DNA of 64,000 nt from Cytophagaceae bacterium (GTDB lineage: Bacteria > Bacteroidota > Bacteroidia > Cytophagales > Spirosomataceae). The stretch lies in the NCBI GenBank assembly GCA_027491195.1, contig JAIXWQ010000005.1, forward strand, positions 1-64,000, written 5' to 3'. A program made the translations under genes and the position numbers. This document shows, in pieces, positions 1-64,000 of this stretch. Positions within the stretch are counted from its first letter, which is position 1. Every line of letters begins with the position of its first letter. The notes under the pieces are model-generated. The model searched no databases. It saw only the letters and a program-made list of their open reading frames with translations, and had not been told where the DNA came from.

Positions 1-1116
1 AGAACCTATACCTATGGTCAAAAAGGATTAGGGGCAAGATTAAGCCTCAGTGGATTTCAATCCGGTTATAATGCCGTGGATGGTTATCAATTGAGTCGCC
101 GTGTTGATTATCGATACACCTATCAATTAGCTGATTATTTTGGGACAGGAGTAGACATACGTTATGCATTTTCACGGAAGGCTTGGAATGGCATGGCCTA
201 TATCGAGCGTAATTGGGATGAGAATCGCCAGTTTTTGCAGTTTGCTGGAGGATCTACGGTCGAACAGATTAATTCAACAGAACCTATCTCAGCTACCGTT
301 AATCTCTTTTATGCCTTGTTTCTCTCTCAGAATTACCTGAAACTTTACCAAAAGGATTTTATTAAAGCGAATTATGCCGTTCAATTGAATTCGAAATGGA
401 ATGTGAATTCGACCTTGGAATACCGTTCCCGATCTTCTTTGGAAAATCACGAAGAGAATGGGTTCTTTTATAAAGAAAGGCGTTTTGAGTCAAATGGAAA
501 TCCTTTTTCGACGAGCCAGCAGGTTTTTGGATCCATTGTAGTGCGCTACCAGCCCTTCGCAACTTGGAGACGCTATAATGGAGCGAGACGTCTATCTAAT
601 GAATCAGGTCCAACCTTACAAGGGATGTATGAACAGGCGTTTGGTGATAATGACTATAGTAAGGTATCCTTTCAGGTGTTCCAAACTATACCTTTAGCAA
701 ATTGGGGATCAATCAATTACCGCATTTCAGGTGCTCACTTTATCAATAAGCCTAGCTTAATTTTGGATTATCAACACTTTAGGGGGAATGAAATCAATGT
801 TAGCTCAGGAGACAATCGATTTTTAGCGCTTCCGTATTATGCTCTTTCAAATCCAGGAGGGCATTTTAAGGCATTTCTTCAATGGGAACCTCGTAAGTTT
901 GTGTTGACACAAAATGCGTTTTTATCGATGTATGGATTGAAGGAAAAAGTAGGCTATGCTTATTTACAAACTTCAGTGAATTCCCAAGTAGTTAATTACC
1001 AGGAACTTAGTTATGGCATAACTGGAATTGGTAAAATTTTAGGAGTAGATTTTGTCTATCCAATGGGTTCTATCGTTCCGGAAAAATGGAAAATTCTAGT
1101 CAGATTGCCTTTCTAA
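1..1116 (+). CDS. DUF5686 family outer-membrane protein, C-terminal part (5' end outside window)
   Basis: The reading frame is open from base 1 and ends at TAA 1114-1116; a GTG at 76 is internal, so the gene starts outside the window. The roughly 370 visible residues are rich in aromatic residues in alternating patterns, as expected for beta strands of an outer-membrane barrel, and end in Pro-Phe. Segments such as NKPSLILDYQHF and the YQELSYGITG region align with the C-terminal part of the complete DUF5686 protein at 7516-9807 (NKPSYFIDYKHY, YNELGYGLDG), so the two are paralogues. The family occurs in Bacteroidota, usually with a carboxypeptidase-regulatory-like domain before the barrel; its function is unknown. 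Family call good, role unknown. Confidence 0.75.
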   Translation, partial: RTYTYGQKGLGARLSLSGFQSGYNAVDGYQLSRRVDYRYTYQLADYFGTGVDIRYAFSRKAWNGMAYIERNWDENRQFLQFAGGSTVEQINSTEPISATVNLFYALFLSQNYLKLYQKDFIKANYAVQLNSKWNVNSTLEYRSRSSLENHEENGFFYKERRFESNGNPFSTSQQVFGSIVVRYQPFATWRRYNGARRLSNESGPTLQGMYEQAFGDNDYSKVSFQVFQTIPLANWGSINYRISGAHFINKPSLILDYQHFRGNEINVSSGDNRFLALPYYALSNPGGHFKAFLQWEPRKFVLTQNAFLSMYGLKEKVGYAYLQTSVNSQVVNYQELSYGITGIGKILGVDFVYPMGSIVPEKWKILVRLPF

Positions 1117-1182
1117 TTGTTTATTTGCCCTCATTTACCTAAATTGTGCTAAATTTTTTTGGAATAATCTAAATCAACCTTT

Positions 1183-3363
1183 ATGAATCAAATTGTTTAC
1201 CTAGTTCCTGCTTTTGGTTTAGTAGGATTGCTGTACACAGCATGGAAGTTTAATTGGGTGTCTAAACAAGATGCCGGAAATGAGAAAATGCAGGAGTTGG
1301 CTGGTTATATCGCAGATGGTGCGATTGCCTTCTTAAAAGCAGAGTGGAAAATATTAACTTATTTCGCTATCCCTACCGCTATTTTATTAGCTTGGTTAGG
1401 TTCTCAAGAGGGTACACCGGAAAATCCGATTCACTCCTCCCCTTTAATTGCCGTAGCTTTCTTAATCGGAGCAGTTTTCTCTGCAACGGCTGGTTATATT
1501 GGTATGATCGTTGCAACAAAGGCAAACGTTCGTACGGCAGAAGCAGCAAGAACTTCTTTAGCTAAGGCTTTATCTGTTTCTTTCACAGGAGGTTCTGTGA
1601 TGGGTATGGGTGTGGCTGGTTTAGCTATTTTAGGTCTTGGTGGTTTATTTATCGCCTTCTACCAAATCTTCGCACAAGGACAAGCTTTAACATCCGTAGA
1701 GATGAAAACGGCGATCGAAGTATTAGCTGGTTTCTCTTTAGGAGCTGAGTCTATCGCTTTGTTTGCGCGTGTGGGTGGTGGTATTTATACCAAAGCGGCT
1801 GACGTAGGTGCTGACTTAGTAGGTAAAGTAGAAGCGGGTATCCCAGAAGATGATGTGCGTAATCCAGCAACAATTGCGGATAACGTGGGTGATAACGTGG
1901 GTGACGTGGCAGGTATGGGAGCTGATTTATTTGGTTCTTATGTAGCTACTATTCTAGCAACAATGGTTTTAGGACAAGAAATCTCGGTGACAGATAATTA
2001 CGGTGGTTTCTCTCCTGTATTATTACCGATGTTAATTGCCGGTGTAGGCCTACTTGCCTCTTTAGTAAGTACGTTCTTTGTACGCATCTCTAGCGAAACG
2101 GCATCTGTTCAAAATGCGTTAAACGTAGGTAACTATACTTCTATCGCGATTACGTTTGTGACGTCTTATTTCTTAGTGAAGAATATTTTACCAGAATACT
2201 TAACGCTTCGTGGTACTACTTTCACTTCAATGGATGTATTCTATGCGATTATCGTAGGTCTTGTAGTAGGTGCTTTAATGTCAATCATTACCGAATATTA
2301 CACAGCGATGGGTAAGCGTCCAGTTGATTCAATCGTTCAGAAATCAGGTACAGGTCACGCAACAAACATCATTGGTGGTTTAGCGGTAGGTATGGAATCA
2401 ACGGTTTTACCTATCCTTGTTTTAGCGGCAGGTATCATCGGTTCTTATCACTTTGCAGGTATTTATGGTGTTTCTATTGCTGCGGCAGGTATGATGGCAA
2501 CGACAGCGATGCAATTAGCGATCGATGCATTCGGTCCTATCGCAGATAACGCTGGTGGTATTGCTGAGATGTCTCAACTTCCAAGTGAGGTTCGTGAGCG
2601 TACAGATAATTTAGATGCGGTAGGTAACACAACAGCGGCTACTGGTAAAGGTTTTGCAATTGCTTCTGCAGCCTTAACTTCATTAGCTTTGTTTGCTGCT
2701 TTCGTAGGTATTGCAGGAATTAGCCACATTGATATTTACAAAGCAGATGTTTTAGCTGGTTTATTCGTAGGTGGTATGATTCCATTTATCTTCTCGGCTT
2801 TGTGTATCTCTGCGGTAGGTAAAGCGGCCATGGAAATGGTGAACGAGGTTCGTCGTCAATTCCGTGAGATTCCAGGTATTATGGAATACAAAGCGAAGCC
2901 AGAATACGAGAAATGCGTAGCTATTTCTACAGAAGCTTCTATTCGTCAAATGATCCTTCCAGGTGCGATTGCATTAATCGTTCCGGTAATCGTAGGTTTC
3001 ACGATGGGACCTGAGGTTTTAGGGGGTGTTTTAGCGGGTGTAACTGTTTCAGGTGTTTTGATGGGTATTTTCCAATCAAATGCAGGTGGAGCTTGGGATA
3101 ACGCTAAGAAATCATTTGAGAAAGGTGTTTTAATCGATGGCCAAACCTACAAGAAAGGTTCTGAGCCTCACAAGGCTGCCGTTACAGGTGATACGGTAGG
3201 TGATCCATTCAAAGATACGTCTGGTCCATCTATGAACATCTTAATTAAATTAATGTCGATCGTATCGTTAGTTATTGCGCCTTATATTCACGTAGGTGAC
3301 AACGATCATGCAGCGAAGATCGAAAAAGCTCCTATCGTTAAAGCGATTGTAGCAAAGAAATAG
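1183..3363 (+). CDS. hppA: K+-dependent membrane-bound pyrophosphatase
   Basis: Integral membrane enzyme that couples PPi hydrolysis to pumping of Na+ and/or H+. The 726 residues have the usual length and many hydrophobic helices. The catalytic DX7KXE motif is present at D207-E217, followed by the acidic [18 protein letters not shown] region. The diagnostic [10 protein letters not shown] segment has Ala, not Lys, after GNTT, which in this family marks the K+-dependent class; many of these pump Na+, but I cannot decide Na+ versus H+ from sequence alone. The ATG lies 66 bases after the previous stop. Codon use is very regular (GGT, GTA, TTA), as in the ribosomal protein genes here, suggesting high expression. 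It ends at a strong bidirectional terminator. Confidence 0.97.
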
Positions 3364-3382
3364 TCCTTACACATCAGGCATG

Positions 3383-3415
3383 AAAAAAGCCCCGCATTTG
3401 CGGGGCTTTTCTTTT
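3383..3415. terminator. bidirectional intrinsic terminator between hppA and rplY
   Basis: AGCCCCGC at 3388-3395 pairs perfectly with GCGGGGCT at 3400-3407 around an ATTT loop. A-run upstream and T-run downstream let it act for both converging genes. Confidence 0.93.
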
Positions 3416-3446
3416 ATCTATCAATCTGTGAAATCCGTTCGAGAAA

Positions 3447-4013
3447 TTAAGCGTTAATTTTTCCTCTTAATGCTCTTGGGATATCGATTGTTGCTACTGG
3501 GTTAGACATTGGATTTAAAATCTCACATCCTTCCACTTGTAGTTTGTTTACTTTCACTGTTTGACCTAAGTCTAAACCAGAAATATCAACTGTTACGAAA
3601 TCAGGAATGTTTTCTGCTTGACCACGTAAAGTTACCTTACGTAATTTTTGCACCATTTTACCCCCTTTGATAACACCTGGAGAATTTCCTGTTACTTTAA
3701 TTGGCACAGCAATCTTGATTGCTTTACCTTTTTGGATTTCCAAGAAGTCTACGTGGTAGATCATCTCGTTAACTGGGTGGAACTGTGCATCTTGTAAAAT
3801 CGCACGGTATTTCGTACCCTCAATGTTTAATTCAACTTCGTACACATCCGCTGAATATAATAATTCACGGAAAAGGATCATTGGAACAGCAAAGTGAACT
3901 TGCTCAGAACCACCATACAATACACATGGTGCCATCGCTTCGTTACGTAAATCATTTGCGCTCTTCGTACCGAGATTCGCTCTTTTAAACCCTACAATCT
4001 CTAATTTTTTCAT
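3447..4013 (-). CDS. rplY: 50S ribosomal protein L25/general stress protein Ctc
   Basis: Binds 5S rRNA in the large subunit. The 188-residue form has the N-terminal L25 domain (RANLG, then the CVLYGG loop near residue 34) followed by the C-terminal TL5/Ctc beta domain, the long version usual in Bacteroidota. I place the start at ATG 4013 (MKKLEIVGF), because L25 begins there; the frame is open 36 bases further upstream but those residues are not part of the family. It lies 61 bases downstream of prs, the common prs-rplY order, and probably shares its transcript since no -7 box is visible before it. It converges on hppA across the terminator at 3383-3415. Confidence 0.95.
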   Translation of the reverse strand: MKKLEIVGFKRANLGTKSANDLRNEAMAPCVLYGGSEQVHFAVPMILFRELLYSADVYEVELNIEGTKYRAILQDAQFHPVNEMIYHVDFLEIQKGKAIKIAVPIKVTGNSPGVIKGGKMVQKLRKVTLRGQAENIPDFVTVDISGLDLGQTVKVNKLQVEGCEILNPMSNPVATIDIPRALRGKINA

Positions 4014-4074
4014 TTTGTTTTTGTTAATGCTTCTAGTCTTTCGCAACAAGGCTATCCCCTAGAAACGGTTGAAA

Positions 4075-5016
4075 TTAATATTTAATAAATAATGAACTGA
4101 TAGATTCGTGATCACGGATACGACCAATCGCTTTTGCAAATAGTTCAGCCACTGAAAGTACCTTAATTTTGTCACAAGCTTGTTTTTGAGGGATTGTATC
4201 CGTCACTAATAATTCTGTCAACACAGAATTAGAAATGTTTTCATACGCTTTACCTGATAAAACTGGGTGGGTGACAACCGCCCTTACTGAATTTGCTCCT
4301 TTGTCCATAATTAATTGAGCGGCTTTGCACAAAGTGCCTCCGGTATCAATTAAGTCATCGACTAAGATCACATCTGCTCCTTTTACGTCACCAATTAATT
4401 GCATGGAAGCAATCTCATTCGCGCGTTTACGGTGCTTATCGCAAATAACCATCTCCGCATTGAAGAATTTAGCCATGTTGCGGGTACGAACAACACCTCC
4501 CACATCCGGAGATGCGAAAAGAATGTTTTCTAAATTTAAAGACTTTAAATAAGGCACAAAAATGGCATTTCCTTCTAGGTGATCTACTGGGAAGTCCATG
4601 AAACCTTGAATTTGACCTGCGTGTAAGTCAATCGTCATTAAACGATCAGCCCCAGCTGCTGTTAATAAATTGCCAATCAATTTTGCTCCAATTCCTACAC
4701 GTGGGCGATCTTTACGATCTTGACGTGAATAACCGAAATATGGGATAACAGCTGTTACATAGTGAGCCGATGCGCGTCTAGCGGCATCGATCATCAATAA
4801 TAACTCCATTAAATTATCTGCCGTAGGGAAAGTAGACTGAATGATAAAAACATCGCAACCACGAACAGATTCATCAAAACTAGGTGACATTTCACCGTCT
4901 GAGAACTTCAAAGTTGTTACAGCTCCTAAATCTTTACCATAATACTTAGCAATATCCTTCGCTAAATAATTAGATGCAGAACCAGAAAATATTTTAACCG
5001 CGTTAATCGCTGCCAT
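4075..5016 (-). CDS. prs: ribose-phosphate pyrophosphokinase
   Basis: Makes PRPP from ribose-5-phosphate and ATP, feeding purine, pyrimidine, His, Trp and NAD synthesis in the cytoplasm. The 313 residues match class I enzymes in length. Visible motifs are the ATP-side RQDRKDRPRVG region, the divalent-metal/flexible-loop region around DLHAGQIQGF, and the PRPP-binding loop DVILVDDLIDTGGT near residue 215. A well-formed promoter (5050-5080) sits immediately upstream inside the spacer to the aconitase gene, giving a leader of about 30 bases. Followed by rplY. Confidence 0.98.
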   Translation of the reverse strand: MAAINAVKIFSGSASNYLAKDIAKYYGKDLGAVTTLKFSDGEMSPSFDESVRGCDVFIIQSTFPTADNLMELLLMIDAARRASAHYVTAVIPYFGYSRQDRKDRPRVGIGAKLIGNLLTAAGADRLMTIDLHAGQIQGFMDFPVDHLEGNAIFVPYLKSLNLENILFASPDVGGVVRTRNMAKFFNAEMVICDKHRKRANEIASMQLIGDVKGADVILVDDLIDTGGTLCKAAQLIMDKGANSVRAVVTHPVLSGKAYENISNSVLTELLVTDTIPQKQACDKIKVLSVAELFAKAIGRIRDHESISSLFIKY

Positions 5017-5049
5017 GTGTTTGTTAGGGCTTTATTTTTTAATAAGGGG

Positions 5050-5080
5050 CAAAATTAAGCAATTTCGCCCCTATTTCAAA
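5050..5080 (-). promoter_or_regulatory. Bacteroidota-type promoter for prs
   Basis: On the minus strand TTTG (5080-5077) is followed by a 19-base spacer and TAATTTTG (5057-5050), an exact match to the TTTG/TAnnTTTG promoter form of the phylum. It starts directly after the aconitase stop codon and points at prs, so prs-rplY is transcribed independently of aconitase. Confidence 0.8.
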
Positions 5081-7345
5081 TTATTTTACTGAAGCACGGA
5101 TGATGTTTAAGGCACCACCTGCTTTGAACCATTCGATTTGTTGTTCATTATACGTATGGTTCACAGCAAAACTTTCTGTGCTACCGTCTGCATGAACTAA
5201 TTCAATCGTTAATGATTTCTCTGGAGCAAAGCTTCCTAAACCAACGATGTTGATTGAATCATCCTCTAGGATTTTGTCGTAATCAGCTTCGTTAGCAAAA
5301 GTCAAGGCTAACATACCTTGCTTCTTCAAGTTGGTTTCGTGGATACGAGCAAATGACTTCACTAATACCGCGCGAACGCCTAAGTGACGAGGCTCCATAG
5401 CTGCGTGTTCACGAGATGAACCTTCACCGTAGTTGGTATCTCCTACGACGATCGTTCCGATACCTGCGGCTTTATAAGCACGCTGCGTCGCTGGAACTGG
5501 ACCATATTCGCCAGTTAAGGCGTTCTTCACGTTGTCAGTCTTCTCGTTGTAGAAGTTCACCGCTCCGATTAACATGTTATTCGAGATGTTATCTAGGTGA
5601 CCACGGTATTTCAACCAAGGACCAGCCATTGAGATATGATCCGTTGTACATTTTCCTTTGGCCTTAATTAACAATTTTAAACCTCTCAAGTCAGAACCTT
5701 CCCAAGCTGCGAATGGATCTAATAATTGTAAACGATCCGATGTTGGAGAAACTTTCACCTGAACGCCTGAACCATCGGCTGCTGGAGCTTGGTAACCTGC
5801 ATCCTCAGCAGCGAAACCTAATTTAGGTAATTCATCACCAGTAGGTGCGTCTAATTTTACTTGCTCTCCTTTTTCGTTTGTTAACGTATCCGTTAATGGA
5901 TTGAAGGTTAAATCACCTGCAATCGCTAAAGCTGTAACCATTTCTGGTGATGCTACGAAAGCAAAAGTGTTCGGGTTTCCATCCGCGCGCTTTGCAAAGT
6001 TTCTGTTGAATGAGTGAACAATCGTGTTCTTCTCTCCTTTCTCAGCACCTGGACGAGCCCATTGACCGATACAAGGTCCACAAGCATTCGAGAATACCGT
6101 CGCTCCGATCGAATCAAACGTAGCGATAAATCCATCACGCTCAATTGTATAACGTACTAATTCAGAACCTGGTGTGATCGTGAATTGTGCTTTTGTTTTC
6201 AAACCCTTCGCCGCTACTTGCTTCGCTAATGAAGCAGCACGCGCGATATCTTCGTATGAGGAGTTCGTACAAGAACCAATTAAACCCACTTCTACTTTCG
6301 TAGGCCAGCCATTCTTCTCAGCCATTTCCTTCATTTTAGAGATAGGAGTCGCTAAATCTGGTGTGAATGGACCATTTAAGTGTGGTTCTAATGTATCTAA
6401 GTCGATTTCGATTACTTGATCGAAGTATTTTTCGGGATTCGCATAAACTTCTGGATCCGCTGTTAAGTGTTCTCTCACCCCGTTTGCTAAAGCAGCTACG
6501 TCAGCACGACCTGTAGACTCTAAATAACGAGCCATTGAATCATCATATCCAAAAGTAGAGGTAGTTGCACCGATTTCGGCACCCATATTACAAATCGTAC
6601 CTTTACCTGTACAAGACATCGAAGTAGCACCTTCACCGAAATATTCAACCACGGCACCTGTTCCACCTTTTACAGTTAGGATACCTGCTACTTTTAAGAT
6701 TACATCTTTAGGAGATGTCCAACCATTTAATTTACCGGTTAATTTAACACCAATCAACTTAGGGAATTTCAATTCCCAAGCTAGGCCTGCCATTACGTCG
6801 CAAGCATCTGCTCCACCTACACCGATGGCGATCATACCTAAACCACCCGCGTTAACCGTGTGTGAGTCAGTACCGATCATCATTCCGCCAGGGAAAGCAT
6901 AATTCTCTAAAACTACTTGGTGAATGATACCTGCACCTGGTTTCCAGAAACCAATACCATATTTGTCTGATACAGACGATAAGAAGTCATAAACCTCTTT
7001 ATTTTTATCCACTGCTACTTGTAAATCCGTAGTAGAGGCAACTTTCGCTTCAATTAAGTGATCACAATGCACGGTAGATGGAACAGCCACTTGTGGACGT
7101 CCTGCTTGCATGAATTGTAATAAGGCCATTTGAGCTGTTGCATCTTGCATCGCCACACGGTCTGGTGCAAAATCTACATAAGAAGCTCCTCTAGCATACG
7201 CAGACGAGGCTGTTCCTTCCCATAAATGGCTGTAAAGAATTTTTTCAGTTAACGTAAGCGGTTTACCTGTTAACGCACGAGCCGCAGCAATGCGAGCCGG
7301 CATGCGATCATAAACAGCTTTAATCATTTCAATGTCAAAGGCCAT
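5081..7345 (-). CDS. acn: aconitate hydratase, mitochondrial type
   Basis: TCA-cycle enzyme interconverting citrate and isocitrate through a [4Fe-4S] cluster. At 754 residues it has the size of mitochondrial ACO2 rather than the longer AcnA/IRP1 or AcnB forms. The three cluster cysteines are visible as C359 (GSCTNSS) and C422/C425 (ACGPCIG), almost the numbering of the mammalian enzyme. The MIGTDSHT substrate motif is near residue 156 and the C-terminal swivel domain carries [16 protein letters not shown] -7 box lies about 30 bases upstream of the ATG at 7345. Single-gene transcript by spacing; prs downstream has its own promoter. Confidence 0.97.
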
Positions 7346-7373
7346 GGTAAAAATGTTTGGTAAAAAATGTTTA

Positions 7374-7381
7374 CAAAATTA
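7374..7381 (-). promoter_or_regulatory. -7 box upstream of aconitase
   Basis: TAATTTTG on the minus strand, matching TAnnTTTG, 28 bases before the aconitase ATG. No convincing TTTG -33 box at the usual spacing. Confidence 0.5.
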
Positions 7382-7470
7382 ATAGATTAGCTTCAATTTT
7401 GCCACTATTTTATGATAACATTTCCTTTGTAAGCGTTTTATTAAGAACTTTGCTTGATTGCTTAACTTAA

Positions 7471-7485
7471 CCTATTTTAAATAGG
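7471..7485. promoter_or_regulatory. perfect 15-base palindrome before the DUF5686 gene
   Basis: CCTATTT and AAATAGG are perfect inverted arms around a single T, 30 bases before the TTG start at 7516, in the 170-base divergent spacer to aconitase. It could be an operator; no T-run follows, so a terminator is unlikely. Confidence 0.4.
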
Positions 7486-7515
7486 ATTATTTATACATTT
7501 TAATCACCTGTTCGC

Positions 7516-9807
7516 TTGAAGCATTGGAGAATATTCTTCCTGATTTGTTCCCTTTTTCATTTTCTCCCAAATGAAATTCAAGCACAATCTCCCTTATCTA
7601 TACTAGATAAAGCCATTCAGCTGGCAGAGGAACATGGACAAGCCATCGGATCTTTCAAGATTCGGGTTAAGGTGCAGGAGAAGGCTAGATTTACGAAGGT
7701 GATCGGGATTGGAAAGAAACGATTAGCCTTTAAAGAAGGAATACAAGAAGGGCAATGGTATGGTAATCAGACCGTTTCAGAGGTTCAGGTGGGTCATTTA
7801 AATCAATTGATTCATGGCATTGAATCTGTTCAAACCTTTCATAAAAAGTATTCGAAGCCTACCCTATTTCTTTGGCCAGACCTGTACCAAGATTATGTAG
7901 GAACCTCTTGTGTTTCCCCTTTGAATTATCATGCTAAGTCTTATTATCAATATAATTTCAAGGGAGATACACTTGTGGATGGAAAATGGTGCGTTCAATT
8001 CCAAGTAGAACCTAAAATACGACGAGACCGCCTTTTCAAGGGAATACTAACGCTAGATGGCGAAGGTTGGATCGTTCGCTTTGAAGGTGCGGTTTTTGCT
8101 GACGCGATTGATTATCAACTAGATTTACTGAATCAAACTTTTCAAGGTAAATGGATTCCTAAAAGTGGTCATATTCATATGATGGCAGGTTTATTAGGTA
8201 GTCAAGGTGAATATGTATGGGATCAAGAGACGGTAGGGAAACCGGAGGAATGGAAAATGGATGCCGGTTTGTTTGTCGAGCCTACAAACGTAAAGGAGAC
8301 CTTAAATATCTCTGCTGTGGCTTTTGATGAAACATTTGCGAATCAATTTTTAACCAATCTGCATGGATCATTACTGAGAAAGTGGAAGCAGAGACCGACG
8401 TCTAATCTCGTGATGATTGATTCGGTATACTATAAAAGCAAACAAGAACCAACGGTTTTGGATCCCTCGTTTTTTACTGAGGTGCCAGGAATGCAACAGA
8501 AAGAGGTAATTATCGACAGTTTTAGGGTTACTCCATTTAACCCTTCTCAACTAATTCTGAGTAAATCCTTTTTCTTCGGGGAGTTCAAACGTGATTTTTA
8601 CCCCTTTGAGATCTATTATAAATCACCTGTTTTTGATTCCAATTTCAATACCGTAGAAGGTTTTGTGGCGAATACTGCGTTAGTTTTCAGAAAACGTTGG
8701 GCAAGATACCATATGTTAGAGGCGGAGGTTTTAGGCCGCAGAGCTTTTGGGATAAATCGAAATTCAGGTTTCGTTAAATTGCGTTATCGAGGAGAATCCT
8801 TTGATTTAGGGATAAGTACGGGGGATTATGTAGCTCAGTATAATCCAGAAAATACCATTTCCCCCGAGATGAATTCTTTATCTACTTTGTTGTTAAAGAA
8901 CAATCAAATGAAGATTTATCGTTCTCAATTCACCACATTGAATTTCACCAAACGATTTTCTGCTCGCTTTTTCCTAAAATCTTTAGTAGAGTATTCTGAA
9001 CGAAGTCAAATGGATAATACAACGGATTATTATTGGATTAACTTCTTAAATCGGGAGTTTCAGCCAAATAATCCGATCAATGCAGAGTACAAACAAGCGG
9101 GTTTTACTACGCATCAATCCTTTATTACGCAGTTGCAACTAGGTTTCAGACCTTTTTTAACCCAGAGTTACCGGGCAAATACACGGCTGTCAGATTGGGG
9201 ATCCTCCCCTTTAATCTTAGCGAAGTACCGAGCGGGCTGGAAAGACGTAGGTGGATCTACGACGGATTTTAATCAAATTGAACTCTCTTATTTGCACAAT
9301 ATTGAATTGAATCCTTGGATTAAAATGGGTTTACTGATTAATGCGGGCACTTTTATTGGGAATAAACCAAGCTACTTCATTGATTATAAACACTATAACG
9401 GAACATTGAATTTAATTCAAGCGGGCGAAATGCTTGCCTCCCATCGACTAGTCGGTTATTATCAGAATTTTACGAACGGATCTAATCAGCGCCTAAATGT
9501 GAATCATTATGCGAATTCAACAGCCGGAACCTATGTTGAGGCTTTGAGCTTTTTTCAATTCTCTAATTTGTGGCTGAAGCCTCTACTAGGTATGAAAAAA
9601 CTCTATGTGAAGGAAGTATTGATCGCGAATGCAAATTATGTGCAGAATCAAAATCTGATGTATAATGAACTAGGATATGGTTTAGATGGAGTGTTCAAAA
9701 TATTCCGTTTAGAAGCCATTGCTAATTTTATTAATGGGCAATTTAGTTACATCGGATTTAGGGTAAATATTAATTCCCGAATTCGGATCGGAAATATCCC
9801 AGATTAA
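7516..9807 (+). CDS. DUF5686 family outer-membrane protein
   Basis: Exported 763-residue protein. The N-terminus (MKHWR, hydrophobic core, then NEIQAQ) is a signal peptide with the AQ-type cleavage site common in this phylum. The first 250 residues form a soluble domain; residues 330-763 are aromatic-rich and barrel-like and match the partial paralogue at 1-1116. The start is TTG at 7516: an in-frame TAA at 7501-7503 excludes anything further upstream, and no ATG occurs in frame until well inside the protein, so TTG is the only start that keeps the signal peptide. No partner gene is apparent; topA follows with its own -7 box. Function unknown. Confidence 0.8.
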   Translation: MKHWRIFFLICSLFHFLPNEIQAQSPLSILDKAIQLAEEHGQAIGSFKIRVKVQEKARFTKVIGIGKKRLAFKEGIQEGQWYGNQTVSEVQVGHLNQLIHGIESVQTFHKKYSKPTLFLWPDLYQDYVGTSCVSPLNYHAKSYYQYNFKGDTLVDGKWCVQFQVEPKIRRDRLFKGILTLDGEGWIVRFEGAVFADAIDYQLDLLNQTFQGKWIPKSGHIHMMAGLLGSQGEYVWDQETVGKPEEWKMDAGLFVEPTNVKETLNISAVAFDETFANQFLTNLHGSLLRKWKQRPTSNLVMIDSVYYKSKQEPTVLDPSFFTEVPGMQQKEVIIDSFRVTPFNPSQLILSKSFFFGEFKRDFYPFEIYYKSPVFDSNFNTVEGFVANTALVFRKRWARYHMLEAEVLGRRAFGINRNSGFVKLRYRGESFDLGISTGDYVAQYNPENTISPEMNSLSTLLLKNNQMKIYRSQFTTLNFTKRFSARFFLKSLVEYSERSQMDNTTDYYWINFLNREFQPNNPINAEYKQAGFTTHQSFITQLQLGFRPFLTQSYRANTRLSDWGSSPLILAKYRAGWKDVGGSTTDFNQIELSYLHNIELNPWIKMGLLINAGTFIGNKPSYFIDYKHYNGTLNLIQAGEMLASHRLVGYYQNFTNGSNQRLNVNHYANSTAGTYVEALSFFQFSNLWLKPLLGMKKLYVKEVLIANANYVQNQNLMYNELGYGLDGVFKIFRLEAIANFINGQFSYIGFRVNINSRIRIGNIPD

Positions 9808-9839
9808 TTTTTTTTTATCTTTTCGTTCATTTTTGCCTC

Positions 9840-9867
9840 TTTGTTAAAAATAGAGCCCTTATATTTG
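9840..9867 (+). promoter_or_regulatory. probable topA promoter
   Basis: TATATTTG (9860-9867) matches the -7 form TAnnTTTG exactly; TTTG at 9840-9843 lies 16 bases before it, slightly short for a -33 box. The expected start site leaves a leader of about 30 bases before topA. Confidence 0.55.
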
Positions 9868-9903
9868 AGGTCATTTTAAGAATTTCATTTTTTAACCAGC
9901 ATA

Positions 9904-12393
9904 ATGGCAAAAAATTTAGTCATCGTCGAGTCTCCAGCGAAAGCGAAGACCATAGAAGGGTATTTGGGAAAGGATTTCGTGGTGAAGTCTTCTTTTGGTC
10001 ACGTACGAGATTTGCCTCTTAAAGGGGATAAAGCGATTGATGTGAATAATGACTTCGCTCCTACTTATGTAGTTTCAGCGGATAAGACCAAAGTTATTTC
10101 TGAGTTAAAAAGTTTAGCGAAATCATCTGAGGAAGTTTGGTTAGCAACGGACGACGACCGCGAGGGAGAAGCGATTTCATGGCACTTGAAAGAGGCTTTG
10201 GGATTAAAGGATAATGCAAAGCGGATTGTTTTTCGAGAAATTACGAAACCAGCTATTTTACAGGCCATTACTCAGCCGCGTACTATCGATATGGATTTAG
10301 TGAATGCGCAGCAGGCACGCCGTATTATGGACCGTTTGATTGGTTTTGAATTGTCTCCGGTGCTTTGGTCTAAAGTACAGAAAGGCTTATCTGCTGGTCG
10401 TGTTCAATCAGTGGCTGTTCGTTTAATTGTAGAACGTGAGCGGGAAATTGAGAATCACGAATCGATTGCTACGTTTAAGGTTGTGGCTCATTTTGATCTT
10501 CCAGGTAAGAAAGTGTTAAAGGCAGAATTGTCGAAGGCTTTTGCCAAAGAGAATGACGCCTTAGACTTCCTTAAAAAGTGTGTAGGCGCTGCATTTAGCA
10601 TCAAGAGTTTAGAGACGAAGCCAGCGAAAAAGTCCCCTGCTCCCCCATTTACGACGTCTACTTTACAGCAAGAGGCTTCGCGTAAATTAGGTTTTGCGGT
10701 GGCAACGACCATGTCAGTGGCGCAAAAACTATATGAATCAGGACGTATCACTTATATGCGTACCGATTCGACAATGTTATCACAAGAAGCGCGAGATAAA
10801 GCGAAGGCGGAAATCGAATCAGCTTATGGGGCAAAATTCCATTACAGCCGTCAGTTTAAAACCAAATCAGAAAGTGCTCAAGAGGCTCACGAAGCCATCC
10901 GTCCGACGGATTTTGCGAATCACAGTATTACAGGTGATGCGCGTGAGAAGCGTTTATACGAATTAATTTGGAAGCGGGCTATTGCGTCTCAAATGGCTGA
11001 TGCCCTTATTGAGCGCACAACTGCTTTAATCGATATTTCAACGACTCCTGAGTTATTATCGGCTCAAGGAGAAGTGATTGCTTTTGAAGGTTTTTTAAAG
11101 GCCTATTTAGAGGGAAGAGATGACGAGGACGAGGATGAGAACAAAGATATGTTACCTCCATTGGCCATCGGCCAGGTACTTGCTTTAGACGAAATGAAAG
11201 CGCAAGAGCGTTTCTCTCGTGCAGCTCCGCGTTATACAGAGGCGAGTTTAGTAAAGGCTTTGGAAGAAAAAGGAATCGGTCGTCCATCGACCTATGCTCC
11301 GACCATTTCCACTATTATTAAGCGTGCTTATGTGGTAAAAGAAGATCGCCCAGGTAGAGAACGCGAGTTTCAAACATGGGTGCTCTCGAATAATGAGATT
11401 TCAGGCACAAAAGCGACAGAAACGGTAGGTACAGAGAAAGCAAAGCTCTTCCCTACGCACATCGGTACTTTAGTGACGGATTTCTTGGTAGAGAACTTTG
11501 AGAATGTGGTCGATTATACCTTCACTGCGGAGATGGAGGATGAATTTGATAACATCGCCAAAGGTAAATTAGAGTGGACGACCTTGATGAAGAACTTTTA
11601 TAAGTCGTTTCATCAGACGATTGAGGATTCTAAATCGATTAACCGCAGCACCGTAGGTGGTGGTCGTGAATTAGGAGTAGATCCTAAGACCGGACGTTTA
11701 GTTTCTGTGCGTCTCGGTAAATTTGGTCCATTTGTACAGTTAGGGGAATCTTCAGAAGAAGAGAAACCTGTTTTTGCTAACTTGACTAAGACTCAGTCGG
11801 TCAGTACATTGACTTTTGAAGAAGCTTTGGCCCTATTAGAACGCCCTAAATTACCGCGTGAATTAGGTATCCATGACGATATGCCGGTCATTATCGGAGC
11901 GGGTAAATTAGGTCCTTATATCAAATATGATGGCAAGTTTACTAGCCTTCCAGATACACATGATCCATTCACGATTGAGATGGATCAAGCCATTGCTGTG
12001 ATTGCTCAAGCCTTGAAAGATGCGGAAGCAGGTGGTCTAGGTTATTTCGAAGATTCGTTGATTGAGACAGGTAAAGGACGTTTTGGTCCTTATGTGAAGC
12101 ACAATGGAAAGTATTATTCTCTAGCTAAAACAGATAATTTAGCGACAATTGATCAAGCGCGTGCCATTGAATTAATCGAGGCGAAGCGTAAAGTAGAAGC
12201 GAATAAATTCATAAAAGAATTTGCTGAAAATGAGTCGGTAAAAGTCGTTAACGGCATGTATGGTCCTTATATCCAAATTGGGAAACGGAATGTGAAGATT
12301 CCCAAAGGAACGGAACCAGCAGATTTAACATTAGAGGACTGCTTAGCTTTAGGCGATGCGGCTCCTGCCCCTAAGAAAGCACGTAAAAAATAA
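9904..12393 (+). CDS. topA: DNA topoisomerase I
   Basis: Type IA topoisomerase that relaxes negative supercoils. The Toprim domain at the N-terminus shows E10 (VESPAKAKT) and the acidic triad D83, D85, E87 (TDDDREGE). The catalytic tyrosine is Y284 in [10 protein letters not shown]. The 829 residues end with at least four copies of a glycine/aromatic module of the type GRFGPYVK...GKYYSL between about 590 and 810 (topoisomerase C-terminal repeats) and a basic tail. There are no tetracysteine zinc fingers like those in the E. coli enzyme; only scattered single cysteines occur. folD begins 4 bases after its stop codon, so both are co-transcribed. Confidence 0.98.
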
Positions 12394-12397
12394 GATT

Positions 12398-13288
12398 ATG
12401 AGTCAGATTATTGATGGCAAGATGGTAGCCGAAACGATGAAAATCGCCATTGGTGAAGAAGTAAAACAGATGATAGCTGCCGGACAAAAAGTCCCGCATT
12501 TAGTGGCTATTCTAGTAGGTAATAATGGTGCTTCAGAGACCTATGTAGCGAATAAAGTGAAATCCTGTGAGGAATTAGGTTTTGCCTCTACCTTGTTGCG
12601 TTTTGACCCATCTATTTCTGAGGCTGATTTACTAGCTGAGGTTCAAAAGGTGAACGATAATCCTGATATGGATGGTTTAATCGTTCAATTACCCCTTCCT
12701 GCGCACATTAATCCGGACAAAGTGATGGAGACGATTCATCCTTCGAAAGATGTAGATGGTTTCCACCCGATCAACATTGGTCGTATGGCGAAAGGTTTAC
12801 CGGCTTATATTTCAGCTACACCTCAAGGGGTATTGGATTTATTAGCCTACTATAAAATCGAAACTGCCGGAAAGCATTGTGTGGTCGTAGGTCGTTCCCA
12901 AATCGTGGGTTTACCGATGTCCATCTTAATGCAACGTAATCACCCGGTGGGTAATTGCACCGTGACATTAACTCACTCGAGAACACCTAATTTAGAAGAG
13001 ATTTGTGCTCAAGGAGATATCGTAGTCGCAGCCCTAGGAAAACCAGAGTTTATCAAAGCAGCACACATTAAACCGGGTGCTGTCGTTATCGACGTGGGTT
13101 TAACACGCGTGGAAGACGCAACTAAGAAGTCAGGATTTGCCTTAAAAGGCGATGTGGACTTTAACGATGTGGCTCCTAAATGTTCTTATATCACACCAGT
13201 TCCTAAAGGCGTAGGTCCTATGACCATCGTTTCTTTAATGAAAAATACGCTCTTAGCTGCTAAGGGTGTGATTTATCCGAAAAATTAA
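12398..13288 (+). CDS. folD: bifunctional methylenetetrahydrofolate dehydrogenase/methenyltetrahydrofolate cyclohydrolase
   Basis: Interconverts 5,10-methylene-THF and 10-formyl-THF with NADP, supplying one-carbon units. The 296-residue protein shows the catalytic [13 protein letters not shown] segment with its lysine near residue 57, the [12 protein letters not shown] motif and the nucleotide-binding [11 protein letters not shown] motif. I start it at ATG 12398 (MSQIIDGK), four bases after the topA stop; the frame extends upstream into topA but those residues are not part of FolD. The stop overlaps by four bases the stop of the convergent methyltransferase gene. Confidence 0.97.
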
Positions 13289-14190
13289 GACTGATATAGA
13301 TAGCGATAAAAGACTCCTAATGGGAGTTTTTTATCGTATTCATCGTTCAAATAGATTTCTCCCGATTCTGCCTTTTCTGGCACATTGAAGATTCCTTTAA
13401 TTAAGTTTTCAACCACCAACGTGGAGAATCCTAGCGAATACACATTCGTTAATAAAATATGTTCTTTCGGATCCAGAATCTCTTTAACGGAACGTAACAT
13501 ATCGTCAATCTGCTCTTCTAAGACCCATTTTTCGCCTTCTGGGCCACGTCCATAGGCTGGAGGATCCAGTAGAATACCTTGGTAAAAATTGCCGCGTCTA
13601 GCTTCGCGTTTCACGAATTTCAATGCATCCTCTGCCATCCAACGGATATTGTCAAGCTTAGAAACTTCCATATTCTCTCTCGCCCAGGATAAAACGGGTT
13701 TCACAGAGTCCACGTGAGTTACATCTGCACCTACTTGTTTGCAGGCTAAACTGGCTCCGCCCGTGTAGGCGAATAGGTTCAGAATTTTGGGTTTAGGTGT
13801 TTTTAACAAGGGGATGTTTTTTGCCAAAAACTCCCAATTAGACGCTTGCTCCGGGAAAATACCTACGTGCTTGAAGGATGACAAGGATATTTTAAAATTC
13901 AGATCTAATGCTTCTGATTTATAGGGCATAAACCATTTATCGGGCACCCCTTTCTTTACTTCCCAAACTCCACGCTCAGAACTACCTTTTTCTTTCTTGA
14001 AATAAGCGTTTGCTTTAGAAGCCCAAAATTCCTCAGACAAAGTTTTCTGCCATACCGCCTGTGGTTCTGGACGACGCACGACGAATGCGCCAAACTGCTC
14101 GAGTTTTTCAAATCCACCAGAATCGATTAATTCATAATTTTTACCCCAGAATTCGGGTGTCTCAATGGCAATGGAAGCTAAATTTTTCAA
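13285..14190 (-). CDS. class I SAM-dependent methyltransferase, RlmI/RlmK-like
   Basis: Probable RNA (perhaps 23S rRNA) methyltransferase of the COG1092 type; the substrate is not certain. Visible are the SAM-binding [12 protein letters not shown] motif near residue 138, the acidic VTHVDSV strand that follows, and the DPPAYGRG motif near residue 212, typical of enzymes that modify nucleic-acid bases. The start is TTG at 14190: the TAG ending the upstream gene lies in frame only one codon before it, and no ATG is available before the conserved region. It is the last gene of a minus-strand run that begins with the DUF2452 gene, and it converges on folD with a four-base overlap. Confidence 0.85.
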
Positions 14191-14193
14191 ATG

Positions 14194-15798
14194 CTAGGGG
14201 TTCAATGGAATTTTAGTCAGGAAATACACGGAGCGTCTTCCTTCCTCTGAATTATTAATGGTCTGATTTCCAGACGCTAAGAAATGGTTGCTAAACCAAT
14301 AGTTTAAATCTGATTTCTCTTGACGGCGAATTCGATCTCCCTCATTGTCGGTGCTCAATTCTTGGACTTTCTCGTCTCCAGATTGGCCTTCTGCCGTGAT
14401 GTACTTAGAAATGATGCTGTTGCCTCTTTGGTAGGATAAGGTTAATACATCGCCCTGAAGGGAAGTCTTAATCTTCTGGATTAATTTATCCTCTTTTATG
14501 TTATTCAAATCAATCGAGTGATCCCACACTAAATTTCCTTTTTCATCTAACTCCGCGATTACCGCATGCGTGTAAATCCAACCATCGAACTGCTGAGAGT
14601 TACTAAAGGAATTAAAACCTCGATACCCCCAGGGGCTGTAGTAACTAGAGAATGGAGAGTATAGGCCATAATTCCCATAGCCCCATCGGTAGGGATTGTA
14701 CAGCATATTCCAAGGCGAATAAAGACCTCCGGCTAACATACCCATGGTACCCCCAAATGGAGAATTGTTTATGTACTTATAATCTGGATAGAAGGCTTCA
14801 GCAACTACGATGTAATGATCCCCTTTCTTCCTGATTTCATGCATTAACAGGCGATAGTCTAACCGAAGTTCCTCCCCTTTTTCTTCTTTGCTTTTAATCT
14901 TTTTCTCCTGTTTAGATTTCTGTTTTTCGCCTAAAAAATTGAAAAAATTGTCGAATTGAGTGAAGCTATGGAATTTAGAATCCTGTAATTCTCCATCTAA
15001 ATAAGAGCTGAAGTACAATCCTTGTGAGCTAGGACCTTTGGATGAACCGATCGTGTTTTTATGTCCATAGGTGCCCACAACAACTTGTAACGAATCGTTT
15101 AATTGAGTGGATTTTGCATTCATTTGAGCGTATTGCTCTGTGGGATTCATACTGATTTGCCCTAATTGATTTCCATCCTCATCAAATGATTTAAGTAGCA
15201 ATTGGTAGTTTTTTGCCTTCTTTCCTACCGAATAAACGACGTTTATCTGTTGATGAATCGTGTCTAAATCCATTGATTGAATTTCAGCTTGACCATTTAC
15301 TACGGCTGGCAGGATGCGGGTTCTTTTTTCGGCTAAATTCGTAAATAAAATAACGGGTGTGTTATTTACGACTCCTCCGATGAATAGCGATTGGTTGAGT
15401 GCTTTAAAATTCGAAATCTCCATTTTCTCTACAGAGAAGATTTGGAATTTTTCTATCTTTCCATCTTGTGGATTCACCCGAACGATGTAGTAATTATTGC
15501 TTTTAAAGCGGCTAAATAACAGATGTAATCGACTGCCATCGTAACAATGCGTCACATAATCTAAATTACCATCTACGGATCCTTGATTCGACCAAACTTG
15601 TTCTAAATTCGTATCGAATTTTCGAAGAAGGAATTCTGTTTTACCCACATGGGTTAATACGATGACTCCCTTTTCGCCGAGTGGTATCGAAAAAGATTCT
15701 AATTGCCCTGATTGTGGAATTTCAATTCGCTTCGTTTCTTGTGCGAAAGAAGTTAATGTACACATGGCAAATAGAATGACTAGGCGGATCGATTTCAT
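14194..15798 (-). CDS. secreted protein of unknown function with a Tyr/Gly/Pro-rich segment
   Basis: I do not recognise a family. The 534-residue protein starts at ATG 15798 (MKSIRLVILF) with a signal peptide ending in SFAQ; the frame is open upstream but only as antisense-of-frame sequence inside the EVE gene. The body looks like a repeat-rich beta protein (RKFDTNLEQVW, RVNPQDGKIEKF, DEDGNQLGQI), propeller-like in character. A highly charged Lys/Glu stretch (KQEKKIKSKEEK, about residue 305) is followed at about residues 350-400 by a low-complexity segment with repeated YSPW/YNPY/GYGNYG motifs. It sits between the EVE gene and the methyltransferase with gaps of 2 and 3 bases. Probably periplasmic or surface-exposed. 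Confidence 0.6.
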   Translation of the reverse strand: MKSIRLVILFAMCTLTSFAQETKRIEIPQSGQLESFSIPLGEKGVIVLTHVGKTEFLLRKFDTNLEQVWSNQGSVDGNLDYVTHCYDGSRLHLLFSRFKSNNYYIVRVNPQDGKIEKFQIFSVEKMEISNFKALNQSLFIGGVVNNTPVILFTNLAEKRTRILPAVVNGQAEIQSMDLDTIHQQINVVYSVGKKAKNYQLLLKSFDEDGNQLGQISMNPTEQYAQMNAKSTQLNDSLQVVVGTYGHKNTIGSSKGPSSQGLYFSSYLDGELQDSKFHSFTQFDNFFNFLGEKQKSKQEKKIKSKEEKGEELRLDYRLLMHEIRKKGDHYIVVAEAFYPDYKYINNSPFGGTMGMLAGGLYSPWNMLYNPYRWGYGNYGLYSPFSSYYSPWGYRGFNSFSNSQQFDGWIYTHAVIAELDEKGNLVWDHSIDLNNIKEDKLIQKIKTSLQGDVLTLSYQRGNSIISKYITAEGQSGDEKVQELSTDNEGDRIRRQEKSDLNYWFSNHFLASGNQTINNSEEGRRSVYFLTKIPLNP

Positions 15799-15800
15799 AT

Positions 15801-16205
15801 TTATTCTGCTAGGCTTAAAATAATATCGAATTCTGCTTTTGCAACGGGTGTAACGGACAAACGGGATTGTTTTATCAAGGCTAAACTCGATAAACGATCG
15901 TCTGCCTTCATCGCTTTTAAAGTCACCGTTTTTGCGAATTTCTTCACAGGAATCAGTTCCACCACCACCCATCGCGGATCCTCCGTCGTCGGATCGGGAT
16001 AGTGTTCTTTGCTTACTTCGGCAAGGCCTATAACCTCCATCCCTTCATTTGAATGGTAAAAAAAGACCCAATCTCCTTTTTTCATCGCCATCATATTATT
16101 CCGAGCCTGGTAATTTCGTACCCCATCCCAAACAGATTTCCCCTCTTTAACGAAATCATCCCAAGAATATTTGAATGGTTCTGATTTTACTAACCAATAA
16201 TTCAT
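15801..16205 (-). CDS. EVE domain protein
   Basis: Small 134-residue protein that is essentially one EVE domain, related to human thymocyte nuclear protein 1. It opens with NYWLVKSEP, carries the WDGVRNYQARN signature near residue 26, and has KKGDWVFFYHSN, the strand lining the nucleotide pocket. EVE domains belong to the PUA-like fold and bind modified bases in DNA or RNA; the ligand here is unknown. It starts at ATG 16205, three bases after the menB stop, and the next gene's ATG follows after two bases, so it is translated from a tight minus-strand operon. Housekeeping-type EVE protein rather than part of a restriction system, judging by the neighbours. Confidence 0.9.
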   Translation of the reverse strand: MNYWLVKSEPFKYSWDDFVKEGKSVWDGVRNYQARNNMMAMKKGDWVFFYHSNEGMEVIGLAEVSKEHYPDPTTEDPRWVVVELIPVKKFAKTVTLKAMKADDRLSSLALIKQSRLSVTPVAKAEFDIILSLAE

Positions 16206-16207
16206 GA

Positions 16208-17032
16208 TTATGGGAATTTAGGGAATTTAGAGAAGTCAGGTTTACGTTTCTCAAGGAAGGCATTTTTTCCTTCTTTGGCCTCATCTGATAAATAATATAG
16301 AAGCGTTGCATTTCCTGCTAATTCTTGAATACCTGCTTGTCCGTCTAATTCTGCATTAAAGGCAGATTTTAACATACGTAAAGCTAATGGGCTCTTTTCT
16401 AAAATCTTTTCACACCAAGCCACGGTCGTTTTTTCTAATTCTTCTAAAGGAACGACTTTGTTGACTAATCCCATTTGAAGTGCATCAGAAGCGTCATATT
16501 GATCACATAGGAACCAAATTTCTCTTGCCTTCTTTTGACCTACGACACGGGCTAAATAAGAAGCTCCGAATCCGCCATCAAAAGAACCGACATTAGGTCC
16601 AGTTTGCCCGAAACGTGCATTTTCAGCAGCAATAGATAAATCACAGATGACATGCAAAACGTGCCCACCACCAATAGCCCATCCAGCTACCATGGCAATC
16701 ACAGGTTTAGGAATCGTTCTGATTTGACGCTGTAAATCCAATACGTTTAAACGAGGCACGGTGTCTTTTCCCACGTAACCACCATCTCCACGTACGCTTT
16801 GATCTCCTCCAGAACAGAACGCTTTTCCACCTTCACCGGTTAAAATAATAACACCAATTCGGGTGTCTTGGCGTGCTAATTCCATCGCCTCTGACATCTC
16901 CTGCACGGTTAATGGCGTGAAGGCATTGTGTTTATGCGGTCTATTTATGGAGATTTTTGCAATCCCATTGTAGTATTGAAAAAGGATATCCTCGTAGGTC
17001 TTGATGGTTTCCCAAGGGAAAGATGAAATCAT
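16208..17032 (-). CDS. menB: 1,4-dihydroxy-2-naphthoyl-CoA synthase
   Basis: Crotonase-family enzyme that closes the second ring in menaquinone synthesis from o-succinylbenzoyl-CoA. The 274 residues have the MenB length. The oxyanion-hole segments are visible as [12 protein letters not shown] near residue 71 and [12 protein letters not shown] near residue 115, and [24 protein letters not shown] in pieces is the MenB-specific region that distinguishes it from enoyl-CoA hydratases. Its product-side partner menE is 540 bases away on the opposite strand, across the DUF2452 gene and a divergent promoter region. No other men genes are in the window. Confidence 0.96.
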
Positions 17033-17036
17033 GTGT

Positions 17037-17486
17037 TTAATCGTTTTTTTCGTTGTATTCTACCTCCCAGGTATGGTCGGCTAATAATTTTACTTTGGCT
17101 AAATAACGGCTATATTTAAAAGAACGGCCCCATTCTTCTGGTGCCACTAAGGACATCAAGTCAGAACCATCTTCTTTTTCGTATAAATAATAAGTCTCGC
17201 TGATGATAGGTTCGAATCCCATGGCTGCGTCATAAATACGCTCGGAAATTTCTTTTCTGTCTGCTAATAATTTAGCCTGACGAGCTAGAACCTCCATTTG
17301 TTCGTATAATTGGTTCATTTGTCGATCCGTCTGCTGGCGCATGGCTAAAACAGAACGTCCTTTTACTTTACCCATATCATCGGGTTTGATGACAGCTCCT
17401 CCAGCCGTATGTGCGTACGGTAATAGGCCGGGATTTTCGGCTACTTTGTCTGGATTAATGGGATTTAAGAAAGGGTCTTGAGACAT
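17037..17486 (-). CDS. DUF2452 family protein
   Basis: A 149-residue cytoplasmic protein of a conserved but uncharacterised family. It opens with [16 protein letters not shown] and [16 protein letters not shown], a pattern I associate with DUF2452, then has a Gln-rich amphipathic helix (residues 50-85, likely coiled) and an aromatic-rich C-terminal part with [13 protein letters not shown]. It is the first gene of the minus-strand run DUF2452-menB-EVE-unknown-methyltransferase and faces menE divergently. The menB linkage hints at some tie to quinone or respiratory metabolism, but that is inference only. Confidence 0.75.
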
Positions 17487-17544
17487 AATGGGTTGGGCTT
17501 AACGATTACCCTTTATTAACTTACGAAATTAGATAATGTTTGGT

Positions 17545-17552
17545 TAATTTTG
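17545..17552 (+). promoter_or_regulatory. -7 box upstream of menE
   Basis: TAATTTTG matches TAnnTTTG and lies 18 bases before the ATG at 17571, implying a very short leader. No clear -33 box. Confidence 0.5.
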
Positions 17553-17570
17553 GAAAGAATCTGTGATTAT

Positions 17571-18587
17571 ATGCGCATCCTGCCCTCTCTTTTATCAGAA
17601 TTACCTCCAGCTGAATCGGAATTCGAACATCTCGTGTTCGATTTTTGTCAGTTATGGCGTTCAGGGGCGAAATCGTTCTTATTTCATTCATCAGGTTCAA
17701 CCGGAGATCCGAAACCGATTCAACTTTCGCGAGAGCAGCTCTATTCTTCTGCAAAAATGACGGGTGAATGGCTTCATTTGGAAAAAGGGGATGTCGCTTT
17801 ATTATCTCTTTCTCCCTCTTACATTGCGGGTGCGATGGTTTTAGTTCGTGCTTTGGTGCATGATTTATCGCTTATTTTAGTGGAGCCCTGCCAAAACCCG
17901 CTTCTTCAAATTCCTCCCACTCCTATTCATCTCGCTTCTTTTGTACCTACGCAATGGACGACAATCCTAGATTCTGATGTAGACTTGAATTTGTATTTTA
18001 TGGAGGCCAAAGGTATTTTATTAGGTGGAGCTTCCGTCCCAGATTCTCTGAGAAGGGATTTCGGTTTTCCAGTATATGAAACTTATGGAATGACCGAAAC
18101 CGTTTCACATATCGCGTATAGAACTTGGAATCAACCTGAATTTAAAATCTTACCAGGAGTTCAAATCGCACAGAATGAGGAGAATTGCCTATTAATTTGT
18201 GCGCCGATGACGGAGAACCGCTGGATTGAGACGCGTGATGTGGTGGAAATTATAGAACCGGGGCATTTTAAGTTATCAGGTCGTTTAGATCGAATCATTA
18301 ATTCAGGTGGATTAAAGATTCAACCGGAGAGAATAGAAGAAGTATATCGATCCGTAATTGACGCTCCCCTATTTGTTACTGGGATTCCAGATGAGTTTTG
18401 GGGCCAAAAGGTGGTCTTGTTTATCGAAGCATCTCAAATGCCTCTTTATAATGAGGAAACGGTTCAAGAACGCTTGAATTCTTACGAAGTCCCCAAACAG
18501 GTGGTTTGTCTCCCCTCTTTTATAAAAACCCCGAGTGCTAAAATTGATACGTTGAAAACCGTAGCTTTGTATCTTAATTCCATTTAA
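17571..18587 (+). CDS. menE: o-succinylbenzoate-CoA ligase-like AMP-forming enzyme
   Basis: ANL-superfamily adenylating enzyme, short at 338 residues as in other Bacteroidota MenE proteins. The P-loop-like FHSSGSTGDPKPI motif lies near residue 45, the ATP/acid-binding YGMTET near residue 173, the hinge/C-terminal RLDRIINSGGLKI near residue 241 and the adenylation lysine in SAKIDTL near the end. I use ATG 17571 (MRILPSLL); a TTG 21 bases upstream overlaps the -7 box and is unlikely. It makes the substrate of MenB, which is divergent nearby, so the menaquinone assignment is by motif and context. The next ATG abuts its stop codon. Confidence 0.88.
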   Translation: MRILPSLLSELPPAESEFEHLVFDFCQLWRSGAKSFLFHSSGSTGDPKPIQLSREQLYSSAKMTGEWLHLEKGDVALLSLSPSYIAGAMVLVRALVHDLSLILVEPCQNPLLQIPPTPIHLASFVPTQWTTILDSDVDLNLYFMEAKGILLGGASVPDSLRRDFGFPVYETYGMTETVSHIAYRTWNQPEFKILPGVQIAQNEENCLLICAPMTENRWIETRDVVEIIEPGHFKLSGRLDRIINSGGLKIQPERIEEVYRSVIDAPLFVTGIPDEFWGQKVVLFIEASQMPLYNEETVQERLNSYEVPKQVVCLPSFIKTPSAKIDTLKTVALYLNSI

Positions 18588-19346
18588 ATGAATCCGAATA
18601 AATTATCTCGCAGCTTTAAACTGTTTTACGAGTCGCCCATCAATGTGCCTGCTCCTTATCATTTAGAGGCTGTTTTTACCTTTTTACAATTTGATACATC
18701 TACCCCAGGTGTTGAGATTGAAATACAGTACATTGATCGTTCGGATTTTTCTCGAGAAGAATTAATTGCGGATGGTTTAGTGCCAGATGACCAATGGACA
18801 TACAAAGGTGAATTGCCCTTAGTTTGGCGTGATCGATTATTGCCACAGTTTCAAGAGTATGTGACAGGATCTTGTTCTCCAAAGGACCAAGAGCCCTTTA
18901 TAACCCTAGAAGCAAATGATACGACGCCTAATGTGCCCTTGTATTTAGAGCCACAGGAGACCTTGATTCAGGAGTTTATGCAGGCTATGTTTGAAATTGA
19001 TGGCCGTGAATTACCGCTTTATCTTGGATTTCAATTCAAAGATCGGGCTGGAAATTGGCGCAAGATTGAGGGAGAAATGTCATTCGCTTCCTTGAGTTTT
19101 TCTTATCTCGATAGTGAAGAAGGGCAAAAGTCGTTTTCAAATTGGGATGAATTACAGGAATTAATGAATCACGTATTTATTGCCGAATTTCAGGCGGACA
19201 AGGCCAATCAAAACTGTAAATCAGCTAGTTTAGCGGTTTACCCTGGAGATGGTTTGTGGTATGTGGCGGGTCATTCCTTACGCAAGCCGAGTGGTAACAA
19301 TTATTATTTTGACGAGTTAGAGGAAAAATTACAATTCATTTTTTAA
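18588..19346 (+). CDS. unknown protein between menE and an aldehyde dehydrogenase
   Basis: A 252-residue soluble protein I do not recognise. There is no signal peptide or membrane segment. It contains acidic and aromatic residues throughout (for example QYIDRSDFSREEL, QFKDRAGNWRKIEGE, FDELEEKLQFIF at the end) and looks like a mixed alpha/beta globular protein. Its ATG follows the menE stop without a gap and the next gene begins two bases after its stop, so it is expressed as the middle gene of an operon. No function is proposed. Confidence 0.6.
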   Translation: MNPNKLSRSFKLFYESPINVPAPYHLEAVFTFLQFDTSTPGVEIEIQYIDRSDFSREELIADGLVPDDQWTYKGELPLVWRDRLLPQFQEYVTGSCSPKDQEPFITLEANDTTPNVPLYLEPQETLIQEFMQAMFEIDGRELPLYLGFQFKDRAGNWRKIEGEMSFASLSFSYLDSEEGQKSFSNWDELQELMNHVFIAEFQADKANQNCKSASLAVYPGDGLWYVAGHSLRKPSGNNYYFDELEEKLQFIF

Positions 19347-19348
19347 CT

Positions 19349-20743
19349 ATGGAAGATCATATTTTAGAAGTACTTGCCTTACAAAAGACCGCTTTACTTC
19401 GCCTGAGCACCTCTAGTGCAGAAGAGCGAACAGCTAAGTTGCGTAAAATTGAATCGTATTTGCTTCAGCACAAGGAAGAATTGTGTGATGTGATGTACCA
19501 AGATTTTAAAAAACCAGCCTCAGAAGTAGTTATTGCAGAGATGCTAGGTGTTAAGCGAGAAATCAATCACACGATCAAGCATTTGAAGTCATGGATGAAA
19601 CCGAAATCTGTTTCTACCCCCTTGATGCTTTTAGGTACAAAAGGTCTCGTTCAATATGAAGCAAAAGGACTTTGTTTGATTATTTCACCCTGGAATTATC
19701 CATTTAATTTATCTATTTGCCCTTTAGTGCATGCGATTGCGGCAGGTAATGCGGTGATTTTAAAACCTTCCGAATTAAGTCCAAACACGTCAGGCTTTAT
19801 TAAAAAGATGATTTCATCGCTTTTTGATAAAAGTGAAGTGGCTGTTTTTGAGGGTGATGCAACTGTTTCTACGTTTCTTCTGGAACAAAAATTTGATCAT
19901 ATCTTCTTTACCGGAAGCCCGGCTATCGGAAAAGTCGTTATGGCAGCGGCAGCGAAACATTTAACTTCAGTTACCTTGGAATTAGGGGGTAAATCTCCGG
20001 CCATTGTCGGTCCAGACGTGAATGTCGAGGAAGCGGCGGCTAAGATTGCTTGGGGTAAGTTCTTGAATAATGGCCAAACATGTATCGCACCTGACTATTT
20101 ATATGTGCACGAAAAGAATTATTATTCCTTCTTACAGGCATTAGAAGCTACCGTGGAGACTTTCTATGGAGCGAATGTGGCGAAAAGTAAGGATTATGCG
20201 CGTATTGTCAATCGACGCCATTTTGATCGCATCGCTTCGCTTTTAGAAGATGCAAAAGAAAAGGGTGCTCAAGTGTTATTTGGAGGTATTACTGATGCAG
20301 ATGATTGCTTTATTTCACCTACCGTATTGACCAATTGTACTCCGGATATGAATATTTTGCAAGAGGAGATATTTGGCCCTATCCTACCTATTATGTCTTT
20401 CAAAGATGAATTTCAGGTAACGGCTGACATTCGTTCTGGGGATAAGCCACTCGCTCTATATGTCTTTTCAACGAATACCGAATTCAATCAGTATGTATTG
20501 AATAATACAAGTTCAGGTACGTCAGTAGTGAATGATTGTTTGATTCAGTTTGGTCATAATGAGTTACCATTCGGTGGTGTTAATCACTCAGGGATAGGTA
20601 AGTCGGGTGGACACTATGGGTTTGTGGAGTTCTCTAACCAAAAATCGGTGGTGATTCAGCGAACGAATTTGTTGAAGAATTTCTACCCACCGTATGGGGT
20701 TAAAGTCCGTTGGATGATTGATTTTGTATTGAAATGGTTATAA
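19349..20743 (+). CDS. NAD(P)-dependent aldehyde dehydrogenase, class 3-like
   Basis: Oxidises an aldehyde to the acid in the cytoplasm; the natural substrate is not evident. The 464-residue length and the C-terminal FGGVNHSGIGKSGGHYGF are typical of class 3 (fatty/aromatic) aldehyde dehydrogenases. Catalytic residues are visible: general base E211 in VTLELGGKSP and nucleophile C245 in NNGQTCIAPD; the cofactor site shows ISPWNYPFN near residue 113 and FFTGSPAIGK near residue 187. A hydrophobic C-terminal tail (WMIDFVLKWL) could associate with membrane. It overlaps the next gene by ten bases. Confidence 0.93.
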   Translation: MEDHILEVLALQKTALLRLSTSSAEERTAKLRKIESYLLQHKEELCDVMYQDFKKPASEVVIAEMLGVKREINHTIKHLKSWMKPKSVSTPLMLLGTKGLVQYEAKGLCLIISPWNYPFNLSICPLVHAIAAGNAVILKPSELSPNTSGFIKKMISSLFDKSEVAVFEGDATVSTFLLEQKFDHIFFTGSPAIGKVVMAAAAKHLTSVTLELGGKSPAIVGPDVNVEEAAAKIAWGKFLNNGQTCIAPDYLYVHEKNYYSFLQALEATVETFYGANVAKSKDYARIVNRRHFDRIASLLEDAKEKGAQVLFGGITDADDCFISPTVLTNCTPDMNILQEEIFGPILPIMSFKDEFQVTADIRSGDKPLALYVFSTNTEFNQYVLNNTSSGTSVVNDCLIQFGHNELPFGGVNHSGIGKSGGHYGFVEFSNQKSVVIQRTNLLKNFYPPYGVKVRWMIDFVLKWL

Positions 20744-21576
20744 GGATTCTGTTTCTTTTAGGTAGTTTATTTTTATCTGCTTGCAGTACTTCTCCCGACT
20801 CTAAAGGAGAGAATATTCCAAATAAAGCGGCGATTCAAAGTGGCCAAAATCCCTTAAAAAACGTTCAATTTTTATCGCAACAAATTGAAGATCAGCCGAG
20901 TGCTAATTTGTATTTTCTACGGGCAAAAAATTACCTTCTCTTGCATGCTTACGGTTTAGCGGATCAAGATCTGGAAAAAGCCTTGCGTGATAATCCCGGA
21001 GAGCCCGCTTATTTAGATTTATCTGCCCAAGTAAAGCAGAAAGTAGAGGATTATGCTACTTCCATCGATCGCGCAAAATTAACAGAGGCGTCTGAGTTGA
21101 ATTCCATTCGAAATAGCCTTTTATTAGCTCAGAACTACTTTATTACGAATCAGAATAGCTTAGGTCGTTCTTATTTAAAGAAAGTGGAAAGTTCCCTTTT
21201 ATCCGAAAAAGAGCGTCCTATTTTAAAGGCAGTTAAAGATTTTGCTGTATCCGATTCCGCACGTTTGTATTCACTTATGAATGGAAAGCCTTCTGATGAA
21301 TCTCCATTAGTCTACGTGTATTTCGAGCAAGGCTTATCGTCCATCCCTGCCTTACAATACCAAAAAGAAATCCTCCAAAGCTGGAAGAAATACCCGATGG
21401 ATCCGTATTTTATGCGCTTTTGGGCTCGTTTTTTAGTTAAAATGAAGAAATATGAACAAGCTGCTTTAGTGTACAAGCAAGTGTTGAAGATCTATCCTAA
21501 AACGAAGTCTTTAAATGCGGAGCTTGTTTATTTTGATTTAGCTAAGCAAGGATTGTTACCCACTAAACGTAAATAA
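20734..21576 (+). CDS. tetratricopeptide-type lipoprotein
   Basis: Predicted outer- or inner-membrane lipoprotein of 280 residues. The N-terminus has a hydrophobic stretch and a lipobox (LSACS), with Cys at residue 17. The body is helical and shows TPR-like pairs (residues about 50-100, LRAKNYLLLHAYGLADQDLE, and 215-270, FWARFLVKMKKYEQAALVY). The start at ATG 20734 lies ten bases inside the aldehyde dehydrogenase, so translation is probably coupled. It closes the menE operon. A role as a scaffold in envelope protein assembly is possible but not shown. Confidence 0.7.
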   Translation: MVIRILFLLGSLFLSACSTSPDSKGENIPNKAAIQSGQNPLKNVQFLSQQIEDQPSANLYFLRAKNYLLLHAYGLADQDLEKALRDNPGEPAYLDLSAQVKQKVEDYATSIDRAKLTEASELNSIRNSLLLAQNYFITNQNSLGRSYLKKVESSLLSEKERPILKAVKDFAVSDSARLYSLMNGKPSDESPLVYVYFEQGLSSIPALQYQKEILQSWKKYPMDPYFMRFWARFLVKMKKYEQAALVYKQVLKIYPKTKSLNAELVYFDLAKQGLLPTKRK

Positions 21577-21629
21577 TCCCTTTCCGACTCTTTGGTCAAC
21601 CCTATTGATTCTATTTCCCAAAATTAATC

Positions 21630-21671
21630 AGGCGCTCAAATCAATACATTGCGCCTTAATTTGTACCTTTG
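21630..21671 (+). promoter_or_regulatory. thrS promoter with upstream inverted repeat
   Basis: AGGCGC (21630-21635) and GCGCCT (21651-21656) are perfect inverted arms around a 15-base loop, directly before the -7 box TACCTTTG (21664-21671). The ATG of thrS follows at 21688. The repeat lies where the -33 box would be expected, so it may be an operator; it could also serve as a weak terminator for the upstream operon. Confidence 0.5.
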
Positions 21672-21687
21672 CACAAATTTTTTTAGA

Positions 21688-23628
21688 ATGATAAAAATTA
21701 CCTTTCCCGACGGTCAAGTCCGAGAATTTGAAAAAGGAATCACTCCTTATCAGGTTGCATTACAAATTTCAGAAGGTTTAGCACGTAATGTGTTAGCGGC
21801 TAATTTAAATGGTGAAGTAGTGGATTCCTCTACTCCTATTGATGCAGATGCCTCATTGCAATTGCTTACTTGGAATGATACGGAGGGTAAGAAGACTTTT
21901 TGGCATTCATCAGCCCATTTACTTGCTGAGGCTATAGAAGCTTTATATCCAGGAACTAAATTTGGTATCGGTCCTGCTATTGAGCAAGGTTTTTATTACG
22001 ATATCGACTTAGGAGAACACGAGTTCGGTTCAGATCAATTCAAGGCTATTGAGGATAAAATGCTCGAATTAGCTCGGGAAAAGAATGAATACGTTCGTAC
22101 TTCGGTTTCCAAAGCCGATGCGATCTCCTATTTCAAAGAAAAAGGTGATGAATATAAATTAGAATTAATCGACGGTCTAGCAGATGGTTCGATTACCTTC
22201 TATAATCAAGGAAACTTTACGGATCTATGCCGTGGACCTCACATTCCGAATACTGGTTTTATCAAGTCTGTCAAATTGATGTCTGTCGCTGGAGCCTATT
22301 GGCGCGGTGACGAGAAGCGCAAGCAGTTAACCCGTATTTATGCGATTACTTTCCCTAAAGCCAAAGAATTAGAAGAGTATTTGACTCTATTAGAAGAGGC
22401 TAAGCGTCGTGACCACCGGAAATTAGGTAAGGAAATGGAATTATTTGCCTTCTCTGAAAAAGTGGGTCTAGGATTACCTCTGTGGTTACCTAAAGGTACT
22501 TTATTGCGTGAACGATTGGAGAATTTCTTGCGTCGTGCTCAAGTCCGTGCTGGTTATTCTCCTGTAATTACTCCGCACATTGGAAGTAAGCAATTATATG
22601 TGACTTCTGGTCACTATGAGAAATATGGAAAGGATTCATTTCAACCTATTCATACACCTGATGAGAATGAAGAATTCTTATTAAAGCCGATGAATTGCCC
22701 TCATCACTGTGAGATTTACAAGACGAAGCCTCGCTCCTACAAGGAATTACCTTTGCGTTTGGCAGAATTTGGTACGGTTTATCGTTACGAGCAAAGTGGT
22801 GAATTACATGGATTAACTCGTGTGAGAGGATTTACGCAAGATGATGCACATATTTTCTGTCGTCCGGATCAAGTGGAAGAAGAGTTTATGAAGGTAATTG
22901 ACTTGGTATTATATGTGTTCAAGGCTTTAGGTTTTGATTCGTATTCTGCTCAAGTATCCTTACGAGACAAAGAAAATAGAGAAAAGTATATCGGTAATGA
23001 TGAAGATTGGGATCGTGCCGAATCTGCGATTATTCGTTCAGCTGAAGCAAAAGGTTTACCTACTGTCGTTGAATATGGCGAAGCAGCTTTTTATGGTCCT
23101 AAATTAGATTTTATGGTGAAGGATGCCTTGGGTCGTAAGTGGCAGCTAGGAACGATTCAAGTGGATTACCAATTACCGCAACGTTTTGAATTGGAATATA
23201 CGGGTGCTGATAATTCAAAGCACCGTCCTGTTATGATTCACCGGGCTCCTTTCGGTTCATTAGAGCGTTTTGTGGCTATTTTGATTGAAAATACAGCGGG
23301 TAACTTCCCTTTATGGTTATCTCCTGATCAAATTGCGGTGCTTCCTATTTCTGAGAAATACGAGGATTATGCGAATGAATTGTATTTACGTCTACAGGAA
23401 AAAGATTTACGTGGTTATGTCGATCACCGGAATGAAAAGATGGGACGTAAGATCAGAGATGCAGAAATCGCTAAAGTGCCTTTCATGATTGTGGTAGGTG
23501 AGAAAGAACAAGCGGAAGGTATCGTTTCCGTTCGTAAGAAAGGCGATGGAGATGTAGGATCGATGACTTTGGATGCTTTCATCGCTATGGCGCAGGAAGA
23601 AATCCAGTCTTTAACCTATGAAAAATAA
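21688..23628 (+). CDS. thrS: threonine-tRNA ligase
   Basis: Charges tRNA-Thr. The 646-residue protein has, in order, the TGS domain (1-60), the SAD editing domain with [10 protein letters not shown] near residue 72 and CRGPHIP near 181, the class II core with the zinc-site cysteine in [12 protein letters not shown] near 335, and the C-terminal anticodon-binding domain from about 540. The correct start is ATG 21688 ([10 protein letters not shown]), which begins the TGS domain; upstream in-frame codons lie within the promoter. It heads the conserved thrS-infC-rpmI-rplT block. Confidence 0.98.
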
Positions 23629-23680
23629 GTGCTAATGCGTGATTTGCTTGCAATTGCGTTAATTTTGATTTAGCTTTCGA

Positions 23681-23696
23681 TTTAATATATATTAAA
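23681..23696. repeat. 16-base perfect AT palindrome before infC
   Basis: TTTAATATATATTAAA is self-complementary over its full length and ends 13 bases before the infC ATG. It could be a regulatory site or an A+T-rich leader coincidence. Confidence 0.35.
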
Positions 23697-23709
23697 CCCA
23701 TTTTATTTT

Positions 23710-24270
23710 ATGGCTTTACGCCCGAATAACAATTACAGAGGAAATAAAAGAGAAGAAGAACCTTATCGTATCAATCAATTGATTCGTGGTGTCGAAGAAG
23801 TTCGATTAGTAGGTGAGAATATTGAGGTGGGTGTTTATCCCTTCGCGAAAGCGCTAGAATTAGCGACAGCGCAGAGTTTAGATTTAGTGGAGATTTCTCC
23901 TAAAGCGGTCCCTCCTGTTTGTAAGATCATTGATTATGCTAAATTTAAGTACGATCAAAAGAAGAAGCAAAAGGAAATCAAGGCTAACGCTACCAAAACA
24001 GTGATCAAAGAAATTCGTTTCGGTCCTAACACGGATGAACACGATTTCAATTTCAAATTAAAGCACGCGGTTAATTTCTTGAAAGAAGGAGCAAAAGTGA
24101 AAGCTTATGTGCACTTTGTGGGTAGAACGATCGTGTTTAAAGAGCGTGGTGAAATGTTATTATTAAACTTCGCTAAAGGTTTAGAGGACGTAGGTAAGCC
24201 AGACGATATGCCTAAATTAGAGGGTAAGCGTATGAGCATCATCTTCTCCCCTAAAGCTATCAAGAAATAA
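23710..24270 (+). CDS. infC: translation initiation factor IF-3
   Basis: Binds the 30S subunit and controls start-codon selection. The 186 residues contain the N-terminal domain with [15 protein letters not shown] and the linker and C-terminal domain with [16 protein letters not shown] near residue 101 and the [11 protein letters not shown] strand. The start here is an ordinary ATG rather than the rare ATT of E. coli infC. It lies 81 bases after thrS and 89 bases before rpmI, which has its own -7 box. Confidence 0.97.
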
Positions 24271-24308
24271 TTTTCAAACGGATGCTGGAATTATAGAGTA
24301 ATATTTAG

Positions 24309-24316
24309 TACTTTTG
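24309..24316 (+). promoter_or_regulatory. -7 box upstream of rpmI-rplT
   Basis: TACTTTTG matches TAnnTTTG in the infC-rpmI spacer, 43 bases before the rpmI ATG, suggesting an internal promoter for the two ribosomal protein genes. Confidence 0.5.
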
Positions 24317-24359
24317 CATTCCAAATTTCAAAATTTAATTTTTACATAATTATCAAACA

Positions 24360-24554
24360 ATGCCAAAAATTAAAACTAACTCTGGAGCGAAAAAACGTTT
24401 CAAAGTAACGGGAACTGGTAAGATTAAGCGTAAACATGCTTTTCACAGCCATATCCTAACTAAAAAAACAACTAAGCAAAAGCGTAATTTAGTTCACGCA
24501 ACCTTAGTTCACCCATCTGATATGGACCGCGTTAATTTAATGCTAGGTCTTTAA
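24360..24554 (+). CDS. rpmI: 50S ribosomal protein L35
   Basis: The 64-residue basic protein begins [20 protein letters not shown], the standard L35 start, and contains [14 protein letters not shown]. Length and charge fit. It precedes rplT by 84 bases, the universal order. Confidence 0.98.
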
Positions 24555-24638
24555 TTAGAATTTAAGTTATTGTTAAACCAGAAAGAAGGCCTAAAAAAGT
24601 AATCATCAGATTCGCCTCATTTCAAAAAACAAAAAATT

Positions 24639-24983
24639 ATGCCAAGAAGTGTCAATCACGTAGCCTCAAGAGCTAGAAGAAAGAAAATCCTTAAGTTAGC
24701 GAAAGGATTCTACGGTCGCGGAAAAAATGTCTGGACAGTAGCAAAAAACAAAGTAGAGAAAGGTTTGCAATATGCATACCGTGACCGTAAAGTTAAGAAA
24801 AGAGATTTTCGTGGTTTATGGATCCAACGTATCAATGCAGCAGCTCGTATCGAAGGTCTTTCTTACTCAGCATTCATGGGTAAATTCAATAAATCTGGAA
24901 TGACTTTAAATCGTAAAGTTTTAGCTGACTTAGCGATGAATCACCCAGAAGCTTTCAAAGCAGTTGTGAAGAACTTGAAGTAA
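24639..24983 (+). CDS. rplT: 50S ribosomal protein L20
   Basis: The 114-residue basic protein binds 23S rRNA early in assembly and in several bacteria represses its own operon. It starts [16 protein letters not shown], with the [10 protein letters not shown] and [14 protein letters not shown] signatures. A strong terminator follows 20 bases after the stop and ends the thrS block. Confidence 0.98.
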
Positions 24984-25003
24984 TTCTTGTTCAACCATAA
25001 AGA

Positions 25004-25033
25004 GAGCCTCGAATTTTTCGAGGCTTTTTTTTA
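25004..25033 (+). terminator. intrinsic terminator after rplT
   Basis: GCCTCGAA (25006-25013) pairs with TTCGAGGC (25017-25024) around TTT, followed by eight T. It separates the ribosomal block from the next gene. Confidence 0.93.
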
Positions 25034-25037
25034 TGCC

Positions 25038-25045
25038 TATATTTG
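25038..25045 (+). promoter_or_regulatory. -7 box upstream of the cysteine desulfurase gene
   Basis: TATATTTG matches TAnnTTTG and lies only seven bases before the ATG at 25053. Given a start site a few bases downstream of the box, the mRNA would be leaderless or nearly so. Confidence 0.55.
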
Positions 25046-25052
25046 CCAAAGA

Positions 25053-26138
25053 ATGAGGAATCAGCCAATCTATCTTGATTATGCAGCAACTACACCGGTT
25101 CACCCGGATGTACTTTCGGCTATGCTCCCCTATTTCACGGAAGTTTTTGGCAACGCGGGCTCTAGTTCCCACTTATACGGCTGGAGGGCTGCAGAAGCAG
25201 TGGAACAATCCAGAAACACCGTTGCTAGTTATTTTCAAGTAAAACCAGCAGAGGTAGTTTTCACTTCAGGTGCGACCGAATCCATTAATTTGGGAATTCG
25301 TGGTTATCTACAAGGTAAACCCAAAGGTCATCTTATCACTAGTGCGCTAGAACATAAAGCTGTATTAGAAGTCTTTCATTCACTAGAGAACGAGGGTTGG
25401 CAGGTGACCTATATAAAGGAGGTTTCTGAATTAGCCTCCGTGTTTAGACCTGATACGGCATTAGTTTCCTTGATGCTCGTTAATAACGAATTAGGATCCA
25501 TTTTGCCTTATCAGGACGTACTCAAACTTTGTGAAGCTAGAGACATTTGTTTTCATTCGGATGCTACACAGGCTTTGGGTAAAATGGAATTGGATTTAAA
25601 TCATTTACCTCATTTAATTAGCTTTAGCGGACATAAAATTTATGGACCTAAAGGTATTGGTGGATTAATCACTAGAAAGCCTATTCAAGCTATATCCTAT
25701 GGTGGCGGTCAAGAACGAGGGTTAAGACCTGGAACATTACCAGTACCTTTGATCGTTGGTTTAGCGAAAGCCATGGAGTTAATTCCTGAGTTATTATCTA
25801 AATCTGCTTTTTACAAGGCATCTATAGAAAAGTTAAAGACGATTATACCTGCCGATTCCCTAAATACACCAACTAATTCAGTACCCTCCATCTTGAATTT
25901 CACGCTGAAAGGAGCTGATTGGGAGCGCATGTTTCAGGTATTGAACGTACTTGCTTTTTCGAATGGTTCGGCTTGTAATGCCAAGACTGAACTACCTTCG
26001 CATGTGTTAAAAGCTATCGGTCATTCTGATGAGGATGCTTTAGCGAGCGCTCGATTTAGTTTAGGCTATTTTACAAACTCTGAAGAGGTAGATGTAATTT
26101 GTGAAGTTCTGTCTCAAAAATTACCCCAGCTCCTATGA
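25053..26138 (+). CDS. cysteine desulfurase, NifS/IscS family
   Basis: PLP enzyme that moves sulfur from L-cysteine to an active-site cysteine as persulfide. The 361 residues show YLDYAATTPVHP at the start, TSGATESIN near residue 71, the PLP lysine K195 in SFSGHKIYGPKG and the persulfide cysteine C308 in NGSACNAK. I start at ATG 25053 because the preceding in-frame codons run through the terminator and promoter. It overlaps the XdhC-family gene by four bases (ATGA). In Rhodobacter capsulatus a NifS-like enzyme sulfurates the molybdenum cofactor held by XdhC; the coupling here suggests the same job, by inference, rather than general Fe-S assembly. No isc/suf partner genes are adjacent. Confidence 0.9.
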   Translation: MRNQPIYLDYAATTPVHPDVLSAMLPYFTEVFGNAGSSSHLYGWRAAEAVEQSRNTVASYFQVKPAEVVFTSGATESINLGIRGYLQGKPKGHLITSALEHKAVLEVFHSLENEGWQVTYIKEVSELASVFRPDTALVSLMLVNNELGSILPYQDVLKLCEARDICFHSDATQALGKMELDLNHLPHLISFSGHKIYGPKGIGGLITRKPIQAISYGGGQERGLRPGTLPVPLIVGLAKAMELIPELLSKSAFYKASIEKLKTIIPADSLNTPTNSVPSILNFTLKGADWERMFQVLNVLAFSNGSACNAKTELPSHVLKAIGHSDEDALASARFSLGYFTNSEEVDVICEVLSQKLPQLL

Positions 26139-27103
26139 AAGAATTAATTCAAATTATTCAGCAAGTCAAGGAGCTACAAAAGACCGAAAGGAAGTTTGTT
26201 TTAGCCACAGTCGTGCAAGTGGATGGCAGTGCCTACCGTCGACCAGGTGCACGAATGTTGATCTCTGAAGAAGGAGATTGGTGGGGAGGAATCTCTGGAG
26301 GGTGTTTAGAGGGTGATATTTTAAAAAAAGCTCAATTAGCGCTCTATTCACAAGAATATAAATCGATTACCTATGATACACGAGAGGAAGATCCTTTTGC
26401 TTTAGGTATCGGATTAGGATGTCAAGGTGTGATAGAGATTCATATAAATCCTTTTCAAGATCAGATTAATCAGCTTGTAACAGCCTTAGAAGATCACATT
26501 CAAGGAAATGTAGCTCATACTTTATCCATCTGTTATGCTGGAGATTTTCAAATTTCGCTAGAAGAAGCGGCTGAATCTCATGCAAGTAAATGGGCAGAGG
26601 ATACTTTCACTGAATTCTTGCCGGCACCGATGACGGTATGGCTTTTTGGGAATCAGTTTGATTCACATGCTTTTATTCATCAAGCCGCTTTATTGTCTTG
26701 GCGCGTGAATTGGGTGGGTATTTTGTCTAAAATGAAGGCTAATTTGCCTGTTAATGGGCGATCTAGTTATGAGGATTTTGGGACTATAAAAAACTCCGAT
26801 TATGTCGTGATGATGACCCACGATTTAGACAAGGATGTTAAGATTTTACAGCGCTTAATTGAATTGCATACAAAACCTGCTTATGTAGGAATTTTAGGAC
26901 CTAAGAAAAGATTTGAAAAGCTTCAAAACCATTTTGAAGCAGATTTAGTTACACAATTACCTATCGCTACTCCCATCGGATTAGATCTAGGTGCTGAAGG
27001 CCCAGAAGAGATTGCGATTTCTATTCTGGCTGAGATTTTATCTATAAAAAACAACAGAAACGGACAGCGCTTACATCTACGTGATCGAGCTATCCACGAA
27101 TAA
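26135..27103 (+). CDS. XdhC/CoxI family molybdenum-cofactor maturation protein
   Basis: XdhC proteins bind molybdopterin cofactor, help its sulfuration and insert it into xanthine dehydrogenase-type enzymes. The 322-residue protein has the N-terminal XdhC_CoxI domain with VDGSAYRRPGARML and GGISGGCLEGD (residues about 30-62) and a C-terminal Rossmann-like domain with MTVWLFGNQFDS and the conserved YVGILGPKKR near residue 250. It is translationally coupled to the cysteine desulfurase upstream and followed by a DUF3050 gene one base later. No molybdenum hydroxylase subunit is in the window, so the client enzyme must be encoded elsewhere. Confidence 0.9.
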   Translation: MKELIQIIQQVKELQKTERKFVLATVVQVDGSAYRRPGARMLISEEGDWWGGISGGCLEGDILKKAQLALYSQEYKSITYDTREEDPFALGIGLGCQGVIEIHINPFQDQINQLVTALEDHIQGNVAHTLSICYAGDFQISLEEAAESHASKWAEDTFTEFLPAPMTVWLFGNQFDSHAFIHQAALLSWRVNWVGILSKMKANLPVNGRSSYEDFGTIKNSDYVVMMTHDLDKDVKILQRLIELHTKPAYVGILGPKKRFEKLQNHFEADLVTQLPIATPIGLDLGAEGPEEIAISILAEILSIKNNRNGQRLHLRDRAIHE

Positions 27104-27104
27104 T

Positions 27105-27869
27105 ATGAGTACACAAATAGACCGCCTAAAAAATACGATTGCGCCCCTACGAGAGGCATTAGTTCAACATCCGATTAATTCCTTCATTCAAAGTCCAGCT
27201 GAATTAGAAGTGTTTATGCAGCATCACGTTTTTGCTGTTTGGGATTTTATGTCCTTAGTTAAGAAGTTGCAGCAGGAATTTACCTGTGTTGAACTTCCTT
27301 GGAATTCGAAAGGCCCCGCCGAAGTTCGTTACTTAATTAATGAGATTGTCTTAGGTGAAGAGTCGGATGTAGACCAAAATGGTGTCTATATTAGTCATTT
27401 CGAACTTTATTTACGTGCTATGGAGGAATTGTCTTTCATGCCCTCTCCTTTTCTACAAGAGTTGAGAACGTATGCAAGTTTAGATGAATTACTTTTGGCC
27501 ATACCAAAGGCTGCGATTCCGGAGTCTGTGAAGCAATTTTTAAGCTTCACTTTTTCTGCGATTAAAAATAGAACCCCTGAGGAGGTGGCAGCCATCTTTA
27601 CCTTTGGAAGAGAAGATATTATCCCTGAAATGTTCCAAGTGATTGTGGATCAATTGAAAAGAGATGCGCCGGAGAAGGTAGAAACCTTAGTCTATTACCT
27701 AGAACGGCACATTGAAGTAGACGGTGGTCATCACAGTGAATTAGCATATCGGATGATGGATTATCTGTGCGGTGATGAGGAGGAAAAATGGGCACGCGCT
27801 ACGCAAGCAGCAGTTGAATCGTTACAGGTGAGACTTAAGTTGTGGGATGGTATTGTCCACAATAGATAA
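27105..27869 (+). CDS. DUF3050 family heme-oxygenase-like protein
   Basis: All-helical 254-residue cytoplasmic protein of the DUF3050 family, part of the heme-oxygenase-like superfamily in which many members are non-heme di-iron oxygenases. Candidate ligands are the conserved Glu/His positions in HHVFAVWDFMSL, AEVRYLINEIVLGEESD, GREDIIPEMF and DGGHHSELAYRMM; the paired helices carrying E and H-x3-E type residues support a metal site. I start at ATG 27105, one base after the XdhC stop, rather than at an in-frame ATG 24 bases earlier inside xdhC. Biochemical function unknown. A heptamer array begins two bases after its stop codon. Confidence 0.8.
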   Translation: MSTQIDRLKNTIAPLREALVQHPINSFIQSPAELEVFMQHHVFAVWDFMSLVKKLQQEFTCVELPWNSKGPAEVRYLINEIVLGEESDVDQNGVYISHFELYLRAMEELSFMPSPFLQELRTYASLDELLLAIPKAAIPESVKQFLSFTFSAIKNRTPEEVAAIFTFGREDIIPEMFQVIVDQLKRDAPEKVETLVYYLERHIEVDGGHHSELAYRMMDYLCGDEEEKWARATQAAVESLQVRLKLWDGIVHNR

Positions 27870-27870
27870 G

Positions 27871-27919
27871 AGAGTATAGAGTAGAGAGTATAGAGTAGAG
27901 ATTATAGAGTAGAGATATG
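27871..27919 (+). repeat. heptamer array in the 3' region of the DUF3050 gene
   Basis: Seven consecutive 7-base units in register: AGAGTAT, AGAGTAG and AGATTAT variants alternate. The array starts two bases after the TAA and precedes the terminator. The same units occur on the minus strand at 48369-48438 after the UxaA-type dehydratase gene, in the same orientation relative to the gene. Confidence 0.85.
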
Positions 27920-27925
27920 GAATAA

Positions 27926-27960
27926 AAAAAGCCCGATCTAGTGATAGACCGGGCTTTTAA
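27926..27960. terminator. bidirectional terminator between DUF3050 and dnaK
   Basis: AGCCCG...TCT pairs with AGA...CGGGCT (27930-27956, one A-C mismatch) with A-run before and T-run after, serving both convergent transcripts. Confidence 0.88.
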
Positions 27961-27975
27961 TTTTACCGCTTGGGC

Positions 27976-29868
27976 TTATTTTACCTCTTCGAAAGAAACA
28001 TCTTCCGCGCCGCCGTCAGAACCATTTGCATCTGCATTTGCTGTAGGTTCGCCACCTTCAGCGCCAGCACCTGCTGCATACATCTCTTGAGACGCTGCTG
28101 TCCAAGCCGTGTTTAATTTTTCTAAACCTGCATCGATACCCGCTAAATCTTGTGAAGCATGTGCCACTTTCAATTCAGCTAAAGCACCTTCGATTGCCGT
28201 TTTATTTCCTTCCGATAATTTCTCACCGTATTCTTTCAATTGCTTGTCAGATTGGAAAATCAACGCATCAGCTTGATTGATTTTTTCTACTTTTTCTTTT
28301 TCTAATTTATCTGATGCTTCGTTTGCTTTCGCTTCGTTACGCATCTTCTCGATATCCTCGTCAGTTAAGCCGCTAGATGCCTCGATACGGATTTTTTGCT
28401 CCTTACCCGTTCCTTTGTCTTTCGCAGATACGTTTAAGATACCATTCGCATCGATATCAAAAGTTACTTCGATTTGAGGCACACCACGTTGTGCTGGCGG
28501 TAAACCATCTAAGTGGAAACGACCTAATGAACGGTTATCTTTCGCCATTGGACGCTCTCCTTGAAGTACGTTTAATTCTACTGAAGGTTGGTTATCCGCT
28601 GCCGTTGAGAATGTCTCAGACTTCTTCGTAGGAATTGTTGTGTTTGCTTCAATCAATTTCGTGAACACGCCACCCATTGTTTCGATACCTAAAGAAAGAG
28701 GTGTTACGTCTAATAAAAGAACGTCTTTCACTTCTCCTGTTAATACACCACCTTGGATAGCAGCTCCGATCGCAACCACTTCATCTGGATTCACTCCTTT
28801 TGAAGGCTTTTTGCCAAAGAATTTCTCTACTTCCTCCTGAATACGTGGAATACGAGTCGAACCACCTACTAAGATTACCTCATCGATATCAGAGTTCGTG
28901 TATCCAGCGTTTTTCATCGCACGCTTACAAGGTTCTAAGGTACGTTGGATTAAGCTATCAGCGATTTGCTCGAATTTAGCACGTGTTAATGAGCGTACTA
29001 AGTGCTTAGGGATACCATCTACCGGCATAATGTACGGTAAGTTGATTTCTGTAGAAGCACTAGAGCTTAATTCGATCTTCGCTTTTTCAGCCGCTTCTTT
29101 TAAGCGTTGTAAAGCCATTGGATCTTTACGTAAGTCGATGTTCTCGTCAGCGATGAATTCTTCAGCTAACCAGTTGATAATCACTTGGTCAAAGTCGTCA
29201 CCTCCTAAGTGCGTATCACCGTCAGTCGATTTTACTTCGAATACACCATCACCTAATTCAAGTACTGAAACGTCGAATGTACCGCCACCTAAGTCGAATA
29301 CAGCGATTTTCATGTCTTTACCACCTTTGTCTACACCGTATGCTAAAGCAGCTGCTGTAGGCTCGTTGATGATACGTTTTACTTCTAAACCAGCGATTTG
29401 ACCTGCTTCTTTAGTCGCTTGACGTTCTGCATCGTTAAAGTAGGCTGGAACTGTGATAACGGCTTCTGTTACTGTTTGGCCTAAATAGTCTTCAGCTGTT
29501 TGCTTCATTTTTGTCAAAATCTGCGCTGAAATCTCTTGAGGTGTGTATAAACGATCGCCGATACGAACACGTGGAGTATCATTGTTTCCTTGCTCTACTG
29601 AGTAAGAAATCGTTTTTAATTCAGAGCTTACCTCTGAGTATTTTTTACCCATGAATCGCTTCACAGATGAAATTGTGTTTTGTGGATTTGTAATCGCTTG
29701 TCTTTTTGCAGGATCTCCTACTTTACGTTCGCCGTTCTCTAAAAATGCAACGATCGATGGAGTCGTACGTCTACCTTCTGAGTTTGCAATAACGACTGCC
29801 TCGTTCCCTTCCATTACCGCCACACATGAGTTGGTGGTTCCTAAGTCAATTCCAATAATTTTTCCCAT
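27976..29868 (-). CDS. dnaK: molecular chaperone DnaK (Hsp70)
   Basis: ATP-dependent chaperone. The 630 residues start at ATG 29868 with [15 protein letters not shown]; a further 27 in-frame bases upstream are leader sequence. The phosphate-binding loops [10 protein letters not shown] and [14 protein letters not shown], the linker near [14 protein letters not shown] and the C-terminal helical lid followed by an acidic tail ending EEVK are all present. The gene stands alone: no grpE or dnaJ nearby. Its 160-base upstream spacer is shared with the divergent desaturase gene and contains a perfect palindrome at 29937-29951. I do not see a CIRCE element. Confidence 0.98.
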
Positions 29869-29936
29869 GATTATTTTTAAATATTTTGTGAGCATTTATA
29901 CAAGGAATATGCCATTTTAGATTGCCAAAGCCTTTT

Positions 29937-29951
29937 GTGACATATTGTCAC
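29937..29951. promoter_or_regulatory. palindrome in the dnaK/desaturase divergent spacer
   Basis: GTGACA and TGTCAC are perfect 6-base inverted arms around TAT. The heptamer CCTTTTG occurs on both sides, at 29931 and 29951, exactly 20 bases apart. The site lies 69 bases from the dnaK start and 78 from the desaturase start, a good place for an operator acting on both. No regulator can be named. Confidence 0.5.
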
Positions 29952-30028
29952 CTTTTGATTTAAAATCTTTTATCGAACGGAAAAAATGGCGAGATGTGGT
30001 ATATTTACAATCTAAAATTGAGATCATT

Positions 30029-31033
30029 ATGTCAGAAGTGAAAGATTTTAATTGGGTGGAAGGCCCAGAGCCACATAGAGTTCGAACGCGTGCCATCGTA
30101 AGAGCGCATCCGGAGGTGAAAAATTTGATAGGAAAGAATCCAATGACTTTTGTTTGGATCCTAGCCTGTGTAGGAATGCAAATCGCGATTGCCTATTTTA
30201 TTAAAGATTATCCTTGGTGGGCAATTGTAGGTGTGGCTTGGATTTTTGGGGCTTTTCCTACGCATACCCTATTCGTATGTATTCACGAATCAGCACACAA
30301 TTTGATATTCAAAAAGGATGGATGGAACGTATTTGCGGGGATCATTGCGAATTTCCCCTCTCTTTTTCCTACCGCTATTTCATTTAAGAATTTCCACCTG
30401 AAGCACCACGCTTTTCAAGGTGTACACGAATTAGATGCTGATTTACCTGATTATTGGGAAGCCAAATTGATCGATAATTATTTCATTGGAAAAATGATCT
30501 GGTTATTATTATTCCCTTTCTTCCAAGGAATTCGTACGGCTCGTTGCATCGAATTAGCGGTGTTTGATCGTCCAGTGATTTTGAATATTATTGCCCAAAT
30601 CGCTTTTGACGCTCTTATCGTGTACTTCTGGGGTTGGTCAGCGCTGGCTTATATGGGATTAAGTTTTTTATTCTCCGTAGGTCTTCATCCGCTGGGAGCT
30701 CGTTGGATACAAGAGCATTTCTTAGTGTTAGACAAGAATCAAGAGACTTATTCTTATTATGGTAACTTGAATGGTATCAATATGAATGTAGGATACCATA
30801 ACGAACACCATGACATGCCCTCTATTCCTTGGAATAATTTACCCAAATTAAAGGCGGCTGCTCCAGAGTTTTATGATAATTTAAAATACCATACTTCCTT
30901 TGTGAAATTGTTCTTTACTTTCCTCTTCTCTCAAGAAATTGGCTTGTATTCACGTATTGCCCGTAAAGAACGTGGTGGTGTACCTTTGACGGATAAGTCC
31001 ATGCCGGATGTGGAGCTAGTAAATAAAGCTTAG
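30029..31033 (+). CDS. DEGS1-like sphingolipid desaturase/hydroxylase
   Basis: Membrane fatty-acid-desaturase-superfamily enzyme of 334 residues that resembles animal dihydroceramide delta-4 desaturase (DEGS1/DES1) from end to end. The N-terminus (residues 6-38, DFNW, PH, IVRAHPEVKNLIG) matches the sphingolipid-desaturase-specific N-terminal domain (DFEW, PH, YPEIKSL). The three di-iron histidine boxes are HESAH (86-90), HLKHH (123-127) and HNEHH (257-261), close to DEGS1 spacing, and ETYSYYG...NVGYHNEHHD is shared. Four or more hydrophobic segments lie between. Start at ATG 30029; upstream in-frame codons cross the promoter region. The likely substrate is a dihydroceramide or related sphingoid lipid, with desaturation or C4-hydroxylation as outcome; that is inferred from family. 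Confidence 0.85.
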   Translation: MSEVKDFNWVEGPEPHRVRTRAIVRAHPEVKNLIGKNPMTFVWILACVGMQIAIAYFIKDYPWWAIVGVAWIFGAFPTHTLFVCIHESAHNLIFKKDGWNVFAGIIANFPSLFPTAISFKNFHLKHHAFQGVHELDADLPDYWEAKLIDNYFIGKMIWLLLFPFFQGIRTARCIELAVFDRPVILNIIAQIAFDALIVYFWGWSALAYMGLSFLFSVGLHPLGARWIQEHFLVLDKNQETYSYYGNLNGINMNVGYHNEHHDMPSIPWNNLPKLKAAAPEFYDNLKYHTSFVKLFFTFLFSQEIGLYSRIARKERGGVPLTDKSMPDVELVNKA

Positions 31034-31044
31034 AGCTTTATTTA

Positions 31045-31079
31045 AAGCATAAAGTATAAAGTACAAAGAATAGAGATGG
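31045..31079 (+). repeat. heptamer array in the 3' region of the desaturase gene
   Basis: Five 7-base units in register (AAGCATA, AAGTATA, AAGTACA, AAGAATA, then GAGATGG) start 12 bases after the stop codon. The first unit is identical to the first unit of the array following the convergent GH65 gene (31162-31196, minus strand). Confidence 0.8.
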
Positions 31080-31126
31080 TATCGCCCCTGGCGATGAGTA
31101 TAGGAAATGTTTTTCACGCATTAATT

Positions 31127-31157
31127 AAAAAAGGGATCCATATGAGATCCCTTTTTT
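31127..31157. terminator. bidirectional terminator between desaturase and GH65 genes
   Basis: AAAAAAGGGATC (31127-31138) pairs with GATCCCTTTTTT (31145-31156). It lies between two inverted heptamer arrays. A separate small hairpin, ATCGCC/GGCGAT, is at 31081-31095. Confidence 0.9.
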
Positions 31158-31161
31158 AATA

Positions 31162-31196
31162 TATACTTTATACTTTATTATTTGTGCTTTATGCTT
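31162..31196 (-). repeat. heptamer array overlapping the 3' end of the GH65 gene
   Basis: On the minus strand five units in register (AAGCATA, AAGCACA, AATAATA, AAGTATA twice) begin within the last codons of the GH65 gene, so that its stop codon is part of the first units, and run to the terminator. Confidence 0.8.
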
Positions 31197-33459
31197 TCTC
31201 GAGCACCCTCGCTTCCCCATGCACAAACACCGTCAACTCAGGACCAGCCAGGTTCGTGATTTCTACTCCTGTTTGCTTCACGGCAATATTTAATTGGTTA
31301 GCACGGAAGTTGATTTTGAAGGAGAATTCGGTCCATTGTTTTGGCAAGAATGGATTAAAGTGTAATGAATGACCTTTTAGACGCATTCCACCAAAACCTT
31401 TGATGATCGACATCCAGGTTCCTGCCATACTCGTAATGTGGCAACCGTCTTCTGTGTCGTTATTATAATCATCTAAATCTAAGCGTGCAGCACGCGTGTA
31501 GAATTCGTATGACTTATCTTCTTTTCCTAGTTTTGCAGCTAAAATGCTGTGAACACAAGGGCTTAAGGAGGATTCGTGAACGGTAATCGGTTCGTAAAAA
31601 TTATAATTGCGTTCTAAGTCTTCTAAGCTGAAATCATCCTCAAAGAAGTACATTCCCTGTAATACGTCTGCCTGTTTGATGTAGCAAGAGCGTAGAATGC
31701 GATCCCAAGACCATTTTTGGTTGATCGGACGTTCTGCAGCTATTGTTTCAACAGGTGCAATTACTTTGTCTAAGAAACCATCTTGTTGTAAATAAATACC
31801 TTTATTCTCATCAGAAGGCAGGTACATATTAGCAATGATATGCTGGAATTGATCGATTTCTGTAGCAGTAAAGGCTGTTTTAGCGATTTTAGCCGCAGCC
31901 TCTGAAGGATAATTCTTTTGAATTTCAGCGTAAACCTCTAAGGTATATTTTAGACACCAAGTTGCGATGTAATTCGTATACCAGTTATTGTTAACGTTAT
32001 TTTCGTATTCATTAGGACCAGTAACGCCTAACATCACATATTTCTGCTTGTCTTCTGACCAGTTAACACGTTGAGCCCAGAATCGCGCGATGCCTACTAA
32101 AACCTCCCAGCCGTACTCGACTAAATGCTTGCGATCATCTGTGTAATTCACGTAATCCATGATCGCATAAGCGATAGCACCGTTTCGGTGGATTTCCTCG
32201 AAAGTGATTTCCCACTCGTTGTGGCACTCTTCCCCATTCATCGTAACCATCGGATAAAGTGCAGCACCTTTGTTAAAACCAAGTTTACCCGCGTTTTCGA
32301 TAGCGCGATCTAATTGCTTCCAACGGTAAATCAATAAGTTCTTAGAAACTTTCGCTGGTGCAGTACCTAAATAGAACGGAATACAGTATGCCTCTGTATC
32401 CCAATAGGTAGATCCACCGTATTTTTCACCGGTAAATCCTTTAGGTCCAATATTCAAACGATCGTCCTCCCCTGTATAGGTTTGGTTCATTTGGAAGATA
32501 TTGAAACGTATACCTTGTTGTGCAGATGCGTCGCCCGAAATGATGATGTCGTTAATTGACCATTTAGCAGCCCAAGCTTCAGCTTGTTCAGCTAACATTT
32601 TGGCGAAACCTTTTGCCGAAATACGTGCTAGGTAATCAGAGGCGATGTTTTCGAACGAAGCAGTTGGGTGATTTTCAGAAGAAATATTAACCGCATACTT
32701 AATGATGGTTAATTTCTCCCCTTGCTTCGCAGCTAATGTATAGGCAAGTTCGCTGTATTTTTCGCGGGTGGTGGAGGATGCTTTTGCCTCGATTTTTTGC
32801 CCATTGGATTGGATTTCAATCTGCTGAGCGGTGATAACTTCGAAACCGGTTTTCTTGGTTTTGGACCAAACAAAATTCGAACCTACCTTCACCTCGTCCC
32901 AAAACTTCTCATCGTAATTAGAATCCTTATTTTTGATATCACCATCAATGAAGGCTTTAACAACTATATCTTCCGTGAAGTTAATGGGTGTAATTGTGTA
33001 AGAGATGACACCTGATTCGTCATCCGCCATACTATTCAGGCGAATGGACTCGATAGCTAAACGCTTTCCGTTACGAAGGGAGATTTCACATGTACGAAGG
33101 ATATGACCTTCTTTCATGTTTAATTCACGGTAGAAGGAATGAATTTCACTGGTGTGTAAATCGACTTCCTCACCTGATATTTGGATAGATAAACCATTCC
33201 AGTTAGCGGCATTTAATACTTTAGCAAAATATTCTGGATAGCCATTCTTCCACCAGCCTACGCGGGTTTTATCTGGATAATAGACTCCTGCTACGTAATT
33301 TCCTTGTAAAGTTTTTCCTGTGTAAGTCTCTTCAAATGAACCCCTTTGTCCCATTCGGCCATTGCCTAAAGAAAAGATGGATTCAGTTATTTCATTGTAG
33401 GCAGGATGAAATTGGTCTTCAATGACCTTCCATTCATCTATTTTAAGATATTGCTTCAT
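31189..33459 (-). CDS. glycoside hydrolase family 65 phosphorylase, probably maltose phosphorylase
   Basis: Cytoplasmic phosphorylase that splits an alpha-glucoside with phosphate to beta-glucose-1-phosphate and glucose. The 756 residues fit GH65: N-terminal beta-sandwich (1-270), helical barrel (320-690) and C-terminal sheet. The catalytic-acid region NGEECHNEWEITFEEIHRN near residue 415 and the substrate/phosphate segments NIGPKGFTGEKYGGSTYWDTEAY and VMLGVTGPNEYENNVNNNWY in pieces are visible. No signal peptide. pgmB, which uses its product, is the upstream gene on the same strand, and amylase and transporter are divergent, so maltose is the likeliest substrate; trehalose or kojibiose phosphorylase cannot be excluded. 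Confidence 0.9.
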   Translation of the reverse strand: MKQYLKIDEWKVIEDQFHPAYNEITESIFSLGNGRMGQRGSFEETYTGKTLQGNYVAGVYYPDKTRVGWWKNGYPEYFAKVLNAANWNGLSIQISGEEVDLHTSEIHSFYRELNMKEGHILRTCEISLRNGKRLAIESIRLNSMADDESGVISYTITPINFTEDIVVKAFIDGDIKNKDSNYDEKFWDEVKVGSNFVWSKTKKTGFEVITAQQIEIQSNGQKIEAKASSTTREKYSELAYTLAAKQGEKLTIIKYAVNISSENHPTASFENIASDYLARISAKGFAKMLAEQAEAWAAKWSINDIIISGDASAQQGIRFNIFQMNQTYTGEDDRLNIGPKGFTGEKYGGSTYWDTEAYCIPFYLGTAPAKVSKNLLIYRWKQLDRAIENAGKLGFNKGAALYPMVTMNGEECHNEWEITFEEIHRNGAIAYAIMDYVNYTDDRKHLVEYGWEVLVGIARFWAQRVNWSEDKQKYVMLGVTGPNEYENNVNNNWYTNYIATWCLKYTLEVYAEIQKNYPSEAAAKIAKTAFTATEIDQFQHIIANMYLPSDENKGIYLQQDGFLDKVIAPVETIAAERPINQKWSWDRILRSCYIKQADVLQGMYFFEDDFSLEDLERNYNFYEPITVHESSLSPCVHSILAAKLGKEDKSYEFYTRAARLDLDDYNNDTEDGCHITSMAGTWMSIIKGFGGMRLKGHSLHFNPFLPKQWTEFSFKINFRANQLNIAVKQTGVEITNLAGPELTVFVHGEARVLEKA

Positions 33460-33485
33460 TCAGTTTGTTAGGTAATCTTTTACAA

Positions 33486-33530
33486 TAGCACAAAAATAGA
33501 AAATTGTAAATTTTGGACATTTCTGTGCTA
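33486..33530 (-). promoter_or_regulatory. GH65 promoter with nested palindromes
   Basis: The pgmB-GH65 spacer holds two almost concentric inverted repeats: outer TAGCACA (33486-33492)/TGTGCTA (33524-33530) and inner AAAATT/AATTTT (33500-33514). On the minus strand a -7 box TATTTTTG (33498-33491) overlaps the outer left arm. A regulator bound here could control GH65 separately from pgmB. Confidence 0.5.
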
Positions 33531-33540
33531 CGGTGTTTCT

Positions 33541-34188
33541 TTAAAAAAGAAGTAAATCCGTCGCTTTGACTCCGATAAATGTAGGAATTACCTTGTCAGC
33601 TTGGCTTAAAACATCGGCTTCACCTATTCCGATCGCTTTCATTCCCCCTTTTTTTGCCGCTTCCACTCCAGCTTGCGCATCTTCAAATACGATGCATTCT
33701 TCAGGTTGGAAACCTAAACCCTCGGCGCCTTTCAAGAAAACTTCTGGATCTGGCTTACTCTTTGTCACCTTGTTACCATCTATTATTAGATCAAACCAAG
33801 GTAAGAGACCTGTTTTTGTCAAAATGACTTCCGAATTTTTGCTGGCAGAACCTAAAGCGATTTTATACCCTTGCTCTTTTATTTGGGCTAAAAAATCCAA
33901 AACACCAGGCAAAATTTCAGCCGGATTCATATTGGAGATTAATTGAAGGTAATTCTCATTTTTCTCGATTAACCAGGCTTCTTTTTGCTCAGAAGTGGCT
34001 GAATAATTTGCCCAATCTAGGATACAATTTAATGACTCAACACGTGATACGCCTTTTAATTGCTCATTTTGCTCTTCAGTCAGTTGGTAATTGAAGTTTT
34101 CGCCTAACATTTTCCATGCTTGAAAATGGTAAATCGCAGTGTCAACTAATACACCATCGAGGTCAAAAAGGCAGGCTTTGTACGTCAT
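33541..34188 (-). CDS. pgmB: beta-phosphoglucomutase
   Basis: HAD-superfamily enzyme converting beta-glucose-1-phosphate to glucose-6-phosphate in the cytoplasm. The 215-residue protein shows the nucleophile motif FDLDGVLVDTA with D9 and acid/base D11, the helical cap with LKGVSRVESL characteristic of beta-PGM, the ALGSASKNS motif near residue 116 and the Mg-binding VFEDAQAGVEAA near 168. It directly uses the product of the GH65 phosphorylase downstream. A -7 box lies about 30 bases upstream; the 98-base spacer is shared with the divergent amylase gene. Confidence 0.95.
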   Translation of the reverse strand: MTYKACLFDLDGVLVDTAIYHFQAWKMLGENFNYQLTEEQNEQLKGVSRVESLNCILDWANYSATSEQKEAWLIEKNENYLQLISNMNPAEILPGVLDFLAQIKEQGYKIALGSASKNSEVILTKTGLLPWFDLIIDGNKVTKSKPDPEVFLKGAEGLGFQPEECIVFEDAQAGVEAAKKGGMKAIGIGEADVLSQADKVIPTFIGVKATDLLLF

Positions 34189-34217
34189 ATTTAGGTAGGG
34201 ATTGTTTTAAAGATTAA

Positions 34218-34225
34218 CAAAATTA
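34218..34225 (-). promoter_or_regulatory. -7 box upstream of pgmB
   Basis: TAATTTTG on the minus strand, 29 bases before the pgmB ATG; a TTTG lies 16 bases further upstream (34245-34242), slightly close for a -33 box. Confidence 0.5.
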
Positions 34226-34286
34226 TTACATTTACATCTGCCAAAAAACCTTTTTCTGCTGTGCTAGACAGTTTATTTTGAAAAAT

Positions 34287-36044
34287 ATGCGTAAATTCTA
34301 TCTATTACTGTTAACTGCCGCCTTACTACATCCACTTATGGCTCAAGACAAATCGAAATCTGATAAACATGTCGTTTACCAAATGATGTTTCATCTTTGG
34401 GGAAATCAACAAACTCAAGTTAAAAGAAATGGTTCTGCCTCTGAAAATGGAGTGACTAAATTCAAGGACATTTCTGAAAAAGGTCTAAAGGCCTTGAAAA
34501 AGAAGGGTTATTCGCATTTGTATGCCACTGGAATTTTAGAGCACGCGACGATGGAGGATATGACCGCCTATGGTTCTCCTCTGGATCATCCTCACGTTGT
34601 TAAAGGTCGTGCAGGCTCCCCCTTCGCTATTAAGGATTATTATGATGTGAATCCTTTTTTAGCAGATAAACCGGCAGAGCGTATGCAGGAATTCGCTGCC
34701 ATGTTAGATCGCGTGCACAAAGCTGATTTGAAATTAGTATTGGATTTTGTTCCTAATCACTTAGCAAGAGCTTATCATTCAGATATGAAGCCGGCTGGAG
34801 TAGTTGATTTTGGCCAAAACGATAATAAAGACCTCTCCTTCTCACCAAATAATAATTTTTATTATTTGCCAGGTACGCAATTTACAGTACCAACGGGTGT
34901 GAATCCGCCGGTTCCAGTGACGGTACCTTATATTGAAATTCCAGCCAAAGTGAGTGGTAACAATGTATTCTCTGCACAACCATCCATACATGATTGGTTT
35001 GAAACAGTGAAGTTGAATTATGGAGTTGATTTACAACACGGAAATCAATCGCATTTTGATCCGATTCCTGATACGTGGTTGAAGATGACAGATGTGTTGC
35101 TTTATTGGACAAAGAAAGGGGTGGATGGATTCCGTTGTGATATGGCGGAGATGGTTCCTGTAGAGTTTTGGGCTTACGCTATCCCTAAAGTAAAGGCCAT
35201 TAATCCTGAGGCTGTTTTTATTGCGGAGATTTACAATCCGGCGGAATACCGTAATTATATTTTCAAAGGAGGTTTTGATTATCTCTATGATAAAGTGGGT
35301 TTATATGATGGTATTCGCCATATTATGGAGAAGAAGCCGGGAGCTACCACAGCTGATATTACGCGCGTTTGGCAACAAGAATCAGGTGATTTTGCAAACC
35401 ATATGCTACGTTTCTTGGAGAATCACGATGAGACGCGTTTAAATACGCCAGCCTTTGCTGCAAGTAATTTCTGGTCGACTATCCCTGGTATGGTTTTAAC
35501 CGCTAGTATGCACGATGGTCCCTTGATGATTTATTTCGGTCAAGAGTTTGGTGAGAAAGCGCAGGAAATTGAAGGATTTAATGAAGCGGATGATCGCACA
35601 ACGATGTTCGATTTCTATCGTGTGGACACACATCAGCGTTGGGTGAATGGTGGCAAGTTTGATGGGGGAAAATTGACGGCTGATGAAAAGGTGATTGATT
35701 CTTTCTACACGGATTTGTTAGCCTGGGTTAATTCAAGTTGTGTGATTCAATTAGGTAAATTCTTCGATTTACAATATGCCCAAAATGCAGGGTATCCTAA
35801 AGATAAAGTATACTCCTATTTAAGATACACAGAGAAAGATCGAAATTTAATCATCTGTAATTTTGATTCAGTTGATCATTCTTTTGCGGTGGAAATTCCG
35901 ACTTTGGCCCTTGATATGATGGGTGTTAAATCTGTTCAATGGAAGGAAGAGAAAGCTTTTTTACCTCCTGCTAGTTCTGCTGTGAAAGTGGAAGGCAATC
36001 ACATTCAAATACCGGCTAATTCAGCCCTCATTATTACCTTATAA
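34287..36044 (+). CDS. secreted alpha-amylase family protein (GH13)
   Basis: Exported glucan hydrolase of 585 residues. A signal peptide ends at LMAQ near residue 20. The GH13 barrel shows DFVPNHLA (conserved region I, near residue 158), GFRCDMAEMV with the nucleophile Asp (near 285), FIAEIYNP with the acid Glu (near 312) and FLENHDETR with the transition-state Asp (near 375). A C-terminal beta domain ends the protein. I use ATG 34287 (MRKFYLLLL); a TTG nine bases upstream is possible. It heads a seven-gene plus-strand operon starting with the sugar transporter five bases later and is divergent from pgmB-GH65. Probably periplasmic or surface; specificity not determined. Confidence 0.92.
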   Translation: MRKFYLLLLTAALLHPLMAQDKSKSDKHVVYQMMFHLWGNQQTQVKRNGSASENGVTKFKDISEKGLKALKKKGYSHLYATGILEHATMEDMTAYGSPLDHPHVVKGRAGSPFAIKDYYDVNPFLADKPAERMQEFAAMLDRVHKADLKLVLDFVPNHLARAYHSDMKPAGVVDFGQNDNKDLSFSPNNNFYYLPGTQFTVPTGVNPPVPVTVPYIEIPAKVSGNNVFSAQPSIHDWFETVKLNYGVDLQHGNQSHFDPIPDTWLKMTDVLLYWTKKGVDGFRCDMAEMVPVEFWAYAIPKVKAINPEAVFIAEIYNPAEYRNYIFKGGFDYLYDKVGLYDGIRHIMEKKPGATTADITRVWQQESGDFANHMLRFLENHDETRLNTPAFAASNFWSTIPGMVLTASMHDGPLMIYFGQEFGEKAQEIEGFNEADDRTTMFDFYRVDTHQRWVNGGKFDGGKLTADEKVIDSFYTDLLAWVNSSCVIQLGKFFDLQYAQNAGYPKDKVYSYLRYTEKDRNLIICNFDSVDHSFAVEIPTLALDMMGVKSVQWKEEKAFLPPASSAVKVEGNHIQIPANSALIITL

Positions 36045-36049
36045 ACTCG

Positions 36050-37375
36050 ATGAAAAATTTTACTAAACCTCGTTTAAGTATTGGCCAAATCTTCAATATG
36101 AGTGTTGGATTCCTAGGAATTCAATTTGGCTTTGCGCTACAAAATGGAAACGCCTCTCGTGTTTTGCAGAATTTTGGAGCGGATGTGGAGCAATTATCGT
36201 GGTTTTGGTTAGCCGCTCCATTGACAGGGATGCTTATTCAGCCCATCATTGGTTTCTATTCCGATCGTACTTGGAATGGCTTAGGTCGTCGTAAACCTTT
36301 CTTCTTAACGGGGGCTATTTTAGCTGCCACGGCCTTATTCTTTTTCCCTCATGCTGGTGCATTAGCGAATTTTATCCCTCCCATGATTGTGGGAGCTGGT
36401 ATTTTGATGATGATGGACGCTTCGTTTAATGTGGCGATGGAGCCATTTAGAGCTTTAGTGGCAGATAATTTACCCGAAGAGCAAAATACCTTAGGCTTTT
36501 CTATTCAGACCTTTTTAATTGGAATTGGTGCTGTTGTGGGTTCCTGGTTGCCTTACATGTTTGGTAATTGGTTTGGTATTTCGAAAGTTGCAGCAGAAGG
36601 TCAAATCCCGGATAACGTGCTTTATAGTTTCTACGTTGGAGCTGTTGTCTTTATTTCTGCTATTGTATGGACCATTGCGACCACTAAAGAATATTCTCCC
36701 GCTGAACGCGAGGCGATGGGCTTCCAAGAAGAAGGTTCGACTGATACGATTTGGTCTGTTTTCCGTTATATCAAGGAAATGCCGTTTACTATGCGTCAAT
36801 TAGGTGTGGTTCAATTCTTTTCGTGGTTTGCCTTGTTCTCGATGTGGGTATTCTCCACTCCTGCTATTGCGCATCACGTTTATGGCTTACCAATGGATGA
36901 CCACAGTTCTCCGGAATTCCAAAACGCAGCGAACTGGGTAGGAATCATTTTTGGGGTATACAGTGGTGTATCTGCTATATATGCCATCTTTTTGCCTCGC
37001 ATAGCGAATGCTATCGGGAATAAAGCGACCCATGCTGTTTCTTTAACTGCGGGTGGTATTGGTTTGATTTCTATCTACTTTATTTCTGATCCACAGCTTT
37101 TGATTTTGAGCATGGTGGGTGTAGGTATGGCTTGGGCTTCCATTTTAGCTATGCCTTATGCAATCTTAGCAGGTTCTATTCCGATGTCCAAAATGGGCGT
37201 GTATATGGGAATTTTCAACTTCTTCATCACACTGCCTCAAATCGTCAGTGGTATTATAGGCGGGTCTTTAGTGAAGCACGTTTATGGCGGTAACGCTATT
37301 TATGCGATTGTGGTAGCTGGATTTTTCTTTATAGCTGGATCTGTCAGTGTGCTTTGGATTAAAGAGAAGGCCTAA
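36050..37375 (+). CDS. MFS sugar transporter, SLC45/GPH type
   Basis: Inner-membrane symporter of 441 residues with about 12 hydrophobic segments. The start GQIFNMSVGFLGIQFGFALQNGN and the loop DRTWNGLGRRKPF near residue 75 are typical of the SLC45/sucrose-maltose branch of the glycoside-pentoside-hexuronide family. Position directly after a secreted amylase and opposite a GH65 phosphorylase points to maltose or malto-oligosaccharide uptake. The next gene's ATG overlaps its stop codon (TAATG), so translation is coupled. Confidence 0.92.
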   Translation: MKNFTKPRLSIGQIFNMSVGFLGIQFGFALQNGNASRVLQNFGADVEQLSWFWLAAPLTGMLIQPIIGFYSDRTWNGLGRRKPFFLTGAILAATALFFFPHAGALANFIPPMIVGAGILMMMDASFNVAMEPFRALVADNLPEEQNTLGFSIQTFLIGIGAVVGSWLPYMFGNWFGISKVAAEGQIPDNVLYSFYVGAVVFISAIVWTIATTKEYSPAEREAMGFQEEGSTDTIWSVFRYIKEMPFTMRQLGVVQFFSWFALFSMWVFSTPAIAHHVYGLPMDDHSSPEFQNAANWVGIIFGVYSGVSAIYAIFLPRIANAIGNKATHAVSLTAGGIGLISIYFISDPQLLILSMVGVGMAWASILAMPYAILAGSIPMSKMGVYMGIFNFFITLPQIVSGIIGGSLVKHVYGGNAIYAIVVAGFFFIAGSVSVLWIKEKA

Positions 37376-38145
37376 TGAAGATCATTTTCTTTCTTTTATT
37401 CTCATTTGCAGGTTTTTCGCAGGTTATTCCTGGGCCTCTAAAGGATAAAATTAAAGAAGCCCGTTTACAAAAAGATCCTTTATTAATTGCTACTCAATTC
37501 ACTGGTTTACCTTACGCTTCTCACGCTTTATCGAAAGAAAATCCGGAGAAGTTTGTCGTGGATTTCTCTGGTTTTGATTGTGTTACTTTCATAGAAAACA
37601 TTTGGAGTTTGTATCGTTCCAAAGGTGTAGACAGTCTTTTTCTTCAGGAATTAACCCAAATTCGGTATCGAAAAACGCCCATCTCCTTCGAAAATAGAAA
37701 CCACTATTTAAGTGCTACGCTAAATCAAATGGAAGACAAAGGCCTTTTTAAACAAGTGATTCCTTCCAAGTATTTAAAGTTGGCCGTTAAGAAGGTGGAG
37801 TTTTTATCTCATTATTTGGCCCCTAAAAAATACGTGATCGTGGTAGATTCTATCAAGGCAACAGAAGCAGCCTTAGGTCCTATAACCTATGTTCCCAGTG
37901 CTCAATTTGCTGCTGTAAGTTCTTTTGTTCGTACGGGTGATCTAATTGCCTTTGTTTCTAAAAGGAAAGACCTTGATTATCAGCATGTAGGATTTGTTCG
38001 CGAAATGGGTGGGCAATTTTATCTCGTACATGCTTCTCAAGATCGCCGTAAAGTGTGTCAATCAGTTGAATCAATTTCCGTATATTTAAAGAATCATCCT
38101 AGTATGATAGGATTTAATGTCTTTAGACCGGAATATGAGCCATAA
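37375..38145 (+). CDS. DUF1460 family NlpC/P60-like cysteine peptidase or amidase
   Basis: Exported 256-residue protein, signal peptide ending in GFSQ. The catalytic cysteine lies in SGFDCVTFIE near residue 64 and the histidine in DYQHVGFV near residue 203, with a polar residue in VHAS downstream, matching the DUF1460 arrangement; structurally characterised members act on cell-wall peptide or N-acetylmuramoyl-alanine bonds. It overlaps the transporter stop and in turn overlaps the next gene by 11 bases, so it is embedded in the sugar operon, although a wall-related role has no obvious link to starch use. Confidence 0.88.
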   Translation: MKIIFFLLFSFAGFSQVIPGPLKDKIKEARLQKDPLLIATQFTGLPYASHALSKENPEKFVVDFSGFDCVTFIENIWSLYRSKGVDSLFLQELTQIRYRKTPISFENRNHYLSATLNQMEDKGLFKQVIPSKYLKLAVKKVEFLSHYLAPKKYVIVVDSIKATEAALGPITYVPSAQFAAVSSFVRTGDLIAFVSKRKDLDYQHVGFVREMGGQFYLVHASQDRRKVCQSVESISVYLKNHPSMIGFNVFRPEYEP

Positions 38146-39283
38146 AGTGTACAATTTTGATCAGGTTATTGATCGCCACCATACCCACTCCTTCAAATGG
38201 GATAACGTAACTTATCCAGCTAACTCAGATATGCTACCTATGCCGGTGGCAGATATGGATTTCGTGGTAGCGGATGAGATTTTAGCTGCTATAGATCAGA
38301 TTACTTCCCATGGAATTTTAGGTTATTCGATTGTTCCTGAAACACTTAAAGTGGCCGCACAATCCAAGATAGCGCGAGATTATAAGTGGTCTACCTACCT
38401 AGAATCACAAGTTTGGATTCCTGGAATTGTCCCTGGAATTACGGCGGCTTGTGCTGCCTTAACAAATGAGAAGGAAGGAATCATTACGGCGGTTCCGGTA
38501 TATCATCCCTTTCATTTAGTCGCAGGATGGGTGAATTGTCCGCTGATTACATTTGAAATGATAAAGGACGGCGATCGCTGGACCTACGATTTTGATGATT
38601 TTGAGAGAGGTTTGCAAAAGGGACCTAAGGTCTTTTTATTATGCAATCCACACAATCCAGGGGGCACCGTGTTTAACGAATCAGAAATTAAACGCATCGT
38701 TGAATTATGCGCTAAATATCACGTGACTATCGTTTCAGATGAGATTCATGCTGATTTGCGATTAAGAGCGGCATCTGAACACATTTCGATAGGGCGTTTT
38801 GAGCAGCAGCCGATTATCAGTTTTTTTGCTACTTCTAAGGCGTTTAATACGGCAGGATTAGGTGGCGCGGTGGCTGTTATTCCCGATAAAGATCTGAGAG
38901 ATAAATTCATAAAAGCCTCCAATGGCTTTTTCTCCATGCTTTCGAGACATAGCATTGAGGTGATGCTAGCCACTTATGCTTCTGGAGAATCTTGGTTAAG
39001 TCAGCTTCTACCCTATTTACAGGCGAATCACGACTTGTTATATGATTTTGTGCAATCTACTCCTGGTTTAGCTATGCAGCCTTTAGAGGCTACTTATCTT
39101 GCCTGGATTGAATACGATGAGGCATTGTTAGGTGATTTCCAAAAGAAATGCTGGGATGCCGGACTTCATGTTCTTCGTGGAGAACAATTTAAGGGACGCA
39201 ATTTTGTTCGCTTAAATTTTGCTTGTCCTCGCTCTGTTCTTGAAAAAGCAATTAATCGCATGAAATCCATTACCAATGGCTAA
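38135..39283 (+). CDS. PatB/MalY family PLP-dependent C-S lyase or aminotransferase
   Basis: Fold-type I PLP enzyme of 382 residues. It shows NFDQVIDRHHTHSFKWD at the start, MPVADMDF near residue 36, CNPHNPGG near residue 170, and the PLP lysine in ATSKAFNTAGL near residue 235, the pattern of MalY/PatB cystathionine beta-lyases. The reaction is probably cleavage of cystathionine or a related thioether to homocysteine/thiol, pyruvate and ammonia. Start at ATG 38135 (MSHKVYNF); an in-frame ATG at 38117 lies further into the upstream gene. Overlaps both neighbours by 8-11 bases. In E. coli MalY also represses the maltose regulon, an amusing parallel to this maltose locus but probably coincidence. 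Confidence 0.9.
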   Translation: MSHKVYNFDQVIDRHHTHSFKWDNVTYPANSDMLPMPVADMDFVVADEILAAIDQITSHGILGYSIVPETLKVAAQSKIARDYKWSTYLESQVWIPGIVPGITAACAALTNEKEGIITAVPVYHPFHLVAGWVNCPLITFEMIKDGDRWTYDFDDFERGLQKGPKVFLLCNPHNPGGTVFNESEIKRIVELCAKYHVTIVSDEIHADLRLRAASEHISIGRFEQQPIISFFATSKAFNTAGLGGAVAVIPDKDLRDKFIKASNGFFSMLSRHSIEVMLATYASGESWLSQLLPYLQANHDLLYDFVQSTPGLAMQPLEATYLAWIEYDEALLGDFQKKCWDAGLHVLRGEQFKGRNFVRLNFACPRSVLEKAINRMKSITNG

Positions 39284-39917
39284 ACTGTTGAAGTTTTTTC
39301 TGTTTGTTATTTTGTTGGGCTTTTTGGCCTACATATTTGTCTATATTTCAGAATTAGACGATCAGCCAGAAAAAACTGACGTTGTAGATATCGATGTTGT
39401 GAAGGCCTATGGGGATTCTTTAGCCTTAATTGCAGTGGATGATACGACATCTAAGCCCTTATCTAGTTTGAAGAGTTCAGCTTTCGAGGATTTTACTATT
39501 TCGGTGGATAATGAGCGTTTGCAGGTAGAAAAAAGCCATGAAGTGATTATGGATAAATCTATTCAAGGATTTAAATCACAGACTGTCCTAGCTACCGATT
39601 TGAACGGTAATGGATTACCTGAATTTTGGGTAGCCGGATTTGAGGGTAAAAAATACCGAGTTTTCGCTTTTGAATACAAAGCTGGTAAATTAAATACTGT
39701 TCGTTTTCCAGGTATTATGGGAAGGCAACAATTAGGTTATGCTGGTGGAGATAGTTTGTATCTTGAAAAAGCTGCTATCGTACATTCTTTTGACTATGAA
39801 AATGATCCTTACGCTGATATTTCCAGTGGGGTTCGAAATTGTTATTATAAATATGGTGTGGATGGGAGTTTTGTCCTCACTAAAACCTTAGACCTAGATA
39901 ATAAACAAGATGAGTAA
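39276..39917 (+). CDS. membrane-anchored protein of unknown function
   Basis: The 213-residue protein has an N-terminal membrane helix (residues 5-25) with a basic start and no clear cleavage site, so it is probably anchored with its body in the periplasm. The body contains one calcium-loop-like DLNGNGLPEFWV motif near residue 109, as in FG-GAP/VCBS-like repeats and some lysozyme inhibitors. I do not recognise the family. It overlaps the preceding and following genes by eight bases each, so it belongs to the operon translationally. Confidence 0.6.
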   Translation: MAKLLKFFLFVILLGFLAYIFVYISELDDQPEKTDVVDIDVVKAYGDSLALIAVDDTTSKPLSSLKSSAFEDFTISVDNERLQVEKSHEVIMDKSIQGFKSQTVLATDLNGNGLPEFWVAGFEGKKYRVFAFEYKAGKLNTVRFPGIMGRQQLGYAGGDSLYLEKAAIVHSFDYENDPYADISSGVRNCYYKYGVDGSFVLTKTLDLDNKQDE

Positions 39918-41625
39918 AGTTCAATTGCGTTCGCAGCAGTGGTTTGGCAAGACCGGTAAAGATGGTTTCATTTACCGCGCCTGGATGAAAAACCAAGGTA
40001 TTCCAGATGATTATTTTCAAGGCAAACCGGTGATTGGTATTTGTAACACCTGGTCTGAATTAACCCCTTGTAATGCTCATTTCAGGGAATTAGCGGAGTT
40101 TGTGAAGAAAGGAATTATCGAAGCGGGTGGTTTTCCGGTCGAATTTCCTGTGATGTCCTTAGGCGAAACTTTAATTAAACCTACTGCCATGTTATACCGC
40201 AATTTAGCAAGTATGGACGTGGAGGAATCTATTCGGGCGAACCCGATTGATGGCGTGGTTTTAATGTGTGGTTGTGATAAAACGACCCCTTCCCTTGTGA
40301 TGGGTGCGTGTAGTGTGGATTTACCCACTTTGGTTATCTCGGGTGGACCGATGATGAAGGGTAAGTTCAAAGGAAAAGAGATCGGTACTTCGGATGTATG
40401 GCGTTTTGCCGAAGCTTATAAGCTAGGTGAGCTAACTCAGAAAGAATTTATAGAAGCGGAAGCTTGTATGGCTAGAACCCCAGGTCACTGTGCCGTGATG
40501 GGAACGGCCTCTACGATGGCAACGATGGTGGAAGCTTTAGGTTTGAGTCTTCCTCAAAATGCGGCGATTCCAGCAGCTGATGTGCGCAGAAAAGTATTAG
40601 CGCAGCATTCAGGACGTCGTATAGTGGAGATGGTGAATGAGGATTTGAAGATGTCCAAAGTCTTAACGCGTCCCGCCTTCGAAAATGCGATTCGTGTAAA
40701 CGCGGCAACGGGTGGATCTACGAATTTTGTCATTCACTTAACAGCCATCGCGGGTCGATTAGGTGTTGATTTGAAATTAGATGATTTTGATGAATTCTCT
40801 CGTAACATTCCTTTGTTAGCGAACATTCAGCCATCTGGAGAGCATTTCATGGAAGATTTATACTATGCTGGTGGACTTCCTGCTTTGATGAATCAAATGA
40901 AGGAACATCTTCATACCTCGATTGTGACAGTAAATGGTAAAACAGTCGGTGAAAACATCGAGAATACGCCTATTTATGAATCATCAATCATTTCTACGTT
41001 TGATGCTCCTTTTAAGCCTGATTCTGGTATAGCTGTTGTTCGCGGTAATTTAGCGCCTAATGGAGCGGTTTTGAAGCCATCGGCTGCATCGAAGGAATTG
41101 TTTAAGCATCGCGGTAAAGCGGTGGTATTTGAGAACATTGAAGATTACCACGCTCGCATTGATTCTGATGAGTTAGAGGTTGATGAGAATTCAGTGATGG
41201 TGTTAAAGAATGTAGGACCTAAAGGCTACCCTGGTATGGCCGAGGTTGGCAATATGGGTATTCCTAAAAAGATTTTACAAAAAGGAGTAAAGGATATGGT
41301 TCGTATTTCGGATGGCCGAATGAGTGGAACTGGTTTTGGTACCGTTATTTTGCACGTCTCTCCTGAGTCTGCCGCTGGTGGTCCTTTGAATTGGGTTCAA
41401 AATGGAGATTATATCGCTCTGGATGTGGAGAATCGCACGATTAATTGGGAAGTATCAGAAGAAGAATTAGCAGCTCGTAAAGTCGCTCATCCTTTTGAAA
41501 AGCCTAAAACGATTCGTGGATATGTCGGATTATTTATTGATCATGTGGAGCAAGCCGATCAAGGAGCTGATTTTGATTTCTTGAAAGGTGGATCTGGATC
41601 TGTTGTAACACGCGATTCTCACTAA
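39910..41625 (+). CDS. IlvD/Edd family sugar-acid dehydratase
   Basis: Fe-S dehydratase of 571 residues. The family signatures ICNTWSELTPCNAH (near residue 44), CGCDKTTPS (near residue 119) and the mid-region CAVMGTASTMA (near residue 198) are present, giving the three cysteines expected for the cluster. The opening RSQQWFG...YRAWMKNQG and the length fit the L-arabonate/D-xylonate/galactonate dehydratase branch better than dihydroxy-acid dehydratase proper. No ilv genes are adjacent; an SDR follows one base later. The precise acid is unknown. It is the second sugar-acid dehydratase of the region, besides the UxaA-type gene at 48464. Confidence 0.85.
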   Translation: MSKVQLRSQQWFGKTGKDGFIYRAWMKNQGIPDDYFQGKPVIGICNTWSELTPCNAHFRELAEFVKKGIIEAGGFPVEFPVMSLGETLIKPTAMLYRNLASMDVEESIRANPIDGVVLMCGCDKTTPSLVMGACSVDLPTLVISGGPMMKGKFKGKEIGTSDVWRFAEAYKLGELTQKEFIEAEACMARTPGHCAVMGTASTMATMVEALGLSLPQNAAIPAADVRRKVLAQHSGRRIVEMVNEDLKMSKVLTRPAFENAIRVNAATGGSTNFVIHLTAIAGRLGVDLKLDDFDEFSRNIPLLANIQPSGEHFMEDLYYAGGLPALMNQMKEHLHTSIVTVNGKTVGENIENTPIYESSIISTFDAPFKPDSGIAVVRGNLAPNGAVLKPSAASKELFKHRGKAVVFENIEDYHARIDSDELEVDENSVMVLKNVGPKGYPGMAEVGNMGIPKKILQKGVKDMVRISDGRMSGTGFGTVILHVSPESAAGGPLNWVQNGDYIALDVENRTINWEVSEEELAARKVAHPFEKPKTIRGYVGLFIDHVEQADQGADFDFLKGGSGSVVTRDSH

Positions 41626-41626
41626 G

Positions 41627-42343
41627 ATGAAAAAATACATCGTTACAGGTGCGGGACAAGGTATTGGACATCAGATTGCGCAGCAATTGATGGCTGAAGG
41701 ACATGTCGTACTTGTCAATGATATCGATGCTACCTTATTAAAAGGTAGCTATGTAAAGGCTGGGGATGTTAGTTCTCCAGCCTTTATTCAAGAACTAGTA
41801 GCCTATGCGGAGACGCTTCCTGGCAATTTGGCTGGTTGTGTTTGTAATGCAGGGGTGACGACATTCGGGAGTTTTTGGGATTATAGTCCTGAATCAATGA
41901 AATCATTGCTTGATTTAAATATTCAGGGTACTTTTTTCTTAATTCAAGCCGTAGCAAAGTCGATTCGTAAGTCTGGGATGTCGGGATCGATTGTGGTGAC
42001 TTCCTCTGTTACTGGTCACCAAGCACACCCGGATTTAGCGGCATATGGCATGACGAAAGCTGCTTTGAATCAATTAGTGCAGAATTTAGTGATCGACCTA
42101 TCCCCTGTTCAGATTCGCATTAACGCGGTTTCCCCCGGTGCGACGATGACGGAGCGGACCGAGAAAGATGTAAATTATTTGAAAGAATGGAGTCGATTGA
42201 CGCCTCTAGGCAAACCGGCAGACGTCCAAGATATCTCAGAAGCGGTTTGTTTCTTTTTAAGTGATAAGGCCAAACACATTACAGGTCAGACCCTAATCGT
42301 CGATGGTGGCTGGACTAGTGTTAGCCCTCCTCCTCAGTCCTAA
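41627..42343 (+). CDS. short-chain dehydrogenase/reductase
   Basis: Classical SDR of 238 residues: cofactor motif TGAGQGIG at residues 7-14, NAG near residue 83, catalytic Ser and YGMTK (Tyr near 148, Lys near 152), and the C-terminal DGGW. The nearby Asp (VLVNDID) after beta-2 suggests NAD rather than NADP. It follows the IlvD/Edd dehydratase by one base, so it may oxidise a sugar or a 2-keto-3-deoxy acid in the same pathway. Ends the plus-strand operon, its stop overlapping by four bases the stop of the convergent M19 peptidase. Confidence 0.88.
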   Translation: MKKYIVTGAGQGIGHQIAQQLMAEGHVVLVNDIDATLLKGSYVKAGDVSSPAFIQELVAYAETLPGNLAGCVCNAGVTTFGSFWDYSPESMKSLLDLNIQGTFFLIQAVAKSIRKSGMSGSIVVTSSVTGHQAHPDLAAYGMTKAALNQLVQNLVIDLSPVQIRINAVSPGATMTERTEKDVNYLKEWSRLTPLGKPADVQDISEAVCFFLSDKAKHITGQTLIVDGGWTSVSPPPQS

Positions 42344-43398
42344 GCCCAGGCTTTATCTAGGAAATTTAGCCAGTTTTGATGGCAGAATTTGACGATATCT
42401 TCGTTCGAGAATCCTCTTTTTACTAGTAAATCGGGCAGTTTTTGTAGATCAGCGATGGTTTCAATATCTGCAGGACATTGTTCTCTACCAAATCCTCCAT
42501 CTAAATCTGTTCCCAATCCCACTTGGTTCGTATTTCCAGCTAAACTGCAAACGTGGACTAAATGATCAATGAGTGTATCCATTGTTACATTTTTATTTTG
42601 TGGAGTAGATTCACCTCTCACCCATCCCGGTACCATCATCCAAGCATCCATAGGCATGCCGATGACAGCACCTCTGCTAAGAATTTCCTTTAATTGTTCA
42701 TCGGAAAATTGACGGTTATGATCCACTAAGGCACGGCAATTTTGATGACTCGCCCAAACAGGCCCCTGGTGATTTTCCATCGCCTCCCAAAAGCTATCAT
42801 CGCATAAATGTGTTGCATCTAAAATGATATTCAATTCCATCATTTTGCGCAACAAATCTTTGCCAGCTATTCCCATTCCTCCGGTGGCATTAGTTCCTTG
42901 TGCATAACGTCCTGGCCCATAATGAGCTGGCCCTAAAGCACGTAAACCATAGGCATGTGCTATTTCTAGGTATTCTAAAGAGACGATTGAGTCCGCTCCC
43001 TCTAGGCTTAAAATATAGCCGATGGCCTGTTTGGATTCCTCCCATTGGATGAGGTGATCCTTTAAATCAGATAGGTTACGGATAGGACGTAAATCACCGG
43101 AACGCTCTAAAGTCTTATAATAGGCTAATTGGCCTTGAGTCTGTGCCCATGCTTGCTCTGGACTATTCCAACCCGGCAAACTAGAATCTGGAGCTACATA
43201 ACGGGCAATTTGAGTTGCTACTACTAACCCGATGTTTCCTTTACGTAATTCGTCTAGACTAACTGTGGCATTTCCTCGATCAGGTTTATCGGTTAATCCT
43301 TTTTCGCGTTCATTTATTTCCTTTATTCCAGAGCGCAAATCTCGATTCCATTCGAGTGCGTTCATACTTAGATCTAAATGAGCGTCGATTAATAACAT
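42340..43398 (-). CDS. M19 family (renal-type) dipeptidase
   Basis: Amidohydrolase-fold zinc dipeptidase of 352 residues; no signal peptide, so cytoplasmic. The metal motif IDAHLDLSM stands at residues 4-12, a LSLEGADS segment carries the bridging Glu near residue 128, and the later histidines are in DATHLCDDSFW and WASHQNCRALVDH (near 200 and 220); GLGTDLDGGFG near residue 300 carries the final Asp. M19 enzymes cleave dipeptides, including those with a C-terminal D-residue. It overlaps the D-threonine-aldolase-like gene by ten bases and is the last gene of the minus-strand fucose operon. Confidence 0.9.
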   Translation of the reverse strand: MLLIDAHLDLSMNALEWNRDLRSGIKEINEREKGLTDKPDRGNATVSLDELRKGNIGLVVATQIARYVAPDSSLPGWNSPEQAWAQTQGQLAYYKTLERSGDLRPIRNLSDLKDHLIQWEESKQAIGYILSLEGADSIVSLEYLEIAHAYGLRALGPAHYGPGRYAQGTNATGGMGIAGKDLLRKMMELNIILDATHLCDDSFWEAMENHQGPVWASHQNCRALVDHNRQFSDEQLKEILSRGAVIGMPMDAWMMVPGWVRGESTPQNKNVTMDTLIDHLVHVCSLAGNTNQVGLGTDLDGGFGREQCPADIETIADLQKLPDLLVKRGFSNEDIVKFCHQNWLNFLDKAWA

Positions 43399-44453
43399 AG
43401 TCGTCTGTTTCTAGCTTTTACTTCCCAAAGACCTCCATCGATTACCTGTAGATGCGAGTGTAAATTTACCGTTGGGCAAATGTGGTAAGGAACCATGGTG
43501 ACGATTTCACCAATCTGATAAGCTGAACTATCTCCTACCTCTACAATACCATGCTCTTCGCTTTGTGATTTCAAAACCCAATTAGGTCTGTCAATAAATC
43601 TTACTCGGTTATCGATTGGATTTTCTGCCGCCACCGATTTATGCCCTAAGTCAAGGCAAATAGTCTTTTCTGTGGGTTTTGAAATGATTCTGGAAATGAT
43701 TTCCACTCCAAACTCGAAGGTGTTTTCCGGAAATAGGGCTGCATATCCCGCATCAAAAAACACAAAGGTTCCTGGGCTGCAAGTAAACAGTGGATTTTTG
43801 TGGTGCACTAAAAAACTAGGTGTTCCGGATACTACTAGTTCTAAATCGTTTTTCTCTAATTGATCTATTAACTGATAGAAAGAAACAAAATCGGAGTTGA
43901 CATGCTTTTCACGTTCTTGGAACTCTTTATCACGGATATGTCCATCGTATGCATGTAAACCTCTTAAGCTTACATGAGGTAATTTATGTAGTTGTTGAAT
44001 TAAATCGAAAGCCTTTTCTGGACGAATGCCGGTTCGATTCATTCCCATATTTAAATCGATATAGACTCCTGTATTTTTTCCTTCAAATGCCTCATTTAAT
44101 GCTTCAGCAGCTTGTAAATCATCTATGATGGAGGAGAATCTAGTTGAAGGATACGCCTCCTTTAATTGCTGATAGCGAGAAATATTGGGCCCAATTAATT
44201 GCATCGATATCAATACATCTGGTGCGTTAGATTGTGCTAATAGTTCTGCCTCTGCTATGGTGGCGCATTTGAATTTAGTGATTCCTGCTTCTAAAAGAAG
44301 GTCGTTTACCTCCTTGGTTTTGTGCGTTTTGATGTGTGGACGTAATCTAGCTGGGTTTCCATCTACCATCTCGATGGCTTTGGCAATATTTCGTTTCACC
44401 CGTTCTGGATAAACGAGCAGGCCTGGGCTCTCAAAAACGTTTAAATTGATCAT
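43389..44453 (-). CDS. D-threonine aldolase/D-serine dehydratase-like PLP protein
   Basis: Fold-type III PLP enzyme of 354 residues with an alanine-racemase-type barrel. The PLP lysine region is RPHIKTHKTKE (residues 38-48) and the C-terminal metal region is VPYHICPTVNLHSHLQVIDGG in parts. Family members cleave D-beta-hydroxy amino acids to glycine plus aldehyde or dehydrate D-serine. The metal-binding H-x-C pattern (HIC near residue 330) is the one described for Zn-dependent D-serine dehydratase, while D-threonine aldolase has H-x-D; I therefore leave the reaction open. Overlaps both neighbours (four bases with the L-fucose dehydrogenase-like gene, ten with the M19 gene). Confidence 0.82.
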   Translation of the reverse strand: MINLNVFESPGLLVYPERVKRNIAKAIEMVDGNPARLRPHIKTHKTKEVNDLLLEAGITKFKCATIAEAELLAQSNAPDVLISMQLIGPNISRYQQLKEAYPSTRFSSIIDDLQAAEALNEAFEGKNTGVYIDLNMGMNRTGIRPEKAFDLIQQLHKLPHVSLRGLHAYDGHIRDKEFQEREKHVNSDFVSFYQLIDQLEKNDLELVVSGTPSFLVHHKNPLFTCSPGTFVFFDAGYAALFPENTFEFGVEIISRIISKPTEKTICLDLGHKSVAAENPIDNRVRFIDRPNWVLKSQSEEHGIVEVGDSSAYQIGEIVTMVPYHICPTVNLHSHLQVIDGGLWEVKARNRRLCY

Positions 44454-45232
44454 AAAACGGCACGGTCTAAATGAACATACCCTCCATCTACATGGATAAT
44501 TTGTCCGGTGGTATGACTAGATTTGGGTGACATCAGAAACGTGACCATATCCCCTATCTCCTCTTTTGTGGTCATGCGTTTACCTAAGGGAATGTTATTG
44601 GTAATGCTGGCTAATTTCTCTGTTGGATTATCTAATGTTTGAATCCATTTCTCGTACATTGGAGTAAAGCATTCCGCTACGATTACTGAATTGACACGAA
44701 TCCCGAAATTTCTCAATTCTAATGCCCATTCTCTTGTAAGTGCATTTCTACCCCCATTGGATGCGGCATAGCCGGATGTATTTCCTTGACCAGTTTCAGC
44801 GGTTTTAGATCCAATGTTTACGATCGCTCCTTTGCTCTTTTTTAAATAAGGCAAACAAGCCTGAGCCATTAAATAATAGTGTGTCAGGTTAGCGTTGATG
44901 GATTGAATGAATTTCTCATAATTGCCTGATTCTAAGCCCACTCCATCATTAAGGCCCGCATTATTCACTAGACCATCAATTTTACCAAACATGGTAGCAA
45001 TCTTTTCTACCACCTTTGCACATTCTGATGGATTACTCAGATCAGCCACAAATGAAAAAGCTTGTCCGCCAGTTGCCTGTATCTTTTCGATGCACAACTG
45101 ATTGTCCGCTTCATTTCTTCCCACAATAGCCACCATCGCAGATTCTAGGGCTAATGACTCAGAAATTCCTTGTCCAATGCCTTTAGCGCCTCCGGTTACT
45201 ACAATGACTTTTTCTCTTAATCCTAGATTCAT
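44450..45232 (-). CDS. short-chain dehydrogenase, probable L-fucose dehydrogenase
   Basis: SDR of 260 residues: TGGAKGIGQG at 13-22, NNAG near residue 90, catalytic Ser in NIGSK, Tyr/x3/Asn in SGYAASNGG (Lys of the usual YxxxK replaced by Asn by this reading) and VDGGYVHLD at the end. It lies in an overlapping string with an amidohydrolase-2 lactonase and FAH hydrolase, the arrangement of the non-phosphorylative fucose route, where an SDR oxidises L-fucose to the lactone. Campylobacter jejuni FucX is the comparable SDR. The assignment to fucose is contextual; the YxxxN in the active site deserves checking. Confidence 0.75.
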   Translation of the reverse strand: MNLGLREKVIVVTGGAKGIGQGISESLALESAMVAIVGRNEADNQLCIEKIQATGGQAFSFVADLSNPSECAKVVEKIATMFGKIDGLVNNAGLNDGVGLESGNYEKFIQSINANLTHYYLMAQACLPYLKKSKGAIVNIGSKTAETGQGNTSGYAASNGGRNALTREWALELRNFGIRVNSVIVAECFTPMYEKWIQTLDNPTEKLASITNNIPLGKRMTTKEEIGDMVTFLMSPKSSHTTGQIIHVDGGYVHLDRAVL

Positions 45233-46062
45233 AGTGTTTCTAATTGATAAAATTCGATGGCGTTGCCTTCGTAAATTTTTGCTTGTTCAGTGTCACTTAA
45301 ACCACCTAATTGCTTTTTGAATGTACTCACCCAGCGTTCCAAGGTTGAATTTAATAAAACAACAGGATAATCACTCCCGATCAGTAATCTAGATGGGCCA
45401 AAAACGTCCAATGACACCTCAATAATCTCATTTACCTGATCTGTAGTCCAGTTTTGATCGCTAGCCTCAGTAACTATTCCCGATATTTTGGCAGAAACGT
45501 GATCTAAATCTTTAAATCCAGAAATGTGGCTTTTCCAGGCAGAGATATCACCAGATTTAAGGGGAGCTTTCGCTAAATGATCTAAAACGATACGTTGATC
45601 ATTGCAGGTTTGGCAAAAGGAAATAGCCGATTCGATCTGATGAGGATAGATTAATAAATCATAGCTCAAATCAAAACTAGCAAGTGCTTTGACCCCTTTG
45701 ATGAATTCCTTTCTAGCTAGAAATGCGGGATCTTTTTCTCCTTGAACGATGTGCCGAAAGCCTTTTATTGCTTCGAATTGGGAGAAATAAGCTAAGCGAT
45801 CTTCAATGTTTGAACTTTGGAGATCTACCCATCCTACTACGCCTTGAATGAATTCATTTTGTTCAGCTAAGGCTAAAAGAAATAAGGTTTCTTCCTCAGA
45901 TGAGTCTGCTTGAACGGCTACGCAACCTGTAAATCCATTCTCTCTAAAGAGACCTTCGCTGTAGGATGGATAATAATCTTTTCTGAGAACGGACATTTCA
46001 GGAGTAATCCAGGTGTCTCGTTCTTCGTTATAATTCCAAAAATGTTGATGCGAATCAATCAT
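45229..46062 (-). CDS. amidohydrolase family 2, probable L-fuconolactonase
   Basis: The 277-residue protein starts MIDSHQHFWNY, the metal-binding HxH of amidohydrolase 2 lactonases, continues with RHIVQGEKDPAFL near residue 104, LDHLAKAP near residue 159 and GSDYPVV near residue 231 with the conserved Asp. These enzymes hydrolyse sugar lactones such as L-fuconolactone or L-rhamnonolactone. It overlaps the SDR and FAH genes by four bases each (ATGA type), consistent with consecutive pathway steps. Specificity for fuconolactone follows from fucP and GH29 in the locus. Confidence 0.85.
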   Translation of the reverse strand: MIDSHQHFWNYNEERDTWITPEMSVLRKDYYPSYSEGLFRENGFTGCVAVQADSSEEETLFLLALAEQNEFIQGVVGWVDLQSSNIEDRLAYFSQFEAIKGFRHIVQGEKDPAFLARKEFIKGVKALASFDLSYDLLIYPHQIESAISFCQTCNDQRIVLDHLAKAPLKSGDISAWKSHISGFKDLDHVSAKISGIVTEASDQNWTTDQVNEIIEVSLDVFGPSRLLIGSDYPVVLLNSTLERWVSTFKKQLGGLSDTEQAKIYEGNAIEFYQLETL

Positions 46063-46898
46063 CCCTGATAGGCTACAGCAGTTTGTTTTTGTTCTCCTAA
46101 ACCTTCCATTCCTAAGGTTACCACGTCTCCAGCTTGTAGATAGATCGGTGGATTAAACCCTAATCCTACTCCGTGTGGTGTCCCAGTACTGATGACATCA
46201 CCCGGTAAAAGTGTCATAAATTGAGAGATATATGAAACGACCTGAGGAACATTAAAGATCAATTGGTTCGTATTACTTGTTTGAAAACGCTTCCCATTGA
46301 CGTCTAACCACATAGATAGTTGATGAACATCAGCAATCTCCTCTTTGGTCGCCAAAAATGGCCCTAAAGGCGCGAAAGTATCACATCCTTTGCCTTTTGA
46401 CCAGTTTCCACCTCTTTCTAATTGGTATTCGCGTTCAGATAAATCGTTGTGTAAACAATATCCAGCGACATAATCATAGGCGTCCACTTCTGAAACATAA
46501 GAAGCTTTTTTGCCAATAACGATGGCTAATTCCACTTCCCAATCCGTTTTAGTTGAGTTTTTGGGAATGATGATATCATCATTTGGACCCGATAAAGCGG
46601 TGGTACTTTTAAAGAAAAGAATAGGTTCTGTCGGGATAGCAGCTCCCGTTTCCTTCGCATGATCCGCATAATTCAATCCCACACAGACAATTTTGCTAGG
46701 TCTTGCTACGCAGGATCCTACTCTTCCAGAGATTTTAGGAAAATTGGTTGCCTTCAAATTACTTATGGCGGCTAATCCCCCTTTTTCAAAAAAGGATTCA
46801 TTGAAATCTGGAAAAATGGAGGATACATCATAGTATTCTCCATTTTCATAAATCGCCGGCTTTTCTTGGCCTACAGCTCCTATTCTAGCTAATTTCAT
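46059..46898 (-). CDS. FAH family hydrolase, probable 2,4-diketo-3-deoxy-L-fuconate hydrolase
   Basis: Fumarylacetoacetase-fold hydrolase of 279 residues. Typical motifs are CVGLNYADHAKETG near residue 72, KSTTALSGPNDDI near 98, DWEVELAIVIG near 118 with metal ligands, and STGTPHGVG near residue 240. In the non-phosphorylative route it splits 2,4-diketo-3-deoxy-L-fuconate into pyruvate and L-lactate. It sits between the SGNH esterase gene and the lactonase, overlapping the latter by four bases. The substrate is inferred from the surrounding dehydrogenases and dehydratase. Confidence 0.85.
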   Translation of the reverse strand: MKLARIGAVGQEKPAIYENGEYYDVSSIFPDFNESFFEKGGLAAISNLKATNFPKISGRVGSCVARPSKIVCVGLNYADHAKETGAAIPTEPILFFKSTTALSGPNDDIIIPKNSTKTDWEVELAIVIGKKASYVSEVDAYDYVAGYCLHNDLSEREYQLERGGNWSKGKGCDTFAPLGPFLATKEEIADVHQLSMWLDVNGKRFQTSNTNQLIFNVPQVVSYISQFMTLLPGDVISTGTPHGVGLGFNPPIYLQAGDVVTLGMEGLGEQKQTAVAYQG

Positions 46899-46899
46899 T

Positions 46900-47574
46900 T
46901 TATAACTTTTTAATAACGTCCCACATCGTATCAGCTAGGAATTGATTTCCTGCTTCATTCAAATGAACTCGGTCTGTTGTCAGAATGCCAGACGCTTTGT
47001 TTTCGATATTATTTTTAGCCTCGTAATCCATGAATGCCTTACGAAGATCAATTAATTGCACAGAATTATCTTTCGCAATTTTTTTGATGATTTGGCTGTA
47101 AGCATTTAAGTCACCATCGTTTTCATTCGTGTTGTCGAACTTCTCACCTATCACGGTAGGTGTGCAGATAACTACCTGAGCATTAGCTTTTTGAATCTTC
47201 TTAATTAAAGCATTATAGAAGCGCTCAAACTTGTCAGCATCTGTTCCAGTACGGGATGTTGTCTTATGCCAAACGTCGTTTATTCCAATGTAGATAATCA
47301 CTAGATTAGGATTCTTGGCTACTACATCGTCTTCGTGACGTAAGTACAAATCGTAGACTTTATTTCCACCGATTCCGGCTCCAATTAATTCATATTGATT
47401 AGATAGACCTTGCGCGGCAATCATTTCAGTCATTTTGGTAATATACCCCGTCTTATTTACTCCAGCTTGAGTGATCGAATCTCCGAAGAAAATAATACGC
47501 TTAGGTCCATCCTTCTTAAAGGAGCTTAAAGAGGTTCCCAAAATCAATAAAAGGCAAATCAGTTGTTTTTTCAT
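46900..47574 (-). CDS. exported SGNH/GDSL hydrolase
   Basis: The 224-residue protein has a short signal peptide (KKQLICLLLILGTSLSSF) and the four SGNH blocks: FGDSITQAG with Ser near residue 32, the Gly in GIGGNK near 68, the Asn in YIGINDVW near 100 and TDRVHLNEAG with Asp/His near 202. Such enzymes remove acetyl or acyl groups from carbohydrates or lipids outside the cytoplasm. Located inside the fucose operon between FAH hydrolase and SDR, it is a candidate deacetylase for O-acetylated fucose-containing glycans; that link is inference. Confidence 0.85.
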   Translation of the reverse strand: MKKQLICLLLILGTSLSSFKKDGPKRIIFFGDSITQAGVNKTGYITKMTEMIAAQGLSNQYELIGAGIGGNKVYDLYLRHEDDVVAKNPNLVIIYIGINDVWHKTTSRTGTDADKFERFYNALIKKIQKANAQVVICTPTVIGEKFDNTNENDGDLNAYSQIIKKIAKDNSVQLIDLRKAFMDYEAKNNIENKASGILTTDRVHLNEAGNQFLADTMWDVIKKL

Positions 47575-47578
47575 AGGT

Positions 47579-48319
47579 TTAGTTGTTTAGATAAATGAAT
47601 CCACCATCAATTGGATAATCACAACCTGTGATAAATGCGGCTTCATCGGAACATAAATATAAAGCTAAATGTGCAATTTCTTGTGGTTGGGCCATACGAC
47701 CTATCGGTTGAGTGGCTGATAATTTGGCAAAGATCTCCGCTTGATTGTCCGGGTAGTTTTTAGCGATAAAACCATCCACAAATGGCGTATGGACTCTACC
47801 AGGTGAAATGCAATTACATCGAATACCTTGGTGAATATAATCTTTCGCAACAGATTGCGTCATCGATTTTATCGCCCCTTTTGTCATTGAATAGCCAAAA
47901 CGATCTGGTATTCCCACCGATGCAGCCACCGATGCCATGTTTAAAATCACCCCCGACTTTTGCTGAATCATGCCCGGAATAAAGGCATACATGCAGTGAT
48001 ATGCCCCTTTTACATTCACATCAAAGATATTTTGGAAATCTGAAGGACTCGTTTTCTCCAAATTACCAATTTGTGGAATCCCTGCATTATTCACTAAAAT
48101 ATCAATCGAACCTAATTCATTAGCAATAGCCTGAACTGACTCTATATTCGTTATATCCGCTAAATGTAAGGTAATTTCGGATGGCAAGGGATCCGCAGCA
48201 GGTTTCAAGTCAATCACATGTACCTCAGCCCTTTGTGCTAAAAAGGTGAGCGCAATCGATTTTCCGATGCCGGAGCATCCGCCGGTGATGACGACTTTTT
48301 TGTGGGTTAGTTTGAACAT
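47579..48319 (-). CDS. short-chain dehydrogenase, probable 2-keto-3-deoxy-L-fuconate dehydrogenase
   Basis: SDR of 246 residues: TGGCSGIGKS at 12-21, NNAG near residue 78, catalytic Ser in MASVAASVG, YSMTK (Tyr near 145, Lys near 149) and DGGFIYLN at the end. The Asp in HVIDLKP after beta-2 suggests NAD. The sequence style (VVITGGCSGIGKSIA, ISPGRVHTPFVD) fits the family that oxidises 2-keto-3-deoxy-L-fuconate to the 2,4-diketo acid, the substrate of the FAH hydrolase two genes downstream. Its ATG abuts the heptamer spacer directly, and no -7 box is visible there. Confidence 0.8.
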   Translation of the reverse strand: MFKLTHKKVVITGGCSGIGKSIALTFLAQRAEVHVIDLKPAADPLPSEITLHLADITNIESVQAIANELGSIDILVNNAGIPQIGNLEKTSPSDFQNIFDVNVKGAYHCMYAFIPGMIQQKSGVILNMASVAASVGIPDRFGYSMTKGAIKSMTQSVAKDYIHQGIRCNCISPGRVHTPFVDGFIAKNYPDNQAEIFAKLSATQPIGRMAQPQEIAHLALYLCSDEAAFITGCDYPIDGGFIYLNN

Positions 48320-48466
48320 AGTTTTTAGTCGCTAGTCTCTAGTCACTAGTCGCAAGTCACTAGTTGGTTATAATCTCTACTCTATAATCTCTACTCTATA
48401 CTCTATACTCTATACTCTATACTCTATAATCTCTACTCTACTTTATTCTTTGTGCTTTATTCTTTA
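48320..48466 (-). repeat. heptamer-only spacer between SDR and UxaA-type dehydratase genes
   Basis: The whole spacer, including the dehydratase stop codon, divides into 21 heptamers without a break. On the minus strand, leaving the dehydratase, the first units resemble AAGNATA/AAGCACA, then come eleven units of the TAGAGTA/AGATTAT kind, one joining unit, and finally about six units of the TAGTGAC/TAGCGAC kind that run up to the SDR start codon. Three different repeat families thus share one 7-base register. No promoter or terminator is visible inside. Confidence 0.9.
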
Positions 48467-50113
48467 CAAGGATACCCCTCTTCTCCAGAACATAAAATCA
48501 TCCTGTCCCAGATCCATAGCTTTGGTATTAATTTCTCCTGATGCTAATTGAATAATGTATTCTAAAACTTCCTCTCCCATCTGTTCTACCGTTTTCTCTC
48601 CTGAAATGATAGGTCCGCAATTAATATCAATAATTTCAGGAAGCTTTTCAGCTAGCTTCGTGTTAGTTGATAACTTGACCATTGGACTGATTGGGTTTCC
48701 TGTCGGAGTTCCTAAACCGGTCGTAAATAATTGAATCGTAGCTCCTGCACCAGCCATTCCGGTGGTAGCAAGAACATCATTTCCTGGCGTACAAACTAGG
48801 TTTAAGCCCTTTTTAGTCACATACTGCCCATAACCTAACACGTCTTCAATAGGTGAAGATCCGGCCTTCTTAGCAGCTCCTGCTGATTTAATAGCATCAG
48901 TGATTAAACCATCTTTGATATTTCCTGGTGAAGGATTCATATCAAAACCTGCTCCTACTAAGGCAGCTCTTCGTGCATATTCGCGCATCAAGAAACCGAA
49001 ATTATCAGCGATTTCCTTCGTAACTGCTCTGTTTTGTAATTCTTGCTCTACACCACATAGTTCAGGGAATTCAGCAATCATCACTGTTCCACCAAGACCT
49101 ACTACTAAATCGGCAGTATGTCCGATGGCTGGATTGGCTGAAATACCGGAGAATCCATCAGAACCGCCACATTTTACTCCTACGCGTAAAGCTGATAATG
49201 GAGCTGGTTTACGTGTTTGTTTATTGATTTCAACAAGACCTTTGAATGTTTGAAGGATCACTTCATTCAACATATTTTCAACCCCACTTCCATTATCTTG
49301 TTGTTGTTCAAAAATGTAAAGTGGTTTAGAGAAGTTCGGATCTTTCTCCTTTAATTTCTCTTTAAATACTTCGATTTGAGAGTGTTGGCATCCAAGGCTA
49401 AGCACAGTAATTCCTCCCACGTTCGGGTTTAAGCAATAACCTGCTAATAAAGCGCACAAGTTTAGCGAATCATCTTTGTTTTCGCCGCAGCCACTTTCAT
49501 GTGTTAAGAATTTGATACCATCTACATTAGGGAATTGAGCTGATTTATGAACTAAAACAGATGCCGTTGATTCTGTATCTATTTCTAATGCTTTGCCTTC
49601 TGCTAATTGGGCCCCTAATTGTTGTACTTTCTGAGTGAATGGATCTAGTTTTTGGAAGCCTAATCCATTTAGGAAGGCATTCTTTAATAATTCAATGTTT
49701 CTGTTTTCACAGAATACCAAAGGAATAACTAACCAATAGTTTTGTGTACCTACTTGGCCATCAGCTCTATGGTAGCCATTGAACGTACGGTTTTGGAACT
49801 TGGAAACATCAGGTGCTGTCCAATGATAATCCTCTTGCTTGCCCTTGAAATCGGTAGCAGCATGATGCAGATTAAATGTATGAATCAATCCACCTTTTGG
49901 GATATCTTGACTTGCGAGACCTACTAGAACACCATACATGGTTGCTTTTCCATCCTTAGTAATCGCCTCGGTGGTGAATTTGTGTTTAGCCGCAATATCA
50001 TCTTGTAAGGTAATTTGATTCCCCTGGTGGTTAATCACGGTACCTTTTGGTAGATCTTGTAGGGCTACTAATAAATTGTCTGTAGGGTTGATTTGTAAAT
50101 ACGTTTGACTCAT
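48464..50113 (-). CDS. UxaA (altronate dehydratase) family enzyme, probable L-fuconate dehydratase
   Basis: The 549-residue protein has an N-terminal SAF domain (residues about 8-95) and the UxaA-type dehydratase domain with GYHRADGQVGTQNYW near residue 114, HESGCGENKDD near 210, SLGCQHSQIE near 244 and VGVKCGGSDGFSGI near 305, whose cysteines would hold an Fe-S centre. True altronate dehydratase belongs to galacturonate catabolism, but there are no uxaC/uxaB neighbours here; the gene sits between a fucose mutarotase and fucose-pathway SDR. The Campylobacter jejuni fucose locus also contains UxaA-type genes, so fuconate is the likely substrate by inference. Overlaps the mutarotase gene by four bases. 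Confidence 0.85.
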   Translation of the reverse strand: MSQTYLQINPTDNLLVALQDLPKGTVINHQGNQITLQDDIAAKHKFTTEAITKDGKATMYGVLVGLASQDIPKGGLIHTFNLHHAATDFKGKQEDYHWTAPDVSKFQNRTFNGYHRADGQVGTQNYWLVIPLVFCENRNIELLKNAFLNGLGFQKLDPFTQKVQQLGAQLAEGKALEIDTESTASVLVHKSAQFPNVDGIKFLTHESGCGENKDDSLNLCALLAGYCLNPNVGGITVLSLGCQHSQIEVFKEKLKEKDPNFSKPLYIFEQQQDNGSGVENMLNEVILQTFKGLVEINKQTRKPAPLSALRVGVKCGGSDGFSGISANPAIGHTADLVVGLGGTVMIAEFPELCGVEQELQNRAVTKEIADNFGFLMREYARRAALVGAGFDMNPSPGNIKDGLITDAIKSAGAAKKAGSSPIEDVLGYGQYVTKKGLNLVCTPGNDVLATTGMAGAGATIQLFTTGLGTPTGNPISPMVKLSTNTKLAEKLPEIIDINCGPIISGEKTVEQMGEEVLEYIIQLASGEINTKAMDLGQDDFMFWRRGVSL

Positions 50114-50445
50114 GATGTTAGGCTAAATATGTTTTTGGCAAGTACCCATTTTGCGCCTTCTGGCGTTCCTGGGATTAATTTTTGGAAGTTAGACATTAAA
50201 GTTTCCCAAGCCTGCACCGCAGGATTAAGGGCATCCATTTCGCCTTTTTTGGCAAAACTAAATGATTCATCTGCAATGATTTCCATACAAAGGCGATTCT
50301 CAAATCGGAATATGTGCATCGACTTAATTCCAGCATCAAGGATACTCTTTTCAATTTCAACAGGAATTGACTCGTGGTATTTCTCATATTTCCGAATCAA
50401 TTCAGGATCATCTTGTAAATCAAGAAATAAGATAAATCGTTGCAT
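50110..50445 (-). CDS. L-rhamnose mutarotase family protein, probable L-fucose mutarotase
   Basis: Small 111-residue ferredoxin-like-fold protein of the RhaM/DUF718 family that interconverts alpha and beta anomers. It shows FILFLDLQDDPELIRKYEKYH, KSMHIFRFENRLCMEI and a Trp near residue 80. Directly downstream of fucP (one-base overlap) and upstream of the dehydratase (four-base overlap), it most likely acts on L-fucose, giving the anomer used by the dehydrogenase. A similar small mutarotase is present in the Campylobacter jejuni fucose locus. Confidence 0.85.
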   Translation of the reverse strand: MQRFILFLDLQDDPELIRKYEKYHESIPVEIEKSILDAGIKSMHIFRFENRLCMEIIADESFSFAKKGEMDALNPAVQAWETLMSNFQKLIPGTPEGAKWVLAKNIFSLTS

Positions 50446-51770
50446 TAGTCTCTAATTTCGAATCCTTTATAGGCATAATAAATGATGTAGGTAAAGCACA
50501 AAAGAGGAATACTTAAGGCTGCAACTGTGCTTATTTTGAATAGTGAGGCTGTTAATGGTGGAATTAAAGCGCCTCCCACGATCGACATAATGATTAAGGA
50601 GGATGCTAATTTTGATCCATCGCCCAAGCCTTTGCAGGACAAGGCAAAAATGGTTGGGAACATAATGGATTGGAAAAAGTAAACCGCAATTAGAGCAACT
50701 AAAGCGGCTAATCCACCGCCAAACATCGCGATTATGACAGAAATCACTGAACCAATGGCATAGGCCCCTAGTACTTTGTTCGAGGCTATTTTACCCATTA
50801 AATAGGTTCCTAAAAAGCGTCCCAATAAGAAAAGAATAAAAGCGAAGGAGGCGTGAAAACTAGCAATCTGCGTTGGACTCATCGTATCGCTAATTTGGTA
50901 GATTTTCTCTACTAACCATAGATTGTCATTCTTGGCTAAATCTAATTTCAAGTCTACAAAATTACCCCACAGGGAAACTTGTGCCCCTACATTTAGAAAC
51001 TGGGCAATAATACCTAATACAAGATGTTTACGTTTTAATAAGCTGGCGATGGTAATCTTAGAATTGGATTCTTCTGAAGATTGTAATTCCGGCATTTTGG
51101 TAAACACAAATAATAAAGCTACCAAGGCCACCACAACTCCAATGATGAGGTAGGGCATTTGAACCGAAGCGGCTTGACTGACACGAATGGCTTCTGCTTC
51201 TGCTGCCGGCATTGCTTGAATCATTTCACGGGAATATTCTTTATCTGAGAAGATAAATAGACCACCAATAATGGGCCCAAGGATGATACTCATCCCATTA
51301 AAAGATTGTGCTAAATTTAAACGAAAATCCCCTTTTTCAGGATCTCCAAGTACAGTTACATACAGGTTGGCAGCTGTTTCAAGAAAGGCAATACCAGAAG
51401 CGATAAGGAAAAGTGCCGCTAGGAAAAAACCATAAACACGCACTTCGGCAGCTGGATAAAATAAAAAGGAGCCTGCCGCATACAAGACTAATCCCATTAA
51501 GATACCTGCTTTATATCCCATCTTTTTCATGACGTAGCCAGCGGGTAATGCCATGGCAAAATAGCCGAAATAGAAGGCCGTTTCTACAATATTGGCCTGC
51601 CAACGCTGTAAATCTAAGGCAGTTTGAAATTGCTTAACTAAGGAGCCATTTAAGCTATTAGCGAGGCCCCAAAGAAAAAATAAACTAGTTACTAAAATTA
51701 ACGGAATCGTATAAGACGTCGATTCTGAATTCTTTAAGCTTGTTTTGTTGTCGTTTAGAGGTAATGCCAT
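50445..51770 (-). CDS. fucP: L-fucose:H+ symporter
   Basis: MFS permease of 441 residues with about 12 membrane segments and cytoplasmic N-terminus. The first helix region SLFFLWGLANSLNGSLVKQF and QANIVETAFYFGYFAMALPAG match FucP-type transporters, and FLETAANLYVTVLGDPE near residue 128 carries the conserved Glu-Asn region of the sugar site. It is the first gene of the ten-gene minus-strand fucose operon. The 82-base spacer to the divergent M14 gene should hold both promoters, but I see no clean TAnnTTTG box for fucP. Confidence 0.92.
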   Translation of the reverse strand: MALPLNDNKTSLKNSESTSYTIPLILVTSLFFLWGLANSLNGSLVKQFQTALDLQRWQANIVETAFYFGYFAMALPAGYVMKKMGYKAGILMGLVLYAAGSFLFYPAAEVRVYGFFLAALFLIASGIAFLETAANLYVTVLGDPEKGDFRLNLAQSFNGMSIILGPIIGGLFIFSDKEYSREMIQAMPAAEAEAIRVSQAASVQMPYLIIGVVVALVALLFVFTKMPELQSSEESNSKITIASLLKRKHLVLGIIAQFLNVGAQVSLWGNFVDLKLDLAKNDNLWLVEKIYQISDTMSPTQIASFHASFAFILFLLGRFLGTYLMGKIASNKVLGAYAIGSVISVIIAMFGGGLAALVALIAVYFFQSIMFPTIFALSCKGLGDGSKLASSLIIMSIVGGALIPPLTASLFKISTVAALSIPLLCFTYIIYYAYKGFEIRD

Positions 51771-51852
51771 GTGTATTTATTTTATATAAAAGTCAAAAGA
51801 CTGCTGAATTTACCGCCTTTTATTTAATTTTATTCCAAACCAATTTAACCGC

Positions 51853-54267
51853 ATGAAAAAAATCATTGCCTCCCTCTTATTATTAGTTTCCATTAGTCTT
51901 TCAGCTCAAATTAAGACACCTTCTGAATTCCTTGGTTATCCGATAGGATCCAAATTTACCTACCACCATCAGATTGTTGCTTATAGTCGTTATTTGGCCT
52001 CACAAAGCAATGGATTAGCTCAATGGCAGGTATATGGCAATACCAGTGAGGGACGTGAGCAAGGGCAAATGGTCATTGCAAATTTACCTTCGGGTCTTAC
52101 ATTAGAGCAAGTGCAAAAAAATCATCAAAAGCGGATTGCCGGAGAATCGGCTGATCCTACCCTTCCGGTGATTATCAACTTATCGTTTAATGTACATGGT
52201 AACGAAGCCGCGGGAAGCGAGGCCGCATTAAATACCCTATATGCCTTGATTTCAAATCCCAACAAATCAATTTCGTACGTTATTTTAATTGATCCGTGCA
52301 TTAATCCAGATGGCCGTGATGCCTATGTAACCCAATACAACCGTCGTAACTTTATTGCTGGTGGAAATCCGGATCCAAATGATCAGGAACACTATGAGGG
52401 TATAACCTCTGGTCGTTATAATCATTTTTCGTTTGATTTAAATCGCGATTGGGTATGGCAGACACAGAAAGAAACGCAACAGCGTTTGAAATTTTACCGC
52501 TCTTGGATGCCGATGATGCATGCCGATTTTCATGAACAAAGTTTTCAACACTCCTATTACTTTCCGCCAGCAGCGAAGCCTTATTTGAAATTCATTGCTA
52601 AATCGACAAAAGATCTTCAGGAAAGTGTAGGTCGATCATTCTCTAAACTTTTTGATGAAAAACAGTGGCCTTATTTTACTTCTGAAGTCTATGATTTATT
52701 ATATCCCGGATATGGCGACACCTACCCTGTTCTCAATGGAGCACTAGGAATGACATTAGAGCAAGGTGGAATTAGAGGAGGATTGATTTCTGCCAAAAGT
52801 GACGGCGACACAATTTCTCTCGTAGAACGCGTAAAGCATCACTCAGCTTTGGCTTTAAACTTAGTTGAATGGTCACTAACGAATGCTGATGCGTTGAAAG
52901 CTTCTTTTTATGGCGTGCATGATAAGTCAAGAACGAATCCGACGAATCAATTTGCTTATTATTTTGTACCTGAAAAGGAAATGGAGAAAGCACAAGAATT
53001 CAAGCAATTATTAGATAAAAATAATATCACTTACAATGAAGATATGAGTTTGTCTAAAACAATTCAGGCTTATGATTATTCATCCATGAAACAAGTGACC
53101 TTAGCCGTTGAATCAAGGGGATTACTCATTCCAGCAAAACAGACATCTGCTCCTTTGGTTCAAGCACTATTGGATCCTACAATCGCTTTAGAAGATTCGC
53201 TAACTTATGATATTACCGCTTGGAATTTATTCCAATTGAATGGATTGAAAGCCTATGGTATTAATGAAAATGTCTTTAATGAGATTAAAGTTGATTCTGA
53301 AATAATATCTTTTACTGATACAACTAATCATTTAGTATACATCTACAAGCCAACTAATTTCAAATATACACAGACCGTTATTAACGAAGCGGTGAAAGCG
53401 GGTGCATTAGTATCCTTTTCAGATGTTCAGACAGGTGATTTAGCTATTTCGTTTTCTAAAGAGAATAACGCTAATCGATTATCCTTTTTACGAAAAACTG
53501 GTGGAGGTTATCAGTCATTAGATTCCTATCGTTCTAAAGCGAGTGATGACCTCGGTTCCACCCATTACAAACCCATATTCATACCTAAAATTGCTGTGGT
53601 CGTAGACCCAGCAAACGATGTGAACCAACAAGGAGAACTTGCCTATTTTCTAACTCAGAAATATGGTTTAAAGCCATCCTTTATTCCAGCTACGCAATTG
53701 TTCCGCTCTAATTTATTCAATTACACGCACATCATTATTCCAGATGGTAAGCATTCCCCGCTATCTAATACGAATTCAATTCTTTTACAAGATTGGGTGA
53801 AAAAAGGGGGTAAATTGATTTTGTTTGAAGGGGCGCGGAAGATTTTAGAGGATAAAGATTTAGTAGTAAAAGAGGATACGGCGCGTCATACCTCTACTTA
53901 TGCGATGCGCGAGCGTACGGAATTATCTAATACAACATCGGGTAATTTATTGCAAGTGGAAGTGGAAAAGACACATCCTTTGGCCTTTAGAATTAATGAA
54001 TCATCGATGTATATTCTAAATCAAATAAGTGATTTTGTGAAGCTTCCTAAAGATTTCACTCCAGTGCTTAAAACTGGTTCAAAGCCGAATATCATGGGAT
54101 TTGTAGGGGCGAATAAGAAATCTCAATTAGCTAATTCACTCCTATTAGGTGTGAAAGAAGTGGATAAAGGAAAAATCATTTGGTTCGGATTTAATCCTTT
54201 ATTCCGCGCGATTCCGAATCAGGGTCAAACTATTTTTGAAAACTGCTTTTTATATTCTGAATTCTAA
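51853..54267 (+). CDS. exported M14 zinc carboxypeptidase family protein with C-terminal amidotransferase-like domain
   Basis: The 804-residue protein has a signal peptide ending SLSAQ. The M14 domain (about 25-350) shows NVHGNEAAGSE near residue 117 with zinc His and Glu, DPCINPDGRD near 155, FDLNRDWVW near 196, HADFHEQS near 227 with the third ligand, and LEQGGIRGG near 302. Residues about 575-690 (IAVVVDP, HIIIPDGKHSPL, WVKKGGKLILFEG) look like a class I glutamine-amidotransferase-like fold, a combination seen in large Bacteroidota M14 proteins. Divergent from fucP and overlapped by one base with the GH29 gene. Substrate unknown; it might trim glycopeptides. Confidence 0.85.
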   Translation: MKKIIASLLLLVSISLSAQIKTPSEFLGYPIGSKFTYHHQIVAYSRYLASQSNGLAQWQVYGNTSEGREQGQMVIANLPSGLTLEQVQKNHQKRIAGESADPTLPVIINLSFNVHGNEAAGSEAALNTLYALISNPNKSISYVILIDPCINPDGRDAYVTQYNRRNFIAGGNPDPNDQEHYEGITSGRYNHFSFDLNRDWVWQTQKETQQRLKFYRSWMPMMHADFHEQSFQHSYYFPPAAKPYLKFIAKSTKDLQESVGRSFSKLFDEKQWPYFTSEVYDLLYPGYGDTYPVLNGALGMTLEQGGIRGGLISAKSDGDTISLVERVKHHSALALNLVEWSLTNADALKASFYGVHDKSRTNPTNQFAYYFVPEKEMEKAQEFKQLLDKNNITYNEDMSLSKTIQAYDYSSMKQVTLAVESRGLLIPAKQTSAPLVQALLDPTIALEDSLTYDITAWNLFQLNGLKAYGINENVFNEIKVDSEIISFTDTTNHLVYIYKPTNFKYTQTVINEAVKAGALVSFSDVQTGDLAISFSKENNANRLSFLRKTGGGYQSLDSYRSKASDDLGSTHYKPIFIPKIAVVVDPANDVNQQGELAYFLTQKYGLKPSFIPATQLFRSNLFNYTHIIIPDGKHSPLSNTNSILLQDWVKKGGKLILFEGARKILEDKDLVVKEDTARHTSTYAMRERTELSNTTSGNLLQVEVEKTHPLAFRINESSMYILNQISDFVKLPKDFTPVLKTGSKPNIMGFVGANKKSQLANSLLLGVKEVDKGKIIWFGFNPLFRAIPNQGQTIFENCFLYSEF

Positions 54268-55646
54268 TGAAGAAAGTTCTCTTATTCCTATCCCTTTTAA
54301 GTTTATCGGTTTATGCTCAACAATTTAAGCCGGTCTACCCTATCCCTTCTGCTAAGCAATTAGCTTGGTCTGAATTAGAATATTATGGATTCATACATTT
54401 CAATATGAATACCTTCACAAATGTGGAATGGGGAGAAGGAAAAGAGAGTCCTTCATCATTTAATCCGACGGCATTGGATTGTAATCAGTGGGCAAGGATT
54501 GCGAAGAAGGCTGGAATGAAGGGATTGATTTTAACGGCTAAGCACCACGATGGTTTTGCCTTATATCCTTCTAAATATACATCTCATTCGGTGGCGAAGT
54601 CGCCTTGGAAAAATGGGAAAGGCGATGTGGTAAAAGAATTGTCAGCGGCATGTAAGAAATACGGTTTGAAGCTAGGCATCTATTTATCCCCTTGGGATCG
54701 TTTCCATCCTGCCTATGGAACGGACGAGTATAATCAGGTGTATGCCAAAATGCAGGAGGAATTACTCACTCAATACGGCCCTATTTTCGAGTTTTGGTAC
54801 GATGGAGCCAATGGAGAAGGTCCTAACGGGAAAAAACAAGTGTACGATTGGCCTCTTTTTCATTCTATGGTCAATAAATACCAACCGAATGCGGTTCAAT
54901 TTTCTGATGCAGGCCCTGACATTCGTTGGGTAGGTAACGAACGTGGTTATGCCTATGATACGATGTGGAGTCCTATCTTACGGAATAAGATTTATCCTGG
55001 TTGTCCAGACTTCGATAATTATAGAAATGGTCAAGAAGATGGCACGCATTGGGTTTCCCCTGAAGTAGATGTGTCGATTCGTCCAGGTTGGTATTACCAT
55101 CCGGATCAAGACGATAAAGTGAAGACTCCTGATTCTTTATTGAAAATCTATGCTGCCTCTGTAGGGCGTAATGCGAATCTTTTATTAAATATCCCGGTGG
55201 ATACACGTGGATTGATTCATGAAAATGATTCAGCTTCTTTGATGGGCTTCGCGCAAATACGAGCAAAGTCTTTAGTCAATTTGTTGAAAGGGAAAACGGG
55301 TCCTTTATTTGATGGCAATAAATCCACCTATTGGATGGCCACTGAAAAGAACAATCAAATCAACGTTACCTTGAATAGAGCTGAAAAGATCAACACATTG
55401 ATGCTTCAAGAACCTATTGCTTTAGGACAACGTGTTCGTTCTTTTGAAGTAGAATTAGTAGATGAAACAGGAAATAAGGAGGTCATTAAAGCAGGGACCA
55501 TCGGGCATAAACGAATGATTACCTTCAAAGAGCGGAAACTAAAAAGCTTCCAAATTAGATTTACCGGCTATAGAGGACCCGTGTTAATATCTAATTTAGA
55601 AGCTTATCGGTTTATTTCAACACGTAACGAACCGCTTTTCCAGTAA
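54267..55646 (+). CDS. exported alpha-L-fucosidase (GH29)
   Basis: The 459-residue protein has a signal peptide ending VYAQ. The GH29 barrel shows FIHFNMNTF near residue 36, LTAKHHDGFALYPSKYT near 87, GIYLSPWDR near 130 and the nucleophile Asp in FEFWYDGANGEG near 173. After the barrel (about residue 350) a beta domain with GNKSTYWMA and NVTLNRAEKINTLMLQE resembles a small carbohydrate-binding/discoidin-like module. It releases L-fucose from glycans in the periplasm or at the surface, feeding FucP. The ATG shares its A with the stop codon of the M14 gene. Its 3' end overlaps the convergent lipoprotein gene by 35 bases. Confidence 0.93.
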   Translation: MKKVLLFLSLLSLSVYAQQFKPVYPIPSAKQLAWSELEYYGFIHFNMNTFTNVEWGEGKESPSSFNPTALDCNQWARIAKKAGMKGLILTAKHHDGFALYPSKYTSHSVAKSPWKNGKGDVVKELSAACKKYGLKLGIYLSPWDRFHPAYGTDEYNQVYAKMQEELLTQYGPIFEFWYDGANGEGPNGKKQVYDWPLFHSMVNKYQPNAVQFSDAGPDIRWVGNERGYAYDTMWSPILRNKIYPGCPDFDNYRNGQEDGTHWVSPEVDVSIRPGWYYHPDQDDKVKTPDSLLKIYAASVGRNANLLLNIPVDTRGLIHENDSASLMGFAQIRAKSLVNLLKGKTGPLFDGNKSTYWMATEKNNQINVTLNRAEKINTLMLQEPIALGQRVRSFEVELVDETGNKEVIKAGTIGHKRMITFKERKLKSFQIRFTGYRGPVLISNLEAYRFISTRNEPLFQ

Positions 55647-56052
55647 AGGTAAAGCCACTCGAGGTTTGTGTGCTATAAACAGAATATTTGACGTCAATAA
55701 GTGCAGTAGCGCCTAATTCTTTAGCCTTTTCTACCATTTGACGTAAGATTTCCTGTTTTTTGTCTTGGTGATTCCCACGGTAAAGCATCTTTCCATTTTG
55801 GGTTTGCTTATCCTCTAAAGGAACCTCGCCAGACATTTTTATCGTCTCTATGTCCTCATAGCTTTGCTTCGGGTGTTCATTAAAATACAATACATCAATA
55901 TCGTATTTTACCGGAACCTCGAAACCTAAGCCATCATGACGCTCAACTCCCCCATTTTTGAAATCATTCGAATAATAGGTAGTCGGCTGTACGTGTTTCG
56001 AACAACTAACAACTCCTACTACAAGAAGAAGCTTACATGCTTTCTGAATCAT
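55612..56052 (-). CDS. small lipoprotein of unknown function
   Basis: The 146-residue protein has a lipobox (VVSCS, Cys17). The C-terminal part, with EKAKELGATALIDVKYSV and FTFTGKAVRYV, resembles the YbjQ-like fold in which an LGA(T/N)A(L/V) helix precedes a strand, but the match is weak. It overlaps the Dabb gene by 20 bases at its 5' end and the convergent GH29 gene by 35 bases at its 3' end. It is the last gene of the minus-strand ligA-dapA-Dabb group. Function not assigned. Confidence 0.65.
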   Translation of the reverse strand: MIQKACKLLLVVGVVSCSKHVQPTTYYSNDFKNGGVERHDGLGFEVPVKYDIDVLYFNEHPKQSYEDIETIKMSGEVPLEDKQTQNGKMLYRGNHQDKKQEILRQMVEKAKELGATALIDVKYSVYSTQTSSGFTFTGKAVRYVLK

Positions 56053-56335
56053 AGATCAATACTTTATCCCAAAGGTGGGCACAGTTTTTAATGAATTCTA
56101 AGTGAATGGGTGCAGTTTGGTAATAATCATGCCCTTTTTCATCCTCAAACGTAGTCAATAAACAGTAGTCATACGAACGATCGATAACAGGACGATCAGT
56201 GCTAGCTGGTTTACCTACACTAAATACATCCACCGTCTCCACGTCCGCTAAGGACTGAACACCTGCCTCGAATAAGGCGATATCTTCTTTACTTAAACCT
56301 TTTTTTAACCAAAAATTTACAACGTGTACAAACAT
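56033..56335 (-). CDS. Dabb (stress-responsive A/B barrel) domain protein
   Basis: The 100-residue protein is a single dimeric alpha/beta-barrel domain: VHVVNFWLKKGLSKEDIALFE at the start, SYDYCLLTTFEDEKGHDYYQTAPIHLEF in the middle with the conserved Tyr/His pattern, and a hydrophobic last strand. Members bind small hydrophobic or polyketide-like ligands or act in stress responses; the role here is unknown. It starts three bases after the dapA stop. Confidence 0.88.
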   Translation of the reverse strand: MFVHVVNFWLKKGLSKEDIALFEAGVQSLADVETVDVFSVGKPASTDRPVIDRSYDYCLLTTFEDEKGHDYYQTAPIHLEFIKNCAHLWDKVLIYDSESM

Positions 56336-56338
56336 ATT

Positions 56339-57232
56339 TTATTTATTTAATCCTTCTTGTGAACTGATTTGAGCTAATTTATTTCCTAATTCTTTCGATG
56401 CACTAGCTAATGGCATGCGCACTTGAGCCCCAAACAAGCCCTGGTTCTCTAATAATTTCTTCACCCCTACAGGATTTCCTTCTTCATACAAGTAAGGGTC
56501 AATCGTTAAGAATTTCCCTAATTCCTTCGAAGCTGATTTAAAGTCACCCGCTAACGCGTGGTGAATCATCGTTGTAAATTGTTGAGGGAAAGCATTGGCA
56601 ATGACAGACATCACGCCTACTCCACCAATAGAAATAATAGGCACCGCTTGTACATCATCACCAGAAATTAATAAAAAGTCTTCTGGCTTGTGGTAAACGA
56701 TCTCCATACATTGTTCGATGATGCAAGACGCCTCTTTAATACCAATAATATTTTTGTGTTCCGCTAATTTCAAAACCGTCTCAGCGGACATATTAATACC
56801 CGTTCTTCCCGGAATATTGTACATAATTACAGGAACTGGGCAGGCATCAGCGATGGCTTCGTAATGAGCAATTACTCCCCTAGCACTTGGTTTATTGTAG
56901 TAAGGGCAAACGGATAAAATCGCATCAATCCCTTCGAACGAAGTGTTTTTAATTTGAGCTAGTAATGATTCTGTATTGTTTCCGCCTAAACCGTAAACGA
57001 TCGGGAGATTCTTTATATTGGCTTCTTGGATGGTTGAAATGATTTGTTTCTTTTCATCTGAAGTGGTGGTGGCAGATTCTCCAGTAGTTCCTTGAACGAC
57101 TAAATAATCCACTCCTCCTGTGGTCACGTGTTGAATTAATTTCTTTAGTCCCTCCCAATTGATCGAACGATCTTCGTTCATCGGTGTAACTAAAGCTGGC
57201 GCAACGCCGTGAAATTTAGGTAATGATTGCAT
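56339..57232 (-). CDS. dapA: 4-hydroxy-tetrahydrodipicolinate synthase
   Basis: First enzyme of the lysine/diaminopimelate branch, condensing aspartate semialdehyde and pyruvate. The 297-residue TIM barrel shows GTTGESATT near residue 49, VCPYYNKPS near 107, the catalytic Tyr in MYNIPGRTG near 137 and the Schiff-base Lys in IGIKEAS near 166. The lysine biosynthesis reading is standard for this length; a keto-sugar-acid aldolase role is conceivable because the fucose locus is near, but the tight linkage to ligA (three-base spacer) argues for housekeeping DapA. Confidence 0.93.
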   Translation of the reverse strand: MQSLPKFHGVAPALVTPMNEDRSINWEGLKKLIQHVTTGGVDYLVVQGTTGESATTTSDEKKQIISTIQEANIKNLPIVYGLGGNNTESLLAQIKNTSFEGIDAILSVCPYYNKPSARGVIAHYEAIADACPVPVIMYNIPGRTGINMSAETVLKLAEHKNIIGIKEASCIIEQCMEIVYHKPEDFLLISGDDVQAVPIISIGGVGVMSVIANAFPQQFTTMIHHALAGDFKSASKELGKFLTIDPYLYEEGNPVGVKKLLENQGLFGAQVRMPLASASKELGNKLAQISSQEGLNK

Positions 57233-57235
57233 AAT

Positions 57236-59233
57236 CTATGAAAGGAGGGCAATAAATTCGTCCTCCGAAATAATTGGTATGGATAATGAATTGGCTTTTT
57301 CCAATTTAGCTGGACCCATATTTTCCCCAGCTACGAGGTAATCTAATTTGGCAGAAATACTGGAAACGACTTTGCCGCCGTTAGCGATGATTTTTGCTTT
57401 TAACTCATCTCGTTCGAAATGGGTAAATACTCCCGAAATTACAAAACTTTTGCCTTCTAGTGCGGTCGTTTCTAAAACTATTTCGCTTATTTCTTCAGAA
57501 AATTGTACGCCTGCTTTTTTCAAACGCTCGATAATAGCCTGGTTTTCGGGGTTTTCAAAGAACGAAAGAACACTAACAGCAATGCGCTCCCCTATTTCAG
57601 GGACAGCGATTAATTCTTCTAAATTCGCTTGAATTAGGTTTTCTAATGAATGGAATTGTAAGACTAATTTCTCGGCGATAGTGGCTCCTACGTGTCTAAT
57701 GCCTAAGCCGAAAAGTACTTGTCTAAATGGAATAGACTTCGATTTTTCGATGCTAGCTAAAATGTTTTGGATCGACTTGGCTTGGAACCCCTCTAGTCCA
57801 ATGAACTTCTCCGCACTTAAATCATATAAATCTGCCACATTTCTGACAATATCCTTTTCAAATAACAGATCTACTGTCTCAGTTCCTATATTCTCAATAT
57901 TCAATGCCTTACGAGCAATGAAATGTTCAATCTTTCCTTTAATCTGTGGCGGGCAGCCTGTGTCGTTTGGACAATAGTGGTTTGCTTCTCCTTCTAAGCG
58001 TATTAATTCAGTATCGCATGAAGGGCACGTGTGCGGGAAGATAAACGAAGAACCTTCTTTTCTAGCAGAGGTATCTACACCAGTTATTTTCGGGATGATT
58101 TCTCCCCCTTTTTCAATAAAAACGGTATCCCCCTCGCGTAAATCTAGACGCTCCATTTCATTCGCATTGTGAATGGAAGCGCGTTTAATGACTGTTCCTG
58201 CCAAATAAACAGGCTCTAAATTGGCCACAGGTGTTACATTTCCGGTTCGTCCCACTTGGTAAGAAACAGAGTTAATCCGTGTTCGTGCAATTTCAGATGG
58301 ATATTTGAAGGCGATGGCCCAGCGAGGAGATTTGGCCGTAAAACCTAAACGTTCCTGCTGTCCAAAATCATTTACCTTAATAACAATCCCATCCGTATTC
58401 AAGGGAAGATCGTTTCTTTTATCTGCCCATTCTTCAATATAGGTAAGTACTTCATCGATAGAAGCGCAAACGCGGTAGGTAGGCGAAACGCTAAATCCAA
58501 CCGATTTCAAATGCTCTAAGGCTTCCGAATGGCTATTAAAGGGATTTTCATTACCTAAATAAGAATAGATAAAGCATTCCATATCCCGTCGGGCAACCTC
58601 TGCCGAATCCTGCATTTTAAAAGTACCCGACGCTGCATTACGTGGATTAGCTAAGGGTTGATCCCCTTTCGCTACCTTCTCTGCATTGATGCGATCGAAG
58701 GAAGTAATAGGCATATATCCTTCACCCCTAATTTCATAGGTCGCGGGTAAAAGAGCAGAATTCACCCGAGTAGGCAAACTTTTAATAGTCTTCACATTAG
58801 CGGTAATGTCATCGCCTCTTGTTCCATCGCCTCTAGTTACTCCTTTTTGTAAGACGCCATTCGTATACCAAAACGACAGGGCAACCCCATCAAATTTCAA
58901 TTCACATACATATTCAAAGGACTCTCCATCTAAACCCTTTTTTACCCGCTCATCAAAATCCCTTAAATCACTTTCATTATAAGTATTTCCTAAAGAAAGC
59001 ATAGGGAATTGGTGTGTAACGGATTTGAATTCTTTCGTAATGGTACCTCCCACTTTTTGTGTAGGGCTATCAGAGCGAGCAAAAAGTGGATTCTCCGTCT
59101 CTAATTTGATTAATTCAGCTAATAATTGATCGAAAGCCTGATCCGAAATTAGACTTTCATTTCTCTGATAATAGGCCTCATTGTAAAGATTGATCTTCTC
59201 AATGAGTTCATTCATTCGCTGATTAATATCCAT
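57236..59233 (-). CDS. ligA: NAD-dependent DNA ligase
   Basis: Joins nicks in replication and repair. The 665 residues contain, in order, the Ia domain (1-65), the adenylation domain with active-site Lys in CELKFDGVALS near residue 114, OB fold, a four-cysteine zinc finger (CPSCDTEL ... NHYCPNDTGC, about residues 400-425), helix-hairpin-helix repeats and a C-terminal BRCT domain from about 590 (KSFVISGVF). The start is ATG 59233; the divergent rpe promoter is in the 74-base spacer. A possible promoter for ligA is TTG, 20-base spacer, TAATTTCG just before the start. Confidence 0.98.
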   Translation of the reverse strand: MDINQRMNELIEKINLYNEAYYQRNESLISDQAFDQLLAELIKLETENPLFARSDSPTQKVGGTITKEFKSVTHQFPMLSLGNTYNESDLRDFDERVKKGLDGESFEYVCELKFDGVALSFWYTNGVLQKGVTRGDGTRGDDITANVKTIKSLPTRVNSALLPATYEIRGEGYMPITSFDRINAEKVAKGDQPLANPRNAASGTFKMQDSAEVARRDMECFIYSYLGNENPFNSHSEALEHLKSVGFSVSPTYRVCASIDEVLTYIEEWADKRNDLPLNTDGIVIKVNDFGQQERLGFTAKSPRWAIAFKYPSEIARTRINSVSYQVGRTGNVTPVANLEPVYLAGTVIKRASIHNANEMERLDLREGDTVFIEKGGEIIPKITGVDTSARKEGSSFIFPHTCPSCDTELIRLEGEANHYCPNDTGCPPQIKGKIEHFIARKALNIENIGTETVDLLFEKDIVRNVADLYDLSAEKFIGLEGFQAKSIQNILASIEKSKSIPFRQVLFGLGIRHVGATIAEKLVLQFHSLENLIQANLEELIAVPEIGERIAVSVLSFFENPENQAIIERLKKAGVQFSEEISEIVLETTALEGKSFVISGVFTHFERDELKAKIIANGGKVVSSISAKLDYLVAGENMGPAKLEKANSLSIPIISEDEFIALLS

Positions 59234-59295
59234 AATCGAAATTAAAACTTAATTCATTTGGAATCAAGCGGGAAACAAGGTTTGGGAATATTTTA

Positions 59296-59303
59296 TACCT
59301 TTG
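59296..59303 (+). promoter_or_regulatory. -7 box giving a near-leaderless rpe transcript
   Basis: TACCTTTG matches TAnnTTTG and ends four bases before the rpe ATG at 59308. With initiation a few bases downstream of the box, the mRNA would begin at or next to the start codon. Confidence 0.55.
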
Positions 59304-59307
59304 TCTT

Positions 59308-59970
59308 ATGAGAAATTTGATCATTGCCCCCTCGGTTTTAGCGTGTGATTTTTTGAACATTGGTTCAGAGGTACAAATGTTAAATGAATCCGCTGCAGAA
59401 TGGATTCATATTGATGTGATGGATGGGGTTTTTGTTCCTAATATCTCTTTCGGTTTTCCCGTGCTTGAGGCAATTAATAAGGTAGCAACGAAGGTTTTAG
59501 ATGTTCACTTGATGATCGAAAAGCCGGAGCAATATATTGCGACTTTTGCCAAAGCAGGTGCTAAAGTCATTACCGTTCACTACGAAGCTTGTCCTCACGT
59601 TCACCGTACGATTCAGCAAATTAAAGATGCTGGTTGTTTAGCAGGTGTAGCCATCAATCCTGGTACGCCTGTAGAAGTGTATCATGATATTATTGCTGAT
59701 TTGGATTTGGCCTTAATTATGTCGGTTAATCCGGGTTTTGGAGGACAAAAATTCATCCCTAATGCTATCAACAAAACAAAACGTGTAGCTGAGATGGCTT
59801 CGAAGGCCGGAAATACCACTTTAAAGATTGAAATCGATGGTGGTGTAACGATGGCAAATGCGGCTGATTTATACCAGGCTGGCGCGGATGTTTTAGTCGC
59901 AGGTAGTTTTGTGTTCTCATCGAAAGATCCCAAGGCTACGATTGCAGAATTAGTTTCCGTAGCTAAGTAA
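59308..59970 (+). CDS. rpe: ribulose-phosphate 3-epimerase
   Basis: Interconverts ribulose-5-phosphate and xylulose-5-phosphate in the pentose phosphate pathway. The 220-residue barrel opens APSVLACDFLNIG and shows WIHIDVMDGVFVPNISFG near residue 31, LDVHLMIEKP near 65 and VNPGFGGQKFIP near 143, with metal His/Asp in the first two. Followed four bases later by the OmpA-family gene. Confidence 0.97.
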   Translation: MRNLIIAPSVLACDFLNIGSEVQMLNESAAEWIHIDVMDGVFVPNISFGFPVLEAINKVATKVLDVHLMIEKPEQYIATFAKAGAKVITVHYEACPHVHRTIQQIKDAGCLAGVAINPGTPVEVYHDIIADLDLALIMSVNPGFGGQKFIPNAINKTKRVAEMASKAGNTTLKIEIDGGVTMANAADLYQAGADVLVAGSFVFSSKDPKATIAELVSVAK

Positions 59971-59974
59971 CTGA

Positions 59975-61996
59975 ATGGGCATAAGAATCTTCATCTTGTT
60001 GATTTTTATCTCGCTCCCCTCTTTGGCTCAAAAGGTCAAGTGGGCCTCCCAAATCATTTCCGTTTCCAGTGAATACAAAGATCCCCTATTAGGTAAGGAA
60101 TATCGAGCTTTGCATGCCCTCGGTCGTCCTAGCAAGTTTCCAAAGATGGCTGCAAGTCCTAGTGCTTGGCAATCTATGACGCCTGATAGTCCTGATGGGG
60201 AGTATCTATTGGTTGGTTTTGATACGACGATGGCTGTAAAGCAAGTGGCCATTTTCGAAAATTCCGGTGCAGGAAGTATTATTTCTGTCGATGGTTTGGA
60301 CCAAAACAATAAAATATATCCTTTGCGTGCTTTTTCACCTGGTTACGCATTGTCTTCCTCACAAGTAACGTACATTCGTCTTCCTTCAAAGACATCATTT
60401 AAGTTAAAAGGAATCAAGATTTCCTTTAATTCACTTCGCGTGAAAGGCTATTCACAAATTGATGCCATCGGTATTTCTGATAGTGATGAACCTATCGAAA
60501 ACTCCTTAAAACTAAATTCAGATGCGAATGCGTTTCAAGCTCGGGAGAATTTAGGCAACTCCATCAATTCGAAGTTTAATGAAATCTGTCCCGTAGTCAG
60601 TCCTGATGGCCAAAAACTCTATTTTACGCGGTGGAAACACCCCGATAATTTAGGGGCAAACAAGAATCAAGATATTTGGGTGTCTAACTGGCAACCTGAT
60701 CGTACCTGGTCAAAGGCCACGCTTTACCCCGCTCCCATAAATAATGACGAGAATAATGCCGTTTGTGGAATAACCCCGAATGGCAAAACCTTGCTATTAA
60801 ATAATGTATACGGGAAAGATGGTACGATGGAAAAGGGTGTTTCATTTTCTTTCTTGTTGAGGACTGGGGAATGGAGTTTCCCAAAAGCCCTAAAGATTCT
60901 CAACTTCAAGAATAAATCTGAATTCTCTGAATATACCTTAGCTCCTAATGGTAAGGTATTATTAATGACTACGGAAACGAAGGATACTTATGGTGGAAAA
61001 GATATTTACGTTTCTTTCTTAAATGGGGACGACTCTTGGTCCGAGCCTAAGAATGTTGGTTCGGTGGTGAACACTGGCGAAGCAGAGTCCACTCCTTTTA
61101 TCGCTCCAGATGGCGTTACGATGTATTTCTCGTCGAGTGGCCATGTGGGTTATGGGAACAATGATATTTTTTTATCACGTCGATTAGACGATACTTGGCA
61201 AAACTGGTCAGTACCTGAAAACCTTGGCCCTATCGTTAATACACCCCAATGGGATGGCTATTTCTCCGTTTCCGCTAAGGGTGATTACGCCTATTTCAGT
61301 TCTACAGAAAACTCTATTGGAGCTGAAGATATTTTCCGTATTAAGATTCCTGAAAAAGCGAAGCCACTAACGTTAATTCAACTGACGGGTCAAGTGATTA
61401 ATCAAAAGACTAAAGAACCGATGGCGGCGCGCATCGTCATTAAGGCGAAAGGAAACCCTTCTGATACGCTATCTATTGACTATGATCCTTATGTGGGTGA
61501 TTATAGTTTTATGTGGCCTGCAAAAAAAGCCTTTACTGTTCAGATTAAGAAGGCAGGTTATTTCTCCAAAGTGGAGCATTTTGATTTTACTTCAGAGAAG
61601 AATTTTTTACTCGTGAATCGAAATTTCTTCTTACAAACGGTCGAAAAGAACAAGGCTTATGCTTTTGCTAACATCAGTTTTGATCAAGGGAAATCCGATT
61701 TAAAGCCAGGCTTTGAGGCAGAATTAGAGAAGGTGATTGCTATCCTGTCTGATAATTCTCAATACACGCTTTTGTTAGAGGGACATACCGATAATCAGGG
61801 TGATTGGAATGATAATTTGAAGCTGTCCCTAGAACGTGTTGAGAATGTAAAAGCCTACCTGGTTTCTAAAGGGGTAGACGCGAATCGTATTGAAACGAAG
61901 GGATGGGGCGGTTCTAGGCCTTTGGCAAATAACTTCGTAGAAGAAACGAGGAAGAACAACCGGAGGGTAGAATTCACGATAAAAACCGTGGAATAA
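59975..61996 (+). CDS. OmpA-family protein with PD40 (WD40-like) repeats
   Basis: Exported 673-residue envelope protein; signal peptide ends SLAQ. The N-terminal part (about 20-170) looks like a discoidin-type beta domain. Residues about 195-455 hold at least four PD40 repeats with the SPDG.LYFTR / APDGVTMYFSSSG pattern and NNDIF/KDIYVS motifs. A short carboxypeptidase-regulatory-like domain (about 465-560) precedes the C-terminal OmpA peptidoglycan-binding domain (SFDQGKSDLKPG ... LEGHTDNQGD ... NRRVEF). Such proteins tether the outer membrane to the wall, and some members serve the type IX secretion and gliding apparatus; here the role is unassigned. Confidence 0.9.
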   Translation: MGIRIFILLIFISLPSLAQKVKWASQIISVSSEYKDPLLGKEYRALHALGRPSKFPKMAASPSAWQSMTPDSPDGEYLLVGFDTTMAVKQVAIFENSGAGSIISVDGLDQNNKIYPLRAFSPGYALSSSQVTYIRLPSKTSFKLKGIKISFNSLRVKGYSQIDAIGISDSDEPIENSLKLNSDANAFQARENLGNSINSKFNEICPVVSPDGQKLYFTRWKHPDNLGANKNQDIWVSNWQPDRTWSKATLYPAPINNDENNAVCGITPNGKTLLLNNVYGKDGTMEKGVSFSFLLRTGEWSFPKALKILNFKNKSEFSEYTLAPNGKVLLMTTETKDTYGGKDIYVSFLNGDDSWSEPKNVGSVVNTGEAESTPFIAPDGVTMYFSSSGHVGYGNNDIFLSRRLDDTWQNWSVPENLGPIVNTPQWDGYFSVSAKGDYAYFSSTENSIGAEDIFRIKIPEKAKPLTLIQLTGQVINQKTKEPMAARIVIKAKGNPSDTLSIDYDPYVGDYSFMWPAKKAFTVQIKKAGYFSKVEHFDFTSEKNFLLVNRNFFLQTVEKNKAYAFANISFDQGKSDLKPGFEAELEKVIAILSDNSQYTLLLEGHTDNQGDWNDNLKLSLERVENVKAYLVSKGVDANRIETKGWGGSRPLANNFVEETRKNNRRVEFTIKTVE

Positions 61997-62026
61997 AAAA
62001 AGAGGGAATTTCTCCCCTCCTTTTTA
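61996..62026. terminator. probable terminator between OmpA-family and ahpD-like genes
   Basis: AAAAAGAGGG pairs with CCCTC-C-TTTTT (one bulged C) around an eight-base loop, at the meeting point of two convergent genes. Confidence 0.65.
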
Positions 62027-62048
62027 AACTCAACCTAAAACTAATTTA

Positions 62049-62621
62049 TTATAGTAGGACGATCAAACTCTTGATGATCGCCGTTAGACGGATTGCATCT
62101 AATATTCTCGCTTCTGTCGCTCCGTGATTCTTCACCGATTGCTCATGAGAAGTTACACACATCTCACAACCATTGATGGCTGAAACCGTTAAGCTAGCTA
62201 ACTCAAAGAATTCTTTTCCTAATACCGGATTCATCATAATGGACATGCGAATTCCAGCTGGAGCCGTATTATAATATTCTTTGTCTACCATGTGCTTGAA
62301 GCGGTAGAAGATATTGTTTGCATTTAATAAAGAAACCAAGGCATGTATTTCGTTGATTTCCGCATCTGTAGCCCCTTTTGCTAGTGCTAGTTCAGTTAGA
62401 GAGTCAATGGTTCTTGTGTGCTTTTGGTTTACGGATACGGCCAAAGCTAATAAAATAGCCTCTTTTTCCGTTAATGTTTGAGCGCGCAATGCGTTGGAAA
62501 CATTGATTTTTAGATCTTTGATATAGCGGTGATCCGCAGCATCTAAGGTATCTAAAAGGTCGAACGATTCTGTAGCAGGGATATTGATCTCTGCTAATAA
62601 GTTGTCTTTAGTTTCACTCAT
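62049..62621 (-). CDS. AhpD-like carboxymuconolactone-decarboxylase-family peroxidase partner
   Basis: All-helical 190-residue protein. The redox motif is C152-x-x-C155 in NGCEMCVTSHEQ; together with H159 and E140 it keeps the spacing of the AhpD proton-relay set of Mycobacterium tuberculosis (E118, C130, C133, H137). It would reduce the peroxiredoxin encoded just upstream. The gene follows that peroxiredoxin by 47 bases containing a stable hairpin. Probable CMD-family AhpD analogue; the physiological electron donor is unknown. Confidence 0.85.
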   Translation of the reverse strand: MSETKDNLLAEINIPATESFDLLDTLDAADHRYIKDLKINVSNALRAQTLTEKEAILLALAVSVNQKHTRTIDSLTELALAKGATDAEINEIHALVSLLNANNIFYRFKHMVDKEYYNTAPAGIRMSIMMNPVLGKEFFELASLTVSAINGCEMCVTSHEQSVKNHGATEARILDAIRLTAIIKSLIVLL

Positions 62622-62636
62622 GGTGGATGAATTTAA

Positions 62637-62660
62637 TAGCCCCAGGGAATCCTGGGGCTA
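62637..62660 (-). other. intercistronic hairpin between peroxiredoxin and ahpD-like genes
   Basis: TAGCCCCAGG (62637-62646) and CCTGGGGCTA (62651-62660) form a perfect 10-base stem with a four-base loop. On the minus strand it is not followed by a T-run, so it is more likely an RNA-stability or attenuation element than a full terminator. Confidence 0.7.
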
Positions 62661-62668
62661 AAAGATAA

Positions 62669-63217
62669 TTATAAAGTTGCGTCGCCAGCTTTCCAGTTAC
62701 ATGGGCAAAGCTCGTCTGTTTGTAAAGCATCTAATACACGTAATACTTCGTCTACGTTACGTCCTACTGAAAGGTCGTTTGCAGATACCCAACGTACAAT
62801 ACCGTCTTGGTCAGCGATATAAGTAACACGGTAAGCTACTTTCTCACCTTCTGTTAAAATACCTAATTCTTCAGCTAAGCTCTTAGAAGTATCCGCTAAC
62901 ATAGGGAATTTCAATCCACGTAAATCGTCGTGATCTCTTCTCCAAGCCGCGTGAACGAATTCTGAATCAGTAGATGCACCAATTAAAACCGCATCGCGAT
63001 CAGAGAAATCTCCTGCACGACGGTTAAATTCAGCGATTTCTGTAGGGCAAACAAAAGTGAAATCTTTTGGCCACCAGAACATTACTAACCACTTACCGTC
63101 TTTCTTGTGATCTTCTGAAGTAATCGTTGCGAATTCTTTTCCTTGTTCTAAAGAAACAACTGCAGTTTTTGAAAATGAAGGAAATTGACTTCCTAATCCT
63201 AATAGGTAATTTGCCAT
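62669..63217 (-). CDS. peroxiredoxin, AhpC/Prx1-like 2-Cys type
   Basis: Thiol peroxidase of 182 residues. The peroxidatic cysteine is C57 in DFTFVCPTE, with the catalytic Thr/Arg environment; resolving cysteine candidates are C171 and C173 in ELCPCNW near the C-terminus, where most AhpC proteins have a single Cys. I start at ATG 63217 (MANYLLGLGS); a longer in-frame extension runs through the promoter region. Divergent from oxyR and followed by an AhpD-like gene, so it is the main output of the peroxide-response unit. A promoter (TTTG, 20 bases, GATCTTTG on the minus strand) lies at 63287-63256. Confidence 0.92.
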   Translation of the reverse strand: MANYLLGLGSQFPSFSKTAVVSLEQGKEFATITSEDHKKDGKWLVMFWWPKDFTFVCPTEIAEFNRRAGDFSDRDAVLIGASTDSEFVHAAWRRDHDDLRGLKFPMLADTSKSLAEELGILTEGEKVAYRVTYIADQDGIVRWVSANDLSVGRNVDEVLRVLDALQTDELCPCNWKAGDATL

Positions 63218-63255
63218 CTTATTTGTTGGTTTATTGTTCTTGTTAAATTGTGGTA

Positions 63256-63311
63256 CAAAGATCATTCTAATTAGTGTATTAGTCAAATCTATATTTTCTA
63301 TATTTGTATAG
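63256..63311. promoter_or_regulatory. oxyR/peroxiredoxin divergent control region
   Basis: Minus strand: TTTG (63287-63284), 20-base spacer, GATCTTTG (63263-63256), pointing at the peroxiredoxin gene. Plus strand: TATATTTG (63299-63306), a perfect -7 box for oxyR. The perfect inverted repeat CTATA/TATAG (63298-63311) covers the oxyR -7 box, with further CTAT at 63289 and ATAG at 63321 outside. These ATAG/CTAT elements are the kind OxyR recognises, though the spacing differs from the E. coli ATAG-N7-CTAT rule. Confidence 0.6.
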
Positions 63312-63325
63312 TTTTTAATTATAGT

Positions 63326-64000
63326 ATGACCATAACCCAATTAGAGTATATTGTAGCGCTCGCTGACTTTCAAAGTTTTTCCAAGGCTGCTGATTTTTGT
63401 TGTGTTTCACAACCTAGTTTAAGTATGCAAGTGCAAAAGCTAGAGGATGAATTAAATATGACCTTGTTTGATCGCAAGGCGAAACCTCTTGTTCCTACGG
63501 TAGAGGCGAGGGATATCATCAACAAGGCGAGAGCTATTTTAAGTGAAAGCAAATCGATCCTCTCTTTGTCCAAGGGGTGGTCAAATCAGGTGAATGGAAC
63601 CGTTTCTATTGGTGTTATTCCCACGATTGCTCCCTATTTAATGCCCAAGTTTTTAGCCGATTTTCAATTGAAATATCCAGACTTGAGTATTCAGATTGCT
63701 GAAACAACCACAGCTAACATCAAGAAAGGGATTAAGGAAGGTAAAATTGATATCGGAATTTTAGTCACACCCTTAAATGATTCGCTAATTGAAATACCGC
63801 TCTATTATGAAGAGTTATTTCTGTATTCGAATGTGTGGGAGGAAGATGGTTCAAAGTTAAAGTCAACTTTAGATCCAGCTAAATTATGGCTTTTAGAAGA
63901 AGGTCATTGTTTGTCTAGCCAAGTAAATTCGATTTGTAATTTGCCCACTGGTCCTTTAATTGGGACCAAGATGACCTACCAGACGGGAAGTATGGAGACG
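63326..64000 (+). CDS. oxyR: LysR-type peroxide sensor OxyR (3' end outside window)
   Basis: The frame runs from ATG 63326 to the last base, giving 225 residues of a protein usually near 310. The N-terminal helix-turn-helix shows TQLEYIVALADFQSFSKAAD and SQPSLSMQVQKLE. In the regulatory domain C195 (EEGHCLSSQ) and C204 are separated by eight residues, the exact spacing and GHC context of the redox pair C199/C208 of E. coli OxyR, so the protein should form the peroxide-induced disulfide. It is divergent from the peroxiredoxin gene, as in actinobacterial oxyR-ahpC loci and other peroxide units. The remaining roughly 85 residues lie beyond the window. Confidence 0.93.
   Translation, partial: MTITQLEYIVALADFQSFSKAADFCCVSQPSLSMQVQKLEDELNMTLFDRKAKPLVPTVEARDIINKARAILSESKSILSLSKGWSNQVNGTVSIGVIPTIAPYLMPKFLADFQLKYPDLSIQIAETTTANIKKGIKEGKIDIGILVTPLNDSLIEIPLYYEELFLYSNVWEEDGSKLKSTLDPAKLWLLEEGHCLSSQVNSICNLPTGPLIGTKMTYQTGSMET

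Follow-up and report, generated by a model that had tools for sequence, protein, structure and literature searches.

The spacer between two metabolic genes in the window (the whole stretch of DNA analysed, 64,000 nt) appears to be built of short tandem units, which raises the question of how such an array was assembled and whether it serves the genes that it separates. The spacer had been described in the initial annotation as running from the stop codon of the dehydratase gene, included, to the base before the ATG of the short-chain dehydrogenase (SDR) gene, and these limits (48320-48466, minus strand) proved exact. The heptamer array is real: the lag-7 self-match of the spacer is 0.73, whereas 2000 dinucleotide-preserving shuffles average 0.31 (sd 0.04) and reach 0.46 at most, and all three of the unit families proposed are present. 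Read on the coding strand, the spacer consists of a module A (26 nt) followed by 17 heptamers (ten C units, one TAACCAA unit and six D units) and a final CT (table 1). Module A closes with the 5-nt stub TAAAG, as do many A arms of the palindromic elements described below, and this stub and the 2-nt CT break the register, contrary to the description of the spacer as 21 heptamers in a single register. The length itself (147 = 21 x 7) was considered as a meaningful property and rejected as a coincidence: it is divisible by 7 because stub and tail add up to 7 nt (5 + 2), and the lengths in sister species leave varied remainders. The C module contains 14-mer sub-repeats, and exact TAGAGTATAGAGTA occurs nine times in the genome studied (G000), four of them in the focal spacer (reversed control, 0). 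Degenerate units (CTTGCGA, CTAGAGA, and CTAAAAA) are found within module D. The array is one-sided, with no partner arm, and no RNA fold was detected on either strand of the spacer (z = +1.64 and +0.37).

Table 1. Features of the window discussed in the text, with their coordinates and strands.
Feature	Coordinates	Strand	Remarks
Upstream gene, D-galactarate/altronate dehydratase type	48464..50113	-	PF20629, PF04295, SAF
Downstream gene, short-chain dehydrogenase (SDR)	47579..48319	-	PF13561
Module A: TAAAGAA TAAAGCA CAAAGAA TAAAG	48441..48466	-	begins at the dehydratase stop codon
Module C: ten units TAGAGTA / GAGATTA	48371..48440	-	
Joining unit TAACCAA	48364..48370	-	
Module D: six CTAGYGA-type units, then CT and SDR ATG	48322..48363	-	
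Left arm, A units	31043..31076	+	element between convergent fatty-acid-desaturase and GH65 genes
Core: small hairpin TATCGCCCCTGGCGAT, linker with gaaatgttttt, terminator-like hairpin aaaaaagggatc..gatccctttttt	31077..31161	.	
Right arm, inverted A units	31162..31197	-	overlaps the 3' end of the GH65 gene
Second array, C units	27867..27916	+	between the stop codon of a DUF3050 gene, which it adjoins, and a terminator-like hairpin

A total of 340 kb of the genome was screened for tandem arrays (stretches excluding L090 and L093, where hits were already known). Eleven segments with a period of 7 nt were identified, compared with three for periods 4-6, 8-13, and 15 together (one each for periods 6, 9, and 12 and none for periods 4, 5, 8, 10, 11, 13, and 15) and six for period 14, the double of 7. 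Five randomised sets contained no period-7 array. The suggestion that the spacer is more than one local microsatellite had been made dependent on such a genome-wide search, and it is borne out: other arrays exist, randomised sequence gives none, and among periods 4-15 only period 7 and its double are enriched. In a larger sample of 444 kb (the window and L085-L103, with L090 and L093 included, about 18% of the genome), clusters of two or more units were counted in gaps of at least 20 nt between ORFs called by a greedy script rather than a trained gene finder; 32 clusters were located in gaps and one inside an ORF, and the arrays are thus intergenic. Two CTAGCGA arrays (G000:C6:540587-540639 and G000:C8:69-114) were noted within about 120 bases of contig ends, which suggests that long arrays break the assembly and that the array counts are underestimates.

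The nearest named relative of the genome is Aquirufa antheringensis 30S-ANTBAC (dehydratase 97% identical), identifying the host, a freshwater bacterium, as an Aquirufa. The A pattern AAAGMAYAAAGMAYAAAG was found in 10 of the 38 genomes of the genus, with 159 overlapping three-unit matches in G000 and none in 28 genomes, and its backwards control gave one hit, in another genome than the ten. The core of the palindromic elements was detected in 13 of the 38 genomes, in three or more pieces in ten and as a single weak piece in three, and the genomes with the A pattern are exactly the ten with three or more pieces. The B pattern (three times RAATGGT) is present in 15 of the 38, with 13 matches in G000 and 6 for its backwards control there, a poor control given that the reversed pattern still fits TAAATGG-type arrays. 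Among 241 genomes drawn from the order, a draw with only three other Aquirufa, the D pattern CTAGYGACTAGYGACTAG was found in two, G000 (27 matches; reversed control, 0) and G248 (3 matches), and its control gave one hit in a third genome. G248, which belongs to another family, carries TAGTGAC-type heptamers at three loci (L153, L155, and L157), one of which (L153) has inverted partner arms between convergent genes.

Gene ends are the preferred location. In the 444 kb, clusters occupy 9 of 26 gaps between convergent genes, 6 of 84 between co-directional genes, and 1 of 47 between divergent genes, and the excess in convergent over all other gaps (9/26 versus 7/131) has a p value of 1.3e-4. Orientation could be scored in small numbers: 9 of 12 non-palindromic clusters in co-directional gaps lie in the sense of the genes, and 9 of 11 clusters in convergent gaps are nearer to the gene that they follow in sense. 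That 20 of 24 clusters follow a stop codon in sense was discarded as evidence, this being true by geometry in convergent gaps. In-sense stop codons are present in families A, B, C, and D, and an array of these families that reaches into a gene end would still end the protein, a possible reason for their tolerance at this place; the CAAAGTT family is free of stops, and stop-richness therefore cannot be the general reason. At the desaturase gene of the window (29945-31033; orthologues L310-L317) the last codons and the stop codon run into the array and vary between species, and arrays seem to rewrite protein C-termini. The second array of the window has an apparent counterpart, recognised by the same hairpin and not aligned gene by gene, which is composed of A units in G019 and of AAGAGGT units in G022.

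The dehydratase-SDR spacer was compared across relatives (45 loci, with both genes in a measurable position at 41). All seven loci with a dehydratase identity of at least 94% over the whole protein have heptamer spacers. In the group with 82-85% identity the spacers are mostly arrays of other units (e.g., AAGAGGT or TAGACGT), often with CTAGCGA units in addition, and in a clade with A. beregesia, A. nivalisilvae, A. ecclesiirivi, A. aurantiipilula, and A. rosea the spacers measure at most 21 nt and contain no array. In G000 and eight sister species the spacer is heptameric in every case (9/9), with lengths of 147, 166, 172, 106, 149, 145, 99, 108, and 123 nt (modulo 7: 0, 5, 4, 1, 2, 5, 1, 3, and 4). 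Comparison of G000 and G030, where the stop-proximal module is A, with the other seven sisters, where it is B (TAAATGG/TGAATGG), indicates that this module varies and that the C module is retained. In all seven B-led sisters (7/7) the B module and the next TAGATTA/TAGAGTA module are in one 7-nt register from the stop codon; in G000 and G030 the C units are out of phase by 5 because A ends in TAAAG. The shared register proposed initially thus does not extend across three families and survives for the B and C modules of seven sisters, where it may be inherited from one ancestral array. The first modules of G008 and G023 differ by whole units, graded units occur at the TGAATGA/TAGATTA junction, and the start-proximal module is not constant, being D in some species and of the CGGACT or ACTGACA type in others.

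The spacer is probably a mosaic of three modules from a dispersed heptamer repertoire that grow by 7-nt slippage and are replaced as modules. Under this mosaic model one Aquirufa clade would carry dispersed 7-nt tandem repeats between genes, above all at gene 3' ends. Array length would change by whole 7-nt units, most likely through replication slippage, as suggested by the differences between species (one genome per species). Whole modules would be replaced by another family, a change that is seen between species, presumably through recombination, either among copies elsewhere in the genome or between relatives. From the period shared by unlike units the initial annotation had suggested that the array is more than one microsatellite, which stands, and that there is a mechanism or a binding requirement with a 7-base step. 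Nothing found demands a protein that binds with such a step, and the joined families are better explained by modules that replace each other at one site, given the different modules present in orthologous spacers. The focal array is most likely a tolerated one-armed accumulation and not a regulatory site, since it has no partner arm and no fold. Against neutrality, the spacer stayed heptameric at 99-172 nt in nine species, which a neutral array need not do.

The same comparison bears on a functional role in the operon, with the array as a binding or ribosome-loading site (e.g., for a cold-shock-type protein) that sets SDR expression. Arrays do persist at this place in G000 and eight sisters despite sequence change, D units are located just upstream of the start codon in G000 and some relatives, and the accessible portion of MacGregor (2015, PMC4679880) proposes S1, Csp, or Csr proteins for TAACTGA repeats that precede start codons. 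Nevertheless, an operon element is an unlikely explanation: the unit families vary between sisters, the start-proximal module is not conserved, the two genes are separated by no more than 21 nt in one Aquirufa clade, and of the 47 divergent gaps in the 444 kb, where two genes start and none ends, a single one has a cluster.

Heptamer modules also occur as two arms of a palindrome. The arms of the element at 31031-31197 of the window (table 1) pair (fold z = -7.5 for 31028-31200), and its stable hairpin, flanked by an A run and a T run between convergent genes, makes it a predicted intrinsic bidirectional terminator. A blastn search of G000 with one A-core-A' stretch (L088:11779-11930) identified at least 89 pieces, a lower bound with 40 of 69 first-look candidates scored. 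Thirty loci were kept, corresponding to 25 distinct regions of which 16 lie between convergent genes. In the usual layout, from which many copies deviate, A units that begin close to a stop codon are followed by TTGGAATC-GCC-loop-GGC-GAT, a linker containing gaaatgttttt, either a terminator-like hairpin (aaaaaaggg..cccttttttt) or the mirrored first hairpin, and finally GATTCCAA and inverted A units. A known RNA family was rejected as an identity for the element: an Rfam search of five element-bearing loci (the focal spacer not among them) gave four matches up to E = 1, all of them below the gathering score. Modules at convergent gene pairs are often arranged as inverted pairs, which make up the basal stem of a two-sided terminator-like element, and such paired elements may act as terminators or have a 3'-end role.

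The arms were followed across species at four sites, where families were assigned by eye (families A-E were otherwise counted by regular expressions). At lmbE, both arms belong to one family in all ten readable sisters: A/A in G000, G030, and G023, a left and a right arm of the CAAAGTT/CAAAGAG type in G019, G008, G027, and G021, and C/C in G007, G002, and G014. Of the outgroups, G033 and G024 carry the TAAATTA type on both sides and G005 is discordant. The overall concordance (12/13) compares with 2.9 expected by shuffling, and none of 200,000 shuffles reached 12; rows left out were G006 and G022, from which the script cut no gap, G035 on account of its runs of N, and, of the two pieces from G014, the first. 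On a five-gene tree with low support at several nodes (0.06-0.6), the ten sisters require at least six changes of family. G008 and G023, the closest pair, are 96.6% identical in five genes; in their alignment the four 60-column windows that cover the gap have identities of 0.58, 0.18, 0.60, and 0.78, and every other window lies at 0.75-1.00. At the 31031 site, all eight sisters that are readable on both sides are concordant (p = 0.0026), with A/A in G000, G008, G014, and G023, B/B in G019 and G007, and C/C in G030 and G002, and there are at least two changes on the tree (G027 was left out at a contig end; G021 and G006 were not found). At these two sites examined across species the two arms are thus of one family, whichever family it is. 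When each family is counted once per site, six allele origins are obtained, all of them with matched arms. The 18 sister sequences of the two sites have fold z scores from -2.2 to -16.5, to which core and terminator hairpins contribute, and 8 to 34 bases of the left 45 are paired into the right arm.

The remaining comparisons are more mixed. Of the eight readable gaps at pdhB, seven are concordant and one, that of G007, is mixed (G002 and G008 were left out at contig ends). At leuA, A is present on both sides in G000, G030, and G023, only the right arm is present in G019, G007, G002, and G014, neither arm is present in G021, and G008 has no matched pair (G027 was not found). Nearest arm pairs at all fetched sites of G007 and G019 agree in 15 of 33 cases versus 8.1 expected (p = 0.006), or singly in 7 of 18 for G007 (p = 0.14) and 8 of 15 for G019 (p = 0.01). 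In G000, 29 of 34 arm pairs agree, a biased value because most of the loci came from the A-core-A' query. A test of the arm duplex gave p = 0.0002 at lmbE, where the own arm ranks eighth and thirteenth in the rows of G014 and G005, and p = 0.57 at pdhB, a value that says little because the halves tested also contained core hairpins. In 2 of 12 same-family pairs at lmbE the element is more alike than the genes (0.91 vs. 0.85 for G019/G027 and 0.90 vs. 0.83 for G000/G023), and part of the switching may therefore be an exchange of alleles between species. A tentative extension of the mosaic model, which we hold to be possible without giving it the greater weight, is that Aquirufa has an exchange system of short intergenic cassettes in which both arms of a 3'-end palindrome would be rewritten together between heptamer families while the flanking genes stay and stem pairing is kept; by the same process the focal array would have been assembled with a single arm.

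A mobile miniature element offers another reading of the palindromes, with the arms as terminal inverted repeats, copies that insert at gene ends, and the focal array as a degenerate remnant. Terminal inverted repeats around a shared core in many copies, the hallmarks of a miniature inverted-repeat transposable element, are indeed what is found, and the 31031 site of five outgroups has a plain terminator-like hairpin from which the arms are absent. We consider this reading quite improbable, since the different families at one site in sisters would need repeated insertion at one place and a search directed at Y1 (RAYT/IS200-type) transposases found no Y1-type RAYT (PF01797) in G000 (98% complete; control matches in 5 of 14 genomes). 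A REP/BIME system with a RAYT transposase was rejected on the absence of PF01797 from G000.

Plain microsatellites, formed from chance sequence by 7-nt slippage at each site without any module moving from one site to another, are very improbable: the unit-count differences, the 14-mer sub-repeats within the C module, the graded units at the TGAATGA/TAGATTA junction, and the report that heptamers outnumber other long simple repeats in many bacteria (Mrazek 2007, as cited in the available text of PMC4679880 and PMC4692102) would fit, but the same few families recur at many sites (A pattern with 159 matches in G000 and none in 28 of 38 genomes), a core element with arms is common to many copies, and both arms change together at two orthologous sites. 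Slippage is insufficient for the dispersed families, yet probably part of the process.

Short tandem heptamers (STRR) are known from the spacers of filamentous cyanobacteria, and the Aquirufa arrays resemble them in unit length and in location. No described counterpart in Bacteroidota was known to the initial annotation; the accessible sections of MacGregor (2015, PMC4679880) do report TAACTGA direct repeats in Beggiatoaceae, Cyanobacteria, and five Bacteroidetes, with "other heptamer direct repeats" in the same spacers of Gramella forsetii and Aequorivita sublithincola and also in Elizabethkingia spacers. Like the TAACTGA repeats as presented there, the Aquirufa arrays are 7-nt tandem repeats, largely intergenic, with other heptamers alongside and with close relatives that lack the array at the same place. 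The TAACTGA repeats consist of one unit, and in the orange Guaymas Beggiatoaceae genome most of them precede start codons, whereas Aquirufa has several families mainly at gene 3' ends. In the part of Rehm (2015, PMC4692102) that was available, 186 and 183 GGGAATC arrays are described for two Xanthomonas genomes, some of them inverted repeats and mostly between the same genes, with length and sequence that vary between close species. Unlike the Aquirufa arrays, these arrays and the GGGGAYT arrays of Nostoc are G-rich, quadruplex-forming, and of one unit type according to the same text. The 444 kb (about 18%) of G000 contain no exact doublet of TAACTGA, GGGAATC, or GGGGAYT. In the P6b stem of the Nostoc tRNA-Leu intron, degenerate heptanucleotide repeats pair as the two sides of a hairpin (PMC3488679, in part, citing Costa 2002); they resemble the Aquirufa arms in forming hairpins, in having two repeat classes, and in copy-number variation, but are located inside an intron at one gene, whereas the Aquirufa elements are dispersed, intergenic, and of several families. 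A heptamer satellite is named in Chloroflexus (PMC6749651), dispersed short repeats and hairpins are described inside the Nostoc hyp operon (PMC2408588), and a polymerase-footprint explanation for the predominance of heptamers is credited to Mrazek (2007; as cited in PMC4679880 and PMC4692102), each as given in the excerpts of these sources.

The repeats are of a known kind, and paired, co-switching arms were not found described in the literature searched, a search mostly outside subscription journals and little aimed at Aquirufa or convergent-gene palindromes that returned neither such repeats in Aquirufa nor two-arm switching. Seven bases are often the favoured long repeat unit in unrelated bacteria, and Aquirufa is a clean place to ask why: it has named strains with small genomes, it carries several families of heptamers, and its orthologous sites are found in different states, all of which suits it to separating slippage, recombination, and a dedicated enzyme as the maker or mover of arrays. 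Co-switching of the two arms is a covariation of whole units and suggests either that pairing of the stem is important or that a single event copies the two arms.

Two further repeats were observed beside these sequences. Downstream of pdhB in G002 (L238), a 15-nt tandem repeat agtccgaagggaatt occupies the gap to the contig end, and pieces akin to it (TCCGGACT/TTCGGACT) are seen again in several spacers of the sisters. At L093:11633-11830, GACTAA/TTAGTC units alternate with short mini-hairpins (e.g., TCGCGCAGCGA, other strand) in a run that adjoins heptamer arrays and represents a distinct short interspersed pattern.
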